NCBI GenBank assembly: GCA_011051655.1
Contig: DRKS01000091.1
Span: 1 to 64,000 of the forward strand
Direction: 5' to 3'
Source: Sedimenticola sp.
GTDB taxonomy: Bacteria > Pseudomonadota > Gammaproteobacteria > Chromatiales > Chromatiaceae
DNA length: 64,000 nucleotides
Of the stretch, positions 1 through 64,000 are shown one piece after another (position 1 is the stretch's first letter; each line of letters starts with the position of its first letter). The notes beneath the pieces were generated by a model that saw only the letters and a list, made by a program, of their open reading frames with translations, did not search any database and was not told the DNA's origin. A program made the position numbers and the translations under genes.

Positions 1-102
1 CAGTTGGTGAACCTGATCACGGCCCAGCGCAACTTCCAGGCCAATGCCGAGGTGATCACCACGGCGGACACCATAACCCAGACGATTATCCAGATGAAAT
101 AG
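1..102 (+). CDS. flgE: Flagellar hook protein FlgE, C-terminal end (partial)
   Basis: The window opens inside a gene that ends at the TAG at 100-102. The visible 33 residues include the stretch LVNLITAQRNFQANAEVIT and end in TQTIIQMK. This is the C-terminal D0 helix shared by axial flagellar proteins; the wording and the position just before flgF point to the hook protein FlgE. The hook is the flexible joint outside the outer membrane. The N-terminal part lies upstream of the window. FlgE fits better than FlgF or FlgG because both of those follow. Confidence 0.85.
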   Translation, partial: QLVNLITAQRNFQANAEVITTADTITQTIIQMK

Positions 103-109
103 GCTTTGG

Positions 110-317
110 TTAGCGATTAGCGATTAGCGATTAGCGGTTAGCTGATCAGTATACAGAAACCATGTGCGAGATTTGTTCGCGCCTAAAGACGCTCCTACAA
201 CCAAATGAAGTTGCAGGTTATTTTGTAGGAGCGCCTTTAGGCGCGAAGAGAAAAGCACTACTTCTGGACAAATACCTGCCAACCGCCAATTGCTAATCGC
301 TAAAAGCTAACCGCTAA
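110..317. repeat. Nested inverted repeat with 7-bp tandem units in the flgE-flgF gap
   Basis: At 110-142 the 7-bp unit TTAGCGA occurs three times in tandem, followed by TTAGCGG and TTAGC. At 292-317 the complementary sequence appears (GCTAATCGCT, AAAA, GCTAACCGCT). These outer arms enclose a second inverted repeat at 176-247, so the whole gap could fold into one long structure. No reading frame in it looks coding. It separates flgE from flgF by 234 bases, where flg operons are usually tight. Confidence 0.75.
176..247. repeat. REP-like inverted repeat
   Basis: Arm 176-200 (TTCGCGCCTAAAGACG...) pairs with arm 223-247 (TTGTAGGAGCGCCTTTAGG...). The arms are 25 bases long with one mismatch and a 22-base loop. 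The TGTAGGAGCG...CGCGA style resembles gammaproteobacterial REP elements and the repeats at 1071-1094 and 20837-20905. It could act as an mRNA stability or attenuation element inside the flg transcript. Confidence 0.7.
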
Positions 318-336
318 AAACTCCAGGGAGATCAGA

Positions 337-1074
337 ATGGACAGAATGCTTTATGTCGCCATGAGCGGTGCTTCCGAGACGCTGCTGGCTCAGAGCGCCA
401 ACAACGGCAATCTGGCGAATGCGAACACCACCGGCTTCCTGGCGGATTTGCAGCAGTTCCGCAGCATGCCGGTGTTCGGGGACGGTTTCCCCACCCGGGT
501 CTACGCCATGAGCGAGCGGCCCGGCATCGACTTCACCCCGGGGCCCGTCCAGCCCACCGGGCGGGACCTGGATGTCGCGGTCCGGGGGCAAAGCTGGATT
601 GCCGTGCAGGCCAAGGACGGGGGAGAGGCCCTTACCCGCGCCGGTGATCTTCAGATTGACGCCAACGGGCTTCTGACGACCGGCACGGGTTTGCCGGTGC
701 TCGGCAACGGCGGGCCGGTCGCCATCCCCCCGGCGGAGAAAATCGAGATCGGCGCCGACGGGACCATTTCCATCCGGCCCCTGGGGCAGACCCCCCAGGA
801 GCTTGCGATCATCGACCGTATCAAGCTGGTCACACCCTCCCTGGCGGAGTTGGAGAAGGGCCTGGACGGGCTCGTCCGTCTCAAGGACGGCCGGCCCGCC
901 GAGCCCGATGCGGAGGCCCGCTTGACCACCGGCGCCCTGGAGGCCAGCAATGTCAATACGGTAAAGGCCCTGGTGGACATGATCGAACTGGCCCGCCGTT
1001 TTGAGATGCAGGTCAAGATGATGAAGACGGCCCAGGAGATGGACACCGCCTCGGACAGCCTGCTGAAGCAGTAG
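337..1074 (+). CDS. flgF: Flagellar basal-body rod protein FlgF
   Basis: This 245-residue protein is a proximal rod subunit in the periplasmic drive shaft. The N-terminus has the rod/hook signature, MDRMLYVAMSGASETLLAQS then NNGNLANANTTGF. The C-terminus carries the matching axial helix (GALEASNVNTVKALVDMIELARRFEMQ). The length is normal for FlgF. A Shine-Dalgarno stretch AGGGAG lies at 325-330. The gene precedes flgG in the usual order. Its TAG stop (1072-1074) lies inside a REP-like repeat that also occurs near ffh, so the last bases of the gene may have been supplied by the repeat. Confidence 0.95.
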   Translation: MDRMLYVAMSGASETLLAQSANNGNLANANTTGFLADLQQFRSMPVFGDGFPTRVYAMSERPGIDFTPGPVQPTGRDLDVAVRGQSWIAVQAKDGGEALTRAGDLQIDANGLLTTGTGLPVLGNGGPVAIPPAEKIEIGADGTISIRPLGQTPQELAIIDRIKLVTPSLAELEKGLDGLVRLKDGRPAEPDAEARLTTGALEASNVNTVKALVDMIELARRFEMQVKMMKTAQEMDTASDSLLKQ

Positions 1075-1094
1075 GAGCGGCGCCTCGCCGCGAT
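1071..1094 (+). repeat. Single REP-like arm overlapping the flgF stop
   Basis: The 24 bases starting GTAGGAGCGGCGCCTCGC are identical to 20837-20860 beside ffh. Here only one arm is visible and I see no inverted partner nearby. The TAG that ends flgF is bases 2-4 of the repeat. Confidence 0.75.
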
Positions 1095-1160
1095 GTGCTG
1101 GCAAGAAAATTGCAACTTTACTGGCAAACGGTAGACGCCGGATAGATAGAGGATCAAGTT

Positions 1161-1946
1161 ATGTACCAACCACTGTGGGTAGCAAAGACCGGTCTCGATG
1201 CGCAACAGACGCGCATGTCGGTAATCGCCAACAACCTGGCCAATGTCAACACCACCGGCTTTAAACGCGACCGGGCGAAATTCGAAGACCTGATCTATCA
1301 GAACATCCGCCAGGTCGGGGCCCAGTCCTCCCAGAATACGCAGCTTCCGTCGGGGCTTGCATTGGGTACCGGGGTAAGGACGGTGGCCACTGAAAAGATG
1401 TACACCCAGGGCAATATCACCCAAACCGGCAACTCCCTGGATATCGCCATTCAGGGACGGGGCATGCTTCAGATCCTGCATCCGGACGGAAGCATCGTCT
1501 ATACCCGGGACGGCTCCTTCAGCATCAGCAACACCGGGGAGATCGTGAACGCCAATGGCTATACCCTGGATCCCTCCGTCACCGTGCCCGCCAACACCCT
1601 GAGCGTCACCATCGGCTCCGACGGCATTGTCTCCGCCCTGGTTTCGGGCAGCACCGCGCCGACCCAGATCGGCGCCATTCAACTGGCGGATTTCATCAAT
1701 CCCGCCGGCCTGGAGGCCATCGGCGGCAACCTTTTCCGGGAGACCGTCGCCAGCGGCTCGCCAACCACCGCCGATCCGGGCACGGACGGCCTGGGAACCC
1801 TCATCCAGGGCTCGCTGGAGAGCTCCAACGTGAACGTGGTGGAGGAGCTGGTGAACATGATCGAAACCCAGCGGGCCTATGAAATGAACTCCAAGGCCAT
1901 CTCCACCACGGATGAAATGCTCTCTTATGTGACGAACCAGCTATAG
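1161..1946 (+). CDS. flgG: Flagellar distal rod protein FlgG
   Basis: This 261-residue protein forms the distal rod that crosses the peptidoglycan and outer-membrane rings. The start [19 protein letters not shown] and the [17 protein letters not shown] motif are diagnostic, as is the C-terminal [28 protein letters not shown] region. The length equals that of typical FlgG. It lies 86 bases after flgF and 25 bases before flgH, so it is co-transcribed with them. AGAGGA at 1147-1152 is a suitable ribosome binding site. Confidence 0.97.
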
Positions 1947-1971
1947 AGGCTGAAGGCTCGAAGCTGACAAC

Positions 1972-2679
1972 ATGAACAGGCTGATCACAATTGTCATTAT
2001 CGCTCTCGGAGCCGCTGTGTTGGCAGGCTGCAACAGCGCGCCCAAGCGCGATCCCGCCTATGCGCCCGTCCGGCCGCCCATGCCGCCGCCGGCGCCCCAG
2101 GCAAATGGCGCCATCTATCAGGCCGGGTTTGAAAAGGCATGGTTCGAGGACCTGCGCGCCCGCCGGGTGGGCGACCTGCTGACCATAAGGCTGGTGGAGA
2201 AGACGGACGCCAGGAAGGATGCCACCACCTCGACCAAGAAGGACAATACCACCACCATCACCAACCCGACCCTTTTCGGCACCACGCCGCAACTGAACCT
2301 GCCCGGAATGCTGCCGCTGGCGAAGACCAAAAACCTCGGCCTGAGCGCCAGCCTGAGTTCCGCGAATGATTTTTCCGGGGAGGGCGAGAGCGAGCAGAGC
2401 AATGAGCTGACCGGCAGCATCAGCGTCACCGTGGTGGAGGTGTTGCCCAACGGTTACCTGATGGTGCGGGGTGAAAAACGCATTGGCATCAATCAGGGCA
2501 ACGAGTACATCAAGATCTCGGGCATCGTGCGCCCGGCGGATATCGACTCCACCAATACCCTGCTTTCCACCAAGCTGGCGGATCCCACCATCGTGTACGT
2601 GGGGGACGGCCCCGTAGCCGACGCCAATGCCCTGGGCTGGCTGGCGAGGTTCTTTATCAGCGCCATATTCCCGTTTTAG
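1972..2679 (+). CDS. flgH: Flagellar L-ring lipoprotein FlgH
   Basis: This 235-residue outer-membrane lipoprotein forms the L ring around the rod. A lipoprotein signal ending in the lipobox LAGC gives Cys19 as the acylated residue. The body carries FlgH hallmarks: RVGDLLTIRLVEKTDARKDA, GEGESEQSNELTGSISVTV and the LPNGYLMVRGEK strand. The gene lies in flgGHIJ order with a 9-base gap to flgI, so translation is probably coupled. Confidence 0.97.
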   Translation: MNRLITIVIIALGAAVLAGCNSAPKRDPAYAPVRPPMPPPAPQANGAIYQAGFEKAWFEDLRARRVGDLLTIRLVEKTDARKDATTSTKKDNTTTITNPTLFGTTPQLNLPGMLPLAKTKNLGLSASLSSANDFSGEGESEQSNELTGSISVTVVEVLPNGYLMVRGEKRIGINQGNEYIKISGIVRPADIDSTNTLLSTKLADPTIVYVGDGPVADANALGWLARFFISAIFPF

Positions 2680-2688
2680 GAGAAGGTC

Positions 2689-3828
2689 ATGAAATGGCAT
2701 AGCACAGCAAATACGATGCGGCGGCTTTGCAGGTATCCGGTATTGCCGGTCCTGCTCTTGTGCCTGGCCAGCGGGCCCATACAGGCCGAGCGCATCAAGG
2801 ATCTGGCATCCATCGCCGGGGTCCGCAGCAACCAGCTGCTGGGCTATGGCCTGGTGGTGGGGCTGGATGGCAGCGGTGACAAGACCACTTCCTCGCCCTT
2901 TACCGGGCAGAGCCTGAAGACCATGCTGCTCAACCTTGGCGTCGTGGTGCCACCCGGCGTCAAGATCAAACCCAAGAACGTCGCTGCGGTTACCGTGCAC
3001 GCGGATTTGCCCCCCTTTGCCAAACCCGGCCAGAAGATCGATGTCACCGTCTCCTCCATCGGCGACGCCAAGAGCCTGCGCGGCGGCAGCCTGCTGATGA
3101 CCCCGCTGAAAGGGGCCGACGGCAAGGTCTATGCCATGGCCCAGGGAAACCTGGTGGTGGGCGGCCTCAGCGCAACGGGAGCGGACGGCTCCAGCATCAC
3201 CATCAATATCCCCAGCGTGGGGCGCATAGCAGGCGGCGCCACTGTGGAGCGCACCGTGGCGTCGCCCTTTTCCCGGGGCAGTGTGTTTACCCTGAATCTG
3301 CATCAGCCGGACTTCACCACCGCCCGCAGGCTTACTGAATCCATCAACCAGGCCATAGGTCCGGGGACGGCCAAGCCGGTTGACGCAACGTCCATCGTGG
3401 TGAGCGCCCCGCTGGATGCGGGGCAGCGGGTGAGCTTCGTTTCCATGATCGAGAACCTGCAAGTGAAGCCGGACAACGCGCCGGCGCGGATCGTCGTCAA
3501 CTCGCGCACCGGCACCGTGGTTATCAGCAGTGAAGTGCGGGTGTCGCCGGCGGCCGTCTCCCACGGCAGCCTGACCGTCACCATCAGCGAGAACACCCAG
3601 GTATCCCAGCCCAATGCATTCGCCGGCGGCGTTACGACAGTGGTGCCGAGCTCCACGGTGGAGATCGGGGAGGAGGGCAAGCGCATGTTCGTCTTCGACC
3701 CGGGGGTGACCCTGGATGAGGTGGTGCGGGCGGTAAACGAAGTGGGGGCGGGCCCCAGCGACCTGGTGGCCATCCTCGAGGCATTGAAGCAGGCCGGCGC
3801 CCTGCGGGCGGAGCTGGTGATTATCTGA
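2689..3828 (+). CDS. flgI: Flagellar P-ring protein FlgI
   Basis: This 379-residue periplasmic protein forms the P ring in the peptidoglycan layer. A cleavable signal peptide occupies about residues 1-33 (hydrophobic [13 protein letters not shown], then a likely AEA-type site before [20 protein letters not shown]). Family motifs include [13 protein letters not shown] and [15 protein letters not shown] near the start and [20 protein letters not shown] near the end. Length is typical. Its TGA overlaps the flgJ ATG (ATGA-type junction). Confidence 0.97.
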
Positions 3829-4766
3829 TGTACCCGGCCGACGCCAGCATCTATACGGATTTCCAGGGTGTCGCCAGACTGAAGGCGGCGGCCCAGGCCG
3901 ATTCCGCCGGTGCGCTGGATGAGGTGGCCCGGCAGTTCGAAGGCCTGTTCATGCAGATGATGCTGAAGAGCATGCGTGACGCCAATCTGAGCGAGGGCCT
4001 GCTGGATAACGACCAGAGCCGGTTTTACCGCGACATGTACGACCAGCAGCTCGCCATCCATGTAACCCGCAACGGCGGACTGGGGCTGGCCGATGTCCTC
4101 AAGCGCCAACTGGGGGGGGATGGCGGCGGGGCCGGCGCCGTTTCAGGCATGACCCTGAACGACTACCGCCGCCAGCCGGTTGCCGGGGCGTCGGTGCCGA
4201 CCAGGGCTGCTGCGTCCACGCCAACCGCCGCCCCATCGCCCCGGGACGTTTCGCCGGAGCCGGAGGAACTGGGCTCCCCCGGCGAATTCCTGCGCCGCCT
4301 GTGGCCCCTGGCCCGGGAGGCGGCGGCGAAACTCGGCCAGGAGCCGGATGTCTTGCTGGCCCAGGCCGCGCTGGAAACGGGCTGGGGCCGGAACATGATC
4401 CGCACCCCTGATGGCGCAAGCAGCTTCAACCTGTTCGGGATCAAGGCGGATTCCCGCTGGCCGGGGCAGCGGGTGACGGTGCCCACGCTGGAGTTCGAGC
4501 AGGGGGTCGCGGTGCGCCGCAAGGCCACCTTCCGGGCCTATGGGTCCTTTGCGGAGAGCTTCCGGGATTATGCCGATTTCGTTCTGACCAACAGCCGTTA
4601 TCGACCGGCGCTGGAGGCGGGGGACGGCCGTATCTACCTGGCCTCTTTGCAGGAATCGGGCTATGCCACGGACCCCCGTTATGCGGAAAAGATCCTGGCC
4701 ATTCTGGAGCGGCCGGAAACGAAGCAGGTTATTGAATATCTCAAGTCCGCAGGACACAGGCCGTAA
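3828..4766 (+). CDS. flgJ: Flagellar rod cap / peptidoglycan hydrolase FlgJ
   Basis: This is a two-domain 312-residue protein. Residues 1-100 are the rod-capping domain (EVARQFEGLFMQMMLKSMR, ending NGGLGLADVLKRQLGG). A Pro/Ala-rich linker spans about 105-150. Residues 155-305 are a glucosaminidase domain with the catalytic Glu region LLAQAALETGWG and NLFGIKA. The cap helps assemble the rod in the periplasm while the hydrolase opens the cell wall. The ATG overlaps the flgI stop. The domain pairing is the normal one for gamma- and betaproteobacteria. Confidence 0.96.
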   Translation: MYPADASIYTDFQGVARLKAAAQADSAGALDEVARQFEGLFMQMMLKSMRDANLSEGLLDNDQSRFYRDMYDQQLAIHVTRNGGLGLADVLKRQLGGDGGGAGAVSGMTLNDYRRQPVAGASVPTRAAASTPTAAPSPRDVSPEPEELGSPGEFLRRLWPLAREAAAKLGQEPDVLLAQAALETGWGRNMIRTPDGASSFNLFGIKADSRWPGQRVTVPTLEFEQGVAVRRKATFRAYGSFAESFRDYADFVLTNSRYRPALEAGDGRIYLASLQESGYATDPRYAEKILAILERPETKQVIEYLKSAGHRP

Positions 4767-4858
4767 CAGAGTTATGGGTGACCAGTGGGGAAAGCGCAGC
4801 GCCAGGGGCCTGCACGGGAGACCCCCCATTCATCCGGGGAATTGACCAGGAAAGCATT

Positions 4859-6832
4859 GTGGCGACTCTTCTGAATATTGGCGTTTCGGCCCTGACCTCC
4901 TACCAGCGGGCGCTGGATACCGCCGGGCACAATATCGCCAACGTAAACACCGCCGGCTACAGCCGGCAGCGCGTCGAGCTGGGCGCCACGCTGCCTTCGT
5001 TGTCGGGGGCGGGCTACATAGGCAGTGGCGTGGAGGTCACGAACATCACACGGATGTACGACAGTTTTCTCACCACCCAGGTACGCAACGGCGCCTCATC
5101 CGCAGCGGAGCTGGGCGTCTATTCCGATTACGCTACCCGCCTGGATGATGTCTTCGCAGACCCCAACCTGAGCCTGGCTCCCGCGTTGCAGGATTTCTTC
5201 GATGCAGTGCAGGGGCTAGCCGACAATCCCTCGGCGGCCTCATCCCGCCAGCTGCTGTTTTCGGAAACCCAGTCCATGCTGGACCGGCTGGATTTCCTCT
5301 ACAGCCATGCGGAAGATACGCGCCAGATGATCAACCGGGATATCGAGTCCACGGTGCAGGAGATAAACGCCCTGTCCACCGCGATTGCGGATATCAATGG
5401 GGATATCATCCTGGCCAAGGGCTTGTCGGGCGGCAATCCGCCAAACGACCTGATGGATGAAAGAGACCAGCTGATAATAGATTTGTCGGAGCTGGTCAGC
5501 GTCACCTCCGTGCCCCAGGACAACGGCGCCCTGAATATCTTTATCGGCAACGGCCAGGCCATGGTCACCGACAATCAGGCGGCCACCCTGGGGATCATCA
5601 ACAATCCTGCCGACATCAACGAGCGCTCCGTCATCTTCACCAACGGGAGCGGCTCCCTGGACATTACCGCCCAACTGGCGGGCGGCAGGATCGGGGGGGT
5701 GCTGGAATTCCGCGATCAAATGCTGAACCCGGTGCAGAACCAACTGGGGCGGGTGGCCGCTGGCCTGGCGATCCAGTTCAATGCGCAGCACCGGCTCGGC
5801 CTGGATCTGAACGGCAATCCCGGGGGGGATTATTTTACCGCGCCCACGGCCCAGGTGCTGCCCCATACCGCCAATAGCGGGGGCGCGGTCAGCGCATCCT
5901 TTACCAACGTGGCCAACCTGACGGCGGATGATTACGAGTTGCGCAAGGAGGCCGGCGCCAATCTGTATACCCTGACCAATTTGACCACCAATGCGACCAC
6001 GGCCATCGATACCGGCGGCGCCTCTCCCTATACCACGGCGGAGATCGATGGTTTTACCCTGACCATTACGGCGGGGGCGGCGGCGGGGGACAGTTTTCTG
6101 GTGCGGCCGACACGCGCCGCCGCGGATGGCATCGGCCTTGCAATCAACGACCTGCGCACCATTGCCGCGGCGGGACCGCTGCGCGCGCGGGAGGCCGTTA
6201 CGGCCGATGGGGTGCCCACCAATACCGGCACCGGCGCCATAGCCCAGCCGGCGGTCAGCAGCACCACCAACCTTCCCCTCTCCGGCTCCGGCGGCGATAT
6301 CACCCTGACCTTCAACCCAGACGCGGGCGGCGCCGGTATTCCGGGTTTCGACGTTACCGGCGGATTGACCACCACCCTGCTCTATGACCCGGCCACCGAA
6401 AGCGGCGGCAAGACGTTCACCCTCGCCACCAAGGGGGGGGCGAGCTTCAGGATGGTGGGTGTTCCGGCCGCGGGCGACAGCTTCATCATTACCGACAATA
6501 CCGCGGCGACCGGCGATAACCGCAATGCCGCGGCGCTGGCCGATCTGCAGTCGGCGAAGACCCTGATCAGCGACACGGCCGGCTTCCAGGACGCCTTCGG
6601 TCAAATCGTCTCGGACGTGGGATCCAGGACCCGGCAAATGGATATCAGTTATCAATCCCATAAGGGGCTGCTCGACCAGGCCATCGCCCAGCGGGAGGCC
6701 GTCTCCGGCGTCAACCTGGACGAGGAAGCGGCCAGCCTGTTCAAGTATCAGCAGGCCTACCAGGCGGCGGCCCAGACGGTCAATGTGGCGAAATCGCTTT
6801 TCGACACCCTGCTGGCGGCCGTCAGGAGATGA
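4859..6832 (+). CDS. flgK: Hook-filament junction protein FlgK
   Basis: FlgK (HAP1) joins hook to filament. I choose the GTG at 4859, preceded by AGGA at 4848-4851, because it starts the family N-terminus VATLLNIGVSALTSYQRALD. The in-frame ATG at 4778 would add 27 unlike residues. This gives 657 residues. The N-terminal axial helix includes HNIANVNTAGYSRQRVE; the C-terminal helix is EEAASLFKYQQAYQAAAQTVNVAKSL. The long Ala/Gly/Thr-rich centre (about residues 330-570) is the variable surface domain. flgL follows 19 bases later. Confidence 0.95.
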   Translation: MATLLNIGVSALTSYQRALDTAGHNIANVNTAGYSRQRVELGATLPSLSGAGYIGSGVEVTNITRMYDSFLTTQVRNGASSAAELGVYSDYATRLDDVFADPNLSLAPALQDFFDAVQGLADNPSAASSRQLLFSETQSMLDRLDFLYSHAEDTRQMINRDIESTVQEINALSTAIADINGDIILAKGLSGGNPPNDLMDERDQLIIDLSELVSVTSVPQDNGALNIFIGNGQAMVTDNQAATLGIINNPADINERSVIFTNGSGSLDITAQLAGGRIGGVLEFRDQMLNPVQNQLGRVAAGLAIQFNAQHRLGLDLNGNPGGDYFTAPTAQVLPHTANSGGAVSASFTNVANLTADDYELRKEAGANLYTLTNLTTNATTAIDTGGASPYTTAEIDGFTLTITAGAAAGDSFLVRPTRAAADGIGLAINDLRTIAAAGPLRAREAVTADGVPTNTGTGAIAQPAVSSTTNLPLSGSGGDITLTFNPDAGGAGIPGFDVTGGLTTTLLYDPATESGGKTFTLATKGGASFRMVGVPAAGDSFIITDNTAATGDNRNAAALADLQSAKTLISDTAGFQDAFGQIVSDVGSRTRQMDISYQSHKGLLDQAIAQREAVSGVNLDEEAASLFKYQQAYQAAAQTVNVAKSLFDTLLAAVRR

Positions 6833-6851
6833 GTTCATAGGTTGAGTCATC

Positions 6852-7754
6852 ATGCGTATATCGACTTCCCTTCTTTATCAGCGCGCCACCATCGCCATAT
6901 TGGATCAGCAGGCGAAAATGGCCCAGACCGAACTGCAGTTGGCCTCGGGCAAGAAGGTCCTCAAGCCTTCCGATGACCCCGCGGCCGCGACGCGCATCCT
7001 GGACCTCAACCGCTATATCGATACCATCGAGCAATACCAGGACAATGCGGGGGTGGCAGAAGCCCGGCTCGAGCTGGAAGAATCGACCCTGGCCAGCGCC
7101 ACCGAACTGATGCAACGCGCATACGAACTGGCCGTGCAAGGCAACAATGACAGCCTGAACGCCGGCGACCGCCAGGCGCTGGCCAAAGAGGTGGATCAAT
7201 TGCAGGAGGCCCTGCTGGGGCTTGCCAATACCAAGGACGCCAACGGGGAATACCTTTTTTCCGGCTTTCAGCGGGACACCCGGCCGTTCAATGACCTGGG
7301 GGGCGGCCGGTTCGGCTACAACGGAGACCAGGGCCAGCGCCTGCTGCGCATATCCGCCGACCGCCAGGTGGCGGACAATGAGAGCGGCTTCGAGGTTTTC
7401 ATGGATGTGCCCAGCAGTGGCGGAGGCGCACAGAGCGCCTTTGCATCCCTCTATAATCTTTCCCAGGCCCTGAAGAATGACCTTGCCACCACGACGAGCA
7501 TCGATGATGTCCGGTCTGCCATGGACAAGTTCCTCCAGGTGCGCGCCCAGGCGGGTGCCCGCCTGAATGCGGTGCGGGAACAAAAGGATGCCAACGAGGC
7601 CTTCAAGATCACCATACAGACCCAGTTGTCGAAGGAAGAGGACCTGGATTACGCCGAGGCGGTGTCGCGCTTCAACCAGGAGACCCTGGCCCTGCAGGCG
7701 GCCCAGCAGGCCTATCTGAAAATGCAGGGGCTTTCCCTTTTCAATTATATGTAG
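6852..7754 (+). CDS. flgL: Hook-filament junction protein FlgL
   Basis: FlgL (HAP3) is the second junction protein, between FlgK and flagellin. The 300-residue product starts MRISTSLLYQRATIAILDQQ and has the flagellin-like KVLKPSDDPAAATRILDLNR segment. It ends in the paired D0 helix SRFNQETLALQAAQQAYLKMQ. Its length is about 100 residues below flagellin, as expected. It closes the flg block; 177 bases of non-coding sequence follow before the modification genes. Confidence 0.96.
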   Translation: MRISTSLLYQRATIAILDQQAKMAQTELQLASGKKVLKPSDDPAAATRILDLNRYIDTIEQYQDNAGVAEARLELEESTLASATELMQRAYELAVQGNNDSLNAGDRQALAKEVDQLQEALLGLANTKDANGEYLFSGFQRDTRPFNDLGGGRFGYNGDQGQRLLRISADRQVADNESGFEVFMDVPSSGGGAQSAFASLYNLSQALKNDLATTTSIDDVRSAMDKFLQVRAQAGARLNAVREQKDANEAFKITIQTQLSKEEDLDYAEAVSRFNQETLALQAAQQAYLKMQGLSLFNYM

Positions 7755-7879
7755 CGTGAGCGGATTCTCCGGGCTGCCCCATGGCCGGTTTTTGCCGTTG
7801 TGATGACGGAAATCCGGCGTTTTCCCTCCATGCCCCCATGTTGCGGTTGTAAGCCGTTGATTTTACGGGGCGCCAAGGT

Positions 7880-7895
7880 TGGCGCATTTAGTGCT
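7880..7895 (+). promoter_or_regulatory. Candidate sigma-54 promoter
   Basis: TGGCGCATTTAGTGCT has GG and GC separated by exactly ten bases, close to the TGGCAC-N5-TTGC pattern used by RpoN. It lies 37 bases upstream of the TPR-methyltransferase start. Sigma-54 commonly drives middle flagellar genes in polar-flagellum systems. It is a single match without visible activator sites, so it is tentative. Confidence 0.35.
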
Positions 7896-7931
7896 TATGG
7901 TTCTGCTGCGATCAGTGTTGAAAGGTGAGAC

Positions 7932-9932
7932 ATGTCAGGGCAAACGGCGCCGTTCCGCTTGGGCCGGCAACAGATCGGGCAGTTGGATGAGGCCGTCCGC
8001 CTCTACGACGCGGGACGGCTTGAGCAATCCATGCGCCTGGCCAGGCGGGTGCTTGCGCAGGGAGCGGAATGCGACAGCGCCTGTTTCCTGCTGGCCCTGT
8101 GCAACGAAAAGGCCGGAAAATATCCGGAGGCAATAGAGCATTGCCGTGCTGCGGCAAGGCATGCCCCCCGGCACCGTGACTATCGCCGCAAGCTGGCCAG
8201 CCTGCTGCTGGGCGCGGGAGAGCTGGATGAGGCCGAAGACCTCTATGGCGCCCTGTGCAAGGAAGACAACAGCGATATTTCCACGCTTTACGGTCTGGCC
8301 TCTCTTTACCGCAAAAAAGGCGATGCCGTGAGCGAGTTCGCCCATCTTTGCCGGCTCAAGCGGCTGAATGCCCTGGCCGGGAAGGATCAGCATTGGATCG
8401 TCGACAGCCTGAGTCGCATTCCCGGGGTGCCTGATTACCCCGGACTGGAAGAGGATCTGAGCGACTTCCTGGATTATCCCAATATCAATCCGGACAAGCT
8501 GAGCCGCAATATCAGCCGCTTTCTCTGTAACAAATACGAACTGGAGGCGCAAAACCCGGCGCTGGAGTTGACCGATCTGCTCAATGACCGCCTGTTCGAC
8601 AAGGCGCTCAGAAGCCTGGTCCTGATCTCTGCTCCCATCGAGGCGCTGCTGACCAATCTGCGCGCCTCCCTGCTGACCGAGGCGGCCTCCAGCCAGAGTC
8701 TGTCGAACCGGCTGATATCCCTGGTGGAGGCCATTGGGCTCCAGAATCATCTCAATGAATACGTCCACTTCGTTTCCGCCCGGGAACATGAGATCCTGGA
8801 ACTCTTCACCCGGCTGCTGAGGTCCCAGATCGCAGCCGGCGGCTGGTCGCCGGCCCGCAGTGAAGTGCCCCTGTTGTGCCTGTCGATGTACGGCAGGATC
8901 CATGACCTGCCGGAGCGGGAGGCGCTGCTCGGGCATCCGTCCCACCAGTGGCCGGACTCATTGAAGACCCTTGCTGAATGCACGCTGTTCGGCATTGAGC
9001 GCGAGGTTGAAGCGGCCGGGGATATTCCGGATCTGACGCCCGTCGAGGACGAGACCTCCCGGACCGTGCGCGCCCAGTACGAAAGCAATCCCTATCCCCG
9101 CTGGAGCCGGCCCGAGCGCCATCCCCCCCAGACCTATGACCGCTACATGAGCGCCATATTGCCCGGCTATACCCCACCCAAGGCGTTGCGCGGAAAAAAC
9201 ATCGAGGTGCTGGTGGCCGGCTGCGGCACCGGGCAGCAGCCCATAGATTTTGCCGTCAGGTTTGAAGTGGGAAGTATTCTCGCCGTGGACATCAGCCGCC
9301 GCAGCCTGGCCTACGCCAAACTGAAGGCCGGCGAATGCGGGGTCGGAACCGTCGATTTTTATCACGGGGACATCCTTGAACTGGGGCGGCTGGACCGGCG
9401 GTTTGATCTCATCATGTGTTCCGGCGTGCTCCATCACATGGCGGACCCCCTGGCCGGCTGGCGGGTGCTGCGGGATCTGCTGACTCCGAATGGGGTGCTT
9501 CGGATCGATCTCTACAGCCGTATCGCCCGCGAGGATATCAACCGGCAAAGGGAGATCATCGCGCAGCTCGGTATGGAACCCACACCGGACAATATCCGCC
9601 GCTACCGTCAGGCGCTGATGGAGCGGGAGCCGGACTCCAGCATCCTGGAACGGCTCGATTTCTGGAACATGAGCATGTGCCGGGATCTGCTCTTTCACTG
9701 CCAGGAGCACCAGTTCTCCTGGCCTGAAATTGGCGATTGCTGTGACCGCCTGGACATGACATTCATCGGCGTGCACGCCAACAAGCTGATCTACCAGGCC
9801 TACCGGGCCGCCTTTCCCAATGACGGCCGGTGCCTCGACCTGGATAACTGGCACCGCCTCGAACTCAACGACCCAAGGCTGTTTCGCGGCATGTATGCAT
9901 TCTGGTGTGAGCGCAAAAGACATGAGAAATGA
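7932..9932 (+). CDS. TPR-repeat and class I methyltransferase fusion protein
   Basis: The 666-residue protein has three parts. Residues 10-120 are tetratricopeptide repeats (LDEAVRLYDAGRLEQSMRLA; GKYPEAIEHCRAAARHAP). A helical middle of about 280 residues is unrecognised. Residues 410-530 form a class I SAM-dependent methyltransferase: VLVAGCGTGQQP is the glycine-rich SAM loop, ILAVDIS the acidic residue after strand 2, FDLIMCSGVLHHM motif IV. The context between flgL and fliC, overlapping the glycosyltransferase fusion by 11 bases, suggests methylation of the flagellin glycan or flagellin itself. The substrate is inference. Confidence 0.8.
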   Translation: MSGQTAPFRLGRQQIGQLDEAVRLYDAGRLEQSMRLARRVLAQGAECDSACFLLALCNEKAGKYPEAIEHCRAAARHAPRHRDYRRKLASLLLGAGELDEAEDLYGALCKEDNSDISTLYGLASLYRKKGDAVSEFAHLCRLKRLNALAGKDQHWIVDSLSRIPGVPDYPGLEEDLSDFLDYPNINPDKLSRNISRFLCNKYELEAQNPALELTDLLNDRLFDKALRSLVLISAPIEALLTNLRASLLTEAASSQSLSNRLISLVEAIGLQNHLNEYVHFVSAREHEILELFTRLLRSQIAAGGWSPARSEVPLLCLSMYGRIHDLPEREALLGHPSHQWPDSLKTLAECTLFGIEREVEAAGDIPDLTPVEDETSRTVRAQYESNPYPRWSRPERHPPQTYDRYMSAILPGYTPPKALRGKNIEVLVAGCGTGQQPIDFAVRFEVGSILAVDISRRSLAYAKLKAGECGVGTVDFYHGDILELGRLDRRFDLIMCSGVLHHMADPLAGWRVLRDLLTPNGVLRIDLYSRIAREDINRQREIIAQLGMEPTPDNIRRYRQALMEREPDSSILERLDFWNMSMCRDLLFHCQEHQFSWPEIGDCCDRLDMTFIGVHANKLIYQAYRAAFPNDGRCLDLDNWHRLELNDPRLFRGMYAFWCERKRHEK

Positions 9933-12900
9933 AAAACAGTTTGCGGCCGGGGGCCGGCAAAGGCGCGCCTTGCTGGTGCTGGGCATGCACCGCAGCGGCA
10001 CATCGGCCCTGACCCGCCTGGTGAATCTGCTCGGCGTGGAGCTTGGAGACAAGTTGTTGCCGGCCCACGCGGACAACGAAAAGGGATACTGGGAGCACGA
10101 GGAGATCTTCCAGGTTGACGAATACATCCTCAACCGCCTCGGATCACGCTGGGATGATGTTACGCTCCTGCCAGAACATTGGCCGGATTCCCCGAGGATA
10201 AGGGACGGGCGCGACCGCCTGTTGCAGATCCTGCGGCGTGACTTTGGAGATACTGCGCTGTGGGGACTCAAGGATCCACGCCTGTGCCGCCTGCTCCCCT
10301 TGTGGAAGGGGATCCTGCGTGAGCTGGAGACCGAGCCCTTCTTTGTCATCGCCCTGCGCCACCCCCATGAGGTCGCCGCCTCGCTGGAGAAGAGAAACGG
10401 CTTTTCCCAGACAAAATCCCTGGTGCTTTGGCTGGATCACCTGTTGCAGGCGGAGGAGCATTCCAGGGGCTGCCCGCGGCTGTTTGTCAGCTATGACCAG
10501 CTGCTCGGCGACTGGCGCGCCTGCGCGGAGAAGCTGGCGCCGCTCACCCGCAGGCCGGTCTCTTCCCTGGCGCCCGAGGTAATTTCACAGATCGAGCGAT
10601 TTCTCTCACCCGCCCTCCGGCATCATGTGGCGACGCCAGGCGCCGCATCCCGGGAAACCCTGGTGGCCGATCTGGCCGAAAAGGTTTATGCCATTTTCAG
10701 TGGGGCGGCCGGCGGGGATGAAGCCAGGCTGGAAGAACTCGATGAGCTGCGGACGGCCTACCATGCCTGCCATTCCGTGCTGGAGCAGGAGGCGCGCCAA
10801 TGCCCCACCGAGCAGGCCCTGAGGGAGCAGGCGGCCGCGGCCAGAAAGGTGACGCGGGGCAAATATGCCCAGTGGATCGCCAAGCATGCGTTGACCGGGA
10901 GCGATATCCATTATTTCGAGGAGCGCCTGTCATCGGCCTGGAGCGGCCATCCCCCGGTGCATCTGCTGACGATCCATGAGCCCGGCCGGGAGCAGGCCCT
11001 GGCCGACACCCTGGATTCCCTGAGCGCCCAGCTCTACAGCGGCTGGGGGCTGACTGTCATTTCGAGTGTCGCCTCCCCGGACCCGCTGTTCGAAGAGACG
11101 CAAAATCTCGAATGGATACAGTGGGATGGAAATCTGATGGAGGGCGTCAACAAGGTTGCGGCTCAATCCGGCGCCGACTGGCAGGCCCTGATCCGGCCGG
11201 GGGACAGGCTGGCGGCCAATGCCCTTTTCTCTTGCCTGGATTATGCCCAACTGCACCCCCAATGGCGGCTGATCTATGTGGACGAGGATGCCATCGATGG
11301 CCAGGGCAACCGGGAGGACCCCCTTTTCAAACCCGACTTCAACCTGGATCTGCTGCGGGCCATGCCTTACATGGGGTGTTTCCTTCTGGTCCGCCGTGAC
11401 GCCCTGGATGTTGCAGAGGGTTATGGGATGGAGATGCCCGGGGTTTACCATGACCTCGCCCTGAAGGTTCTCGATGCCTGTGGCGAGAAGGCCATCGGAC
11501 ATGTCCCCAAGGTGCTGCTGCATTGTGGGGAGCATCCCGGAGAAGACCGCGAGAAGGCGGATTGCCGGCGGGCCCTGGAGGCCCATTTGGCGCGCAACGG
11601 GATCGAAGCGAAGATCCGGACCGGACCGGTGTCCGGCAGTTTTTTCATCGACTATGCCTGCCCGCGAAAACCGCCGGTAAGCATTATCATTCCGACCGGG
11701 GGCCAGGCCGCGGCCCTGGACGGCTGCGTTACCAGCCTGTTGCAGAAAACGGACTATCCGCGGCTCGAGCTGTTGCTGGTGCATAACGGCTCCAGCGAAC
11801 CGGAGGCGCAGGCGCTCCTGGAGCGCCTGGCGGCCGATGAACGGGTGCGGGTGTTGCGCCACCCGGGGCCCTTCAATATTTCTGCGGTCCGCAACCTCGC
11901 CGCCGGCGAGGCGAGGGGCGAACTCCTCCTGTTTCTGGATGACGACACCCAGGTGCTGCAGGGTGACTGGCTTGAACGGATGGTGGCCAATGCCCTGCGT
12001 CCGGAGGTTGGCGTGGTTGGGGTGCGATTGATCGGTATCGATCAGACGGTGCAGCACGCCGGCCTGATTGCCGGCATGGCCGGGGGTATCGGCTGGCCCT
12101 ATCACCATCAATCCCTGAATGAGCCCGGTTACATGGGGCGCCTGCATCTGGCCCAGAACTGCGCGGCTGTGACCGGCTCCTGCATGTTGGTGAAAAAGGA
12201 ACTGTACGAGCAGTTGGGCGGCATGGACGACAAGGCGTTCGCTGTCTTCTTCGGTGACGTGGATTTCTGTATGCGGGTGGGGAAGGCGGGCCTCAAGGTG
12301 GTATGGACGCCCCATGTGAATCTGCTGCATTACGGGGCGGTCAGTCTGTCGGCGAACAAGGCCGTCGATCCCAAGAAACAGGCCGACAGGGAGCGGGCGG
12401 CTTTTATTGACCGCTGGTTGGCGGAACTGGCGGAAGATCCCGCCCATAACCGGAATCTCAGTCTGCGGGATCTGGATATCAAAATGGAGGATGAGTTCGA
12501 CGTCACCTGGGATCGGAGTTTCCATTCCCGCCCGCGGGTGCTTGCTTTCCCCCTGGACAGCAAGGGCGGCGGCGAATACCGTGTCCGGGCGCCCCTGCGG
12601 GCGCTGGACGCCGCCCGCCTGGCCCAGTATTCCCTTTTCAGCAATTATTCCAAGGACCGCCCCCTGCAGGTTCCCATGCTGCCGGAGCTGGAGCGGGCCG
12701 GACCGGATTCCCTGCTGTTGCAGCACAGCTTCACCGATCTCCACCTGGAGTGGCTCGAGCACTACAAGAGACACTCTGACACCTTCCTGGTGTTCGGCCT
12801 GGACGACAACTTCCTGTTTATCCCCGGCAAGAACGCCAGTCGTGAATGCTTTCCCCGCAATATCAAATACCGGCTGCGCAAGGCCCTTTCCTTCTGTGAC

Positions 12901-13608
12901 CGGCTGGTGGTGACCACCGAACCCCTGGCGGAGCTCTACAAGGGAATGATCGGGGATATCCGGGTGGTGCCCAACGGCCTGGAAAGTGCCCGCTGGCTGG
13001 GACTCGAATCCCGGCGCGGGCGGGGACGGAAACCCCGGGTCGGCTGGGCCGGGGCCATGCAGCACCAGGGGGATCTGGAACTCATCCAACAGGTGGTCGA
13101 GGCCCTGGCCGGCGAGGTGGACTGGGTCTTCATGGGGATGTGCCCGGAGGCGCTGCGGCCCCATGTCAGTGAATTTCATGGCTGGGTGCCTTATGAGCTG
13201 TACCCGCAAAAGCTTGCCAGTCTCGACCTGGATCTGGCCATCGCCCCGCTGGAGCGCAATAGTTTCAATGAGTGCAAATCCAACCTGCGCCTGCTGGAGT
13301 ACGGCGTCCTGGGCTGGCCGGTGGTGTGCAGTGATGTTGCGCCTTACCGGCAGGGGCCGGTGACCCGGGTGCCCAACAAGGCCTCGGCCTGGATTCAGGC
13401 GATCCGGGAACGCATCCATGAACCGTCCGCCCTGGCGGCGGAAGGGGAGCGGCTGCGCCAATGGGTGCTGGAGCATTATCTGCTGGAGGGCCATCTCGAT
13501 CTCTGGCTGGGGGCCATCTTCTCCGATGCCGTATTGGCCCGGTTTGGCCTGGGGGAAGCGCGTGTCACCGGCCAGGGCGTCCGGGATGCCGTCGGGTCTC
13601 TGCGGTAG
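9922..13608 (+). CDS. Sulfotransferase-like / dual GT2 / GT-B fusion, probable flagellin glycosyltransferase
   Basis: This 1228-residue multidomain protein starts at the ATG overlapping the previous gene. Residues 15-270 resemble a P-loop sulfotransferase (LVLGMHRSGTSALTRLVNLL, LKDPRLCRLLPL). Residues 345-550 form a GT2-like fold with YVDEDAID and FKPDFNLDLLRAMPYMG. Residues 583-830 form a second GT2 domain (VSIIIPTGG, FLDDDTQV with the acidic metal motif, FFGDVDFCMRVGKAGLK). Residues 870-1215 are a GT-B-like domain (VGWAGAMQHQGDLELIQQVV, LAIAPLERNSFNECKSNLRL). Placed directly before flagellin, it probably builds an O-linked glycan on FliC in the cytoplasm. True sulfotransferase activity is uncertain. 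Confidence 0.82.
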   Translation: MRNEKQFAAGGRQRRALLVLGMHRSGTSALTRLVNLLGVELGDKLLPAHADNEKGYWEHEEIFQVDEYILNRLGSRWDDVTLLPEHWPDSPRIRDGRDRLLQILRRDFGDTALWGLKDPRLCRLLPLWKGILRELETEPFFVIALRHPHEVAASLEKRNGFSQTKSLVLWLDHLLQAEEHSRGCPRLFVSYDQLLGDWRACAEKLAPLTRRPVSSLAPEVISQIERFLSPALRHHVATPGAASRETLVADLAEKVYAIFSGAAGGDEARLEELDELRTAYHACHSVLEQEARQCPTEQALREQAAAARKVTRGKYAQWIAKHALTGSDIHYFEERLSSAWSGHPPVHLLTIHEPGREQALADTLDSLSAQLYSGWGLTVISSVASPDPLFEETQNLEWIQWDGNLMEGVNKVAAQSGADWQALIRPGDRLAANALFSCLDYAQLHPQWRLIYVDEDAIDGQGNREDPLFKPDFNLDLLRAMPYMGCFLLVRRDALDVAEGYGMEMPGVYHDLALKVLDACGEKAIGHVPKVLLHCGEHPGEDREKADCRRALEAHLARNGIEAKIRTGPVSGSFFIDYACPRKPPVSIIIPTGGQAAALDGCVTSLLQKTDYPRLELLLVHNGSSEPEAQALLERLAADERVRVLRHPGPFNISAVRNLAAGEARGELLLFLDDDTQVLQGDWLERMVANALRPEVGVVGVRLIGIDQTVQHAGLIAGMAGGIGWPYHHQSLNEPGYMGRLHLAQNCAAVTGSCMLVKKELYEQLGGMDDKAFAVFFGDVDFCMRVGKAGLKVVWTPHVNLLHYGAVSLSANKAVDPKKQADRERAAFIDRWLAELAEDPAHNRNLSLRDLDIKMEDEFDVTWDRSFHSRPRVLAFPLDSKGGGEYRVRAPLRALDAARLAQYSLFSNYSKDRPLQVPMLPELERAGPDSLLLQHSFTDLHLEWLEHYKRHSDTFLVFGLDDNFLFIPGKNASRECFPRNIKYRLRKALSFCDRLVVTTEPLAELYKGMIGDIRVVPNGLESARWLGLESRRGRGRKPRVGWAGAMQHQGDLELIQQVVEALAGEVDWVFMGMCPEALRPHVSEFHGWVPYELYPQKLASLDLDLAIAPLERNSFNECKSNLRLLEYGVLGWPVVCSDVAPYRQGPVTRVPNKASAWIQAIRERIHEPSALAAEGERLRQWVLEHYLLEGHLDLWLGAIFSDAVLARFGLGEARVTGQGVRDAVGSLR

Positions 13609-13647
13609 CGGTTCCGGCCGGCCGGAGCGGATGTCGCCGCCTTGGGC

Positions 13648-13666
13648 GGGGGCCGAACCCCCTTTT
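13648..13666 (+). terminator. Probable Rho-independent terminator after the glycosyltransferase fusion
   Basis: GGGGG (13648-13652), loop CCGAA, CCCCC (13658-13662), then TTTT. The stem is strong but the T tract is short. It lies 40 bases after the stop and ahead of the flagellin promoter, separating the modification genes from fliC. Confidence 0.5.
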
Positions 13667-13727
13667 ATGAAGTGGGGACGGGGTGTTTTTTCCGTGAATC
13701 AGATTCCTGCAATTGCATGATTTTTTT

Positions 13728-13754
13728 TAAAGTTGCCGGGGGTGTGGCCGTTAA
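13728..13754 (+). promoter_or_regulatory. Sigma-28 (FliA) promoter of fliC
   Basis: TAAAGTTG, 11 bases, GCCGTTAA matches the FliA consensus TAAAGTTT-N11-GCCGATAA at 14 of 16 positions with exact spacing. It sits 107 bases upstream of the flagellin ATG, so flagellin is a late flagellar gene here. Confidence 0.88.
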
Positions 13755-13861
13755 CGAAGACGGAAGCGGTAAATACCATCAATCTTGAAGGCATATCCGC
13801 TAATCATGAACCCGACTCTCCGGCCTGATGCAAGGCGTCGCCGGGGAAAAGGAGAAATAAA

Positions 13862-15070
13862 ATGGCTTTAGTAATCAACACCAATGTAAGTTCCCTCACT
13901 GCACAGCGCAACCTGGTGGGGACCGGCAATTCCATGAAGACCTCCCTGGAGCGCCTCTCCTCTGGTCTGCGCATCAACAATGCCGCCGACGATGCCGCCG
14001 GTCTGGCGGTGTCCCAGAAGATGCTGGGTCAGATCAAGGGCCTGAACCAGGCCGTGCGTAACGCCAATGATGCAATCTCCATGATCCAGACGGCCGAGGG
14101 CGGCATGCAGGAAGTCCAGACCATGCTGCAGCGCATGCGCGAACTGGCCACCCAGGCGGCCAGTGACACCATTTCCGATACCGAGCGTGGTTACATCAAT
14201 ACGGAAGTCCAGGCCCTGAAGAGCGAAATCAACGGCATTGCCGATCGCACCAAGTTCAACGGCCAGAGCCTGTTGACCGGTTCCCTGACCACCACCCTGG
14301 GCGGTGCTACCGGTACCGATCTGGTGGTCGGCGATATCCTGACCAATGCGACCACCGTAATGGCTTCTGCCATCGATGTCAGTGGCGCCATGGCCGGCGA
14401 TACCTACACCATGACCTATGCCTCGGCCACTGATAAGCTGACCATGACCCGTTCCAGCGACAGCGTGGCCCAGACCATCGATGTTGCCGCAATGGCCGCC
14501 AACTCGACGCAGACGCTGAATTTTGACGCCCTGGGTGTGAAGATCACCCTGCAGAACAGCGGTGCAGCCACGGCGGACAATATCGGCGCAGGTCTGGATG
14601 CGGCAGCCGATGACACCATCGTGACGGCTGCCGGCAGTGGCTCGGCCACGGTACAGATCGGCGCGGATACCGGCGCCGGCAATACCCTGAGCCTCAGCTT
14701 CGATAATATCAAGATCGAGGCAGGTGGTGCCGCGGCCATGGTTACGCTCAACACGGCGCTGACCGATTTTGACAGCAGCTCGACGCGAGCGAATGCCTCA
14801 ACCCTGCTTGGCGCCATTGATAGCGCGACGGATTATGTCAGCAGCGAACGCGCTGACCTGGGTGCTGTCCAGAATCGCATGGGTTACACCATCGCCAACC
14901 TGCAGGCGACATCCGAGAACATTTCGGCTGCGCGGTCGCGCATCGTGGATGCCGATTTTGCGGTTGAAACGGCCAATCTGACCCGTACTCAGATCCTGCA
15001 GCAGGCCGGTGTGGCCATGCTGTCCCAGGCCAACAGTCTGCCGCAGAATGTCCTGGCGCTCTTGCAATAA
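13862..15070 (+). CDS. fliC: Flagellin
   Basis: The 402-residue filament subunit has the conserved N-terminal D0/D1 region, MALVINTNVSSLTAQRNLV then SSGLRINNAADDAAGLA and TAEGGMQEVQTMLQRMREL. The conserved C-terminus ends AMLSQANSLPQNVLALLQ. The central 150-300 region is Ala/Thr/Ser/Gly-rich and variable, which would offer hydroxyl sites for O-glycosylation by the upstream fusion enzyme (inference). AGGAG precedes the ATG by seven bases. The sigma-28 promoter lies upstream and a strong hairpin follows. Confidence 0.98.
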   Translation: MALVINTNVSSLTAQRNLVGTGNSMKTSLERLSSGLRINNAADDAAGLAVSQKMLGQIKGLNQAVRNANDAISMIQTAEGGMQEVQTMLQRMRELATQAASDTISDTERGYINTEVQALKSEINGIADRTKFNGQSLLTGSLTTTLGGATGTDLVVGDILTNATTVMASAIDVSGAMAGDTYTMTYASATDKLTMTRSSDSVAQTIDVAAMAANSTQTLNFDALGVKITLQNSGAATADNIGAGLDAAADDTIVTAAGSGSATVQIGADTGAGNTLSLSFDNIKIEAGGAAAMVTLNTALTDFDSSSTRANASTLLGAIDSATDYVSSERADLGAVQNRMGYTIANLQATSENISAARSRIVDADFAVETANLTRTQILQQAGVAMLSQANSLPQNVLALLQ

Positions 15071-15080
15071 AAGGATGGCT

Positions 15081-15109
15081 CGAGGGTTCAGGGATGACCT
15101 GAACCCTCG
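15081..15109 (+). terminator. Strong hairpin between fliC and flaG
   Basis: A perfect 12-bp stem (CGAGGGTTCAGG at 15081-15092 with its complement at 15098-15109) encloses a 5-base loop. There is no T tract after it, so it may be a partial terminator or a 3' stabiliser that keeps flagellin mRNA more abundant than downstream messages. A second small stem (CCCC...GGGG, 15110-15124) overlaps the flaG ribosome binding site. Confidence 0.65.
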
Positions 15110-15132
15110 GCCCCTATGAAAGGGGAAGGCAA

Positions 15133-15540
15133 ATGGCTTCCGAACTCTCTTCAGTAATCATGACGGAGTTGCGGCGCCCCGACGGCACTAGCGGCAGAGG
15201 GGTGGGCGCCACCCGGACGTTTCAGGGTGCAGATCAGGTCAAGGACCCAGCCGTGGCGCAACAGGTTAAGGCGCCACGCCCTGCTCAAGAGCTAAAGGAA
15301 CAGCAGGACGAGGCGAAACTGAAAGAAACCGTGCGTGATCTCAATGAATATGTCCAGGTGGTCCGCAGAAATCTCCAGTTCAGTATCGATGAAAACAGCG
15401 GCCGCACCATTATCAGCGTGATCGACGCCGAGACGGATGAGGTGATCCGGCAGATTCCACCGGAAACGGCGGTGGATCTCGCCCGCCGCCTGGAGGAACA
15501 GACAGGCGGGCATGGCGCCATATTTTGGGCGAAGGCCTGA
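15133..15540 (+). CDS. flaG: FlaG family flagellar protein
   Basis: The product is 135 residues. An N-terminal low-complexity half is followed by the FlaG core, LKETVRDLNEYVQVVRRNLQ, FSIDENSGRTIISVIDAETD and VIRQIPPETAVDLARRLEEQ. The family influences filament length in polar flagellates; the mechanism is unclear. The gene sits between fliC and fliD as is common in Vibrio, Pseudomonas and relatives. AAGGGG upstream of the ATG serves as ribosome binding site. Confidence 0.9.
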   Translation: MASELSSVIMTELRRPDGTSGRGVGATRTFQGADQVKDPAVAQQVKAPRPAQELKEQQDEAKLKETVRDLNEYVQVVRRNLQFSIDENSGRTIISVIDAETDEVIRQIPPETAVDLARRLEEQTGGHGAIFWAKA

Positions 15541-15541
15541 G

Positions 15542-15574
15542 GCCACCGCCGGCCTGAGCCGGGCTGGCGGTGGC
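15542..15574 (+). other. Hairpin between flaG and fliD
   Basis: GCCACCGCC (15542-15550) pairs perfectly with GGCGGTGGC (15566-15574). Inner GGC/GCC pairing can extend it. It begins one base after the flaG stop and lacks a T tract. It may be an mRNA processing or stability element in the filament operon. Confidence 0.5.
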
Positions 15575-15595
15575 AGAATCCAGAGGTAGTATCGA

Positions 15596-17617
15596 ATGGG
15601 CATCACCGCAACAGGAATTGGCTCCGGCCTTGATATCGAGGGCATCGTCCAGCAGTTGGTCCTGGCCGAGCGTACGCCTGTGGACCAGCGGCTCGATTCG
15701 AAAGAAGAGGATATACAGGCGAGGATCACCGCCTTTGGCAGCCTGAAGAGCGGGCTGTCATCGTTCCAAAGCGCCCTTGCAGATTTGACCACGGCCGCGG
15801 GTTTCCAGAAGACTTCTGTTACTTCCAGCAACAGTAGCGTCTTTACGGCTACTGCTTCCGGCTCGGTCACGCCTGGGGATTTCAGTATTGAAATCACCAG
15901 CCTCGCCCAGTCCCACAAGCTGGCGTCCAAGGCCTTCGCCAATACCACCGATGCGGTGGGCACCGGTGTGCTCACCTTCCGGTTCGGGACCTATGACAGC
16001 GGCGCCAACACCTTTACCGCCAATCCCGATAAAACCATTGAAACGGTGACCATCGACGGCACCAACAACAGCCTCCAGGGCATCCGGGATGCCGTCAATG
16101 CGGCGGATATCGGGGTGAGCGCCAGCATTGTCAATGACGGCAGCGGCTACCGGCTGCTTTTCAAGTCGGACGATTCCGGCGCCGCCAACAGCCTGGAGGT
16201 TACGGTCAGCGACACCGGCGACAGCAATGACCTGGACGATGCCGGACTCTCGCAGCTGGCCTATGATCCGACGGCGGCCGGTGTGGGTTCCGGCAAGAAT
16301 CTCAGCCAGACCAGCGAGGCCAAGGATGCCGCCTTCAGCATAGATGGCCTGGCCATGACCCGCTCCACCAACACCGTAACCGGCGCCATCGAGGGCGTCA
16401 CCCTGGAGTTGAAGGCACAGACCTCCGGCACGCCCGAGACCCTGAGCGTTGGCCAGGACAAGGCCGCGGTTTCTTCCATGATCGGCTCCTTCGTCTCTGG
16501 CTATAACACCCTCAAAGGCGTCTTGGAGAGCCTGGCGGGCTATGACGCCGCGACCCAGACGGGAGGTGTCTTGATGGGGGACTCGCTGATCAATGGCGTG
16601 GGCAACCAGATCAATACGATCCTCAGCGGCGCGGTATCCGGATTGACCGGGAAGTATACGGCCCTGTCCCAAGTGGGCATAACCACCCAGGCCGACGGTA
16701 CCCTGGAGCTGGATGACAGTGTGCTGAGCGCGGCATTGAACGACAATTTCGATGCGGTGGCGCGGGTGTTTGCGGCCACCGGAGAACCCACCGATGCCCT
16801 GATCAATTTTACCGGCGCCTCATCGGCCACCAAGGCGGGGGATTATGCCGTTACGGTGACCCAGCTCGCCACTCAAGGCAGCTACACCGGCGCTGCAACC
16901 AGCGGCTTTCCTTTGACGGTGGACGCCAGCAATGACACCTTCGAGATCAAAGTGGACGGGGTCCAGTCGGGCACCATCACGCTGACCCAGAAGAGCTATG
17001 CTTCCGGGACGGAGCTTGCCGCGGAACTGCAAAGCCGGATCAATGCGGACAGCGCCCTCAAGAATGCCAGCGTCGATGTCGTCGTGAGTTTCAATACGGA
17101 TCACTTTGAAATCACTTCCAGCCGCTATGGCAGTGCCTCGAAGGTTGAATTTACCGCCGTTGAAGGCTCCGGCCTGGGGCTCTCCGTAGGGGCCGGCACG
17201 GACGGCGTGGATGTGGCGGGGACCATCGGCGGCGTTGCCGCGACGGGATCGGGGCGCGAACTGCGCGGGACAGGTGATGCCGATGGCCTGCAGCTGGATG
17301 TCCTGGGAGGCGCCTTGGGTGATCGTGGCACGGTCTCCTTCACCAGGGGTGTCGCCGACCAGCTGGATTCGTCCCTGGATGCCTATCTCGGGACCGACAA
17401 CCTCATCGATATGCGCACGGACGGCCTGGATACCACCCTGGACAGTATCAGTGACCAGCGGGACCGGCTGGATGAGCGCATGCTTTCCCTCGAGGCCCGT
17501 TACCGCGCCCAGTTTACGGCCCTGGATCTGTTGGTGAGCCAGCTGCAGTCGACAAGCTCCTTTTTGACCCAGCAACTGTCCAATCTTCCAGGCGCCTATA
17601 AGGTGAAGAGCTCCTGA
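15596..17617 (+). CDS. fliD: Flagellar filament cap protein FliD
   Basis: FliD forms the cap that folds flagellin at the filament tip. The product has 673 residues, longer than the E. coli protein (468). The N-terminal FliD domain begins GITATGIGSGLDIEGIVQQL, with RLDSKEEDIQARITAFGSLK. The C-terminal domain ends in the coiled segment SDQRDRLDERMLSLEARYRA then LDLLVSQLQSTSSFLTQQL. The middle contains extra Ser/Thr/Gly-rich beta repeats, which explains the extra length. Confidence 0.96.
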   Translation: MGITATGIGSGLDIEGIVQQLVLAERTPVDQRLDSKEEDIQARITAFGSLKSGLSSFQSALADLTTAAGFQKTSVTSSNSSVFTATASGSVTPGDFSIEITSLAQSHKLASKAFANTTDAVGTGVLTFRFGTYDSGANTFTANPDKTIETVTIDGTNNSLQGIRDAVNAADIGVSASIVNDGSGYRLLFKSDDSGAANSLEVTVSDTGDSNDLDDAGLSQLAYDPTAAGVGSGKNLSQTSEAKDAAFSIDGLAMTRSTNTVTGAIEGVTLELKAQTSGTPETLSVGQDKAAVSSMIGSFVSGYNTLKGVLESLAGYDAATQTGGVLMGDSLINGVGNQINTILSGAVSGLTGKYTALSQVGITTQADGTLELDDSVLSAALNDNFDAVARVFAATGEPTDALINFTGASSATKAGDYAVTVTQLATQGSYTGAATSGFPLTVDASNDTFEIKVDGVQSGTITLTQKSYASGTELAAELQSRINADSALKNASVDVVVSFNTDHFEITSSRYGSASKVEFTAVEGSGLGLSVGAGTDGVDVAGTIGGVAATGSGRELRGTGDADGLQLDVLGGALGDRGTVSFTRGVADQLDSSLDAYLGTDNLIDMRTDGLDTTLDSISDQRDRLDERMLSLEARYRAQFTALDLLVSQLQSTSSFLTQQLSNLPGAYKVKSS

Positions 17618-17661
17618 GGGCCAGCCAGTTACATAACAAATTGAGATAGCAGGAAAAAATC

Positions 17662-18096
17662 ATGACAAAATCCAGAGCAGCCAATGCATTACGCCAGTAT
17701 CAGAGTGTAGGAGTCAAAACCGGGATAGAAGGCGCGACGCCCCACCGGCTCGTTCAGATGCTCATGGCCGGCGCCTTGGATAAGATAGCGACGGCCAAGG
17801 GGGCCATGTCACGTGGCGAGGTCGAGCTCAAGGGGGCGCAGATCAATTGGGCCTCATCCATCATCGGTGGCCTCCGGGGCGCCCTGGACATGGAGGCCGG
17901 CGGGGAAATATCCAGGAATCTGGACGACCTCTACGATTACATGATTCGCCGCCTGATGGAAGCCCACCTGAAGAATGACCCGGATATATTGGATGAAGTC
18001 ACTTCCCTGCTGTCGGAGATCAAGGGCGCCTGGGATGCCATGCCGGACAGCGTGAAGAATCCGCCGCCGGAAGTCGATATGGCGGCCGGCGCCTGA
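17662..18096 (+). CDS. fliS: Flagellar export chaperone FliS
   Basis: FliS binds the flagellin C-terminus in the cytoplasm and prevents early polymerisation. The 144-residue product shows the family pattern ALRQYQSVGVKTGIEGATPH, RLVQMLMAGALDKIATAKGA and LRGALDMEAGGEISRNLDDL followed by YDYMIRRLMEAHLKNDPDIL. It is all-helical and of normal length. It sits between fliD and a fliT-like gene, as is standard. Confidence 0.95.
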   Translation: MTKSRAANALRQYQSVGVKTGIEGATPHRLVQMLMAGALDKIATAKGAMSRGEVELKGAQINWASSIIGGLRGALDMEAGGEISRNLDDLYDYMIRRLMEAHLKNDPDILDEVTSLLSEIKGAWDAMPDSVKNPPPEVDMAAGA

Positions 18097-18107
18097 AGGG
18101 CCAAGGA

Positions 18108-18419
18108 ATGGAAAGCGACCGCTCTTTGCGGCGGATCCTGGAACAGTCCCGCCGCCTGCGCAAGCTGGCGGCCGACGGGGAATGGCTGGAGGCGGAAAAG
18201 CTGGAGGCCGAACGCCGGGGGCTGATCCAGAGCTGTTTTTCAGCCGGTGTTTCTTTCGGTGACGGCCTCGTCGCGGCCCGCCGGATTCAGGAAATAATCG
18301 ACCTCGACGCAGAAGTGTTGGAGATGGCGGCCCAGGCGCGTGTCAGCATAGGCCGGGCCTTGGGCAGGTTCCAGCGGGGCCGCCAGGCCACCCGGGCGTA
18401 TCATAAAGCCGGTCCGTAG
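18108..18419 (+). CDS. FliT-like small flagellar protein
   Basis: This 103-residue, highly charged helical protein starts 12 bases after fliS. Motifs such as ADGEWLEAEKLEAERRGLIQ resemble FliT-type chaperones, which bind FliD before export. Sequence conservation in FliT is low, so the call rests on size, helix content and position. It is the last gene of the fliC-fliT block and converges on a minus-strand gene. Confidence 0.6.
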   Translation: MESDRSLRRILEQSRRLRKLAADGEWLEAEKLEAERRGLIQSCFSAGVSFGDGLVAARRIQEIIDLDAEVLEMAAQARVSIGRALGRFQRGRQATRAYHKAGP

Positions 18420-18485
18420 CGCCTGACATGCGGTGAACCCGGCCGTATTGAATTGTGCCGTGGCATCTTCTCCGCAACCCCCGGG

Positions 18486-19292
18486 TCAGGCAAGAATCAA
18501 CTCGATCACCACCTTGCTGCCGAAATAGGCCAGCATCAACACCACAAAACCCGACAGCGTCCAGCGAATGGCGGTGCGCCCGCGCCAGCCGAACCGGAAC
18601 CTGCCCCACAGGAGGATGCCGAATACCAGCCAGGAAACCATGGAGAGTATGGTCTTGTGCGCCAGGTGCTGGGCGAACATGTTTTCCAGAAACATGAAGC
18701 CGCTCAGCAGCCCTATGCTGAGCAGGATGAAGCCTATGGTGATCATTTCGAACAGCAGGCTTTCCATGGTCTGCAAGGGGGGCAGGGCGCGGATGAAGCC
18801 GCCCGGATGACGGTTGCGGAGATGGCGGTCCTGGATGGCCAGCAGTCCCGCCTGGACCGCCGCCATGCTGAACAGGCTGTAGGCCATGAGTGAGATCACC
18901 GCGTGGACCCGCAGTCCCCATGCGGATGACGGGTCGAACATGCGGCTGGAGGGGTAGGCCAGTTCCAGGACCAGGGCCACGGCCGCCAGCGGCAGCAACA
19001 CGATGCCCAGGTTCTCCACGGGTTTGGATATGGCCGAGAGCATCAGCGCCAGGACGATGATCCAGGCCGCCAGGGAGGCGGCGTTGAATATCCCGAGATT
19101 CAGCCCATTATCGGTAATGATGGTCTGGGACAGCACCAGGGTATGCAAAGCCACGCCCGCAAGGCCCAGGGCGATGCCCCCCTTGCGCGGAGGATGCCAT
19201 TTGAAACGGTTGCCGAAGAGTCTCAGGCCAATAATGAATCCGCCGGCCAGATAGCAGGCCGCTGCCAGGATTGCGATAAAGGTTGTGTTCAT
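18486..19292 (-). CDS. Inner-membrane protein of the CcsA/YpjD (cytochrome c assembly-like) family
   Basis: This 268-residue multi-pass protein has about eight hydrophobic segments. I take the ATG at 19292 (MNTTFIAILAAACYLAGG) because it begins directly with the first membrane helix; an upstream frame extends further without a plausible signal. HAVISLMAYSLFSMAAVQAG carries a conserved His typical of haem-handling CcsA-like proteins, and WLVFGILLWGRFRFGWRGRT lies near the end. In gammaproteobacteria the homologue YpjD is divergent from ffh, as here. Its exact role is not established. Confidence 0.85.
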   Translation of the reverse strand: MNTTFIAILAAACYLAGGFIIGLRLFGNRFKWHPPRKGGIALGLAGVALHTLVLSQTIITDNGLNLGIFNAASLAAWIIVLALMLSAISKPVENLGIVLLPLAAVALVLELAYPSSRMFDPSSAWGLRVHAVISLMAYSLFSMAAVQAGLLAIQDRHLRNRHPGGFIRALPPLQTMESLLFEMITIGFILLSIGLLSGFMFLENMFAQHLAHKTILSMVSWLVFGILLWGRFRFGWRGRTAIRWTLSGFVVLMLAYFGSKVVIELILA

Positions 19293-19383
19293 GTTGGGCA
19301 CGATAATGGCATAACTGGCTCCTTTCTGGAAAGTGCTGTTTCGCTTTCTTTGATCGGCGAGACGCCTCAATGCCCCCCCGCGG

Positions 19384-19412
19384 TTATGCCGCCAGCCGGC
19401 TTGGTTTATAAT
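19384..19412 (+). promoter_or_regulatory. Candidate sigma-70 promoter of ffh
   Basis: A perfect -10 TATAAT (19407-19412) lies 17 bases after TTATGC (19384-19389), a weak -35. It is 56 bases upstream of the ffh ATG. Confidence 0.5.
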
Positions 19413-19467
19413 GGACAGCCTTCACAATCGGCCTTGCGCATTTTGGAGCAAAGAGGAAAATCCAGGC

Positions 19468-20826
19468 ATGTTTGACAATCTTACCGACCGGCTGGGCAAG
19501 ACCCTGAACAACCTGCGCGGGCGCGGGCGTCTGACCGAGGACAATATCAAAGACAGCCTGCGCGAGGTGCGCATGGCCCTGCTGGAGGCGGATGTCGCCT
19601 TGCCCGTGGTGCGCCGCTTCATGGAGGCCGTGCGCGAGAAGGCCTTGGGGGAGGAGGTGCTCAAAAGCCTGACCCCCGGCCAGGTGCTGGTCAAGATCGT
19701 AAACGATGAGCTGGTCAGGCTCATGGGAGAGGCCAACGAGAGTCTCGATCTCGCCGCCCAGCCGCCGGCGGTCATCCTGATGGCCGGATTGCAGGGCTCG
19801 GGCAAGACCACCAGTGTGGCCAAGCTCGCCCGCTGGCTGAAGGAGAGTCAGAAGAAATCCGTCATGGTGGTGAGCTGCGATGTCTACCGTCCGGCCGCCA
19901 TCGAGCAGCTCAAGACCCTGGCGGCGGAGGTGGGCGCGGATTTCTTCCCCAGCACGCCGAAGCAGAGACCGCTCTCCATCGCCCGTGACGCCGTCAAGCT
20001 GGCGCGCAAGCAGTTCAAGGATGTGCTGATCGTGGATACCGCCGGCCGCCTGCATGTGGATGAGCAGATGATGGCGGAAATCAAGGAGTTGCACGCCGCC
20101 CTCAAGCCGGTGGAGACCCTGTTCACCGTGGACAGCATGACCGGCCAGGACGCGGCCAACACCGCCAAGGCCTTCGACGAGGCCCTGCCGCTGACCGGGG
20201 TGATATTGACCAAGACGGACGGTGACGCCAGGGGTGGCGCCGCGCTGTCCATCCGGGAGATCACCGGCAAGCCCATCAAGTTTCTCGGCGTGGGGGAGAA
20301 GACCACCGCCCTGGAGCCGTTTCACCCGGAGCGGGTCGCCTCCCGCATCCTCGGCATGGGGGACGTGCTCTCCCTGGTGGAAGAGGTCCAGGCCAAGGTG
20401 GACCACACCAAGGCGGAAAAGCTTGCCAGGAAGATCAAGAAGGGCAAGGGCTTCGACCTGGCGGACTTCAGGGAACAACTGGAGCAGATGAGCAACATGG
20501 GCGGCATGGCCTCGCTGATGGAGAAGCTGCCGGGCATGGGCGAGGTGCCCGATCACGTCAAAAACCAGGTCAACGACAAAGAGATGGGCAAGCTGGTGGC
20601 CATCATCAATTCCATGACCCCCCACGAGCGCAGCTTCCCGGCCGTCATCAAGGGCTCGCGCAAGCGCCGCATCGCCGCCGGCTCCGGCACCCGGGTGCAG
20701 GACATCAACAAGCTGCTCAAGCAATTCGCCCAGATGCAGAAAATGATGAAGAAAATGAAAGGCGGCGGCATGGCCAGGATGATGCGGGGCATGAAGGGGC
20801 GCATGCCGCCGGGGATGCCGTTTTAA
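19468..20826 (+). CDS. ffh: Signal recognition particle protein Ffh
   Basis: Ffh binds signal sequences on nascent membrane proteins with 4.5S RNA and delivers them to FtsY. The 452-residue product starts MFDNLTDRLGKTLNNLRGRG; this ATG is preferred over an in-frame start 57 bases upstream. The NG domain has GLQGSGKTT (P-loop), DTAGRLH and TKTDGDARGGA. The M domain ends in a methionine-rich tail (MQKMMKKMKGGGMARMMRG). Length is normal. The usual downstream neighbour rpsP is absent; a REP-like pair and a convergent protease follow. Confidence 0.98.
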   Translation: MFDNLTDRLGKTLNNLRGRGRLTEDNIKDSLREVRMALLEADVALPVVRRFMEAVREKALGEEVLKSLTPGQVLVKIVNDELVRLMGEANESLDLAAQPPAVILMAGLQGSGKTTSVAKLARWLKESQKKSVMVVSCDVYRPAAIEQLKTLAAEVGADFFPSTPKQRPLSIARDAVKLARKQFKDVLIVDTAGRLHVDEQMMAEIKELHAALKPVETLFTVDSMTGQDAANTAKAFDEALPLTGVILTKTDGDARGGAALSIREITGKPIKFLGVGEKTTALEPFHPERVASRILGMGDVLSLVEEVQAKVDHTKAEKLARKIKKGKGFDLADFREQLEQMSNMGGMASLMEKLPGMGEVPDHVKNQVNDKEMGKLVAIINSMTPHERSFPAVIKGSRKRRIAAGSGTRVQDINKLLKQFAQMQKMMKKMKGGGMARMMRGMKGRMPPGMPF

Positions 20827-20836
20827 CCCCCCCAGG

Positions 20837-20905
20837 GTAGGAGCGGCGCCTCGCCGCGATTGATGCCGCAGCAATAGCTTCATCGCGGCGAGGCGCTGCT
20901 CCTAC
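20837..20905. repeat. REP-like inverted repeat between ffh and degQ
   Basis: Arm 20837-20860 and its inverse 20882-20905 are 24 bases with one mismatch and a 21-base loop. Arm one equals the copy at 1071-1094. It lies 11 bases after the ffh stop. On the minus strand the second arm supplies the TAG stop of the protease gene. It may work as a bidirectional terminator or stabiliser between convergent genes. Confidence 0.8.
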
Positions 20906-22272
20906 CGCAGCACGAAATAGAACTCCGAGTCTCCCCGCAGCAGGTTCAGCCACAGGCGGCCGCTGGTGCTTTGGAGCGCCCGCTCCAGCATGTTCAGGTC
21001 CGTGATCTGGGTGTCGTTGACCCCCAGGATGATGTCCCCCTTGCGCAGTCCCGCCTGCCCGGCGGGACTGCGGAGCGCAACCCCGGCCACCAGCACGCCC
21101 TCGACCCTTCCGAAATAAGGGGAATCCCGGCCGATGTCGCTGAGAACGGCCCCTTCCAGGCGCGGGCTGAGCTTGCCGCCTTCCAGGCGCCGGACCTCGG
21201 GCACGGCGATGATGGCCGTAATGGTGTGCCGGCGGCCCTGGCGTATGACTTCCATCTTGAGTTTGGACCCCACCGGCAGCAGGCCGATGACATTGCGCAG
21301 GTCGAGGGTGTTGCGCAAGGGGCGATTATTGACGGCGACCAGCACATCGCCCACCTTGAGCCCGGCCTTGTCTGCGGCCGACCCCTTGACGATCTGGGTG
21401 ATCACGGCCCCCTTGCGCTGCCCGATGCCGAAGCCCTGGGCTAGCTCGGGGGTGAGATCCTGGGCGCTGACGCCGAGGCGGCCGCGCCTGACCTCGCCAT
21501 ATTCGATCAACTGCTCCATGATCTTCTTCGCCATATTGATGGGGATGGCGAAGCTGATGCCGATGCTGCCGCCGCCGGGACCGATGATGGCGGTATTGAT
21601 GCCCACCAGGTCGCCGCGCAGATTGACCAGGGCGCCGCCGGAGTTGCCGGGGTTGATGGAGGCGTCGGTCTGGATGAAGTCCTCGTAGGACTCGATGCCC
21701 AGCCCGCTGCGCCCCAGGGCGCTGACGATGCCGGAGGTCACGGTCTGACCGAGGCCGAAGGGGTTGCCGATGGCCACGACGAAATCGCCCACCTGGAGCC
21801 GGTCGGAGTCAGCGGCTGCCACCGCGGTGAGATTGTCGGCCTCCACCTGGAGCACGGCGATATCCGTATCCGGGTCGGTGCCCACCAGTCTGGCCTCGAA
21901 CTGGCGTTCGTCCTGAAGCGTGACCATGATGACGTCCGCGTTCGCGATGACATGGTTGTTGGTCAGGATATAGCCCCGTTCGCTGTCGATGATGACCCCG
22001 GAGCCCAGGCCCTGGGTGCGGCGTTCCCGGCGTTGTTCCGGGATATCGAAGAAGCGGCGGAAGAAGGGATCGTCCAGCAGTGGGCTGCGCTCCACCACCC
22101 GGCCCTGGGTGGCGATGTTCACCACCGCCGGGGTGACCCGTTGCAGCATGGGGGCCAGGGTGGGCAGCTCCTGCCCCTCTATCGCCACCGGCAGGGCGCT
22201 CCAGGAAACAGGGGGCGACAGAAAAAGCAACATCAGTACGGCGGCGATACGAATCATGGAGTTGGGTTTCAT
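20902..22272 (-). CDS. degQ: DegQ/HtrA-type periplasmic serine endoprotease
   Basis: A secreted trypsin-like protease and chaperone that degrades misfolded periplasmic proteins. The ATG at 22272 gives 456 residues, equal to DegQ, and starts a signal peptide (MIRIAAVLMLLFLSPPVSWS). The catalytic triad is visible: His in ILTNNHVIANAD, Asp in GTDPDTDIAVLQ, Ser in SINPGNSGGALVN. Two PDZ domains follow (about residues 255-350 and 365-455). Its stop lies inside a REP-like arm. DegP, DegQ and MucD are hard to separate by eye; the length favours DegQ. Confidence 0.92.
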   Translation of the reverse strand: MKPNSMIRIAAVLMLLFLSPPVSWSALPVAIEGQELPTLAPMLQRVTPAVVNIATQGRVVERSPLLDDPFFRRFFDIPEQRRERRTQGLGSGVIIDSERGYILTNNHVIANADVIMVTLQDERQFEARLVGTDPDTDIAVLQVEADNLTAVAAADSDRLQVGDFVVAIGNPFGLGQTVTSGIVSALGRSGLGIESYEDFIQTDASINPGNSGGALVNLRGDLVGINTAIIGPGGGSIGISFAIPINMAKKIMEQLIEYGEVRRGRLGVSAQDLTPELAQGFGIGQRKGAVITQIVKGSAADKAGLKVGDVLVAVNNRPLRNTLDLRNVIGLLPVGSKLKMEVIRQGRRHTITAIIAVPEVRRLEGGKLSPRLEGAVLSDIGRDSPYFGRVEGVLVAGVALRSPAGQAGLRKGDIILGVNDTQITDLNMLERALQSTSGRLWLNLLRGDSEFYFVLR

Positions 22273-22327
22273 GTCTTGGCTCACTTTGTGGGCGGGGGAG
22301 GTGTTTGCGCAAAAAGATGCCGGCGGG

Positions 22328-23326
22328 TCAAAAAAGTTCAGCAGCGGCGGCGGTGCGCCTTGTTTGTGCGGGCCTTTCGTCCGTAATCCCGGAGCCCGCA
22401 TGGGCCTGAGTCAGACAGCCGGCGATGGCGCCGGCCAGCCGGCGCATGAGGATGAAGTACATATCGGGTCCGGGCGGGATGTCGGCGCCGAGGGGGTCCA
22501 GCCGGCCGATGATATATTGACCGCCCCCGGTGATGGCCTCCAGGTGCGAGGAGGGAAACTGGGGTTCGACAAATATGCAGCGGGCGCCGGATGCCCTGAG
22601 CCGCTTCCGGATCTCCCGCAGGCGGCGGGCGCCGGGGCGGCGCTCCGGGTCGGTGGTGATGGCGCCCAAGGCGCTGAGGCCGTAGCGGTGCTCCAGATAC
22701 TGGTAGGCGTCGTGGAAGACGAGATAGGGTTTGCCGGCCAGCGGCGCCGTCAGGCCGCGGATTTCCTCGTCCAGCGCCTTCAGCCGGCGCAAGAGCCGTC
22801 CTGCATTGTCCTCGTAGAGGCTAGTGCGTTCCGGATCGGTTTGCGCAAGGATTTTGGCGGCGGCTTGTACGATGACCCGGGCGTTGAGCGGGTCCAGCCA
22901 GATATGACTGTCCATGCTTTCCGGGTGCTCTTTGTGGGCGTGCTCCCAGGCACCGCCGCTGCGCGCCGGCAACAGGGTCAGCCCCGGCAGGTCCATCAGC
23001 TTGACAATGTGCTGACCGGCCCTTGCGGCGGCCAGGGGGCGGCGCAAAAAGGCTTCGGTCTCTTCGCTTGTCCAGAAAATCACATCGGCCCGGCTCAGGG
23101 CCCGCACCTGGGACGGGCGCAGGCTGTAGCCGTGGGGTGATGCGCCGCCTTTGACCAGCAGCTCCGGGGCGGCGGCGCCCTGCATCACCCCGGTGATGAG
23201 GGAATGCACGGGCGCTATGCTGACGACGACCCTGGGGGGGGCTGCCGCCAGGGCGGGGATGGGGACGAGCAGCGTGAGGAGCAGCGCCTCCAGGGCAAGC
23301 AGCGGGATCATAATTTGTCCTTTCAT
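22328..23326 (-). CDS. znuA: Zinc ABC transporter substrate-binding protein ZnuA
   Basis: A periplasmic Zn(II)-binding protein of 332 residues with signal peptide (about 1-28). Metal-ligand regions include KGGASPHGYSLRPSQ, the short acidic/His loop AHKEHPESMDSHIWLDP, FHDAYQYLEHRYG and FVEPQF near the end. The His-rich loop is short compared with E. coli ZnuA. It is divergent from znuCB across 49 bases, so one regulator can control both. The Zn assignment over Mn rests on this context. Confidence 0.92.
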   Translation of the reverse strand: MKGQIMIPLLALEALLLTLLVPIPALAAAPPRVVVSIAPVHSLITGVMQGAAAPELLVKGGASPHGYSLRPSQVRALSRADVIFWTSEETEAFLRRPLAAARAGQHIVKLMDLPGLTLLPARSGGAWEHAHKEHPESMDSHIWLDPLNARVIVQAAAKILAQTDPERTSLYEDNAGRLLRRLKALDEEIRGLTAPLAGKPYLVFHDAYQYLEHRYGLSALGAITTDPERRPGARRLREIRKRLRASGARCIFVEPQFPSSHLEAITGGGQYIIGRLDPLGADIPPGPDMYFILMRRLAGAIAGCLTQAHAGSGITDERPAQTRRTAAAAELF

Positions 23327-23356
23327 GATTTGGCTATTATGGTACCTTCAGCGCCG

Positions 23357-23366
23357 TTACCGGTAA
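23357..23366. promoter_or_regulatory. Palindrome in the znuA-znuC divergent region, possible operator
   Basis: TTACCGGTAA is a perfect 10-bp palindrome nine bases before the znuC ATG. Zur normally controls znuA/znuCB, but this does not match the classical Zur box, so the call is only that a palindrome sits where an operator would be expected. Confidence 0.3.
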
Positions 23367-23375
23367 AAAAGATTC

Positions 23376-24140
23376 ATGACCGCCGATCAAATACTCGCCG
23401 AAGCGAAAGGCATCTGCGTTTCCCTGCAGGGCCGCATGGTGCTGGATGGGGTGGACCTGAGCCTGAATGCCGGCGAGATCCTGGCCCTGATCGGCCCCAA
23501 CGGGGCCGGCAAGACCACCCTGGTGCGGGTGATGCTTGGGCTGCAGCGGCCGGACCGTGGGAAGGTTTCACTGCGCCCCGGCCTGCGCATCGGCTATATG
23601 CCGCAGCGGCTGGTGGTGGATTCCATCCTGCCGCTGACGGTGCGCCGCTTCCTGACCCTGGGCGGCCGGGTTTCCGGGCAGGCCCTGAGGCGGACGCTGG
23701 CCGAGGTGGGTGTCGAGAGGCTGCTGGACAGTCCCATCCAGAATATATCCGGCGGTGAGATGCAGCGCGTCATGCTGGCCCGCGCCCTGCTGCGCAAGCC
23801 GGATCTGCTGATCCTGGATGAGCCGGTGCAGGGGGTGGATATAACCGGCCAGGCCGAGCTGTTCGCGCTGATCGGCAGCATCCGCGACCGGCATGGCTGC
23901 GGCATCCTCATGGTCTCCCATGACCTGCACCTGGTGATGGCGACCACCGACAGGGTGCTTTGCCTCAACCGTCACGTCTGTTGTTCGGGGCACCCCGAGG
24001 CGGTCAGCAGCGATCCCTCCTATCTGGAGCTGTTCGGGGCCTATCCGGGCATGGCGCTGTACACCCACAACCACGATCACCGGCATGATTTGCACGGCCG
24101 CGTAACGGATGCGTCCGGGGAGACGGAAGGCCATGGATGA
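23376..24140 (+). CDS. znuC: Zinc ABC transporter ATPase ZnuC
   Basis: The 254-residue ATP-binding subunit powers zinc uptake. Walker A is [10 protein letters not shown], the signature is [16 protein letters not shown], Walker B is [12 protein letters not shown], and the switch His lies in MVSHDLHLV. The C-terminus has a His cluster ([13 protein letters not shown]), often seen in zinc-linked ATPases. The stop overlaps the znuB start by 8 bases. Confidence 0.94.
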
Positions 24141-24927
24141 CTTCATGCTGCGGGCCCTGATCGCCGGCCTGGGCGTCGCCCTGGTGACCGGCCCGCTGGG
24201 GGCCTTCGTGGTCTGGCGGCGCATGGCCTATTTCGGCGACACCCTGGCCCACTCCGCTTTGCTCGGCGTGGCGCTGGGGTTTCTGCTGGAGGTCAATGTC
24301 AACCTCGCCATCATCCTGGTGTGCGTGGCCCTGGCCATGCTGCTGGTGGCGCTGCAACATCAGCGCCGCCTGGCCAGTGACACCCTGCTGGGCATACTGT
24401 CCCACGGCTCCCTCTCCCTGGGCCTGATCGTCCTGGCCTTCATGGAAACCTTGCGCATCGACCTGATGGGCTATCTGTTCGGCGATATCCTGTCGGTAAC
24501 CCTGACGGATATCTGCTGGATCTGGGTTGGCGGTGCGGTGGCCCTGCTGGTCCTGGCGTGGATCTGGCGGCCGCTGCTGGCCATGACCGTGCATGAGGAG
24601 CTGGCGCGGGTGGAGGGCGTGCCGGTGGCCTCCGTGCGGCTGGCCTTCATGCTGCTGATCGCCCTGGTCATCGCCATGGCCATGAAGGTGGTGGGCATTC
24701 TGCTTATCACCTCGCTCCTGATCATTCCCGCGGCGACGGCGCGCTGGTTCGCCAACACGCCGGAGCAGATGGCCCTGCTTGCCGCCCTTGCAGGCTGCCT
24801 GGCGGTGGGGGGCGGCCTGTTCGCATCCCTGCAATGGGATCTGCCCGCGGGGCCCGCCGTGGTGGTGGCCGCCGCACTGTTGTTCTTTATCGGCGCCGGC
24901 CGGAGGAAATCATGTCCAACATCCTGA
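24133..24927 (+). CDS. znuB: Zinc ABC transporter permease ZnuB
   Basis: The 264-residue ABC-3 family permease has about seven or eight membrane helices. The chosen ATG at 24133 starts [20 protein letters not shown]. Family landmarks are [30 protein letters not shown] and [19 protein letters not shown]. It overlaps znuC at its start and the next lipoprotein gene by 16 bases at its end, so translation is coupled along the unit. Confidence 0.94.
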
Positions 24928-25163
24928 AAGCCCTTATTGCCCCATGCGTTATCGCCTTGCCGCTGTCCCTGGCGTCCTGCGCCCATACCAAGCCGCCGAG
25001 GCCGGGGAAGAACTTCATCTGGGTGCCCCCCCGCACCACCCCGGCGGGGGAGTTCATCCCGGGGCACTGGAAGCGGACGGGGCCCGTGGTCGAAGGCAAG
25101 GTCTGGGTGCCGGCCCGGCGCGGACCGAACGGCCGCTGGATACCGGGGCACTGGCGCGATTGA
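24912..25163 (+). CDS. Small WxxGxW-repeat lipoprotein
   Basis: An 83-residue protein begins inside the end of znuB. The signal peptide ends in the lipobox LASC, with Cys about residue 21. The mature part contains the repeated pattern FIWVPP..., GEFIPGHWKR, KVWVPARRGPNGRWIPGHW, which fits YxW/WxxGxW-repeat lipoproteins of unknown role. AGGA precedes the ATG. Co-transcription with znuCB suggests, but does not show, a cell-envelope role linked to zinc. Confidence 0.75.
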   Translation: MSNILKALIAPCVIALPLSLASCAHTKPPRPGKNFIWVPPRTTPAGEFIPGHWKRTGPVVEGKVWVPARRGPNGRWIPGHWRD

Positions 25164-25166
25164 ACA

Positions 25167-25943
25167 ATGGAGCGGCTCCTGGAAATCATGGCCCACCTGC
25201 GCGACCCCGAAAAAGGCTGTCCCTGGGACCGGAAGCAGACCTTCGCCACCATCGCCCCCTATACCATCGAGGAGGCCTACGAGGTGGCGGACGCCATCGA
25301 GCGCGGTGACATGGATGAGCTGCGGGACGAACTGGGCGATCTGCTGTTCCAGGTGGTCTTCCATGCCCAGATGGCCAGGGAGGCGGGCGAATTTGAATTC
25401 GCCGATGTGGTGGAGGCGATTTGTGAAAAGATGCGGCGCCGGCATCCCCACGTCTTCGGCGGCGCCGAAGCGGGCAGCGCCGAGGCCCAGGCCCGGGCCT
25501 GGGAGAGGCACAAATCCGCTGAGCGCCAAGAAAGGGCCGGCGGGGCGAGCCCCAGCCTGCTGGATGGGGTGACCCAGGCGCTGCCGGCTTTGGCGCGGTC
25601 AGAGAAGCTCCAGCGCCGCGCCGCCCGGGGCGGCTTTGACTGGCCCGATGTCTCCGGCGTATTCGCCAAGATCCATGAGGAGCTGGACGAGGTGGCCGCC
25701 GAGCTGGAAAGCGGCGGGAGCCCGGAGCGCATCGCCGACGAGATCGGGGACCTGCTGTTCGCCTGCGTCAACCTGGCGCGCCACGCCGGGGTGGATGCCG
25801 AAACGGCCCTGGCGGCGGGCAACCGCAAGTTCGAGCGCCGCTTCAGGGGCGTGGAGCAGAGGATTGCGGCCCGGGGCCAGCGGATGGAAGAGCTGGGGCT
25901 GGAGGAGCTGGAGAGCCATTGGCGGGCGGTCAAGTTGGGATGA
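25167..25943 (+). CDS. mazG: Nucleoside triphosphate pyrophosphohydrolase MazG
   Basis: MazG hydrolyses NTPs to NMP and pyrophosphate in the cytoplasm. The 258-residue product carries two MazG repeats. The first has CPWDRKQTFATIAPYTIEEA with the metal-binding EEAYEVADAIERGD and DELGDLLFQVVFHA. The second has HEELDEVAAELESG and DEIGDLLFACVNLARHAG. The order and length match E. coli MazG. It starts 3 bases after the lipoprotein stop. Confidence 0.96.
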   Translation: MERLLEIMAHLRDPEKGCPWDRKQTFATIAPYTIEEAYEVADAIERGDMDELRDELGDLLFQVVFHAQMAREAGEFEFADVVEAICEKMRRRHPHVFGGAEAGSAEAQARAWERHKSAERQERAGGASPSLLDGVTQALPALARSEKLQRRAARGGFDWPDVSGVFAKIHEELDEVAAELESGGSPERIADEIGDLLFACVNLARHAGVDAETALAAGNRKFERRFRGVEQRIAARGQRMEELGLEELESHWRAVKLG

Positions 25944-25981
25944 AGTCCCGGGTGCTGAGTGTTGAATGGCGGTATGTAAAA

Positions 25982-27619
25982 ATGCGGGAACTGATCGAAT
26001 TGGCTGTCCGAAAGCGGGAGGGGGTTCCGGTGCTTCCAACCAATTGGTTATCCGTACAGGTGGGTTCAAGACTGTTTCAATATGCCGTCCTGGCGCTTGG
26101 ATTGCTGTTGCTATCCGCCTGCGCCACCAATCCGGTGACGGGCGAGGATGAACTGACCCTTGTCTCGGAGGCCCAGGAGCTTGCCATCGGGCGGGAGCAA
26201 TATGCGCCCAGCCGTCAGATGCAGGGCGGGGACTACCAACTGGATCCGGAACTCAGCCGTTACGTCAACCAAGTGGGCCAGCGCCTGGCCGCCGTCAGTG
26301 ACCGTAAACTGCCCTATGAGTTCGTGGTGGTGAATGACTCCACCCCCAATGCCTGGGCCCTGCCCGGCGGCAAGATCGCCGTCAACCGGGGGTTGCTGCT
26401 GGAACTGGAGAGCGAAGCCGAGCTGGCGGCGGTGCTGGGCCATGAGATCGTCCATGCGGCGGCCCGGCACGGCGCCAAGGGGATGGAGCGGGGCATTCTT
26501 TTGCAGGGGGCCGTTATCGCCGCCGGTATGGCCTCCGGCAATAACGACTATTCAAGACTGGCGGTGGGTGCCGCCGCCCTGGGGGCCAATCTGCTCAACC
26601 AGCGCTATTCCCGCGAGGCCGAGCTGGAGGCCGACCATTACGGCATGCTTTATATGGCGCGCGCGGGCTATGACCCGCAGGCCGCCGTGAAACTGCAGGA
26701 GACATTCGTTCGTCTGTCCAAAGAGCGGAAGCGCAACTGGCTGTCCGGCCTGTTCGCCAGCCACCCGCCCTCGGATGAGCGGGTGCGGCGCAACCGGGAG
26801 ACGGCAGGCCGGCTGGGTGCAAAAGGTGGGGACTGGGGGACGGAGCGTTTCCGGCAAAAAACAGCCGCGCTGCGCAGGACCCGGCCCGCATATGAGGCCC
26901 TGGCCGAGGGCCTCAAGGCGCTGAAAGAGGGCGATGAGCAGCGGGCCCTCGATCTGGCGGACAAGGCCATTCGCATCGAGCCCAAAGAGGCGCTGTTTTA
27001 CAGCCTGCGCGGAGATGTGTATTTCAAGCAGAAACGCTACCGGGATGCGTTGGAGGAGTATGCCCGGGCCTTGAAGCACAATGGTGACTATTTCCGTTTT
27101 TATCTCGAGCGTGGATTGACCCTGGAAAAGCTGGGCAGAAGAAAGGGCGCCCGCCGGGATTTGAAAAAGAGCGCCGAGCTGCTGCCCACGGCGGTGGCCT
27201 ATAACGCCCTGGGCCGGCTGGCATTGGAGTCGGGAAACAAGGGGCAGGCCAAGAAGTATTTCAGCCGGGCCGCCGGCTCCCGTTCACCGGAAGGCATCGC
27301 CGCCGCCAAGGAGCTGATGCGTCTCGATATGCCGGATAATCCAAACCGCTATTTCAGGGCCCGCCTGGAACTTTACAATAAAGGTCAAGTGATAGCGGTG
27401 GTGCAGAACAGGTCTGATTTGCCGGTCCGGAATGTACGCATCGGCGTGGGCCGCCGCGCGGGCGGAGGCCGGTTGCATGATGTCAGGAGAGAGCGCATCT
27501 GGGGCCTGATACGTCCCGGCGAGACGGCGCGGATAAGAGTGGATGTCGAACCCCTGGCCGATAAAAAACAGTTGAGGCGCTATGGGGTGATTGTCCTTGG
27601 CGCAGAGATTGCCGAATAA
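25982..27619 (+). CDS. M48 family metalloprotease with TPR domain, lipoprotein
   Basis: A zinc metalloprotease (LoiP/BepA-like) for outer-membrane quality control. A hydrophobic stretch ends in the lipobox LSAC. VLGHEIVHAAARHG contains HEXXH and EAELEADHYGMLYMARAGYD supplies the third ligand Glu. Residues about 290-440 form TPR-like repeats (AYEALAEGLKALKEGDEQRA). A C-terminal 100-residue domain is unassigned. The start is uncertain: ATG 25982 gives a long n-region, GTG 26060 gives a classic 22-residue lipoprotein signal, and ATG 25919 or 25940 overlap mazG. Confidence 0.88.
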   Translation: MRELIELAVRKREGVPVLPTNWLSVQVGSRLFQYAVLALGLLLLSACATNPVTGEDELTLVSEAQELAIGREQYAPSRQMQGGDYQLDPELSRYVNQVGQRLAAVSDRKLPYEFVVVNDSTPNAWALPGGKIAVNRGLLLELESEAELAAVLGHEIVHAAARHGAKGMERGILLQGAVIAAGMASGNNDYSRLAVGAAALGANLLNQRYSREAELEADHYGMLYMARAGYDPQAAVKLQETFVRLSKERKRNWLSGLFASHPPSDERVRRNRETAGRLGAKGGDWGTERFRQKTAALRRTRPAYEALAEGLKALKEGDEQRALDLADKAIRIEPKEALFYSLRGDVYFKQKRYRDALEEYARALKHNGDYFRFYLERGLTLEKLGRRKGARRDLKKSAELLPTAVAYNALGRLALESGNKGQAKKYFSRAAGSRSPEGIAAAKELMRLDMPDNPNRYFRARLELYNKGQVIAVVQNRSDLPVRNVRIGVGRRAGGGRLHDVRRERIWGLIRPGETARIRVDVEPLADKKQLRRYGVIVLGAEIAE

Positions 27620-27838
27620 AGGCGGTTATGGCCCTGGCGCGGCCTGGCTGCATCCCGCTTCCTGTTGTGTTTTTTGTGATTTTAATTCCGGTTGCGCCGG
27701 ACCGGGAAATGGGCAGGGGGTTGAACAACCAGGATTTGAGGATCAATATACGATGGGCCCGGATATCAATAAGCGCCACCAGGGCGGCAGGGTGATGACC
27801 GGTGGGTGCCGCGGGGCGCCCTAACCAATGAGGTGAGC

Positions 27839-28612
27839 ATGAATAAAAAATATTTGGGCATTCTCTGCGCGGGGGCATTGACACTGGGGCCGGGCAGCGC
27901 GGCGCAGGCGGCATTGTACGACCGCGGCAACGGCATGATCTATGACAGTGACCAGGACCTGACTTGGCTGCAGAATGCCAACCTCGCGGCCGGCAACATC
28001 TTCGGCCTGGGTTATAACACCGACCTGGGGGATCACCCGGGCGATTCCTGGGGATCGAATTACCAGGAAACCATCTGGCCGAACGGCGTCATGTCCTGGG
28101 GTGGCGCGCTGCACTGGATCGATGCCATGAATGCGGCCAACTACAAGGGCTACGGCGACTGGCGGTTGCCGGCCATTACGGATATGGGCGCCCCGGGGTG
28201 CGACCATGCCTCTGTCGGCACCGACTGCGGCTACAACGTGGACACCTCCGGCTCGGAACCGGCCTATCTGTGGTACGACATCCTGGGCAACATCCCTTAT
28301 GAGGACAGCGACGGGAATTACCCTCAGCCCGGCTGGGGCCTTTACCACAAAGGCGCGGATGGCGCCAATTTTCACTATCTGCAACCCTACAGCTATTGGT
28401 CGGGGACGGAATATGCGCCCGACTCCGGTGATGCATGGTTTTTCGATGCCAACTACGGCTATCAGGGCCGCGTCGACAAGGACCGCATGTTCTATGCCAT
28501 GGCCGTTCGTTCCGGCGATGTCGCCCCTGTCCCGCTGCCTGCGGCGGTGTGGTTGTTTGGCGCCGGCCTGGCTGGCCTGGGGTTGCTTGGCGGAGCCAAG
28601 AGGCGGCGCTGA
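27839..28612 (+). CDS. DUF1566-type secreted protein with PEP-CTERM-like sorting tail
   Basis: This 257-residue protein has a signal peptide (MNKKYLGILCAGALTLGPGS). The body resembles the DUF1566 (Lcl C-terminal-like) domain: YDSDQDLTWLQNANLAAGN, YKGYGDWRLPAI, SYWSGTEYAPDSGDAWFFD, then AMAVRSGD. The tail is VPLPAAVWLFGAGLAGLGLL followed by KRRR, the VPLPAAVWLF variant of exosortase sorting signals. It is therefore likely exported and anchored or processed at the envelope. The ATG at 27839 has GAGGTGAG upstream. No exosortase gene is in the window. Confidence 0.82.
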   Translation: MNKKYLGILCAGALTLGPGSAAQAALYDRGNGMIYDSDQDLTWLQNANLAAGNIFGLGYNTDLGDHPGDSWGSNYQETIWPNGVMSWGGALHWIDAMNAANYKGYGDWRLPAITDMGAPGCDHASVGTDCGYNVDTSGSEPAYLWYDILGNIPYEDSDGNYPQPGWGLYHKGADGANFHYLQPYSYWSGTEYAPDSGDAWFFDANYGYQGRVDKDRMFYAMAVRSGDVAPVPLPAAVWLFGAGLAGLGLLGGAKRRR

Positions 28613-28763
28613 CCGGTTGCTAACCCGGGCGGTGCGCTCTCCTGCGCCGCTCTCCATGGTCCGGGCGAAGGTGTTCAATACCCCGGGTTGATCTGGCGAA
28701 ACCGTGGTTATCGTTTGCCATATTTACCACCCTTAAATTCACTGAGCATGTGATGTGTTGGCC

Positions 28764-30281
28764 ATGGATGAAAGTCTGTTGAATTCCATGTTTGAACGAT
28801 CGCGGGATCGGTACGATGGCGCGGTGCGCTGGGCCTGCATTGTGGTATTTGTTCTCCTGGGATTTCACCTGTTGATGTTTAACCACTATCTGGATGCGGA
28901 CCGCAAGCTGGCGGCGGTCGATGCCGAGAAAGCGGCGATCACGAAGAAGAAGGAAGTGATTGATGGCGTGATAGCCGGGTTGAATGATGTGCAAACGGAG
29001 GCGATTGATGCCCTGTCCGTCCTTCTCAAGCAGACCTTTGCGAACCTGAGAGCGGATTTCGGTGCTTTGTCGGAAAGAATCCGGGAGATACGCTCTGGCG
29101 ATACTGTGGCTGCAACACCTGATGGGGATGCTGAAACACCGCTACAGGGCATGCCCGACCCTTTGCAGCGGGAACCCCCTGATCCGGGGCTTACCGACTA
29201 TCCTTTTCAGTTTCAACGTCCTGATGACCGGTCATATCCGCGCCGGCGCCGGCGGCAGTTATTTGATCAGGATGCGATGCCCGAGCCCGGCTTGGGGCCG
29301 CTTCCGCGCCCGATATCCCTGGATGAAAGCGTGGTCGCAGCCATCCGTGGGGCCGAAGGCATGGGTGAGATCAGGGATCACCTGCGGCCGTTAATCGAGG
29401 CGCAAAGCATCGGGCCGCGGTTCAAGGCGCTCAACGACGGCTGGCGCCTGGAAATATTGCCGCGGATAGAGAAACGGGTCGGCGGGCTCCGGAATTCGAT
29501 CAAGCAACAAAAGCCGGCCGATCCGGCTGATGATCCCTATTGGGGGGCCGTCAATGCCGCGCTCGATCGAGTGGTTGAAGCGGCAAGGAGGCTGCATTTC
29601 GAACCACCAGAAGATCCATACTGGTGGGTCAGCACTGGCGGCAAGGGCGAGACGCTGTTTCAACTGGGCGTGAGCGCCAGACAAGAACTTGATCAGTCCG
29701 CGGCAGTGGAGGCAATCGGGCGTGAGCTCGCAGGCATCCTGGCAGCCCAGAAACAGTTGCACATGGAATTGGAAAACAAACTCAAGCAGCTGGAAGAAGT
29801 CTTCGAACGGCAGAAATCACAATTGTCGATATTCGGCTATCCCTTGTCCGCCGTGCCGCTGAACCTGATCGCATTGCTGGGGCATTTTCCGCTGCTTATC
29901 GGCATAATCCTGGCCGTGATGTCTATATGGCTGATGCGGCGCTTCATGGAATTGGTCACCGTGACGTCAATGATGGTGAAACGCGATGCGGAAAGCCCGG
30001 TGCGGCAATGGTTGTTGAGCCGGATGCCGGGTTACTTGCGTACCGGCAAACCCGGCGCATGGGGAGTTTATGTGCTGGGGCTGACCGGCCTGGCTTGGTT
30101 ATGGATCGCGGCAGCGTCTTTCGAGTTGATCGGCTGGCAGGATATCGATCTGCAACAGGCCGCACTTCGTGGTGTCCTTGGCGGTGCTGCAATTGCCATT
30201 GCGTTGGGTTGCCTCTGGCGCATGGTTCCAAAGGCGGTCCAAACCCTCTCGATGATGAATGACAGTGCCCCGCCATGCTGA
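28764..30281 (+). CDS. Membrane protein with coiled coil, unknown function
   Basis: I do not recognise this protein of about 505 residues. An N-terminal transmembrane helix (WACIVVFVLLGFHLLMF, about 27-45) is followed by a coiled-coil-like segment (AVDAEKAAITKKKEVIDGVI). A long soluble region is Pro/Arg-rich around residues 130-170. Three membrane helices follow after residue 370 (LLGHFPLLIGIILAVMSIWL; VYVLGLTGLAWLWIAAASF; GVLGGAAIAIALGCLW). This topology puts the middle in the periplasm. GTG 28755 is an alternative start. It stands alone between the PEP-CTERM gene and minus-strand genes. Confidence 0.75.
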   Translation: MDESLLNSMFERSRDRYDGAVRWACIVVFVLLGFHLLMFNHYLDADRKLAAVDAEKAAITKKKEVIDGVIAGLNDVQTEAIDALSVLLKQTFANLRADFGALSERIREIRSGDTVAATPDGDAETPLQGMPDPLQREPPDPGLTDYPFQFQRPDDRSYPRRRRRQLFDQDAMPEPGLGPLPRPISLDESVVAAIRGAEGMGEIRDHLRPLIEAQSIGPRFKALNDGWRLEILPRIEKRVGGLRNSIKQQKPADPADDPYWGAVNAALDRVVEAARRLHFEPPEDPYWWVSTGGKGETLFQLGVSARQELDQSAAVEAIGRELAGILAAQKQLHMELENKLKQLEEVFERQKSQLSIFGYPLSAVPLNLIALLGHFPLLIGIILAVMSIWLMRRFMELVTVTSMMVKRDAESPVRQWLLSRMPGYLRTGKPGAWGVYVLGLTGLAWLWIAAASFELIGWQDIDLQQAALRGVLGGAAIAIALGCLWRMVPKAVQTLSMMNDSAPPC

Positions 30282-30366
30282 TGGTTGTTGGGGGAGGCTT
30301 ATGGTTTGCCATCCTTGAAATTCCAGGGTCTATTGGAAAGGGCGCATAACGGTATTTCCCTGGGCA

Positions 30367-30900
30367 TTATGTCTTCGCGTCCTTCTGGGCGGGCATCCGC
30401 TCGAATATCGTGCCGTGGCATTTGGGGCAGGGCGGGATGTGGCCTGGCCGGTGGAAATGCAGTAATTCGCCGCAGTCGGTACAGCACAGCGTGCCGGGAC
30501 CGGTGATTTCGCCGGTGTGGTACTCCGATGCCTGCTCCTTGAGTTTCAACAGTTCCACCGTGGTCTGGTCCGCCGCCTGTGTGAACAGCTCCCGCAGGCG
30601 CTCTTCCACCAGTTCCACTTCGAAGCCGAACCAGGTTTTGAAGTCCTCCTGGGTTTCTTCGATATAGCGCGCGGCGTCGATCAGATCGCGCTTCAGATAG
30701 TCAGGGAGCTTTTCGGCCTCTTCCTTGGTCAATTCTTCCAGCTCAGCGGTCTTGGTGCGCACCTTGTCAATCATGCGGTGGAGGGCGGGGCCGCTTTTTT
30801 CCTCGAGTTTGTGCGCCTCTTCCAGGGCCTTCTCAAGCAGCAGCTCATAGGCTTTGCCTATTGCGTCGACGGGATCTCTTGGCGGGGGCAGGTCTGTCAT
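30367..30900 (-). CDS. Zinc-ribbon protein of the YbeL/DUF1451 type
   Basis: The 177-residue protein is mostly helical (residues 10-120), ending in a zinc ribbon with two Cys pairs: LCCTDCGELLHFHRPGHIPP and CPKCHGTIFER. This fits the DUF1451 family, whose function is unknown. It lies on the minus strand downstream of the NYN-LOTUS pair with a gap of about 107 bases, so co-transcription is possible but not certain. Confidence 0.8.
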   Translation of the reverse strand: MTDLPPPRDPVDAIGKAYELLLEKALEEAHKLEEKSGPALHRMIDKVRTKTAELEELTKEEAEKLPDYLKRDLIDAARYIEETQEDFKTWFGFEVELVEERLRELFTQAADQTTVELLKLKEQASEYHTGEITGPGTLCCTDCGELLHFHRPGHIPPCPKCHGTIFERMPAQKDAKT

Positions 30901-31007
30901 GGTTTCTGTTCCTCGTTGATGTGGAGGGGTGGGCGATAAGCCTTTGGTTTATTGAAAACGCACCTGTAAGCTTCATGGCCACACCGGTTTTCGTGGCCAG
31001 GGATTCG

Positions 31008-31412
31008 CTAGAGGGGCTTGGAAATCTTGTTCAAGAGCCTTTCGGCGGCGGCGATTACGCTGTGATGATGTTTCTTGATGCGCTCATGCGCCTCGGCCAG
31101 CCGTTCGTGCCGGGATGCCTGCTTTGAGTGGGCCGCGGCCCATTCCTTATCGGTCTTGTTTGCGCCAAGCCTGGCTTCCTCGCTGATGGCGAGCTCATGG
31201 GCCCGCAGCCGCTGTTGGTTGTCCCAGACGGCGTCGGCATGCGCCTCGATGGCATCCAGGGCGTCACGCAGTGCAATCTCGACTTCGCTGAGATTTGCCA
31301 ATATTCCTTGCAATTGCTTTTTCCACTGATCGATGTCCGCCAGCCAGGCCTCGTGATCGCGCTGCCACACAACATGCTGTTCATGCATCTTTTGCTGAAT
31401 CGATTTACTCAT
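31008..31412 (-). CDS. Small helical protein coupled to the NYN-LOTUS gene
   Basis: I do not recognise this 134-residue protein. It is rich in Ala, Glu, Gln, His and Lys and predicted almost wholly helical or coiled coil (QWKKQLQGILANLSEVEIAL; RHERLAEAHERIKKHHHSVI). The ATG at 31412 has AGGAGA six bases upstream. It overlaps the 3' end of the NYN gene by 8 bases, so the two are translationally coupled and may act together. Confidence 0.75.
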   Translation of the reverse strand: MSKSIQQKMHEQHVVWQRDHEAWLADIDQWKKQLQGILANLSEVEIALRDALDAIEAHADAVWDNQQRLRAHELAISEEARLGANKTDKEWAAAHSKQASRHERLAEAHERIKKHHHSVIAAAERLLNKISKPL

Positions 31413-32220
31413 GGTCATTCTCCTGCACGAAGCCCTTGATGATATAACCGCCCGATTTCTCGTCATGCTCCAGTTCCAAAAGCTTACGGGACTGGGCCTC
31501 TTCAAGCAATTTACCAAAGGTGCGAAAGCCGTGATAGGCTTCGCTGAAGCCGGGCTTGCGCCGTTTCAACGCCTGTTTGACCATTGACCCCCATACCTTC
31601 TCCTCCTCTCCGCGCTCTTCAAACAGGTCTTCGACCGTTGCCAGGACCAGATCCAGCGCCTCTTGTTTCCTCTCATCCTCGGTCTCCTTGGGGGCGGCCT
31701 TTTTGGCAGTAGCCTTGCGCTTTGCCCGGCGCTTCTTTTCCGTCTCCCGCACCAGATCGTCGTAATAGATGAATTCGTCGCAGTTGGACGTCAGCAGATC
31801 CGAGGTGGATTGCTTCACGCCGACGCCGATCACAATCTTGTTGTTCTCCCGCAGCTTGCTGACCAGGGGTGAAAAGTCGGAATCACCGCTGATGATTACG
31901 AAGGTGTCGACGTGGGACTTGGTATAGCAGAGATCCAGCGCATCCACGACCATGCGGATGTCGGCCGAATTCTTGCCCGACTGGCGCACATGGGGAATTT
32001 CGATCAACTCGAACGCCGCTTCATGCATGGCTGCCTTGAACTCCTTGTAGCGCGCCCAGTCACAGTAGGCCTTCTTGACGACGATGTTGCCCTTGAGGAG
32101 CAGACGCTCCAATACCTTTTGGATATCGAACGCAGCGTAGTTGGCGTCCCGTACGCCCAGTGCGACATTCTCGAAATCACAGAACAACGCCATGTTCTGA
32201 GTCTTGGGTTTACTGCTCAT
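31405..32220 (-). CDS. NYN-domain protein with C-terminal OST-HTH/LOTUS domain
   Basis: The 271-residue protein pairs a PIN-like NYN nuclease domain (residues 8-165) with a LOTUS-like winged helix (about 195-265). The NYN acidic residues are visible: ALFCDFENVALG, GKNSADIRMVVDALDL and FVIISGDSDFSPLV. A basic linker (KKRRAKRKATAKKAA) joins the domains. The LOTUS part has KVWGSMVKQALKRRKPGFSE and YHGFRTFGKLLEEAQ. The family combination implies RNA binding and cleavage; substrate unknown. Confidence 0.88.
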   Translation of the reverse strand: MSSKPKTQNMALFCDFENVALGVRDANYAAFDIQKVLERLLLKGNIVVKKAYCDWARYKEFKAAMHEAAFELIEIPHVRQSGKNSADIRMVVDALDLCYTKSHVDTFVIISGDSDFSPLVSKLRENNKIVIGVGVKQSTSDLLTSNCDEFIYYDDLVRETEKKRRAKRKATAKKAAPKETEDERKQEALDLVLATVEDLFEERGEEEKVWGSMVKQALKRRKPGFSEAYHGFRTFGKLLEEAQSRKLLELEHDEKSGGYIIKGFVQENDHE

Positions 32221-32411
32221 GGCTCCTCCCGCATGGTGTGGGCTATAGAATACCTTACTTTGTCAAACCCATTCCTTGCCAGTAATCTCTATATTGGCTT
32301 TTCCTGTCAATGATCGATGCCCCACCCCTGAAAAGAGCGGTAGGTTTCAGTTGTTCTTTCCAGGATAATAAACCACAGTTTGGCTTCGTCGGCCTGGAAA
32401 TCTGCACAGAC

Positions 32412-34283
32412 ATGGCAAAAGAGATAAAAATCCCCGGCTGGGTATCGATTGCCTTGCCTCTGTTTCTATTGTTGCTCTACCTGATCCTGTTTTGGGAGTC
32501 TCCCGGGGGGGAGGCGTCCTACGAGGTGCCCTACAGCGAATTCAAACAGATGCTCAGGGAAGGGGAAGTGGCCGAGGTGCTGTTGCAGGGGGAGCGGGTG
32601 CGGGGTGCCCTGCACTCCCCCCGGGTGCTGGCGGAATCGGGCCGGTCTTCCCGGCATTTCACAACCCGCCTGCCTTCCTTCGGGGATGATGAACTGCTCC
32701 CTTTGCTGGAGCGGCAGGGGGTGAGGGTCAGCATCAAGGCCGCGGCGGAAGAGGGCGGCTGGCAAAGGGTTTTCATTGCCTTTCTGCCCTGGCTGATCAT
32801 CATTGGCGTTTATGTCTGGTTCTGGCGCCGGATCAGCCGCAACATTGCCGGTGGCATCGGCCGCGGTGGCGACATCGACAGGTTCCTGCGGCCTCCCGGC
32901 AAAGTGGAGGCGGAGCCGCCAAAGGTGACCTTCAAGGATGTGGCCGGGCAGGAGAACGCCAAGAAGGAGGTGGCCGAGCTGGTGGATTGTCTGCGCCACC
33001 CGGAGCAATACCGCAAGCTGGGTGCGGAGATCCCCCACGGCGTCCTGCTCATGGGGGCGCCCGGTACGGGCAAGACACTGATGGCCCGGGCCCTGGCCGG
33101 CGAGGCGGAGGTGCCTTTCTTCTCCATCTCTGCGTCCGAGTTCATCGAGATGTTCGTCGGGGTCGGCGCCTCCCGGGTGCGCAAACTGTTCGAGCGGGCC
33201 AAGGCCAAGGCGCCCAGCATCATCTTTATCGACGAGCTGGACAGCGTGGGGCGGGTGCGCGGCGCCGGGCTGGGCGGCGGGCACGACGAGCGGGAGCAGA
33301 CCCTCAACCAGATCCTGGCGGAGATGGATGGTTTTTCCGGGCACGAGGCGGTGATCGTGCTGGCCGCCACCAACCGGCCGGATGTGCTCGATCCGGCGCT
33401 GCTGCGGCCGGGCCGTTTCGACCGGCACGTGACCCTGGATCTGCCGGACCGGAAGGCCAGAAAGGCCATTCTCGAGCTGCATGCCCACAATGTGCCCCTG
33501 GCCGGTGATGTGGATCTGGAAAAGACCGCCGCCGGCACGCCGGGATTTTCGGGGGCGGATCTCAAGAATCTGGTCAACGAGGCGGCCATGCGTGCGGCGC
33601 GGGAGCAACGGCATGAGGTCCGCATGGAGGATTTCGAGGCCATGCGTGACAAGGTGCTGCTGGGCGCGGAGCGCACCCTGGTCATCCAGCCGGAGGAGAA
33701 GCATCGCCTGGCGGTGCATGAGTCCGGCCATACCATCACGGCCTATTTCCTGCCCGAAGCCGACACTCCGCACAAGGTGAGCATTATCCCCCGCGGGCGC
33801 GCCCTCGGCGCCACCCAGCAATTGCCGGAGGAAGAACGCTACACCCTGCCGGAAGAGTACCTGCGTGACCGTCTCGCCGTCATGCTGGGGGGGCGGGCGG
33901 CCGAGAAGGTCTTTCTCGCCAGTATCAGCTCGGGCGCCGATGACGACATCCGTCAGGCCACCGCGCTGGCCCGCTCCATGGTCACCTGCTGGGGCATGTC
34001 GGAGGAGATCGGCCCGATGGACCTGCGGGATGGCGAGGAACATCCCTTCCTGGGACGCGAGATCGCCCAGCCGCGAAGACACAGCGAGGCGTCGGCCAAA
34101 ACGGTGGATGAGATGGTGCGCAAGCTGTTGCAGGAAGCCGAGGCCCGGGCCGAAGAGCTGGTCACCCGCCATCGGACGGCGATGGAGAGGCTGATTGCGG
34201 CCCTGGAGGACCGGGAGACCCTGTATCATGAACAGATCGCCGGTTGTCTGGGACCTGTCGCCGAAAAAGAAAAAAGCCGTTAG
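32412..34283 (+). CDS. ftsH: ATP-dependent zinc metalloprotease FtsH (stand-alone copy)
   Basis: A membrane AAA+ protease of 623 residues from the ATG at 32412; an upstream in-frame start would add 34 unlikely residues. Two membrane helices flank a small periplasmic domain ([33 protein letters not shown]). The AAA module has [25 protein letters not shown] (DELD where DEID is usual) and the second-region [10 protein letters not shown]. The protease motif is [13 protein letters not shown] (HExxH with Ser where HEAGH is usual). It is not beside rlmE, so it may be an extra paralogue. Confidence 0.93.
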
Positions 34284-34348
34284 TGCGGTGGGTTCGGCCT
34301 GATGTCGTCTGATGGAGTAATCATCAATGCCAGATTTTGTACAGTCCG

Positions 34349-34687
34349 CTAAGGCGGTAGATCCAGGCGCAGGCGGGCGGCCTCGGACATCCTGTCGGGG
34401 CTCCATGGCGGGTCCCAGACCAGTTCCACCGTCACATCCTTCACCCCCTCCGCTTGGCGTACGGCGCCCTCCACCATGGAGGGGAAGGCATCGGCCAATG
34501 GACAGCCGGGAGTGGTCAAGGTCATGCGGATGTGGACCTTGCCCTCGCGTGCATCCACCTCGACCCCGTAGACCAGGTCGAGATCATAGATATTCTCCGA
34601 TAACTCAGGGTCATACACCGTGCGCAAGGCGTCTGTGACCCGCCCCTTCAGGGCTTCATTTTGTTCCGCGTCATTCAGCGTTCCCAC
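34349..34687 (-). CDS. sufT: SufT-like iron-sulfur assembly protein (DUF59/MIP18 family)
   Basis: A 112-residue DUF59 protein with RVTDALRTVYDPELSENIYD, LDLVYGVEVD and the conserved Cys region TLTTPGCPLADAF, ending in ELVWDPPWSPDRMSEAARL. This family assists Fe-S maturation at the end of suf operons. It starts 3 bases after the sufU stop and is the last gene of the minus-strand suf unit. Confidence 0.9.
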   Translation of the reverse strand: MGTLNDAEQNEALKGRVTDALRTVYDPELSENIYDLDLVYGVEVDAREGKVHIRMTLTTPGCPLADAFPSMVEGAVRQAEGVKDVTVELVWDPPWSPDRMSEAARLRLDLPP

Positions 34688-34690
34688 TTC

Positions 34691-35143
34691 TTACTCCGTG
34701 CTGACCGGTTGCGTCGCTTTTTCCAAGGCCGCATGCAGCATATGCCAGGCCAGGGTGGCGCACTTGACCCGCGAGGGAAACGCCTTCACACCTTCAAGCA
34801 CCTTCAGCTTGCCGAGCCCCGCGTCCCGGTCCGGTGTGTTCTCACCCATGATGAGTCCGTGGAAGGCCTGAAACAACGCCTCGGCCTGTTGCAGCGTCTT
34901 GCCTTTTAACATCTCGGTCATCAGGGACGCAGAGGATATGGAAATGGCACAACCGGCGCCCTCGAAACTCACATCGGTGATGACATCATTCTCGTCCAGC
35001 TTCAGGTAGAGAGTCAGCTTGTCACCGCACAGGGGATTGTTGCCCCGGGCGATGCGGTCGGCGGCGTCCAGCTTGCCGAAATTACGCGGATTGCGGCTAT
35101 GGTCGATAATGACCTCCTGGTAGAGTTCGCGCAGATCCGTCAT
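34691..35143 (-). CDS. sufU: SUF scaffold/sulfur-transfer protein SufU
   Basis: The 150-residue protein resembles SufU: YQEVIIDHSRNPRNFGKLD, then three conserved Cys sites, NNPLCGDKLTLYL, FEGAGCAISISSASL and RVKCATLAWHML. SufU takes persulfide from SufS, using Zn, and passes it to SufBCD. Its ATG overlaps the sufS stop (ATGA). No sufE is seen, which fits a SufU-type partner. Confidence 0.93.
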   Translation of the reverse strand: MTDLRELYQEVIIDHSRNPRNFGKLDAADRIARGNNPLCGDKLTLYLKLDENDVITDVSFEGAGCAISISSASLMTEMLKGKTLQQAEALFQAFHGLIMGENTPDRDAGLGKLKVLEGVKAFPSRVKCATLAWHMLHAALEKATQPVSTE

Positions 35144-36414
35144 AGCCTGAAGATCTTTCTGGCCTCATGGATCGCCGCCGCCAGCCGGTCCAGTTCCTGC
35201 CGGGTGTTATACAGCGCCAGCGATGCCCTGGTGGTGGCGGGCACGCCGAAGCGCTCCATCACCGGCATGGCGCAATGGTGGCCGGTGCGAACGGCCACGC
35301 CCGCCTGATCCAGGACGGTCCCCAGATCATGGGCATGAATGCCCTCCAGCACGAAGGAGAGGATGCCGCCCTTGTGCTGCGCCGTGCCGATGATGCGCAG
35401 GCCGGGGATCCCGCCCAGTAACTGTGTCCCGTATGCGGTGAGCGCGCGCTCGTGCTGTGCAATGGTATCGAGACCGATCCCGTTCACATAGTCGATGGCC
35501 GCACCCATGCCGATGGCGCCTACGAAATGGGGGGTGCCGGCCTCGAACTTGAGCGGGATGCCGGCATAGGTGGTTTTTTCAAAGGTCACCTCACTGATCA
35601 TCTCGCCACCGCCCTGGTAGGGGGGCATGGCCTCCAATAGCTCGGCCTTGGCGAACAGAACGCCGATGCCGGTGGGGCCATACAGCTTGTGGCCCGAGAA
35701 GGCGTAAAAGTCACAATCCAGCGCCTGTACATCCACGCCGAGATGGGGCGCGGCCTGGGCGCCGTCCACCAATACCCTGGCGCCTCGGGCATGGGCCATC
35801 TCGATGATCCGCTCGACCGGGGTGATGGTTCCGAGGGCATTGGACAGATGCGTCACGGCCACCAGGCGGGTGCGCGGGCCAAGGCACTGCCCGAAGGCCT
35901 CCAGCGGCAGTTCGCCGTCGTCGTCGATCGGCGCGACCTTGAGCACTGCTCCGGTCTGTTCGCACAGTAGCTGCCAGGGGACGATATTGGAGTGATGCTC
36001 CATGGTCGTGATGAGGATCTCATCGCCGGCCTTGAGCCCCGGGCGGGCGTAGCTCTGGGCCACCAGGTTGATCGCCTCCGTGGTGCCGCGCACGAACACA
36101 ATCTCCCGCCTGTCACCGGCATTGATGAAGGCGCGCACCTTTTCGCGGGCCAGTTCGTATGCCTGAGTGGCCTGCTCGCTGAGATAATGCACCCCGCGGT
36201 GCACGTTGGAATACGCCTTCGAGTAATAATGTTGCAGGGTATCGAGCACCAGCCGGGGCTTCTGGGCGGAAGCCGCGTTGTCCAGGTAGACCAGCGGCCT
36301 GCCATGCACCATTTGATGCAGGGCCGGGAAATCTTCCCGCACCTTCTCGACATCCATGCCGCCTTGTCTGCCTCCGTTCGCCCCGTAAGGCGTGCTGTCA
36401 TCCGGTCCGTTCAT
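35140..36414 (-). CDS. sufS: Cysteine desulfurase SufS
   Basis: A PLP enzyme that removes sulfur from cysteine, forming alanine and an enzyme persulfide. The 424-residue product has VYLDNAASAQKPR near the start, the PLP lysine in FSGHKLYGPTGIGVLF, the DGAQAAPHLGVDV segment and the catalytic Cys in RTGHHCAMPVM. The ATG at 36414 follows the sufD stop by one base; MDVEKVREDF at 36357 is an alternative start closer to usual SufS length. It is part of sufBCDSU-sufT. Confidence 0.95.
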   Translation of the reverse strand: MNGPDDSTPYGANGGRQGGMDVEKVREDFPALHQMVHGRPLVYLDNAASAQKPRLVLDTLQHYYSKAYSNVHRGVHYLSEQATQAYELAREKVRAFINAGDRREIVFVRGTTEAINLVAQSYARPGLKAGDEILITTMEHHSNIVPWQLLCEQTGAVLKVAPIDDDGELPLEAFGQCLGPRTRLVAVTHLSNALGTITPVERIIEMAHARGARVLVDGAQAAPHLGVDVQALDCDFYAFSGHKLYGPTGIGVLFAKAELLEAMPPYQGGGEMISEVTFEKTTYAGIPLKFEAGTPHFVGAIGMGAAIDYVNGIGLDTIAQHERALTAYGTQLLGGIPGLRIIGTAQHKGGILSFVLEGIHAHDLGTVLDQAGVAVRTGHHCAMPVMERFGVPATTRASLALYNTRQELDRLAAAIHEARKIFRL

Positions 36415-36415
36415 T

Positions 36416-37744
36416 TCAAGCCTCCGATGGCGGCCCCTTCAAGAATCTGTTTGCCAGTCGTCGTTCCAGATACGCCCGCACCGGCATCAGCGTTATCTGC
36501 TGCAGAATATCACTGGCAAAGGCGTAGACCAGCAGGTTGCGGGCGTGGTCTTCATCCAGGGCCCGGGAACGCAGGTAAAACAGTGCCTCTTCATCGAGAT
36601 AGCCCACCGTGGACCCATGGGCGCACTTCACATCATCCGCATAGATCTCCAACTGCGGTCTGCTGATGGCCTCCGCGTTCTCCGAGAGCAGCAGGTTGTT
36701 GTTGGTCTGGCGCGCATCGGTCTTTTGGGCGTTCGGGTGTACCACCACCCGGCCACTGAAGATGCCGCGTGAATGATCGTCCATCACCCCCTTGTACAAT
36801 TGGCGGCTGGTGCCATGCCCCGCGCGGTGGTCTATACGGGTGTGATGCTCTACCTGCTGATGAGCGGCCGTGAAGTACAGGCCGTTCAAGATGCAGTCGC
36901 CGCCTTCGGCGTCCAGCACCACGTTCAAGTCGTTGCGCACCCACTGCCCGTCGCCGGCGACATTGCAGGCGGCGTATTGGCTGTTGCGGCCCTGGTGGAT
37001 GTAGATGCCGGCCAGGTGCAAGGTGCGGACACTCTCCTGCCCAAGTTTGTAGTGCGCCAGATGGGCGCCTTGTGCGCTGATGACCTCGGTGATCACATTG
37101 GTGAAACAGGACTCATCATCCAGCGACAGGTAGGTCTCGACCAGCGTGCCTTGGCTGTTCTCGCCGGCCACCACCAGATTGCGCACATGCGCGACACTGT
37201 CCCCGGCGCCACTTGCCACGTAAACCAGATGGACAGGCTCTTCGGCAATGGCGCCGGGCCCGAGCCGGATATAGGCCCCGTCATTCATGAACGCCGTGTT
37301 GAGTGCACCGAAGCCCTGTCCATTTATGTCCGCATAGCGGCCCAGATAGGGCTCCAGCATGGCCGGTTCGTGCTCCAGCGTGGCCGCCAGGCCGGAGACG
37401 GTGACGCCGGCCGGCAATCCTTCCAGCCGGGACAAAGACGGCGCGAAACGGCCGTTCACGAACACCATACGCCAACGGGCATGGTCATCCGGGAGATAAG
37501 GCACCAGGTCGTCTTTCGACAGGGGGCGCTCCGCCCGCGCCGGCCGGAAATGGCGCCTCTTGAGCGGCAGTTGGTCAATATATTTCCAGTTCTCTTCGCG
37601 CGAGGAGGGAAAGCCATGGGCCATGAACCGTTCCAGCGCCTCGCTTCTGAGCCTGGCGAGCCACGGCACCTTCCGGCCCGGCAGGGTGTTCTCAATCCGG
37701 CGGTGGTCTTGGTAATAGCCGTTCTGTATGTCCGTGCCGATCAC
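36416..37744 (-). CDS. sufD: Fe-S cluster assembly protein SufD
   Basis: SufD (442 residues) forms the SufBC2D scaffold. It has the right-handed beta-helix pattern in the middle and the C-terminal core, EIYADDVKCAHGSTVGYLDE followed by LFYLRSRALDEDHARNLLVY. The start overlaps the sufC stop by 4 bases (ATGA). It stands between sufC and sufS as expected. Confidence 0.95.
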   Translation of the reverse strand: MIGTDIQNGYYQDHRRIENTLPGRKVPWLARLRSEALERFMAHGFPSSREENWKYIDQLPLKRRHFRPARAERPLSKDDLVPYLPDDHARWRMVFVNGRFAPSLSRLEGLPAGVTVSGLAATLEHEPAMLEPYLGRYADINGQGFGALNTAFMNDGAYIRLGPGAIAEEPVHLVYVASGAGDSVAHVRNLVVAGENSQGTLVETYLSLDDESCFTNVITEVISAQGAHLAHYKLGQESVRTLHLAGIYIHQGRNSQYAACNVAGDGQWVRNDLNVVLDAEGGDCILNGLYFTAAHQQVEHHTRIDHRAGHGTSRQLYKGVMDDHSRGIFSGRVVVHPNAQKTDARQTNNNLLLSENAEAISRPQLEIYADDVKCAHGSTVGYLDEEALFYLRSRALDEDHARNLLVYAFASDILQQITLMPVRAYLERRLANRFLKGPPSEA

Positions 37745-38532
37745 TTTGCGCCTGCCTTTGCCTCCCGGGCGGCTTCCTGTTCGATCCAGGCGTAGCCCCG
37801 TTTCTCGAGTTCAAGCGCCAGCGTGGAACCGCCCGATTTGACAATCCGGCCATGGCTCATGACATGCACATAGTCCGGGATGATGTAATCCAGCAGCCGC
37901 TGATAGTGCGTCACGATCAGAAAGGCGTGCTCCGGGCTGCGCAGACGATTGACCGCTTCCGCCACCAGCTTGAGCGCATCGATATCGAGTCCCGAGTCGG
38001 TTTCATCCAAGATCGCCAGGCGGGGTTCCAGCACCGCCAGCTGTAGCACCTCGTTGAGCTTCTTCTCGCCACCGGAGAATCCCTCGTTGACCGACCGGTA
38101 GAGAAGATCTTCCTCCATGCTCAGCCATTCCATCTTTTCCTTGACCAGCGACAGGAACTCCATGGCATCCAGCTCCGCCTGGCCGCGGTGCTTGCGGATG
38201 GCGTTGAGCGCCGCCTTGAGCAGGTAGATGTTGCTCACGCCCGGGATCTCGATGGGATACTGGAATGCGAGGAAGAGGCCCTCACGGGCCCTCTCCTCCG
38301 GGTTCAGCCGCGTCAGGTCGCGCCCTTGGTAGAGGATGGTCCCACTTGTGACCTTGTAATGCTCATGTCCTGCCAGCACATAGGCGAGGGTGCTCTTGCC
38401 GGAGCCGTTGGGACCCATAATGGCATGCACCTCGCCCGCCTTTATCTCCAGATCGATCCCGGTGAGGATGGGCTTATCCCCGATCGCTGCATGCAGATCC
38501 GTAACCGACAGCATGCCCTGACCCCGGTTCAT
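37741..38532 (-). CDS. sufC: Fe-S cluster assembly ATPase SufC
   Basis: An ABC-type ATPase (263 residues) that drives conformational change in SufBCD. Walker A is MGPNGSGKSTLAYVLAG, the signature is FSGGEKKLNEVLQLAVLEP and Walker B is LAILDETDSGLDIDALK. The ATG overlaps the sufB TGA (TGATG); ATG 38514 (MLSVTDLHA) is an alternative that matches the usual N-terminus. Confidence 0.96.
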   Translation of the reverse strand: MNRGQGMLSVTDLHAAIGDKPILTGIDLEIKAGEVHAIMGPNGSGKSTLAYVLAGHEHYKVTSGTILYQGRDLTRLNPEERAREGLFLAFQYPIEIPGVSNIYLLKAALNAIRKHRGQAELDAMEFLSLVKEKMEWLSMEEDLLYRSVNEGFSGGEKKLNEVLQLAVLEPRLAILDETDSGLDIDALKLVAEAVNRLRSPEHAFLIVTHYQRLLDYIIPDYVHVMSHGRIVKSGGSTLALELEKRGYAWIEQEAAREAKAGAK

Positions 38533-39980
38533 CAGCCAATGGCTCCCTCGAGGCTGACGCTGAGCAGCCTCTGAGCCTCCACCGCAAATTCCATCGGCAG
38601 CTCATTGAACACCTGTTTGCAGAAGCCGTTGACAATCATGGATACGGCGTCCTCCGCCGACAGACCGCGCTGCCGGCAATAGAACAGTTGGTCCTCGCCG
38701 ATCTTCGATGTGGTTGCTTCGTGTTCCACCTTGGCCGTCGGATTGCGTACATCGATGTGGGGGAAGGTGTGCGCGCCACACTTGTCACCCAGCAGCAGCG
38801 AGTCGCAGCGCGTGTAATTGCGTGCACCCATGGCCCCCTTCAACACCTTTACCAGGCCGCGGTAGGAGTTCTGGCCGTGTCCGGCGGAAATGCCCTTTGA
38901 CAGGATGGTGCTGCGGGTGTCCCTGCCGATGTGGATCATCTTGGTGCCGGTATCGGCTTGCTGGTAGTTGCTGGTCAGCGCCACCGAGTAAAACTCGCCC
39001 ACAGAGTTATCGCCTTCAAGGATGCAGCTGGGATACTTCCAGGTGATGGCCGACCCGGTCTCCACCTGGGTCCAGGAGATCTTGGCGCGGTCGCCACGGC
39101 AGGCGCCGCGCTTGGTCACGAAATTATAGATTCCCCCGCGACCCTCCTCGTCGCCTGGATACCAATTCTGAACGGTGGAGTATTTGATCTCCGCGTCTTT
39201 TAACGCAATCAGTTCCACCACCGCCGCGTGCAACTGATTCTCATCGCGCATGGGGGCCGTGCAGCCTTCCAGGTAGCTCACGCAGGCGCCTTCATCGGCG
39301 ATGATGAGGGTACGCTCGAATTGCCCGGTCTTGGCCGCATTGATGCGAAAGTAGGTGGATAACTCCATGGGGCAACGCACCCCCGGCGGCACATACACGA
39401 AAGAGCCGTCGCTGAACACCGCCGAGTTCAGGGTTGCGAAGAAATTGTCCGTGTAGGGCACCACCGTGCCCAGGTACTTTTGCACCAGTTGTGGATGAGC
39501 CTGCACCGCCTCGGAGAAGGGGCAGAAGATGATGCCCAGTTCCGATAGCCTGTCCTTGAAGGTGGTTGCTACAGAAACGCTGTCGAACACGGCGTCCACC
39601 GCGATACCGGCCAGAACCTCCTGCTCGCGTAAGGGGATGCCGAGCTTTTCGTAGGTCTCCAGCAGCCTGGGATCCACCTCGGCAAGGCTCTTGGGCCGGG
39701 CCTCCCGTCCTGCCGGTGCGGAGTAATAGACGATGTCCTGGTAATCGATGGGGTCATACCGCACTTGGGCCCAAGTCGGCTCGTGCATGCTGAGCCAGTG
39801 GCGATAGGCCCTGAGACGCCATTCCAGCATGAATTGGGGCTCATTTTTCTTGGCCGAGATCAGCTGGATGATGTCTTCGTCGAGACCAGGCGGTACCGCG
39901 TCCTCCCCGATGTCAGTAATAAAACCTGCCGGGTACTTCTTCTTAATCAGGCGCCTGATCTTTTCCTCTGGACCGCTCAT
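38532..39980 (-). CDS. sufB: Fe-S cluster assembly protein SufB
   Basis: SufB (482 residues from ATG 39980, AGGGA upstream) is the main scaffold subunit. It contains the classic segments [48 protein letters not shown], then [20 protein letters not shown]. It is the first gene of the operon. No SufA, SufE or Rrf2-type regulator gene is adjacent, so control is probably from elsewhere. Confidence 0.96.
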
Positions 39981-40452
39981 GGGTATTCCCTGCAATTGGC
40001 GAACGTCTGAATAAAATCAGGGTTTCCATGGACAAGTTTAGGCCCTGCGGCCGCTCTTGTCCGGATTATCCGGATCGACCGTTCTTTCAATACTCGCTGG
40101 CCAGACGGTTGACGGTCTGCGCGGCCTTGCTCTCGAACGGATCCCGGCCGGCATTGCCCGCCGCAGGGATTGTGCAATCGGTATTAGAATACTGTAGGCT
40201 TTGTCATGGTCAGGGTTGGTAAAAGATTCCGCGGAAGCATTCCAGCACCTGAGCGGTCATCTTGCGTGGGCCCTCGAGTGTAAGGTTGGCTTGCAATTTC
40301 CGCGCCTTCATGATGATGAAACAAAGGCTTTCTGGGTTAATCTTTGACATGTGGGCGCCACAATCCGGGCGGCACCCTTCGGTGGGCTTCTGTAGCGCTG
40401 GGATGCGCGAAAGCGGCAGGCGTGGCTTTCGCCTGATTACCTTCCAGGGCCA
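39981..40452. other. Non-coding or decayed stretch upstream of sufB
   Basis: These 472 bases hold the presumed suf promoter on the minus strand, but I cannot point to convincing -35/-10 boxes. GTATT-AG-AATAC (40180-40191) is a small dyad that could bind a regulator. A short minus-strand frame resembling DUF3775 is listed separately; nothing else looks coding. Confidence 0.4.
40210..40350 (-). pseudogene. Truncated DUF3775-like remnant
   Basis: A 46-codon minus-strand frame reads MSKINPESLCFIIMKARKLQ, which resembles the N-terminus of DUF3775 proteins (about 120-140 residues, function unknown). The frame then stops early, with only a faint KMTAQVLE...YQ continuation. No clear ribosome binding site is present. 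It is most simply a deletion remnant; it could also be chance similarity. Confidence 0.35.
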
Positions 40453-41343
40453 ATGAGCGGGATAATCAATCCGGACAGGCTTGCGGCCCATGTATCGAAG
40501 CTGGCGGGTGAGATCGGGGAACGGAATCTGTTAAAGCCGCAGGCCCTGCATGCCGCTGCGGACTATATCACGGCGCAGTGGCAGGAACAGGGCTATCGAG
40601 TAACCCCCCATGCCTATGAGGTCCGCGGTGTCGACTGTGCAAATCTGGAAATCACCCGCCAGGGCGGTTGCAGGCCGGAGGAGATCCTGCTTGTCGGCGC
40701 CCATTACGACTCGGTCGCCGGGAGTCCCGGCGCCAATGACAACGGCAGCGGTGTGGCGGCCCTGCTGGAATTATCCCGGCTGTTTGCCCGGGCCCCGACA
40801 GACATCAGCGTCCGCTTTGTCGCCTTCGTCAATGAGGAGCCCCCCTTCTTCATGTGGAAGGAGATGGGCAGCCTGGTGTATGCCAGGATGGCCCGCAAAC
40901 GCGGGGATGATATTCGGCTCATGGTCTCGCTGGAGACCATGGCCTATTATCGCAGCGAGCCTGGCAGCCAGCGTTATCCGCCCCTGTTCCGGGCCTTTTA
41001 CCCGGACCGGGGCGACTTCATCGCCTTCGTCTCCAACCTGGGTTCGCGGCGGCTGATGCGCCGTGCGGCGGCTGCCTTTCGGGCCTGTTCAGACTTTCCC
41101 TTGGAGCATGTCGCTACCTTGGGCCTTATCCCCGGCGTGGCCTGGAGTGACCACTTTTCATTCTGGCGCCAGCGCTATCGCGCCTTCATGGTGACCGATA
41201 CCGCCTTTTACCGCTATCCCTATTACCACACGGCGGATGACACCCCGGACAAGCTGGATTACCCATCGCTGGCCCGGGTCACCAACGGGCTGTTCCAAAG
41301 CTTCGCCGCGTTGGCGGGTCATGACCCCAGTTACGCCCTCTAG
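40453..41343 (+). CDS. M28 family zinc peptidase
   Basis: The 296-residue product is a single-domain M28 (aminopeptidase-like) enzyme. Metal and active-site segments are LLVGAHYDSVAGSPGANDNG (His and bridging Asp), AFVNEEPPFF (Glu pair), LMVSLETMAY, and YYHTADDTPDKLDY with the last His. There is no signal peptide, so it appears cytoplasmic. The substrate is not predictable. It converges on the chemoreceptor gene. Confidence 0.88.
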   Translation: MSGIINPDRLAAHVSKLAGEIGERNLLKPQALHAAADYITAQWQEQGYRVTPHAYEVRGVDCANLEITRQGGCRPEEILLVGAHYDSVAGSPGANDNGSGVAALLELSRLFARAPTDISVRFVAFVNEEPPFFMWKEMGSLVYARMARKRGDDIRLMVSLETMAYYRSEPGSQRYPPLFRAFYPDRGDFIAFVSNLGSRRLMRRAAAAFRACSDFPLEHVATLGLIPGVAWSDHFSFWRQRYRAFMVTDTAFYRYPYYHTADDTPDKLDYPSLARVTNGLFQSFAALAGHDPSYAL

Positions 41344-41505
41344 GCGTCCTTCGGCCCCATCGCGCCTGGCGGACAGATCTGCTTGAAGCCGTAACCCTTA
41401 ATAATGAACGCTGCCGATAAGGCCAAAGAACAGCGAGAATTTTCATCAAAATCAAAGTCCATAACATACCCCTGATCACCATTATCCAAGCCAGCATTTC
41501 CCGCC

Positions 41506-43182
41506 TTATACCTGGAACTGCCCCACCAGGCCCCGCAGTTCCGTGGCCATTGCCGCCAGGTCTTGACTTACCTGTGCAGTTTGGGCAGCGCCCGTGGCCG
41601 TTTCGGCTGACATATTGTTGATCTTCACGATATTACGGTTTATCTCTTCTGATACGGCGCTCTGCTCTTCAGCTGCGCTGGATATCTGGATGCCCATTTG
41701 GCTGATTTTACTCACCGCCTCTGCAATCACCGTTAGCACCTCGCCGGACTTGGCGGCATAGTCCACTGCTGCTTTTGACTGCTCACGGCTCTGCTCCATC
41801 ACCGCCACAGCCCGGCATGAACCGTTCTGGAGCTTTCCGATTATATCGTTAATCTCTTCGGTGGACTGTTGGGTGCGGCCAGCCAGGGTACGCACTTCAT
41901 CTGCAACCACGGCGAAACCACGCCCTTGTTCGCCAGCCCGTGCTGCTTCAATGGCGGCGTTCAGGGCCAACAGGTTGGTCTGCTCCGCAATCCCCTTAAT
42001 GACGTCTAGCACGGCGCTGATCGCCTCGCATTGCTGGTCCACTTCATTGATGGTTTGTGCTGAGATTTCCAACTGTTCAGCCAATTCGTTGATTTGCTTG
42101 ATGGTCTGCTGCACAACCCGGGCGCCTTCGATGGTCTGCTCATTCGCCTCATTGGCTGAGGTGGATGTAAGCGTGATATTGGAGGCTACCTCCCGGACGG
42201 TAGCGGTCATCTCAGCCATGGCCGTAGCCACCTGTTCCGTTTCAGTGCGTTGTTCCTGGATTGTCTGGCTGGTCTGGCTGGTTACCACTGACATCTCTTC
42301 TGAAGCGGTAGACAATTGCGCTGTTGTATCGGAAATTTCAGATAGCATGCCAAGAAGTTTTTTGCGCATACCATTCATTGCGGTTAGCAGCTCACCGATC
42401 TCATCTTTGCTATCCACTTCGATAGGCTGAGTGAGATCACCTGATGCGGTTACCGTCGCCCTACGAATGGCATTCACAATCAGGTTGGCGGTGAACAGGC
42501 TTGTAACCATGCCAAGAATGATGCTTACAATAGCGATAACGGTGAGCACGGAAATGGTGGTTTTTTCATGGGCCTCGGCGCTTTGGGAACTGGCTTCGGT
42601 AAATTGCCCGACCTTGCGTAACAGAGATGCCACCTCCTTATTCAGCTGCTCCTCCTCATGTATCACTTTCTTTGCCAGCTGCTCAGCAGCATGGTTGTCT
42701 CCTTCTTCCAGCAGAGAAAATATAGTGTGGGCATGCTCTATATAGCTTTTATACTCCTCTCCAATTCCTTTTAATGCGTTGCTTGCTGACTTGAGTTCTT
42801 TAAGGGTATCCCCTTGAGCTCCTTCCATTGCCGCTTCAGCTATGATTTCTGCTTCAAGGATCTCGTCATTGATTTGTTTTATCCCTTCATCAAATGCCTT
42901 TAAGGCCTCACGAAAACGGGCAGCCGTATCATCTTGTTGTAAAATTCCCGCATAATGCAGGGCGCGTTCAAACTGGATAGCCTGTTCCAGTTGGTGCGTT
43001 GTAATTCCGCCAAGTTTTTCTGTAAGAGGGATATCATGTTCGGTAATGGTTGATAGCTCATGGCCTATCTGGTTCATGGAGTAAATAGCATAGCCGGAAC
43101 CCAGAATGAGCAGTGTGAGCAGGATGCCTGCATTACCCATTAACTTAGCCCTTACAGATAGATTTTTAAAAAATTTATTCAT
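41506..43182 (-). CDS. Methyl-accepting chemotaxis protein
   Basis: This 558-residue transducer has TM1 ([20 protein letters not shown]), a periplasmic helical-bundle sensor (about residues 38-190), TM2 ([19 protein letters not shown]), HAMP and a cytoplasmic signalling domain. The hairpin tip is conserved: [20 protein letters not shown] then [20 protein letters not shown]. The ATG at 43182 has AGGGG upstream. The promoter at 43452-43478 matches sigma-28, tying it to the flagellar regulon. The ligand is unknown. There is no C-terminal CheR-binding pentapeptide. Confidence 0.95.
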
Positions 43183-43451
43183 GCTTATCCCCTGATTACT
43201 CAAAAATGGTTATTAATTTCCTTCTTTCAGGAAGAAACCCTCGAAAAAGAAGTAATGCATGCTAATGGAGCATAAAACGGGGCGGGGGAAGGGCCAAACT
43301 ACATACCAGCTGGAGTAGCGCAATGCTTGAAGTGCGCTGATAAAACGGCACTGCGGGGCGATGGGCAATGCCGCTTATGTTGGCTCAATGATCCTGATAC
43401 AGCTACAACATACCTTTACCCGGCAGGTCAAGGGGCCATTTATTAAAGCCC
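43183..43451 (-). other. Long 5' leader of the chemoreceptor gene
   Basis: About 260 bases separate the sigma-28 -10 element from the ATG. I see no coding frame and no obvious riboswitch in it. The stretch nearest the gene is A/T-rich. Confidence 0.45.
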
Positions 43452-43478
43452 ATATCGGGCAAGGATAAATAAACTTTA
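43452..43478 (-). promoter_or_regulatory. Sigma-28 (FliA) promoter of the chemoreceptor gene
   Basis: Read on the minus strand: TAAAGTTT (perfect -35, 43478-43471), 11 bases, CCCGATAT (6 of 8 at -10). This is 14 of 16 positions of the FliA consensus with exact spacing, equal in quality to the fliC promoter. Confidence 0.8.
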
Positions 43479-43988
43479 GGGTCTTAAAAATGAAATACAG
43501 GCGGCTAGCCAAGTCTGTTTCGCATTTCCAGAGCCCATCCCGATACGAAGGATGCTAAAATCGCCTGCCACCCGTATAGCGGGGGGGGTGAGGTGGCCCC
43601 AGAGGTGCGGGCGGTTAGCAGTGAAGGCTCCTAAGGGGCCAGTTGAACCCGCCACAAATATCATTAGTTGTCATCTGGCGGCAGCCCATCTTGCCGCCGG
43701 TCATTTTCTTCCTCTTGCCGAATATATTGCCTTACTCGGCCCTCATCCAGACCTACGTGGAAGCCCCTTGCATTCCCAAAGATCCGCGATTGATTTGAGC
43801 ATATGGAAGATTCCGCCCTTTGCAGGGCTGTTTTTTCGGGTGTGCCTTACGTTTAACGGGGGACAAGCGCCCGATTGGCCTGATTGTCCGCGCTATACTT
43901 GACCGCTGTGCTTGGTTATAAGGAGTTCTGGCAGATTTTCCCCCGGGCTGCTCGTCGCCCTGCAACAGATCTGGAATTCACGGTGCCG
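43479..43988. other. Gene-free stretch between the chemoreceptor promoter and the IS remnant
   Basis: These 510 bases show no frame with convincing codon use. They contain an orphan plus-strand terminator-like hairpin at 43815-43836. The stretch adjoins the transposase remnant and may be decayed mobile DNA. Confidence 0.4.
43815..43836 (+). terminator. Orphan Rho-independent terminator-like hairpin
   Basis: GCCCT, loop TTGC, AGGGC, then TGTTTTTT. No plus-strand gene ends upstream, so it either ends a small RNA or is left from a lost gene. Confidence 0.5.
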
Positions 43989-44826
43989 TTATGTCGAACC
44001 CTCCGCGGCCAGTTCCCAGCAATGTGCGCGAGCTGATTCAAATAGTGTCGCTGCCTGTTCGTGCACTTTCAGGTGGAGCTGTCCGCCATGATGCACGATT
44101 TTGCCGGCGCTCTGATTATTGTTTGAATCTGGTGCCGGCGCCATTCCTTTTTCAAGGCCCATTGCCTGAGGCCCCCGAAGAGGTTGTAAGCCAGCACGCC
44201 TATGCGGAAGAACACGGCGCTGGCCTCGAACTGCCCACAAGGCATGCGTTTCATGCCAAAGCCGGTTTTTAACGCCTTGATGCGGTTTTTGCTGGTTTCA
44301 GCACGCTGACAATACCACGCCATGGTGGCCCGGGCGCTCTCCCGGCGGTTGCCGGCCACGACGGTATAACGGTAGCCGGCGGACTCTTCATTGAACAGGT
44401 CGCCCTGCCTGGGGCGGCGCAGTACAATCAGCCTGAAGGCCTTCTTTGTTTTGTTCATGCTGTGCACGGTTTCGCCAATCTCGCCATCCCGCCAGGGGCG
44501 CCATGCCGTAGCCGGGATTGCCTCAATAGTGGCTTTTACCGCCGCATCCAGGTCTCCTCCGATGGCAAAGACTTTGCCCGCGTCCTCGCAGTCATTGATG
44601 ATGTCGGCCTGACAGGCCGCGCTGTCAGGGCTCACGGGTTCAATGTGGTGAACAGGAGGCAACTGGGCTTTGCAACAGCGGATAAACGCCAGGTTACGTG
44701 CTGCCGGGGTGCCGATTCAATTGGTGCTTCAGGAAAACAAATTACCAATATTGCGCTTAAGCGTCCGGCAGATTTTCTCCCGCGTAGCCAGGGTCATATT
44801 CTGTGCGCTATTTTCCAGGTGGCTCA
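43989..44826 (-). pseudogene. IS1380-family transposase remnant
   Basis: Minus-strand frames carry IS1380 (DDE group 1) landmarks: DSAACQADIINDCEDAGKVF, ETVHSMNKTKKAFRLIVLRR, NRIKALKTGFGMKRMPCGQF and FFRIGVLAYNLFGGLRQWAL. Near 44110-44125 the frame changes and the C-terminus continues as SAGKIVHHGGQLHLKVHEQA. Upstream, LSHLENSAQNMTLATREKIC matches the N-terminal region, but about 200 residues between it and the core are missing. The gene is thus deleted internally and frameshifted. I found no clear terminal inverted repeats. Confidence 0.75.
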
Positions 44827-45444
44827 GGGTTAGTTACTTAATTGATGCAACCCTATTTACCCTGTTTTGATTGAGGTTTAATTGAAATTTTGTTTTAATG
44901 ACCGCCTCTGCTCGTTCAGCCCGGATCAGCTTGAACTTATGGATTTGGGAATTGCCTTCCTAAGTCCCAGTCAATGGGAAAAATGGATTTAAAGTTTTTG
45001 GTGCCATGCTCGATATATCTTAAGGCATGAGGCTTGCCCGTACCTCTTGGTGAAATGCTTCAAGGCCATATCAAGAGTATTTATCAGTTTGGGTGGCGCC
45101 CTTCCCCCGCGGCACCCGGCCAACAGGCATGTTGTAGTCGTCATATTACTGCAGTCGATGCTGTGAGATTCCGGCCTTCCCCCCGCCCAGTGTTGTGCCA
45201 TATGCACCCTTTAATAGTCACCGAGCCAGTCTTAAGACCCTTCCCCTGTCTTGACTCATCGCTTCAGATGCGGCCATGGATGACCCACTTAAACAGAATG
45301 CAAGGGCCATGATCGCAAAGAATAGATGAGGTGCTTGCTTACATCCAAGGAAGGCGACCATGATCTTGGATTGATGAAAACGGCGCAGAGCTAGTGACAT
45401 CAGAAGCATGAAAATAAATAACTAAATATAAGCGGGGAAAAGAA
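44827..45444. other. Gap upstream of the REC-ANTAR gene
   Basis: This 618-base stretch has no convincing gene. Its second half (45092-45353) is a divergent copy of the hpt leader described separately. The first 260 bases are A/T-richer and featureless to my reading. Confidence 0.45.
45092..45353 (+). repeat. Duplicated leader, copy A (upstream of the REC-ANTAR gene)
   Basis: Starting GGTGGCGCCCTTCCCCCGCG, this stretch aligns with 46138-46393 (copy B) with only a few small indels. In the first 58 aligned bases I count 49 identities. Similarity extends through the region matching the hpt ribosome binding site and about 40 bases of hpt coding sequence (shared CAAGGAAG at 45346 and 46386). Copy A therefore holds a decayed leader plus gene start. 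Confidence 0.7.
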
Positions 45445-46062
45445 ATGGCCCAAGCACGTTTGCTACTTGCTGATGACGATAGAATTATATTGACGACGTT
45501 TGGCGAGGGATTACGCAATGCCGGGTATGAGGTGATAGAAGTCGATTCCGGGGAAGCTGCGCTTAAGGTGGTGGCGGAGAAACAGGTTGATCTGGTGATT
45601 CTGGATGTCGATATGCCAGGTATTACAGGTATTGAAACGGCATATAAGATGAGAAGCTTGGGAGTTCCCGTGATCTTTCTTACGGCTTATGATAGTGAAA
45701 AGATGGTAGAGGCGGCGGTGGCAGAGGGAGCGCTTGGCTATATCATAAAGCCCATTGATGTTGCAAAGGTGATCCCGACCATTAAGACTGCATTGGAACG
45801 GGCCGGGGATCTGCAAGAGTTGAAAAAGGCTCAAGACAGGTTGAACGCCGCCCTGGATACTGGGAAGGTGGTAAATGTCGTGGTTGGCATGATCATGGAA
45901 CGTTACAGTATTAGTCAAGATGAGGCCTTTGAGCTCTTGCGTCAAAAAGCACGCTCGGAACGGCGTAAAGTGCGCGAGGTGGCTGCGGATATGGTCAATG
46001 CCTGGAAGGTGCTGAGCAGGCTTAATCCGGGTTGCTCTTCAGCGGGCAAGAAGAAGCGCTGA
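45445..46062 (+). CDS. Response regulator with REC and ANTAR RNA-binding domains
   Basis: The 205-residue protein has a receiver domain (1-120: LLLADDDRIIL acidic pair, VILDVDMPG phospho-Asp, FLTAYD, IIKPID with the Lys). An ANTAR domain follows (about 140-195: NVVVGMIMERYSISQDEAFE then LLRQKARSERRKVREVA). ANTAR regulators bind tandem RNA stem-loops and prevent termination when phosphorylated. The gene leads the phosphorelay cluster and is preceded by one copy of the duplicated leader, a candidate RNA target (inference). Confidence 0.93.
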   Translation: MAQARLLLADDDRIILTTFGEGLRNAGYEVIEVDSGEAALKVVAEKQVDLVILDVDMPGITGIETAYKMRSLGVPVIFLTAYDSEKMVEAAVAEGALGYIIKPIDVAKVIPTIKTALERAGDLQELKKAQDRLNAALDTGKVVNVVVGMIMERYSISQDEAFELLRQKARSERRKVREVAADMVNAWKVLSRLNPGCSSAGKKKR

Positions 46063-46137
46063 TCGCTGATCTGTGATACAAACGGGTTTTCGTCCAGCAA
46101 TGCCGGGGTGGGTGTTTCTGGGCGGTTACTGAGCCAT

Positions 46138-46393
46138 GGTGGCGCCCTTTCCCCGCGGCACCTGTCCAACACATGTTGTGATTGTCATGCCACTGTTATT
46201 GGTACTGTGGCTTCCGGCCGTTCCCCCGCCAGTGCCGTGCCACGCATGCCGTTTGCGGTCACGGAATTCGGCCTTGAGACCATTCCCCCGTCTTGATTTG
46301 TCATTTTGAATGTGGACGTGAATTCTTCACATACTAAGAATACAGGAGCCATTCTTATGAAGAATACAGGTGAGGCACACGGTTGCAAGGAAG
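46138..46393 (+). repeat. Duplicated leader, copy B (upstream of and into the Hpt gene)
   Basis: Homologous to 45092-45353. It spans the intergenic region, the hpt ribosome binding site (AGGAG at 46345) and the first codons. Possible stems: GGTG...CACC around 46138-46162 and GCCAC...GTGGC around 46189-46211. I see no T-tract terminator inside. Confidence 0.65.
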
Positions 46394-46836
46394 ATATTTA
46401 TGACATGGATGCGGCTGCTACAGATCAAGCAATCTCTACTGCAGATAATGGTGTTGCACCGATGGATATTCCTGTTGGAGAAGATGATTGTCAGTCGTTG
46501 ATAGATTTTGAAGTTGTCGGCCAGTTGAGGATGCGCATTGGGCAAGAAGGCGTGAATGAGCTGCTGGAGATGATGCTTGAGCATATCCCCCAGCACCTGG
46601 CCGGATTGCATGAGGCTGTGCAAAATGGTGACCGCAAGGCAATGTGCGCCATTTCCCATACCCTGAAATCCAGCAGCGGCACCCTGGGATTGACGGCCCT
46701 GTTTGACCAGTGCAAGGCTCTATCGGAAGTAAGCCACCAAATGCCCATTATTGAAGCGAAGTACAGAGTGGATACCATCGAAGATGTCTACAGGCGGACG
46801 GCGGCCTTCCTGCGGCAAAAGCACTTCGGAAAGTGA
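46357..46836 (+). CDS. Histidine phosphotransfer (Hpt) protein
   Basis: The 159-residue protein starts at the ATG preceded by AGGAG eight bases upstream. After a 50-residue variable segment it has an Hpt helical bundle with the phospho-His in AMCAISHTLKSSSGTLGLTA and the later helix FDQCKALSEVS. It can shuttle phosphate between the hybrid kinases encoded downstream and receiver outputs such as the REC-ANTAR or REC-GGDEF-EAL proteins. The next gene starts 15 bases after its stop. Confidence 0.9.
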   Translation: MKNTGEAHGCKEDIYDMDAAATDQAISTADNGVAPMDIPVGEDDCQSLIDFEVVGQLRMRIGQEGVNELLEMMLEHIPQHLAGLHEAVQNGDRKAMCAISHTLKSSSGTLGLTALFDQCKALSEVSHQMPIIEAKYRVDTIEDVYRRTAAFLRQKHFGK

Positions 46837-46851
46837 AAGGGGGAGACTAAA

Positions 46852-49029
46852 ATGAATACCATGCCACTTACGACTCCCGTGCCACTCGTCATGGTGGTAG
46901 ATGACGACCCCATTATCAGACGGCTGCTTACTCGGGAACTGGAGGCACGTGGTTTTGAAGTAAAGGAAGCCATCACGGGAGCGGATGCACTGGCGCAATT
47001 GGGACGGGATCCGGCAGACTTGGTTTTGCTTGATGTCTGTCTGCCGGAGATGGATGGCTTTGAAATATGCAGACGCCTGCGCGCCATGCCCGGGTTCCAC
47101 ATGCTGCCAATCTTGATGCTCACTGGCCTGGATGACATTGAATCCATAGAACAGGCGTTCGATGCTGGAGCTACCGATTTTATTACCAAACCGGTCAATC
47201 TGCCGCTGGTAAGTGAGCGGGTGCGCTATGCCCTTCGGGCGTACCGCATAGCGCAGGACCTGGCTTTCAGCCAGCAGCTGTTATCTCATGCTCATAAGCT
47301 TTTGAGGCTGGGACACTGGCAGCTCGATCCCGTTAATCAAACCATTGAGTTTTCTGCGGAGGCCAGAAAAATCATGTGTTTGCAGACCAAAAACAGATTC
47401 ATGCCATTGGATCGCCTGCTGAAACTGCTCCATCCAGTTAGCAAAACAAAGATGGAGCAGATGCTGATTCAATTGAAGAAAGGGAGACGTTCCATCAGCA
47501 TGGATTTATGCCTTCGGCCCGGACGTGTCCGGGAGCGTCATGTGCGAGTGCATGCGGAGCTCATGGGAAAATGCGTGGAAACAGCACCAGATCTCGTGCT
47601 TGGCACCATTCTCGATATCACGGAGGATAAACGCAAAGAGGCCCTGATACAACACCAGGCCCTGCATGATGAATTGACCGCCCTCCCCAACCGGCGCATG
47701 TTTAAGGAGCACCTGCTTCAAGCCATTACGATTGCTGAATACAAGGGACAGTTGCTAGGGCTGCTGTTTATTAATCTCGACCGTTTTAAGGTTGTTAACG
47801 AAACATTTGGGCATGCCCTTGGCGATGATTTATTGAAGATGGTTGCGGACCGCCTGCTTACTTGCGTGGGTTCCAGTGACACCGTAGCCCGCCTCAATGG
47901 GGACGAGTTCACCGTCCTTCTGCAGAATGTTCAGAGACGCAAGGATATCTCCCTGATCGCGGGTGCCATAGTGGAAATTCTCTCGGAGAGTTATATCCTG
48001 GGTGGCCAAGAGATTGTTATAAGTCCCAGTGTCGGCATTTCTCTCTATCCACAAGACGGGGCTGAACTCGACAGCTTGATGCGCAATGCCGATATGGCAA
48101 TGAACCAGGCCAAGGAAAGTGGTGGAGGACGCTATAATTTCTGCAACGCCCAGTTGAATGCTGAAACCAGTGCACGGCTGAGTATGGAGACAGCTTTACG
48201 CCGAGCGCTGGAGCAGGATGAACTGACAATTTATTATCAGCCGCAGATAGATCTGCATAGCATGTCGGTAGTGGGTGTGGAGGCATTGGCCCGGTGGCGA
48301 AGTGATGAGCTGGGCGATGTTCCTCCTTCCAGCTTCATTCCGATAGCGGAAGAGTCTGGACTTATCCATCCCCTTGGCGAATGGGTGCTGCATACCGCCT
48401 GTACCACGGTGGCGGGCTGGCATACCCGGGGACTTGACTCACTACGGGTGGCGGTCAATATATCACCCATTCAATTTCGTCGGGACTGCTTGATCAAACG
48501 GATTGAGAACGCTTTGTCGACAACTACTCTGGAGGCGCAGTATCTGGTGATTGAGATTACTGAAAGCCTGGCCATGGAAGACGTGAAGCGTAGCGAAAGG
48601 GTTCTTGGCCTTTTGCGCGAACAAGGGATGCGGATCGCTATTGACGATTTTGCCACGGGGCATTCTTCGTTGCGTTACCTGCAACGTTTCCCAGCCGATG
48701 AACTGAAGATTGACCGGGAATTCATCCGCTGGCTTGGATCAAGCCCTACTGATACGGCCATTGTACAGACAGTAATCTCCCTGGGGCACAACCTGGGGCT
48801 GGAGGTGCTGGCTGAAGGGGTGGAAACAAGAGAGCAGTGTGTCTTCTTAAAGGAACATGGTTGTGATTTGGTGCAGGGATATCTTTTCTCCAAGCCGGTG
48901 AATGCCGATGATCTTTTCAATATATTGGTGTGTCCGGATTCATTGATATTATCCTGTCTGGATCGAGGAAGTGCAGCAGGTGAAGATAGTATCTGCGTTA
49001 AGGCAACGGGCAATCATATTACAGCCTGA
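46852..49029 (+). CDS. REC-GGDEF-EAL cyclic-di-GMP signalling protein
   Basis: The 725-residue protein has a receiver (about 10-125: MVVDDDPIIRRLL, LVLLDVCLPEMDG, ITKPVN), a PAS-like middle (150-260), a GGDEF domain (265-430) and an EAL domain (445-690). The cyclase motif reads ARLNGDEFTVLL, so the first Gly is Asn and synthesis may be lost. EAL residues look complete: GVEALARW, VAVNISPIQF, IEITES, IDDFATGHSSL, KIDREF and AEGVET. A phosphodiesterase controlled by phosphorylation is the likeliest role. Confidence 0.93.
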   Translation: MNTMPLTTPVPLVMVVDDDPIIRRLLTRELEARGFEVKEAITGADALAQLGRDPADLVLLDVCLPEMDGFEICRRLRAMPGFHMLPILMLTGLDDIESIEQAFDAGATDFITKPVNLPLVSERVRYALRAYRIAQDLAFSQQLLSHAHKLLRLGHWQLDPVNQTIEFSAEARKIMCLQTKNRFMPLDRLLKLLHPVSKTKMEQMLIQLKKGRRSISMDLCLRPGRVRERHVRVHAELMGKCVETAPDLVLGTILDITEDKRKEALIQHQALHDELTALPNRRMFKEHLLQAITIAEYKGQLLGLLFINLDRFKVVNETFGHALGDDLLKMVADRLLTCVGSSDTVARLNGDEFTVLLQNVQRRKDISLIAGAIVEILSESYILGGQEIVISPSVGISLYPQDGAELDSLMRNADMAMNQAKESGGGRYNFCNAQLNAETSARLSMETALRRALEQDELTIYYQPQIDLHSMSVVGVEALARWRSDELGDVPPSSFIPIAEESGLIHPLGEWVLHTACTTVAGWHTRGLDSLRVAVNISPIQFRRDCLIKRIENALSTTTLEAQYLVIEITESLAMEDVKRSERVLGLLREQGMRIAIDDFATGHSSLRYLQRFPADELKIDREFIRWLGSSPTDTAIVQTVISLGHNLGLEVLAEGVETREQCVFLKEHGCDLVQGYLFSKPVNADDLFNILVCPDSLILSCLDRGSAAGEDSICVKATGNHITA

Positions 49030-49092
49030 TTTGGGGGTAATGCAAAGCGACCCAAGCCTCTGATCGGTTAAGGCCCTGATCGCCCGAAAAGA

Positions 49093-50943
49093 ATGAGCAG
49101 AACAGCCGCAACAGCAGCTGGGGAATCAGCGCATGCAAGAATCCAGCGCGAACAGGCAAAGTCGCTCGCAGCGGGCGGGTTGCCGTCCAATATCGCCATA
49201 ATCGGCAGCAGCCTCTTGATCGTTATTGCCTTATGGCATACCGCTAATCAGATCTCCTTGCTGCTTTGGCTTACAGGCATGTCGAGCATGGCATTGGTCC
49301 GTTTGCTTCTCATAAGACACTATTACCATATTGAAGAAAGGGAGCCGGGCCATGGAATCTGGGTGCAAAATTATTTTATAGCAACTGCGCTTGTAAGCCT
49401 TGGGTGGTGTGCGCTTCCATGGTTGCCGCAGATATTTTCAACAATATTTTCACAAGCAATCATCGTGTTTGTGACGGCAGGCGTGTGTTTTATGGGTGCT
49501 GCGGTTTTGTCTGTTCATAGGCTGGCCCAGTTCAGCTATATAATCCCTCTCCCTTTTTCTGTTTCATTGCGGTTCTTGACTTACCAGCAGGAGGCGGCGA
49601 CTGTCATTGGGATCATGGTGTTGTTTTTTGGGGGGGTTATGTATTGGATAGGAGAAAGGCAACATCAAGTATTGCTGGAGAATATTAAGCTCCAGTTTTA
49701 TAACGAGCAACTGGTTGCCGATATGAAAGAGGCGAAGGATATCGCTGAAGCAGCCAGTCGCGCCAAGAGTGAATTCCTCGCCAATATGAGCCATGAGATC
49801 CGTACTCCCATGAATGCGGTCATCGGCATGGGGCATCTACTTCAGAAAACGGCCCTTACGGAAGAGCAGCAGGAGTATCTTGCCAAGCTCAAAACTTCCT
49901 CCAAAAACCTGCTCAGGGTTATCAACGACATTCTGGATTTCTCCAAGATTGAAGCCGGAAAGCTGGAAATGGAGTCGGCTGAATTCAACCTGGATATGGT
50001 ATTGTCGGATGTCGCCAATCTGGTGGGTGCTTCAGCACGGGAAAAAGGGCTCGAACTACAGCTTGCTGCTTCTGATGATATTCCCCTCATGCTTGTGGGA
50101 GATGATCTTCGGCTGAGCCAAGTGTTGACAAACCTTGCTGATAACGCCGTGAAGTTCACCGAGCGGGGTAAAGTGACAATAACAGCCAAACTGCTGGAGC
50201 GGGGAAATAGCGATGTCCGGCTTCAGTTCGAGGTTAAGGATACGGGCATGGGGATAGGGATGGAGCGGCAGGAGGAGCTGTTTCAACCTTTTACCCAGGT
50301 GGATGCATCTCATAGCAGACACCATGCTGGCACGGGGCTTGGTTTAACTATCAGCAGGCAGCTTGTGGAGATGATGGGTGGAAAAATGTGGCTGGAAAGC
50401 GAAATAGGCAAAGGCAGTACATTTTTCTTTACTGCGCACTTTGGCTGGGGGATGCAGGCTCCGGTGATACGCAAGATGAATTCTGTTGTCCCGGCCAATG
50501 AGCCGCCGACACTGCCGAAAGCTGCTCATGTGCTGCTTGCCGAAGATGACAGGCTTAACCAAGTGGTTGCTGAAAAGATACTGGGGTCATACGGAATCCA
50601 GGTCACTATTGCGGAAGACGGCCTGGCCGCCGTTCAAATGGTAAAGGCCAGGCTTTTTGATGTGGTGCTGATGGATATTCAGATGCCCAATCTAGATGGT
50701 TACCAGGCAACCAAGGAGATCCGAAAGGATCCCCGGTTCAGAGAGTTGCCCATCATTGCCATGACTGCTCACGCTATGGCTGGTGAGTTGGAGAAGTGCC
50801 TGGAGGCGGGCATGAATGATCACTTTGCAAAGCCATTCGAGCCCGAAGATCTGCATCGCCTTATACTCAGGTGGTTACCATCCTGGAAGGGCGGTTACAC
50901 TGAGCTTGAGAGTGGTCATGGGATTGGCGTAGAGCAAGCATAG
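49093..50943 (+). CDS. Membrane hybrid sensor histidine kinase
   Basis: The 616-residue protein has an N-terminal membrane domain (residues 30-190, about six hydrophobic segments). HisKA follows with phospho-His in [20 protein letters not shown] (near 231), then HATPase ([14 protein letters not shown] box; [21 protein letters not shown] boxes). A C-terminal receiver has [11 protein letters not shown] and [13 protein letters not shown], with AKPFEP. It lacks its own Hpt, so it probably uses the nearby Hpt protein. It is closely related to the next kinase. Confidence 0.93.
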
Positions 50944-50949
50944 CACCTG

Positions 50950-53661
50950 ATGAATCAACACAAAAGTAAAATTTTGATTGTTGATAATAGTGCCTATATT
51001 AAGGAGCTCGTCAATCTGCTAAAGGCTGAATATCACACCGTGGTTGCAGAGAATGGAAAGCAAGCACTGAAAAATATCAGGCTCGATACACCACCTGACC
51101 TGATTCTTTTGGATGTCATGATTCCTGGCATGGGTAGCTACGAGTTCTGCCGCCGGCTAAAGAAGGATTCTGCAACCCGTAATATCCCGATTATCCTCAT
51201 GGCCGCCAAGAGTGAAGCGCACAACGTGATTGAAGGCCTGGAATCGGGCGCCGTGGATTGTATTGATAAACCGATAAGTCCGCCGCTTGTCAGGGCCAGG
51301 CTGCGGACTCATCTGGCGCTTAACAGGGCGCGCCAAGAGCTGCTGCAGGCGCATCATGATCTTGAAAGGCAGGCTGAGGAAAGAATTCATGCGCTTTCCG
51401 TGGATGAAAGCCGACTGAGCATCATTTATCACTCAAACCCCGATTGCATCAGGATTATAGATTCAGATGGAATAATTCTTGATATAAATCCTGCTGGGCT
51501 TGCCATGCTTGGAGCGAGTTCCATCGATGAAATCAAGGGGCGGTGTGTCTATGATTTTATTGAGGCCAAGCAGAGAGATGAGTTCATCAAGATGAACAAC
51601 ATGGTTTTTGCTGGTGCTTCAACCTCAATGGAATTCAGGACCCTGACGTTGAGGGGCGATTATATATGGGTGGAGTCCAACTCTGTACCGTTATTTGACG
51701 GGCAAGGCAATGTAACGGAGTGCCTGTCCATAACCCGCAGCATTGCCGAGCGCAAGAAAACCGAGGAGGAGCTGAGAAAGCTTTCTATTGCTGTCGAGCA
51801 AAGCCCGGCTAGTATTGTCATTACTGACAAAAGCGGCAATATCGAATACGTAAACCCACAGTTTGAGCGCGTAACCGGATATGCCAAACATGAGGTCATT
51901 GGCCGAAATCCAAGGATTCTCAAATCTGGACGTATGCCGCAGGATACCTATGTCGACCTATGGAAAACCATTACCAGGGGGGAAATCTGGTCTGGAGAGC
52001 TTCAAAACAGAAATAAAAACGGAGAAATCTATTGGGAGTTTGCGTCAATTTGTCCCATCAAGAACGATGCAGGCGAGGTCACTCACTTCATTGCCGTCAA
52101 AGAAAATATCAGCTTGCTCAAGTTGCGCGAGGAGGAATTGCGTGCCGCCAAGGAGATTGCTGAAACCGCCAATCAGGCCAAGAGCGAATTTCTCGCCAAT
52201 ATGAGCCATGAGATCCGTACTCCCATGAATGCGGTAATCGGCATGGGGCATCTGCTCCGTAATACACGGCTTACAGATGAGCAGCAGGAGTATCTGACGG
52301 CACTCCAGTCTTCCTCCAGGAATTTGCTTGGTATCATAAACGATATTCTGGACTTCTCCAAGATCGAGGCTGGAAAAATGGAGATAAAACCAAGCGAATT
52401 CCGCCTGCACGATGTTTTGCAGGATGTTTATAGCCTGATAGGTCCCTTGGCCAAAGAAAAGGCGCTTGAGCTGCGTTTTTGCATTCCGGAATCGATCCCT
52501 GGCGCCTTGGTAGGCGATCCGTTGCGGCTGGAGCAAGTGCTGATAAACTTGACCGGCAATGCGGTGAAGTTTACCGACCAGGGAGAGATCGTTGTGATTG
52601 CTGAGATCCTGGAGCAGGAGGCCACTCGAATGCGGCTTTGCTTTACCGTCAAGGATACTGGCATAGGCATAGAGCCTGGACAGCAGCAAAGGTTGTTTCA
52701 GCCTTTTACCCAGGCGGACAGCTCTCACACCCGCCGGCATGGTGGTACGGGACTGGGGTTGACCATCAGCCGTCAACTGGTGGAGATGATGGGTGGAAAA
52801 ATCTGGGTTGATAGTGAGCCAGGCAAGGGGAGCGCCTTCTTCTTCACGGTGCAGTTCGGCTTGGTTCGGGATGCCCGTTGGACAGAACTGTTGTCGTACA
52901 AGGCTCCTCACATCAAGCCTTCGCCGCAATTTAGAGGCGTTCAGGTGTTGCTGGTGGAAGATGACAGGCTCAATCAGATTGTGGCCCAAAGGTTGCTTGA
53001 GTCCTATGGCGTGCAGGTCGCCATTGCGGAAAATGGATTGGATGCCTTGGAGGCGGTTAAGCGCCAATCCTTCGACCTTGTGCTGATGGATATCCAGATG
53101 CCGGAACTGGATGGTTATCAGGCTACGGCGGAAATCCGCAAAGAAGAGCGGTTCAGAGCTCTGCCCATTATAGCCATGACTGCCCATGCCATGGCGGGAG
53201 AGCGGGAGAAATGCCTGGCTGCCGGCATGAATGATCATTTCACCAAGCCTTTTGATCCGGGAGAGCTAAAACGTCTGCTTGTTAAATGGATACCATCGGG
53301 GAGCCTGCAGCAAAGTTCCTGCTCCGAGATTCAGGCAAACCTGGAAAGATTTGTGGAACACATGGGTGAGAAGCCAGCTTTGGCTCCATTGGATGCCGTG
53401 CTTGATCTGGTCCCTGAGAGGCTAGCTGGACTTCGAAACGCGCTGATGAAAAATGACTGGGAGGCGGCAAAAGAGCAGGCCCATCTTTTGAGAGGGTCCC
53501 TGAACATATATGGTTCTGAAGGGCTTGCGAGGCTGCTCGGTGACATTGAAGATGGAGCCGGTTTGGCTTCCGAGGTCGATGATATCGTCCAGAAGCTGGA
53601 AAAAGAGTTTGGCTTGGCGTTAAGATTGGTTCGGAAGATGCGGAAAAAATTAGGCCGCTGA
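50950..53661 (+). CDS. Hybrid histidine kinase REC-PAS-PAS-HisKA-HATPase-REC-Hpt
   Basis: The 903-residue soluble protein starts 6 bases after the previous stop. Order: receiver (5-125; [11 protein letters not shown] keeps one Asp of the usual pair, [11 protein letters not shown]); PAS (150-275); PAS (280-405, [20 protein letters not shown]); HisKA ([20 protein letters not shown]); HATPase ([20 protein letters not shown]); receiver ([24 protein letters not shown]); C-terminal Hpt with His in [15 protein letters not shown]. It contains every step of a phosphorelay. The HisKA part is nearly identical to the neighbouring kinase. Confidence 0.93.
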
Positions 53662-53880
53662 TGATATTTTTCACGCTGCCCCAAGAAAGCTCCAATGAAA
53701 GCCATCCCCGGCCTTATCAGAGCATGGAGATGAAAAGTACAGTTTTTTTATTTCTCTTGCGTTTAATTGCTTACTGCAATTGGCAGGCCAGGATTTTGGG
53801 TAACTGCAACTGTGGCAGGGCCCACTGTAAAAAATGTACGCAATCGGCGTTCTTCATTGCCTTCCCTATGGCATCGGAAA

Positions 53881-54525
53881 TCAGGGGTGTTCGATGCCGG
53901 GCGCTTTATGCCCTTCAGGGGCCGTCTGGATCACAGCCAGTGCGTCCTTTAGCATTTTATGAGGCACCCGGATGCCGTGGTCCTGTTGCAGCCGCTGTGT
54001 GATGGCTTCGATACTTGGTGGCTGTGGCCCCATTGCCCCAATCAGTACCCTCAGATCCTCCATTACCGCCCAGGGATAGATGATCCAGCGCCATTTAAGC
54101 ACCTTCCTGGCATAGTAGTCGGGCACGAAAGTGGAGACCGTCTTGTGATGCAGGACTGCCGTGCGGACCTCCGCCGGTGCGCCCGGGCTGCGCAGGTGGT
54201 CCAGCGCCACCCGGAAAGTGTCGCCTGAATCGCTTACGTCATCCACCAGGAGAACCTGTTGTCCGGCCGTATCGGCCGCAAGAGGATACCTGACCCGCGC
54301 CACAGGCTCCTTGTGCAGGCCCTGGTAGTGTTCGATCTTGAAGCTGGTGAGATTCATAATGCCCAGGTGATCCGACAAAATACGTGCCGGCATATAGCCG
54401 CCCCGCCCGATGGCGATGATGATGTCAGGGTGATACCCGGCCTTTCTGATCTTGCCTGCCAGCCGGCGGGAAAGATTGTATACGCCGTTCCAGCTTATCA
54501 ATTCGCAGGGGGTCGGATTGGTCAT
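53881..54525 (-). CDS. Phosphoribosyltransferase-domain protein
   Basis: The 214-residue protein has a type I PRTase fold: IIIAIGRGGYMPARILSDHL and the PRPP-binding loop QQVLLVDDVSDSGDTF. A long C-terminal extension (about residues 140-214) contains helix-rich sequence. It resembles xanthine/hypoxanthine-type PRTases found as stand-alone genes in archaea and some bacteria. It follows the DUF504 gene by 7 bases, so the two form an operon. The base substrate is not clear. Confidence 0.85.
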   Translation of the reverse strand: MTNPTPCELISWNGVYNLSRRLAGKIRKAGYHPDIIIAIGRGGYMPARILSDHLGIMNLTSFKIEHYQGLHKEPVARVRYPLAADTAGQQVLLVDDVSDSGDTFRVALDHLRSPGAPAEVRTAVLHHKTVSTFVPDYYARKVLKWRWIIYPWAVMEDLRVLIGAMGPQPPSIEAITQRLQQDHGIRVPHKMLKDALAVIQTAPEGHKAPGIEHP

Positions 54526-54532
54526 TTTCCCT

Positions 54533-54787
54533 TCAGGCCTTTCTGTGCCAGATCAATTTACCGTCCTTGAAGACTTCCCTGATCCTGTGTAACGGAATGG
54601 TATGAGTTTCCCCTTCGGGATCGAAGCACTGGAAACTGAAGTGGTCCGCCTCATCGAAAAATACATCCGTCATGGGGATCCTGATGTTTTTTTCTTCGAC
54701 CCGGTCGTAATAGGTGATCTCAAATCGCCCGGCACCGAAGCTTTTGTCCCATTTGATTCTGTTCAGAAGTTCCTGGATGGGGATCAT
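54533..54787 (-). CDS. DUF504 (UPF0248) family small protein
   Basis: From the ATG at 54787 the product is 84 residues: MIPIQELLNRIKWDKSFGAG, EITYYDRVEEKNIRIPM, and the ending HTIPLHRIREVFKDGKLIWH. This is the DUF504 pattern, common in archaea and scattered in bacteria, of unknown function. A longer frame upstream lacks similarity and support. It pairs with the PRTase gene. Confidence 0.8.
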   Translation of the reverse strand: MIPIQELLNRIKWDKSFGAGRFEITYYDRVEEKNIRIPMTDVFFDEADHFSFQCFDPEGETHTIPLHRIREVFKDGKLIWHRKA

Positions 54788-54891
54788 CGCCGGCTTTAAG
54801 GTCCCTGGGTTGTGAGGCCGGGAAAATGGAGAAATCTGTCTGCAGCCTCTATCATGGTTAGGGGTAGTATAAGACAGGTTTGGAGGATGCC

Positions 54892-55458
54892 ATGCAAATA
54901 CCATTACAGATCACCTTTCGCCATGTGGATTCGTCCGCTGCGGTGGAACAAAGAGTCCGCGAAGAGGCCGCCAGGTTGGAGAAATTCCACGGCCAGATCA
55001 TGAGTTGCCGGGTAGTGCTGGAGTCACCCCATGTCCATCATCACAAGGGAAAGCTGTATCAGGTCCGAATCGACCTGAAGGTGCCCGGCAAGGAGTTGGT
55101 GGTCACCCGTGGGCATGGCCAGGATCACGCCCACGAGGACATCTATGTCGCCATCCGGGATGCCTTCAATGAAATGCAGCGTCAGCTTGAGGATCACGCC
55201 CGGCGTCAACGGGGGCATGTCAAGGAGCATGTGTCACCGCCCCATGGCAAGGTATCGCTGCTGGTGCCGGAGGAGGACTATGGCAGGATTGAAACGCCCG
55301 ACGGGCGGGACATCTACTTCCATCGCAATAGCGTGCTTGGTGACGCCTTCGACCGGCTGGAAATAGGCACTGAGGTGCGGTTCGATGAGGAACAGGGGGA
55401 TTCGGGCCCTCAGGCGAGCACCGTCAAAGTGGTCGGCAAGCACCATATTGTGGATTAG
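54892..55458 (+). CDS. HPF/RaiA ribosome-association domain fused to a cold-shock domain
   Basis: The 188-residue protein has an HPF-like fold (1-110: ITFRHVDSSAAVEQRVREEA, KVPGKELVVTRGHGQDHAHE then YVAIRDAFNEMQRQLEDHAR). A C-terminal cold-shock OB fold follows (128-188: GKVSLLVPEEDYGRIETPDG then DIYFHRNSVLG). The ATG at 54892 follows GGAGG by five bases. Such fusions are likely stress-time ribosome-binding factors; direct evidence for this architecture is limited. Divergent from DUF504-PRTase. Confidence 0.9.
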   Translation: MQIPLQITFRHVDSSAAVEQRVREEAARLEKFHGQIMSCRVVLESPHVHHHKGKLYQVRIDLKVPGKELVVTRGHGQDHAHEDIYVAIRDAFNEMQRQLEDHARRQRGHVKEHVSPPHGKVSLLVPEEDYGRIETPDGRDIYFHRNSVLGDAFDRLEIGTEVRFDEEQGDSGPQASTVKVVGKHHIVD

Positions 55459-55505
55459 GGCCTGTTACCGCTGACGGTGGACTTGGCGGTCGCCGGCATG
55501 TTGCG

Positions 55506-56312
55506 ATGAAACATGAACTCATCCACATTGGCACCTCAGGATGGTCTTATGATCACTGGAAAGGCCCTTTCTATCCTGCGGGGCTGCCCAACGATCAAAT
55601 GCTGGCCTATTATTTCCGGCATTTTCAAACGGTTGAGATCAACAGCTCCTTCTATCATCTCCCTCAAAAGCAGACGCTGGAGAGATGGCGCGAGGCGGCG
55701 CCCGAGTCTTTCATATTCACGGCCAAGGCCAGCCGCTACATTACCCACATGAAAAAGCTCAAGGACCCCCAGGAAAGCGTGGCCACCTTTCTCGAACGGA
55801 TCCGCATTCTGGGGGACAAGCTCGGTCCCATCCTGTTTCAACTCCCGCCGCGCTGGCATTTCAATGAGGCCCGGCTCGCCGGCCTCTTGGATGCGCTCAG
55901 CGGCGAGTTCCGTTATGCCTTTGAGTTCCGGGACCACAGTTGGCTGAACGAGCGGACCTATGCGCTGCTTTCCCGGCACAAGGCGGCATTCTGCATCTAT
56001 GAGCTGGAAGGCTTTCTCTCGCCCAAGGAAATAACGGCAGACTTTATCTATGTGCGTTTGCACGGACCGAACGGGGCCTATCAGGGAAGTTATAATGCAC
56101 AGACCCTTGCCGGCTGGGCCGGTGCATTCTCGGCCTGGGCATCCCGGGGTCACAGCGTCTATTGCTACTTTGATAACGACGAAGCGGGTTATGCGGCACA
56201 GAATGCGCAGCGGCTGGAGGACATGCTGTACGCTGAGACAAAGAAAAAACGGCGGATGCCTGGAGGGCATGCCGGCAAGGGCTGTACGCTGTACCCCCAT
56301 TGTGACCGATAA
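55506..56312 (+). CDS. DUF72 family protein (YecE-like)
   Basis: The 268-residue TIM-barrel-like protein begins ELIHIGTSGWSYDHWKGPFY and has TVEINSSFYHLPQKQTLERW, LFQLPPRWHFN, YAFEFRDHSWL and CYFDNDEAGYAAQNAQRLED, all DUF72 hallmarks. The function is unknown; a role in DNA or nucleotide metabolism has been guessed for the family. It lies 47 bases after the HPF-CSD gene. Confidence 0.92.
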   Translation: MKHELIHIGTSGWSYDHWKGPFYPAGLPNDQMLAYYFRHFQTVEINSSFYHLPQKQTLERWREAAPESFIFTAKASRYITHMKKLKDPQESVATFLERIRILGDKLGPILFQLPPRWHFNEARLAGLLDALSGEFRYAFEFRDHSWLNERTYALLSRHKAAFCIYELEGFLSPKEITADFIYVRLHGPNGAYQGSYNAQTLAGWAGAFSAWASRGHSVYCYFDNDEAGYAAQNAQRLEDMLYAETKKKRRMPGGHAGKGCTLYPHCDR

Positions 56313-56324
56313 AGGAGAGCACTG

Positions 56325-56708
56325 ATGCCGCGCTACCAACAGCTTGATGTGTTTATGGCCGAAATGAGGCGGGCAAACCCGGTTTGCGCCGAGTTACAGG
56401 CGGCGGCGAATGCCTTTGAAGGGCGCAAACGGGATTTGCATATCACGCCGGAGCACATGAGTGGTTGTAGCGCGATCTATCGGAATTTTGCAGCCAATCA
56501 CGATCATGTCGTTGTCATGGGTTTCGATGCCGATGTCTGTGTCAACGCAAACCTCTTCGGGGCCCCCGAGGAAATGCCTGACGGCAGTTTCGTTCCCCCC
56601 TTGACCAGCATGACCCACGTGGTGACCTCGCGTGCACTATTGGCCATGCAGGGACAGATCTTTCCGTTTGACAACAGGGGAGAATACGGCGTGCTGAATG
56701 GCCTTTGA
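56325..56708 (+). CDS. Small unknown protein with a DVCV motif
   Basis: The 127-residue protein starts 12 bases after the DUF72 stop. The segment VVVMGFDADVCVNANLFGAP resembles the catalytic-Cys region of isochorismatase-like cysteine hydrolases (v.G...DvCV.at), but the upstream Asp and Lys motifs of that family are not evident and the protein is short. It may be a truncated hydrolase or an unrelated family. Codon use fits its neighbours, so it is probably expressed. Confidence 0.6.
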   Translation: MPRYQQLDVFMAEMRRANPVCAELQAAANAFEGRKRDLHITPEHMSGCSAIYRNFAANHDHVVVMGFDADVCVNANLFGAPEEMPDGSFVPPLTSMTHVVTSRALLAMQGQIFPFDNRGEYGVLNGL

Positions 56709-56793
56709 TAAGCGGGCGGCATAGGATGCCCTGGCAGCGCCAAAGCGCCTGCAGGCAACTTTAAACTCACGTATTCAGGTAAAAGATCCGCTT

Positions 56794-57459
56794 ATGCGCT
56801 CGCCTTTCTCACTTCCGTATCTGCTGCTGTTTCTGCTTGCGTTAGGGTTTCTCGTCTCCTTCGTACAGATAGGCCTGTTGACCATTTCCTTTGCCAAATT
56901 GGGCCTGTCCCCAGGCTCCGCCTATCTTCTGCTGATTGCCTCACTACTGGGCAGCGCCCTCAATATTCCGCTGTTCAGCATTCCGGCGGAGCGTCCTCCC
57001 CCGGACGCCATACTCCGTGCGCATGGGCTTTTGCGGGCCGGGTTTATGCAATTTACCGGCAGGACGGTGATCGCTGTCAACGTGGGCGGCGCCTTGATTC
57101 CGTTGCTGTTTTCAGGCTACCTGCTGACGCATAATCCCCTGGGCCCTGGCCAGGTGGCCATCGCGCTCGCCGTCGTTGCGGCCGTCAGTTACTGGTGGAG
57201 CCGGCCGCTGCCGGGCGTGGGCATCGCCATGCCCATTTTCGTGGCGCCGGTTACCGCGGCATTGGTTGCAGTCGGCATCGGAGGTCCACAGAGTGCGCCT
57301 CTCGCCTATATCGCGGGCACCATGGGTGTGCTTATTGGGGCGGACCTTTTGCGCCTGCGTGATATTCAAAGAATGGGCGTTCCGGTGGCCTCCATCGGAG
57401 GCGCCGGCACCTTCGATGGCATCTTCATGACCGGTCTGGTTGCGGTTTTGCTTGCGTAG
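56794..57459 (+). CDS. DUF1614 family membrane protein
   Basis: The 221-residue protein has about seven hydrophobic helices. The N-terminal LGLSPGSAYLLLIASLLGSA and NIPLFSIP, then VIAVNVGGALIPLLFSGYLL and AGTMGVLIGADLLRL, ending SIGGAGTFDGIFMTGLVAVL, match DUF1614. These proteins are widespread in archaea and some bacteria; the substrate is unknown. It converges on the lytic transglycosylase gene, only four bases apart. Confidence 0.85.
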   Translation: MRSPFSLPYLLLFLLALGFLVSFVQIGLLTISFAKLGLSPGSAYLLLIASLLGSALNIPLFSIPAERPPPDAILRAHGLLRAGFMQFTGRTVIAVNVGGALIPLLFSGYLLTHNPLGPGQVAIALAVVAAVSYWWSRPLPGVGIAMPIFVAPVTAALVAVGIGGPQSAPLAYIAGTMGVLIGADLLRLRDIQRMGVPVASIGGAGTFDGIFMTGLVAVLLA

Positions 57460-57463
57460 CGAG

Positions 57464-58318
57464 TCAGCTTGAGACTGGAGGAGCCGTGTTCCGAACCACT
57501 TGCCGGACCTTGCGAACATAGGCGCGCGTCTCGGAATAAGGGGGAACGCCGCCGTGGCGTTTGACCGCCTGCTCTCCTGCATTGTAGGCGGCAAGGGCAT
57601 TGGTGAGATTGCCGTTAAAGTAGTCCAGCAGCCATCGCAGATACGCCATCCCGCCTTTCAGGTTATCCAGCGGATCCAGGATGTCTTTGACGCCGAAGCG
57701 TTCGGCGGTCGCCGGGATGAGCTGCATCAGCCCTTGTGCGTTTTTGTGGGAGCGTGCTTTGGGATCAAAGTTGGATTCCACCTGGATGACGGCGAGCACC
57801 AGAGCCGGGTTGAGTTCATAATCCGGGGACAAACGTCTGACCCATTTCCGGATCAGCTTCCGTGATGGATTCGGTACGCTCTTCAATGCCTCAAGGTATT
57901 CGCTTCCATCGGTGAGTATGCATTTTGGCTCAGGGGCCTTGTCCGCATCGCCGATGAACTCAAGCATGCGCCTGGCCGGCCTGTCTCCCTGGCTGGCGGC
58001 CAGCCTGAACCAGGCGGCCGCGAGGCCGTCGTCCCGGTCTACGCCATGGCCATTGGCGTATGACCAACCCAGCCAGTACTGTGCGGGCGCATAGCCCTTT
58101 CGGGCGGCGGCGCAATAGAGTTTTATGGCCCTGTCATGATCGCGGGCCACGCCTTCCGCATGCTGGTAACGCAGTCCCCACTCGGTTTGGAGGGCCGGAT
58201 CCGCTGAGGCGGGCGGGCCTGCGGGCATGGATTCGGCCGCGGCTGCGTTGAATGCCGTGAGCATGATCAGTAAAAGCGCCGGCTTGAGTTGTCGCCTGGA
58301 TGATTTGTATGAAAGCAA
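57464..58318 (-). CDS. Sel1-repeat lytic transglycosylase
   Basis: The product has a signal peptide (PALLLIMLTAFNAAAAES), Sel1 repeats (about residues 45-120: GLRYQHAEGVARDHDRAIKL, YAPAQYWLGWSYANGHGVDR) and a C-terminal SLT domain (AVIQVESNFDPKARSHKNAQ with catalytic Glu in ES, LMQLIPATAERFGV, ALAAYNAGEQAVKRHGGVPP). It cleaves peptidoglycan in the periplasm. No ATG precedes the signal peptide; I choose TTG 58318, with upstream TTG 58414 or GTG as alternatives. Length from here is 284 residues. Confidence 0.87.
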   Translation of the reverse strand: MLSYKSSRRQLKPALLLIMLTAFNAAAAESMPAGPPASADPALQTEWGLRYQHAEGVARDHDRAIKLYCAAARKGYAPAQYWLGWSYANGHGVDRDDGLAAAWFRLAASQGDRPARRMLEFIGDADKAPEPKCILTDGSEYLEALKSVPNPSRKLIRKWVRRLSPDYELNPALVLAVIQVESNFDPKARSHKNAQGLMQLIPATAERFGVKDILDPLDNLKGGMAYLRWLLDYFNGNLTNALAAYNAGEQAVKRHGGVPPYSETRAYVRKVRQVVRNTAPPVSS

Positions 58319-58811
58319 GGATTGTTCACCGGATTCCCAAGGTGTTGGGGCAAAGACAGCAAAAATCACGCCAGTATTGCCAGAGTCGTGGTTTTTCAAG
58401 CCGTTGCGAAACAATATTGATGTGCCGGGCCATCAATGATGAATCCGGGTGTAAAGTTTTTCGACACCCTTGGGGCCTGTTTTGCGGCCGGTGGTATTGG
58501 CCGGTTGAGGATGTCGGCGGAGCCAGGCCGGGAAATTCCTGTGATTTCCCGTGGTTGGCATAGGGAGGTGATGCCGGTTCCGGCTGTAAAAAATGTTGAC
58601 GGCCGGAAAAGGGAAGGCGCTTCCCGAGCCCGGATGTATGTGGCGCTGATTCAAGGATTGCTTCCCTGTTGCGCCCTTTTTTATGCTGCCAGGGGGCGCC
58701 TCCGTGCTAAACTCAATAGAATATGTTAGAGCATGGTGTCCCCGGTAATCAGGGAAACTCTTGGAGAATCAAAGAGTCAAACTTGCTTGAATTCACGAGA
58801 AGGTGGTTTTG
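58319..58811. other. Intergenic region before prc
   Basis: Between divergent genes. A small hairpin ATTGATG/CATCAAT lies at 58416-58437. A 97-codon plus-strand frame at 58436 has no recognisable domain and I do not call it. Promoters for both genes should be here, but I cannot fix them. Confidence 0.4.
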
Positions 58812-60947
58812 ATGAAACTGCGAAACCGTTTATTGCTGTGCCTGTCCCTGGTGTGGGCCTTTCCGGTCTGGGCGACGGTTACCGAGGTCCCCCTCAGTGA
58901 TCTCTACCCAAGCCGCGCTCACCGCCAGTCCACCATGATCATCCTCAGTGTGATCGAAAAATACCACTACCGGGATGCTTCTCTCGATGACAAGCTTTCC
59001 GAGGAAATCATGGAGCGCTATCTGGATACGCTGGATCCCAATCGCAGTTTTTTTACCCGCCAGGATCTGGATATCTTCGTGGTTTATCGCAAGAAGCTGG
59101 ATGATGCCCTGCGGCGTGCATGGCTCGATCCCGCCTTCAATGTCTTCCGGGTTTACCGCAAGCGGGTCGAGGATCGCATCGCCCTGGCGATCAAACTGCT
59201 GGACAGGGAGTTCGATTTCACCAAGGACGAATACTACCGCTTCGACCGCAGTGAGGCCGCCTGGCCGGCGGATAAGGCCGAGCTGGACGAAATCTGGCGC
59301 AAACGGGTGAAAAACGACATTCTCAGCCTGCGTCTCGCCGGCAAGGATGAGGAAGGGATCCGGAAAACCCTGAAGGGCCGCTACGAGGGCATTGCCAGGC
59401 GCACCAAGCAGCTCAATGCCGATGATATTTATCAGCTTTTCATCAATGCCTATACCCTGAGCCTGGAGCCGCATACCTCCTACATGTCGCCGGTCACATC
59501 GGAGAATTTTGATATCAGCATGCGGCTTTCCCTGGAGGGAATCGGCGCGGTTTTGAGCACCAAGAACGAATTTACGGTGGTGCAGAAAACCGTCCCCGGA
59601 GGCCCGGCGGCCCTGGATGGGCGGTTGAAATCCGGTGACCGCATCGTTGGCGTGGGCCAGGACGAAGACGGGGAGATGGCCGACGTGGTGGGCTGGCGCC
59701 TGCAGGATGTAGTGGATTTGATCCGTGGCCCGAAAGACAGCACCGTGCGCCTGCAGGTCTTGCCCAAGGATGCCGGCGCGGACGGGCCGTCGAATATCAT
59801 TACCCTGGTGCGCAACAAGATCAAGCTGGAGGAACAGGCGGCCAAGAAGTCCATTGTCGAGGGCCTGGAGGGCATGGGCAACAGCCGCATCGGTGTGATC
59901 ACGGTGCCCACCTTTTACCGTGATTTCCGCGCCTATTCCCACGGAGACAAGGACTTCCGCAGCACCACCCGGGATGTGCGCAAGCTGTTGAAGGAGCTTA
60001 TGGATGAGGGGGTGGACGGGATTGTCGTGGATCTGCGCCAGAACGGTGGCGGCTCCCTGGCGGAGGCGACGGCGCTGACTGGCCTGTTCATCGAATCGGG
60101 CCCCGTGGTGCAGATCAAGGATGCCATGGGCAAGATCGAGGTTGAAACCGATCCCGACCCCGACATCGTATACAGAGGGCCGCTGGCTGTACTGGTCGAC
60201 CGGAACAGCGCTTCGGCGTCCGAGATCTTTGCCGGCGCCATTCAGGACTATGGCCGGGGCATTATCATCGGCGAGCCCACTTTTGGAAAAGGGACGGTTC
60301 AGACCCTGATCGATCTGGACCGCTTCGTTACCGTCGGAACGGAGCAACTGGGGCGGCTGCGCCTGACCATGGCCCAATTTTTCCGCATCAACGGCGGCAG
60401 CACCCAGTTCCGGGGCGTGGTTCCGGATATCGTTTACCCAACCGCCTCCAGCACTATCGATCATGGTGAGCGGTCATTGGATAATGCCCTGCCCTGGGCG
60501 CGGATCAAGGCCGCCAGCTATAAGCCAAAAGGCGTTGTGTCCGACCTGCCTTATCTGAAGCGGCGGCACGCCAGCCGCATCAAGTCCGATGTGGGCTTCA
60601 GGCTTCTTACGGAGGAGGAGCAGGTATTCCGGGATATCCGTGACCAACACACGGTTTCGCTGCTTGAGGAAAAGCGCAAGAGAGAGTGGGACGAACGCGA
60701 GAAGAGGCTTCGTGACAGCCGGAATCGCTACCGCATAGCGAAAGGCCTGAAGCCGCTGCCTGAAAACGCCAGTGTTGCCGCTGAGGAGGAAGATCATGCA
60801 TCCACGGATGAAGCCGAAGATGAGGAGGGCATTCACCTGATCATGGTCAACGAAGCGGCGCTTATTCTCAATGATCAGATTAACCTGCACCGGCCACGTT
60901 CCGCTGCTGTCCGCCTGGGGCAGGTGAATGCCGCGGCCTCCTTTTAG
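58812..60947 (+). CDS. prc: Tail-specific carboxy-terminal protease Prc
   Basis: Prc (Tsp, S41 family) degrades periplasmic proteins with non-polar C-termini. The ATG at 58812 starts MKLRNRLLLCLSLVWAFP, a signal peptide; AAGGTGG is upstream. Of 711 residues, about 230-320 form a PDZ domain (GIGAVLSTKNEFTVVQKTV, GDRIVGVGQ). The protease core has DLRQNGGGSLAEA, VDRNSASASEIFAGAIQDYG (catalytic Ser) and GEPTFGKGTVQ (catalytic Lys). A charged C-terminal domain completes the E. coli-type architecture. Confidence 0.95.
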   Translation: MKLRNRLLLCLSLVWAFPVWATVTEVPLSDLYPSRAHRQSTMIILSVIEKYHYRDASLDDKLSEEIMERYLDTLDPNRSFFTRQDLDIFVVYRKKLDDALRRAWLDPAFNVFRVYRKRVEDRIALAIKLLDREFDFTKDEYYRFDRSEAAWPADKAELDEIWRKRVKNDILSLRLAGKDEEGIRKTLKGRYEGIARRTKQLNADDIYQLFINAYTLSLEPHTSYMSPVTSENFDISMRLSLEGIGAVLSTKNEFTVVQKTVPGGPAALDGRLKSGDRIVGVGQDEDGEMADVVGWRLQDVVDLIRGPKDSTVRLQVLPKDAGADGPSNIITLVRNKIKLEEQAAKKSIVEGLEGMGNSRIGVITVPTFYRDFRAYSHGDKDFRSTTRDVRKLLKELMDEGVDGIVVDLRQNGGGSLAEATALTGLFIESGPVVQIKDAMGKIEVETDPDPDIVYRGPLAVLVDRNSASASEIFAGAIQDYGRGIIIGEPTFGKGTVQTLIDLDRFVTVGTEQLGRLRLTMAQFFRINGGSTQFRGVVPDIVYPTASSTIDHGERSLDNALPWARIKAASYKPKGVVSDLPYLKRRHASRIKSDVGFRLLTEEEQVFRDIRDQHTVSLLEEKRKREWDEREKRLRDSRNRYRIAKGLKPLPENASVAAEEEDHASTDEAEDEEGIHLIMVNEAALILNDQINLHRPRSAAVRLGQVNAAASF

Positions 60948-60954
60948 GGCCTGA

Positions 60955-61120
60955 TTAACCCGCATTTCTCACCAGGATTTGGTTTTTGGAACAATCTGGC
61001 TTCGCATCTTGAACGATCAGCCTTGAAGCATAGCTACGGCTATGCTTCGGCGGCCGATCGTCCAACCTGCTTCGCCAGCTTGCCCCAAAAATCCAAATTC
61101 TGGTGAGAAATGCGGGTTAA
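60955..61120. repeat. Long imperfect palindrome, MITE-like element
   Basis: Outer arms 60955-60989 (TTAACCCGCATTTCTCACCA...) and 61085-61120 pair over about 35 bases with few mismatches. Inside, ACGATCAGCC (61013-61022) pairs with GGCCGATCGT (61052-61061), and GAAGCATAGC (61025-61034) with GCTATGCTTC (61039-61048). Both ends carry TTAA. It starts seven bases after the prc stop. It encodes nothing and looks like a small mobile or REP-type element that may also end transcription. Confidence 0.75.
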
Positions 61121-61267
61121 CCCAGGGAGGGGTCGGCCGCCCGGCCCTTCTTGCAGTCAGACACCCTGACCGGGCGGCTGTCCGTCTCCCCGCGTCTGTG
61201 CGGTATAATCACAATCCCAAGCCAACCCGCGGCCGCTTCCGGCGCTGCCTGACACAGGATCTGATGT

Positions 61268-62842
61268 TTGTACCAAGCCATTGAAAAGCGCCTGGCCCGC
61301 TTTGTTAATTCCGGGCAGTCCCGGCTGTTGCGGGGGGGGCGGATCGGGCTGGAGAAAGAAAGCCTGCGGGTCTCGCCCGACGGGGGTATCGCCACCACGG
61401 CGCACCCGGCGGCCCTGGGCTCCGCCCTTACCCATCCCTTTATTACCACCGATTACTCGGAGGCGCTGACGGAACTGATCACCCCGCCGTGCAGCGATGC
61501 CAGCGAGGCCCTGGCCTTCCTGCGGGACGCCCAGAAGTTCGTCTACGACAATCTGGAGGGTGAATTCCTGTGGGCCACCAGCATGCCCTGCGTGTTGCCC
61601 GGGGCCGACAGCATCCCCATTGCCCGGTACGGTTCCTCCAATATCGGCACCATGAAGACCGTGTATCGCCGGGGTTTGGGGCATCGCTACGGCAGGGTCA
61701 TGCAGGTCATCGCCGGGGTGCATTTCAACTACTCGCCCCGGGAGGCATTCTGGCCCCTGTACCAGGAGCTGGAACAGGACCGGGGATTCACGCGGGCCTT
61801 CGTGGATGACGCCTACCTCGGGTTGATCCGGAATTTGCAGCGTTATGGCTGGCTGATTCCCTACCTGTTCGGGGCCTCCCCCGCGGTGTGCAAGAGTTTC
61901 CTGGGCGGCCGGCCCACCCGGCTGGACGAGTTCGACGCCCATACCTGTTTCGGGCCATTCGCCACCTCCCTGCGCATGGGGGATATCGGCTACACAAACC
62001 GCAAGGAAGAGGGTGTCGGCGTCAAGGCCGACTACTCTGATTTAGAGGCCTACATCGCCTCGCTGGTCCGCGCCATCGAGACGCCTTGCCCCCAGTGGCA
62101 ACGTATTGGCGTCAAGGTGGGGAACCGTTATGAACAGTTGAACGCCAATATTCTCCAGATCGAAAACGAGTACTACAGCACGGTGCGCCCCAAGCAGGTG
62201 CCGGATGACAATGAAAAGCCTACCAGCGCGTTGAGACGGCGGGGCGTGCGTTATGTCGAGCTGCGCTCCCTGGATGTGAATGCCTTTGAACCCCTGGGCG
62301 TCAGCGAGAGCCAGGCGCGCTTCCTGGAGGCCTTCATGCTTTTTTGCCTGCTGCAGGAGAGTCCCCGGATCGACGCATGCGAAGGCCGGGAGATCGATGA
62401 AAACCTGGTTCAGACGGCCCACCGCGGGCGTGATCCGGCGCTGAGGCTCCAGCGTGGGGGGGAGGCGGTTTCATTGCCAGAGTGGGCGTCAGAGCTTTGT
62501 GACGTGATGACGGGGGTCTGTGACCTGCTGGATGCCGGTGATGCGGACCGGCCCTACAGCCGGGCGCTGAGGCAGTACCGGGAGTTGGTGCGGGATCCGG
62601 ACCGGACGCCTTCCGCCCGCATACTGGCGGAGATGCGGCGGCGTGGCGAAGGTTTTTTTCATTTTGCCCGGCGCATCTCCCTGGAGCACAAAGACTATTT
62701 CGATGGCCTCGGCCTGCACCGGGAGAGAAGGGCCTTTTTCGAGCGCGAGGCGGCGGCGTCCCTGGAGCGGCAGGCGGCGATCGAGGCGTCGGATACGCTC
62801 TCTTTTGATGAATTTCTGGAAAAATATTTTTCCCAAGACTAA
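61268..62842 (+). CDS. gshA: Glutamate-cysteine ligase GshA
   Basis: GshA joins glutamate and cysteine, the first step of glutathione synthesis. The 524-residue product is the E. coli-type ligase: LRGGRIGLEKESLRVSPDGG, DYSEALTELITPPCSDASEA, FLWATSMPC, VMQVIAGVHFNYSPREAFWP and RYVELRSLDVNAFEPLGVSE. The start must be TTG 61268 or later, because an in-frame TGA lies at 61262-61264; AGGA sits eight bases upstream. An out-of-frame ATG at 61264 opens a six-codon frame (MFVPSH) across the start. A TATAAT box lies at 61204-61209. Confidence 0.95.
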   Translation: MYQAIEKRLARFVNSGQSRLLRGGRIGLEKESLRVSPDGGIATTAHPAALGSALTHPFITTDYSEALTELITPPCSDASEALAFLRDAQKFVYDNLEGEFLWATSMPCVLPGADSIPIARYGSSNIGTMKTVYRRGLGHRYGRVMQVIAGVHFNYSPREAFWPLYQELEQDRGFTRAFVDDAYLGLIRNLQRYGWLIPYLFGASPAVCKSFLGGRPTRLDEFDAHTCFGPFATSLRMGDIGYTNRKEEGVGVKADYSDLEAYIASLVRAIETPCPQWQRIGVKVGNRYEQLNANILQIENEYYSTVRPKQVPDDNEKPTSALRRRGVRYVELRSLDVNAFEPLGVSESQARFLEAFMLFCLLQESPRIDACEGREIDENLVQTAHRGRDPALRLQRGGEAVSLPEWASELCDVMTGVCDLLDAGDADRPYSRALRQYRELVRDPDRTPSARILAEMRRRGEGFFHFARRISLEHKDYFDGLGLHRERRAFFEREAAASLERQAAIEASDTLSFDEFLEKYFSQD

Positions 62843-62853
62843 GCGCTCGGTAC

Positions 62854-63705
62854 TCACCCTTTTCCCACCCCGGATGCCTTCAACAACAGGCTGTCCAGCG
62901 CCCGGCTGGGCAGCAGGCGCTTGAGCGCGCCAAACAGATGGGTGGGGAAGGTAACGTAATAGCGCACCCGGGGGCGCGGGCTTTCCAGGGCGTGAATGAC
63001 CTTCTTCAGCACCGCCTCCGGCGGCAGGGTGAAGGGTACGGCCGGCCCTTCTTTCTCCAGGCGCTTTTCCATGGCGCGGTATTGCTCGCGGTGGAAGCTG
63101 TGTTGCGCATCGATGTTCTCTTTCCATTTCCTGAGGGCGTTGGCGCGGAAGCGGCTTTCGATGGGGCCGGGTTCGATCAGGCTGATGTGGATGCCGCTGC
63201 CGCGCAGCTCGAGTCGTAGCGTATCGGTCAGGCCCTCCAGGGCGTACTTGCTGGCGTTATAAGCGCCGCGATAGGCCATGACGACAAAACCCAGCACGGA
63301 GCTGTTCTGGATGATGCGGCCTTCCCCCTGCTTGCGCATGACCGGGATGATGCGGCGGGTCAGGTCGTGCCAGCCGAACAGGTTGGTCTCGAACTGGGCG
63401 CGCAGCACATCCGGGGTCAAATCCTCCACGGCGCCCGGCTGGCCATAGGCGCCGTTATTGAAAAGGGCGTAGAGGCGGCCGTTGGTGCGCTCCAGCACGG
63501 TCTCGACAGCCCCTTCGATGCTGCTGCCGTCGTCCAGGTCCAGCGGCAGGGCCTCCAGCCCCTCGTCCAGCAATTTTTGCACATCCTCCATGCGGCGGGC
63601 GGTTGCGAATACCCGGTAGCCCCGGTCCCGCAATCCATGGGCCGCGCACCGCCCTATACCGCTGGAGCATCCTGTTATCAAAAGAGATTTTTCTTGGCGC
63701 ATCAT
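62854..63705 (-). CDS. Short-chain dehydrogenase/reductase
   Basis: An NAD(P)-dependent SDR of 283 residues from ATG 63705. The Rossmann motif is LLITGCSSGIGRCAAHGL; the NNAG equivalent reads FNNGAYGQPG. The catalytic residues are Ser in IIQNSSVLG, then YNASKYALEG (YxxxK). DLDDGSSIEGA binds the adenine region. The substrate is unknown. Convergent with gshA (11 bases apart) and divergent from the stator gene. Confidence 0.9.
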   Translation of the reverse strand: MMRQEKSLLITGCSSGIGRCAAHGLRDRGYRVFATARRMEDVQKLLDEGLEALPLDLDDGSSIEGAVETVLERTNGRLYALFNNGAYGQPGAVEDLTPDVLRAQFETNLFGWHDLTRRIIPVMRKQGEGRIIQNSSVLGFVVMAYRGAYNASKYALEGLTDTLRLELRGSGIHISLIEPGPIESRFRANALRKWKENIDAQHSFHREQYRAMEKRLEKEGPAVPFTLPPEAVLKKVIHALESPRPRVRYYVTFPTHLFGALKRLLPSRALDSLLLKASGVGKG

Positions 63706-63864
63706 AAATTCCGGCCTCTTGTCGAACAGCGGTATTGTCCGGCATGAAAGGGGGTGAAATCCATTGTAGGCATTAAAGTTTTCAATGCCATGCCCGCTAT
63801 TGCATACAACGGCGGCCCCCCGGTTCGTGGCCATGAGCGCCGGAGAATTGCAGGAGTAGAGTAT

Positions 63865-64000
63865 TTGGATATCGCAACCCTGATCGGCCTGATAGGCGGT
63901 TTCGGCATCATCATCGGCGCCATTGCGACCGGTGGTGACTTGATGCTGTTTTTCAATGTCCCATCCCTGTTGATCGTTATCGGCGGCACCACCTTCGTGG
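63865..64000 (+). CDS. Flagellar motor stator MotA/PomA, N-terminal part (partial)
   Basis: From TTG 63865 (AGGAG eight bases upstream) the frame reads DIATLIGLIGGFGIIIGAIA then GGDLMLFFNVPSLLIVIGGT and runs off the window. This matches the N-terminus of PomA-type stators (first two membrane helices), which usually use Na+ in polar-flagellum bacteria. motB/pomB would be expected next. Which ion is used cannot be told from 45 residues. Confidence 0.85.
   Translation, partial: MDIATLIGLIGGFGIIIGAIATGGDLMLFFNVPSLLIVIGGTTFV

Follow-up and report, generated by a model that had tools for sequence, protein, structure and literature searches.

The same folded leader stands before at least three genes of one signalling cluster in Sedimenticola sp. 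and is probably not a chance repeat but an RNA switch that has yet to be described. From the sequences of the window, i.e., the whole 64,000-nt stretch of contig DRKS01000091.1 that was analyzed, and of related genomes, we conclude with high confidence that these leaders form a real RNA family, apparently undescribed and private to a single signalling locus. As a candidate cis-regulatory family, it appears to tie a phosphorelay to a chemoreceptor and to a response regulator that binds RNA, in Sedimenticola-like gammaproteobacteria.

Leader Copies and Their Genes

Two covariance models (CMs) were used to describe the leaders: R1, built from copies A and B of the window, and R2, which models the core that the copies share. 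The third leader, before the chemoreceptor gene, is absent from the R1 training set and present in that of R2. The main features of the locus are as follows.

41506-43182, minus strand: methyl-accepting chemotaxis protein (MCP) gene (Pfam PF00015), ATG start, Shine-Dalgarno (SD) sequence CAGGGGATAAGC
43280-43374, minus strand: third leader element, before the MCP gene (R1 23.8 bits, E 2.6e-5)
45090-45262, plus strand: leader element copy A, before the REC-ANTAR gene (R1 205 bits as a training sequence, R2 65.6 bits)
45263-45353, plus strand: decayed copy of the hpt 5' end, a duplication scar (0/1000 shuffles; clearer in G226 and G228)
45445-46062, plus strand: REC-ANTAR response regulator, 205 aa (Pfam PF00072 and PF03861, above curated cut-offs)
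46136-46304, plus strand: leader element copy B, before hpt (R1 193.5 bits as a training sequence, R2 44.2 bits)
46357-46836, plus strand: hpt phosphotransfer gene (Pfam PF01627), ATG start, SD AGGAG
46852-49029, plus strand: REC-GGDEF-EAL response regulator (Pfam), G-rich ribosome-binding site (RBS) AAAGGGGGAGAC
49093-53661, plus strand: two hybrid histidine kinases (49093-50943 and 50950-53661; Pfam)

An earlier sequence-only reading had described two collinear stretches as homologous leaders of an ANTAR regulator gene and an Hpt gene, and both the gene assignments, by Pfam, and the homology are borne out. Copies A (45092-45254) and B (46138-46296) share 74% identity over about 160 nt (blastn within the own genome, E ~2e-17), and the 3.1 Mb of that genome hold no further copy that blastn detects at the DNA level. 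Beyond the leaders, the alignment of 45255-45360 with 46297-46420 reaches a score of 38, whereas 1000 shuffles average 17 and none is as high, so that a weak collinearity of A and B runs on across the hpt start. The same reading had seen a decayed hpt 5' end in copy A and concluded that the arrangement arose by duplication. While this remnant is short in the window, it is clear at the same position, between the place of leader A and the ANTAR gene, in the related genomes G226 and G228 (51-114 nt, 82-83% identity, E 1e-10 to 4e-30), and since it is obvious in these two relatives, the proposed duplication history is right. The third copy, on the minus strand at 43374-43280, had been overlooked; it is more diverged than A and B, spans about 95 nt, and ends about 100 nt upstream of the MCP gene. 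A transposase-like ORF fragment (44069-44662, minus strand) lies between the MCP and ANTAR units and may be linked to the inverted orientation of the MCP gene, which is seen here but not in relatives.

Hairpins and Pyrimidine Loops

Each intact copy folds into two or three hairpins whose 9-10 nt loops are made of pyrimidines (CNUUYCCCC, 96% C/U) and which are spaced 50-75 nt apart. Over 13 leaders, C or U accounts for 95.7% of the loop bases and CCC occurs in 29 of 32 loops; the loops hold 206 C and 4 G among 301 nt, most of them with four or more C. H1 and H2 are present in all intact copies, and H3 is found in leaders of the ANTAR/hpt type. With loops in parentheses, the consensus of copies A and B is GGTGGCGC(CCTTYCCCC)GCGGCACC for H1, GGC(CNTYCCCCC)GCC for H2, and TTRAGAC(CNTTCCCCY)GTCTTGA for H3, and the individual hairpins are as follows.

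45092-45116, plus strand: copy A H1, GGTGGCGC(CCTTCCCCC)GCGGCACC, with one G.G mismatch (minimum free energy (MFE) fold; covariation)
45173-45187, plus strand: copy A H2, GGC(CTTCCCCCC)GCC (pairs conserved, little variation)
45232-45254, plus strand: copy A H3, TTAAGAC(CCTTCCCCT)GTCTTGA (94.6% of cells paired, one double change)
46138-46162, plus strand: copy B H1, GGTGGCGC(CCTTTCCCC)GCGGCACC (MFE fold; covariation)
46216-46230, plus strand: copy B H2, GGC(CGTTCCCCC)GCC (same covariation analysis as for copy A H2)
46274-46296, plus strand: copy B H3, TTGAGAC(CATTCCCCC)GTCTTGA (MFE fold; covariation analysis)
within 43280-43374, minus strand: MCP leader H1, GCGGCATTGC(CCATCGCCCC)GCAGTGCCGT
within 43280-43374, minus strand: MCP leader Hx, AGCGCA/TGCGCT, and H2, GGC(CCTTCCCCC)GCC; no H3

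Two extra hairpins, Hx (e.g., GGCACA/TGTGCC) and Hy (e.g., CTATAG(CTGACA)CTGTAG), lie between H1 and H2 and stand out best in MCP-type leaders and in the relatives. In the interval from H2 to the MCP RBS (43260-43220, minus strand), a U/A-rich hairpin (e.g., CTTTTTCAG/CTGAAAAAG) keeps its position in the MCP leaders of the window, G226, G228, and G033.

The covariation of these stems indicates that the leader structure is under selection. In 10 leaders, the structure composed of H1, Hx, and Hy has 88.8% of its cells paired, against 80.7% in shuffled and 20-51% in slid alignments, with a covariation score of 0.340 against 0.207 (0/500 shuffles). Pairs changed on both sides number 11 where 5.1 are expected, counts that come from related sequences in alignments that were fitted to the structure or inspected with it in view. 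The set of 12 leaders has 95.9% of cells paired (0/500). The signal sits in H1 and Hx, and no pair of Hy is altered on both sides; with just three pairs and little variation, H2 is supported by its conserved loop and GGC/GCC arms. In G033, the H1 stem is wholly rebuilt (GGAGATGC/GCATCTCC) around an unchanged loop. The sequence-only reading had proposed covariance folding with homologues from related genomes as a check; a conserved paired structure is present, with covarying stems in H1 and Hx.

G-U cells (26) outnumber C-A cells (10), which implies that folding takes place on the gene-sense strand, and an antisense reading with CsrA-like GGA loops was rejected on this comparison. A coding leader peptide was likewise discarded, since the inter-hairpin stretches of the copies show indels of 1-2 nt.

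Promoters

The FliA/sigma-28 promoter pattern consists of TAAAGTTT followed 10-12 nt downstream by a near-consensus GCCGATA. A scan demanding a perfect -35 box and at most two mismatches in the -10 box returned three sites in the window, where 0.035 are found in dinucleotide shuffles.

43451-43478, minus strand: sigma-28-type promoter of the chemoreceptor gene, TAAAGTTT-N11-CCCGATA (consensus scan)
44990-45017, plus strand: sigma-28 (FliA)-type promoter upstream of leader A, TAAAGTTT-N11-CTCGATA (consensus scan)
63774-63801, plus strand: sigma-28-type promoter directly before a MotA-like gene (L052 3755-4633), TAAAGTTT-N11-CCCGCTA

The promoter before the MotA-like gene is followed by no leader element, and directly upstream of copy B in the window no sigma-28-type site was found. 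Most copies in G226, G228, and G033 are likewise preceded by such sites, and H1 starts about 45-75 nt from the -10 box in most copies. Because sigma-28-type sites stand upstream of most copies, the elements are most likely transcribed as the 5' leaders of transcripts in the motility class. In the MCP leaders, the initial ~20 nt are GGCTTTAACAAATGG, which resembles a boxA antitermination sequence (L134 80-100, L047 10107-10127, and window 43451-43430, minus strand).

Distribution Among Relatives

A DNA-level search of 55 relatives returned no copy outside the own genome; hence, the covariance models were used. In G033, R1 matches the hpt leader with a score of 67 bits; within the family, it finds strong copies in G226 and G228. 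With lax filters and 28 genomes, R2 returns 14 full or partial copies, three in the genome of the window, two in G033, four in G226, and five in G228; 10 of the 14 were R2 training sequences, so that their R2 scores are not independent. All 14 lie within orthologous REC-ANTAR/Hpt/kinase/chemoreceptor loci of four Sedimenticola-like genomes, the named counterparts being metagenome-assembled genomes, and the genes downstream are REC-ANTAR, hpt, MCP, and one decayed reading frame. Under strict filters, R2 gives no match beyond these four genomes among 210 family and order genomes and a class sample of 369 genomes. The same repeat at many unrelated sites had been named as an outcome that would speak against the sequence-only reading; the copies are confined to REC-ANTAR loci. 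The R1 matches in L023, L041, and L046 (ExoI-like coding sequence) and in L042 lie within ORFs at orthologous sites and were judged false.

Decayed copies occur in G226 (C96:933) and in a fifth genome, G224, which retains only a remnant on C43 with a broken H1 after asd, at a place where G228 has a leader and an ANTAR gene. The hpt gene on contig C96 of G226 (L047 2342-2810) contains an in-frame TAA (GVD*LLEIL) and looks broken; G226 also carries another ANTAR locus, on C18, which includes an MCP leader of its own.

Candidate Readers of the Loops

We infer that the leaders are cis-regulatory sites, whose recognition surface consists of the C-rich H1 and H2 (and H3) loops. Among the candidate readers, the ANTAR protein is placed first and RNA-RNA pairing second. 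The locus's own atypical REC-ANTAR protein is, tentatively, the most likely reader, a choice made from its linkage to the leaders. In the proposed mechanism, the hybrid kinases and Hpt of the locus would phosphorylate REC-ANTAR, which would then bind the hairpin pairs of its own mRNA and of the hpt and chemoreceptor mRNAs and thereby control translation or elongation; REC-ANTAR would in this way regulate itself, and the sensory module would be tuned as well. Among the scanned proteins of the locus, Pfam finds no RNA-binding domain other than ANTAR, and relatives of the protein with at least 68% identity occur in exactly the four genomes that have intact leaders. The congeners G223 and G224 have neither a close ANTAR relative nor an intact leader, and they keep their MCP genes, so chemotaxis was not simply lost. 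However, since every copy lies physically close to the ANTAR gene, within the same locus, their co-occurrence and co-loss may need no functional tie.

The canonical ANTAR target is a dual hexaloop with A1 and G4 (PMC3369931, PMC8934654). Classical antitermination, with such loops overlapping an intrinsic terminator, might be expected from a locus that encodes a REC-ANTAR protein and several of whose leaders have a hexaloop in Hy; it is contradicted by the leader sequences and appears very improbable. The Hy loops lack A1/G4, and 12 leaders contain five A1/G4 hexaloops where shuffles give 4.1, so that such hexaloops, a search for which the sequence-only reading had proposed, occur at chance level; the conserved loops are the C-rich ones of 9-10 nt. 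No U-tract terminator was seen in the leaders or their folds, which were read by eye rather than with a terminator program; together with the hexaloop scan, this agrees with the reservation already voiced in that reading, namely that no U-tract terminator and no clear hexaloop pair of the known type could be seen in either copy. Its leader-RNA idea stands insofar as the elements are structured, covarying, duplicated, and found only in the REC-ANTAR locus, but the canonical read-through is not supported, given the absent hexaloop and terminator signals and the loss of most EutV contacts. Known ANTAR target RNAs (the eutP/eutG/eutS/eutA, nasF, and amiE leaders) are likewise paired leader hairpins upstream of REC-ANTAR-linked genes, and the eut targets also occur in several copies across one locus. 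In contrast to them, the present leaders carry C-rich rather than A1/G4 loops and no visible overlapping terminator, their hairpins stand 50-75 nt apart, and their candidate reader is without most EutV contacts.

The window REC-ANTAR is similar to EutV (6wsh/6ww6) over residues 4-181. RNA-contact residues of EutV include R142, K147, K149, E160, and M172 (PMC8934654), which are G, V, V, Q, and R, respectively, in this ANTAR group, while K143 and an aromatic at Y164 are kept in the window protein. The group has VVG at the RNA face where the EutV type has AKG; such a loss of contacts is compatible with an altered RNA specificity as well as with the absence of any. A fuller proposal, that this VVG-for-AKG subgroup defines a new class of ANTAR target by reading paired C-rich loops of 9-10 nt in sigma-28-transcribed leaders, with its own gene, the phosphotransfer protein, and the chemoreceptor under control, is possible but less likely than not. 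If the ANTAR protein does read the leaders, the accepted target rule of A1/G4 hexaloops plus terminator would be too narrow.

It is also possible, though rather unlikely, that the C-rich loops have no protein reader and base-pair with G-rich RBSs (UUCCCC:GGGGAA), in cis or in other transcripts of the locus, holding translation down; in a variant, the leader could be cut into a small RNA. The precedent is sX13 of Xanthomonas, whose three stems with apical C-rich loops match the architecture seen here and which represses mRNAs with G-rich motifs near the starts of motility and signalling genes (PMC3771888); its targets belong to motility, chemotaxis, and signalling. GGGG is present in the RBS of four of five MCP and two of three ANTAR genes against a background of 20%, and the response regulator behind hpt has a G-rich RBS in three of three cases, but none of the four hpt RBSs contains GGGG. 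Leader-RBS duplex energies of the 12 leader genes differ from those of 89 background genes only at p = 0.06, and G-rich RBSs are common, so that weak pairing comes cheaply. While sX13 is a stand-alone trans-acting sRNA, the present elements are multi-copy 5' leaders behind sigma-28-type promoters, and an Rfam 15 search of the leaders gave no relevant match and none of the sX13 type. Similarly, in Helicobacter pylori the mRNA of the chemoreceptor gene tlpB contains a G-rich stretch and is regulated by the C/U-rich loop of RepG (HPnc5490; as cited in PMC3771888). In that system, a trans sRNA provides the C-rich loop and the chemoreceptor leader the G-tract, whereas here the chemoreceptor leader itself bears the C-rich loops. 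Should the loops act by pairing, they would represent a cis, multi-copy form of a C-rich-loop mechanism known from trans sRNAs.

Maintenance of the stems makes two further explanations less likely. Rho-dependent attenuation, in which the pyrimidine loops would load Rho, is improbable: the loops are C-rich and G-poor, the leaders are long, and no U-tract terminator is evident, but Rho sites are normally unstructured, whereas here compensatory changes preserve the stems and the C tracts are divided among separate short loops. Slightly less improbable, yet still unlikely, is the notion that the leaders are passive relics, i.e., promoter-leader segments copied with gene duplications in a fast-evolving locus and devoid of a regulatory role. 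The arrival of copy A with a duplicated hpt 5' end, the local position of all copies, and the decay of some are in keeping with it; covariation and loop retention across three genera, as well as retention before the unrelated genes hpt, ANTAR, and MCP, argue against it.

More distant ANTAR relatives were also encountered. Endosymbionts of tubeworms (Lamellibrachia and Escarpia; L058-L062) have a REC-ANTAR protein of 58-60% identity behind a PAS-GGDEF gene and without the leader, which speaks against the ANTAR protein as the reader. Upstream of a 51% identical ANTAR relative in G003, there is a lone hairpin, AGGC(CTTTCCCCC)GCCT (L010 1088-1072, minus strand), which scores a sub-threshold 9.9 bits.
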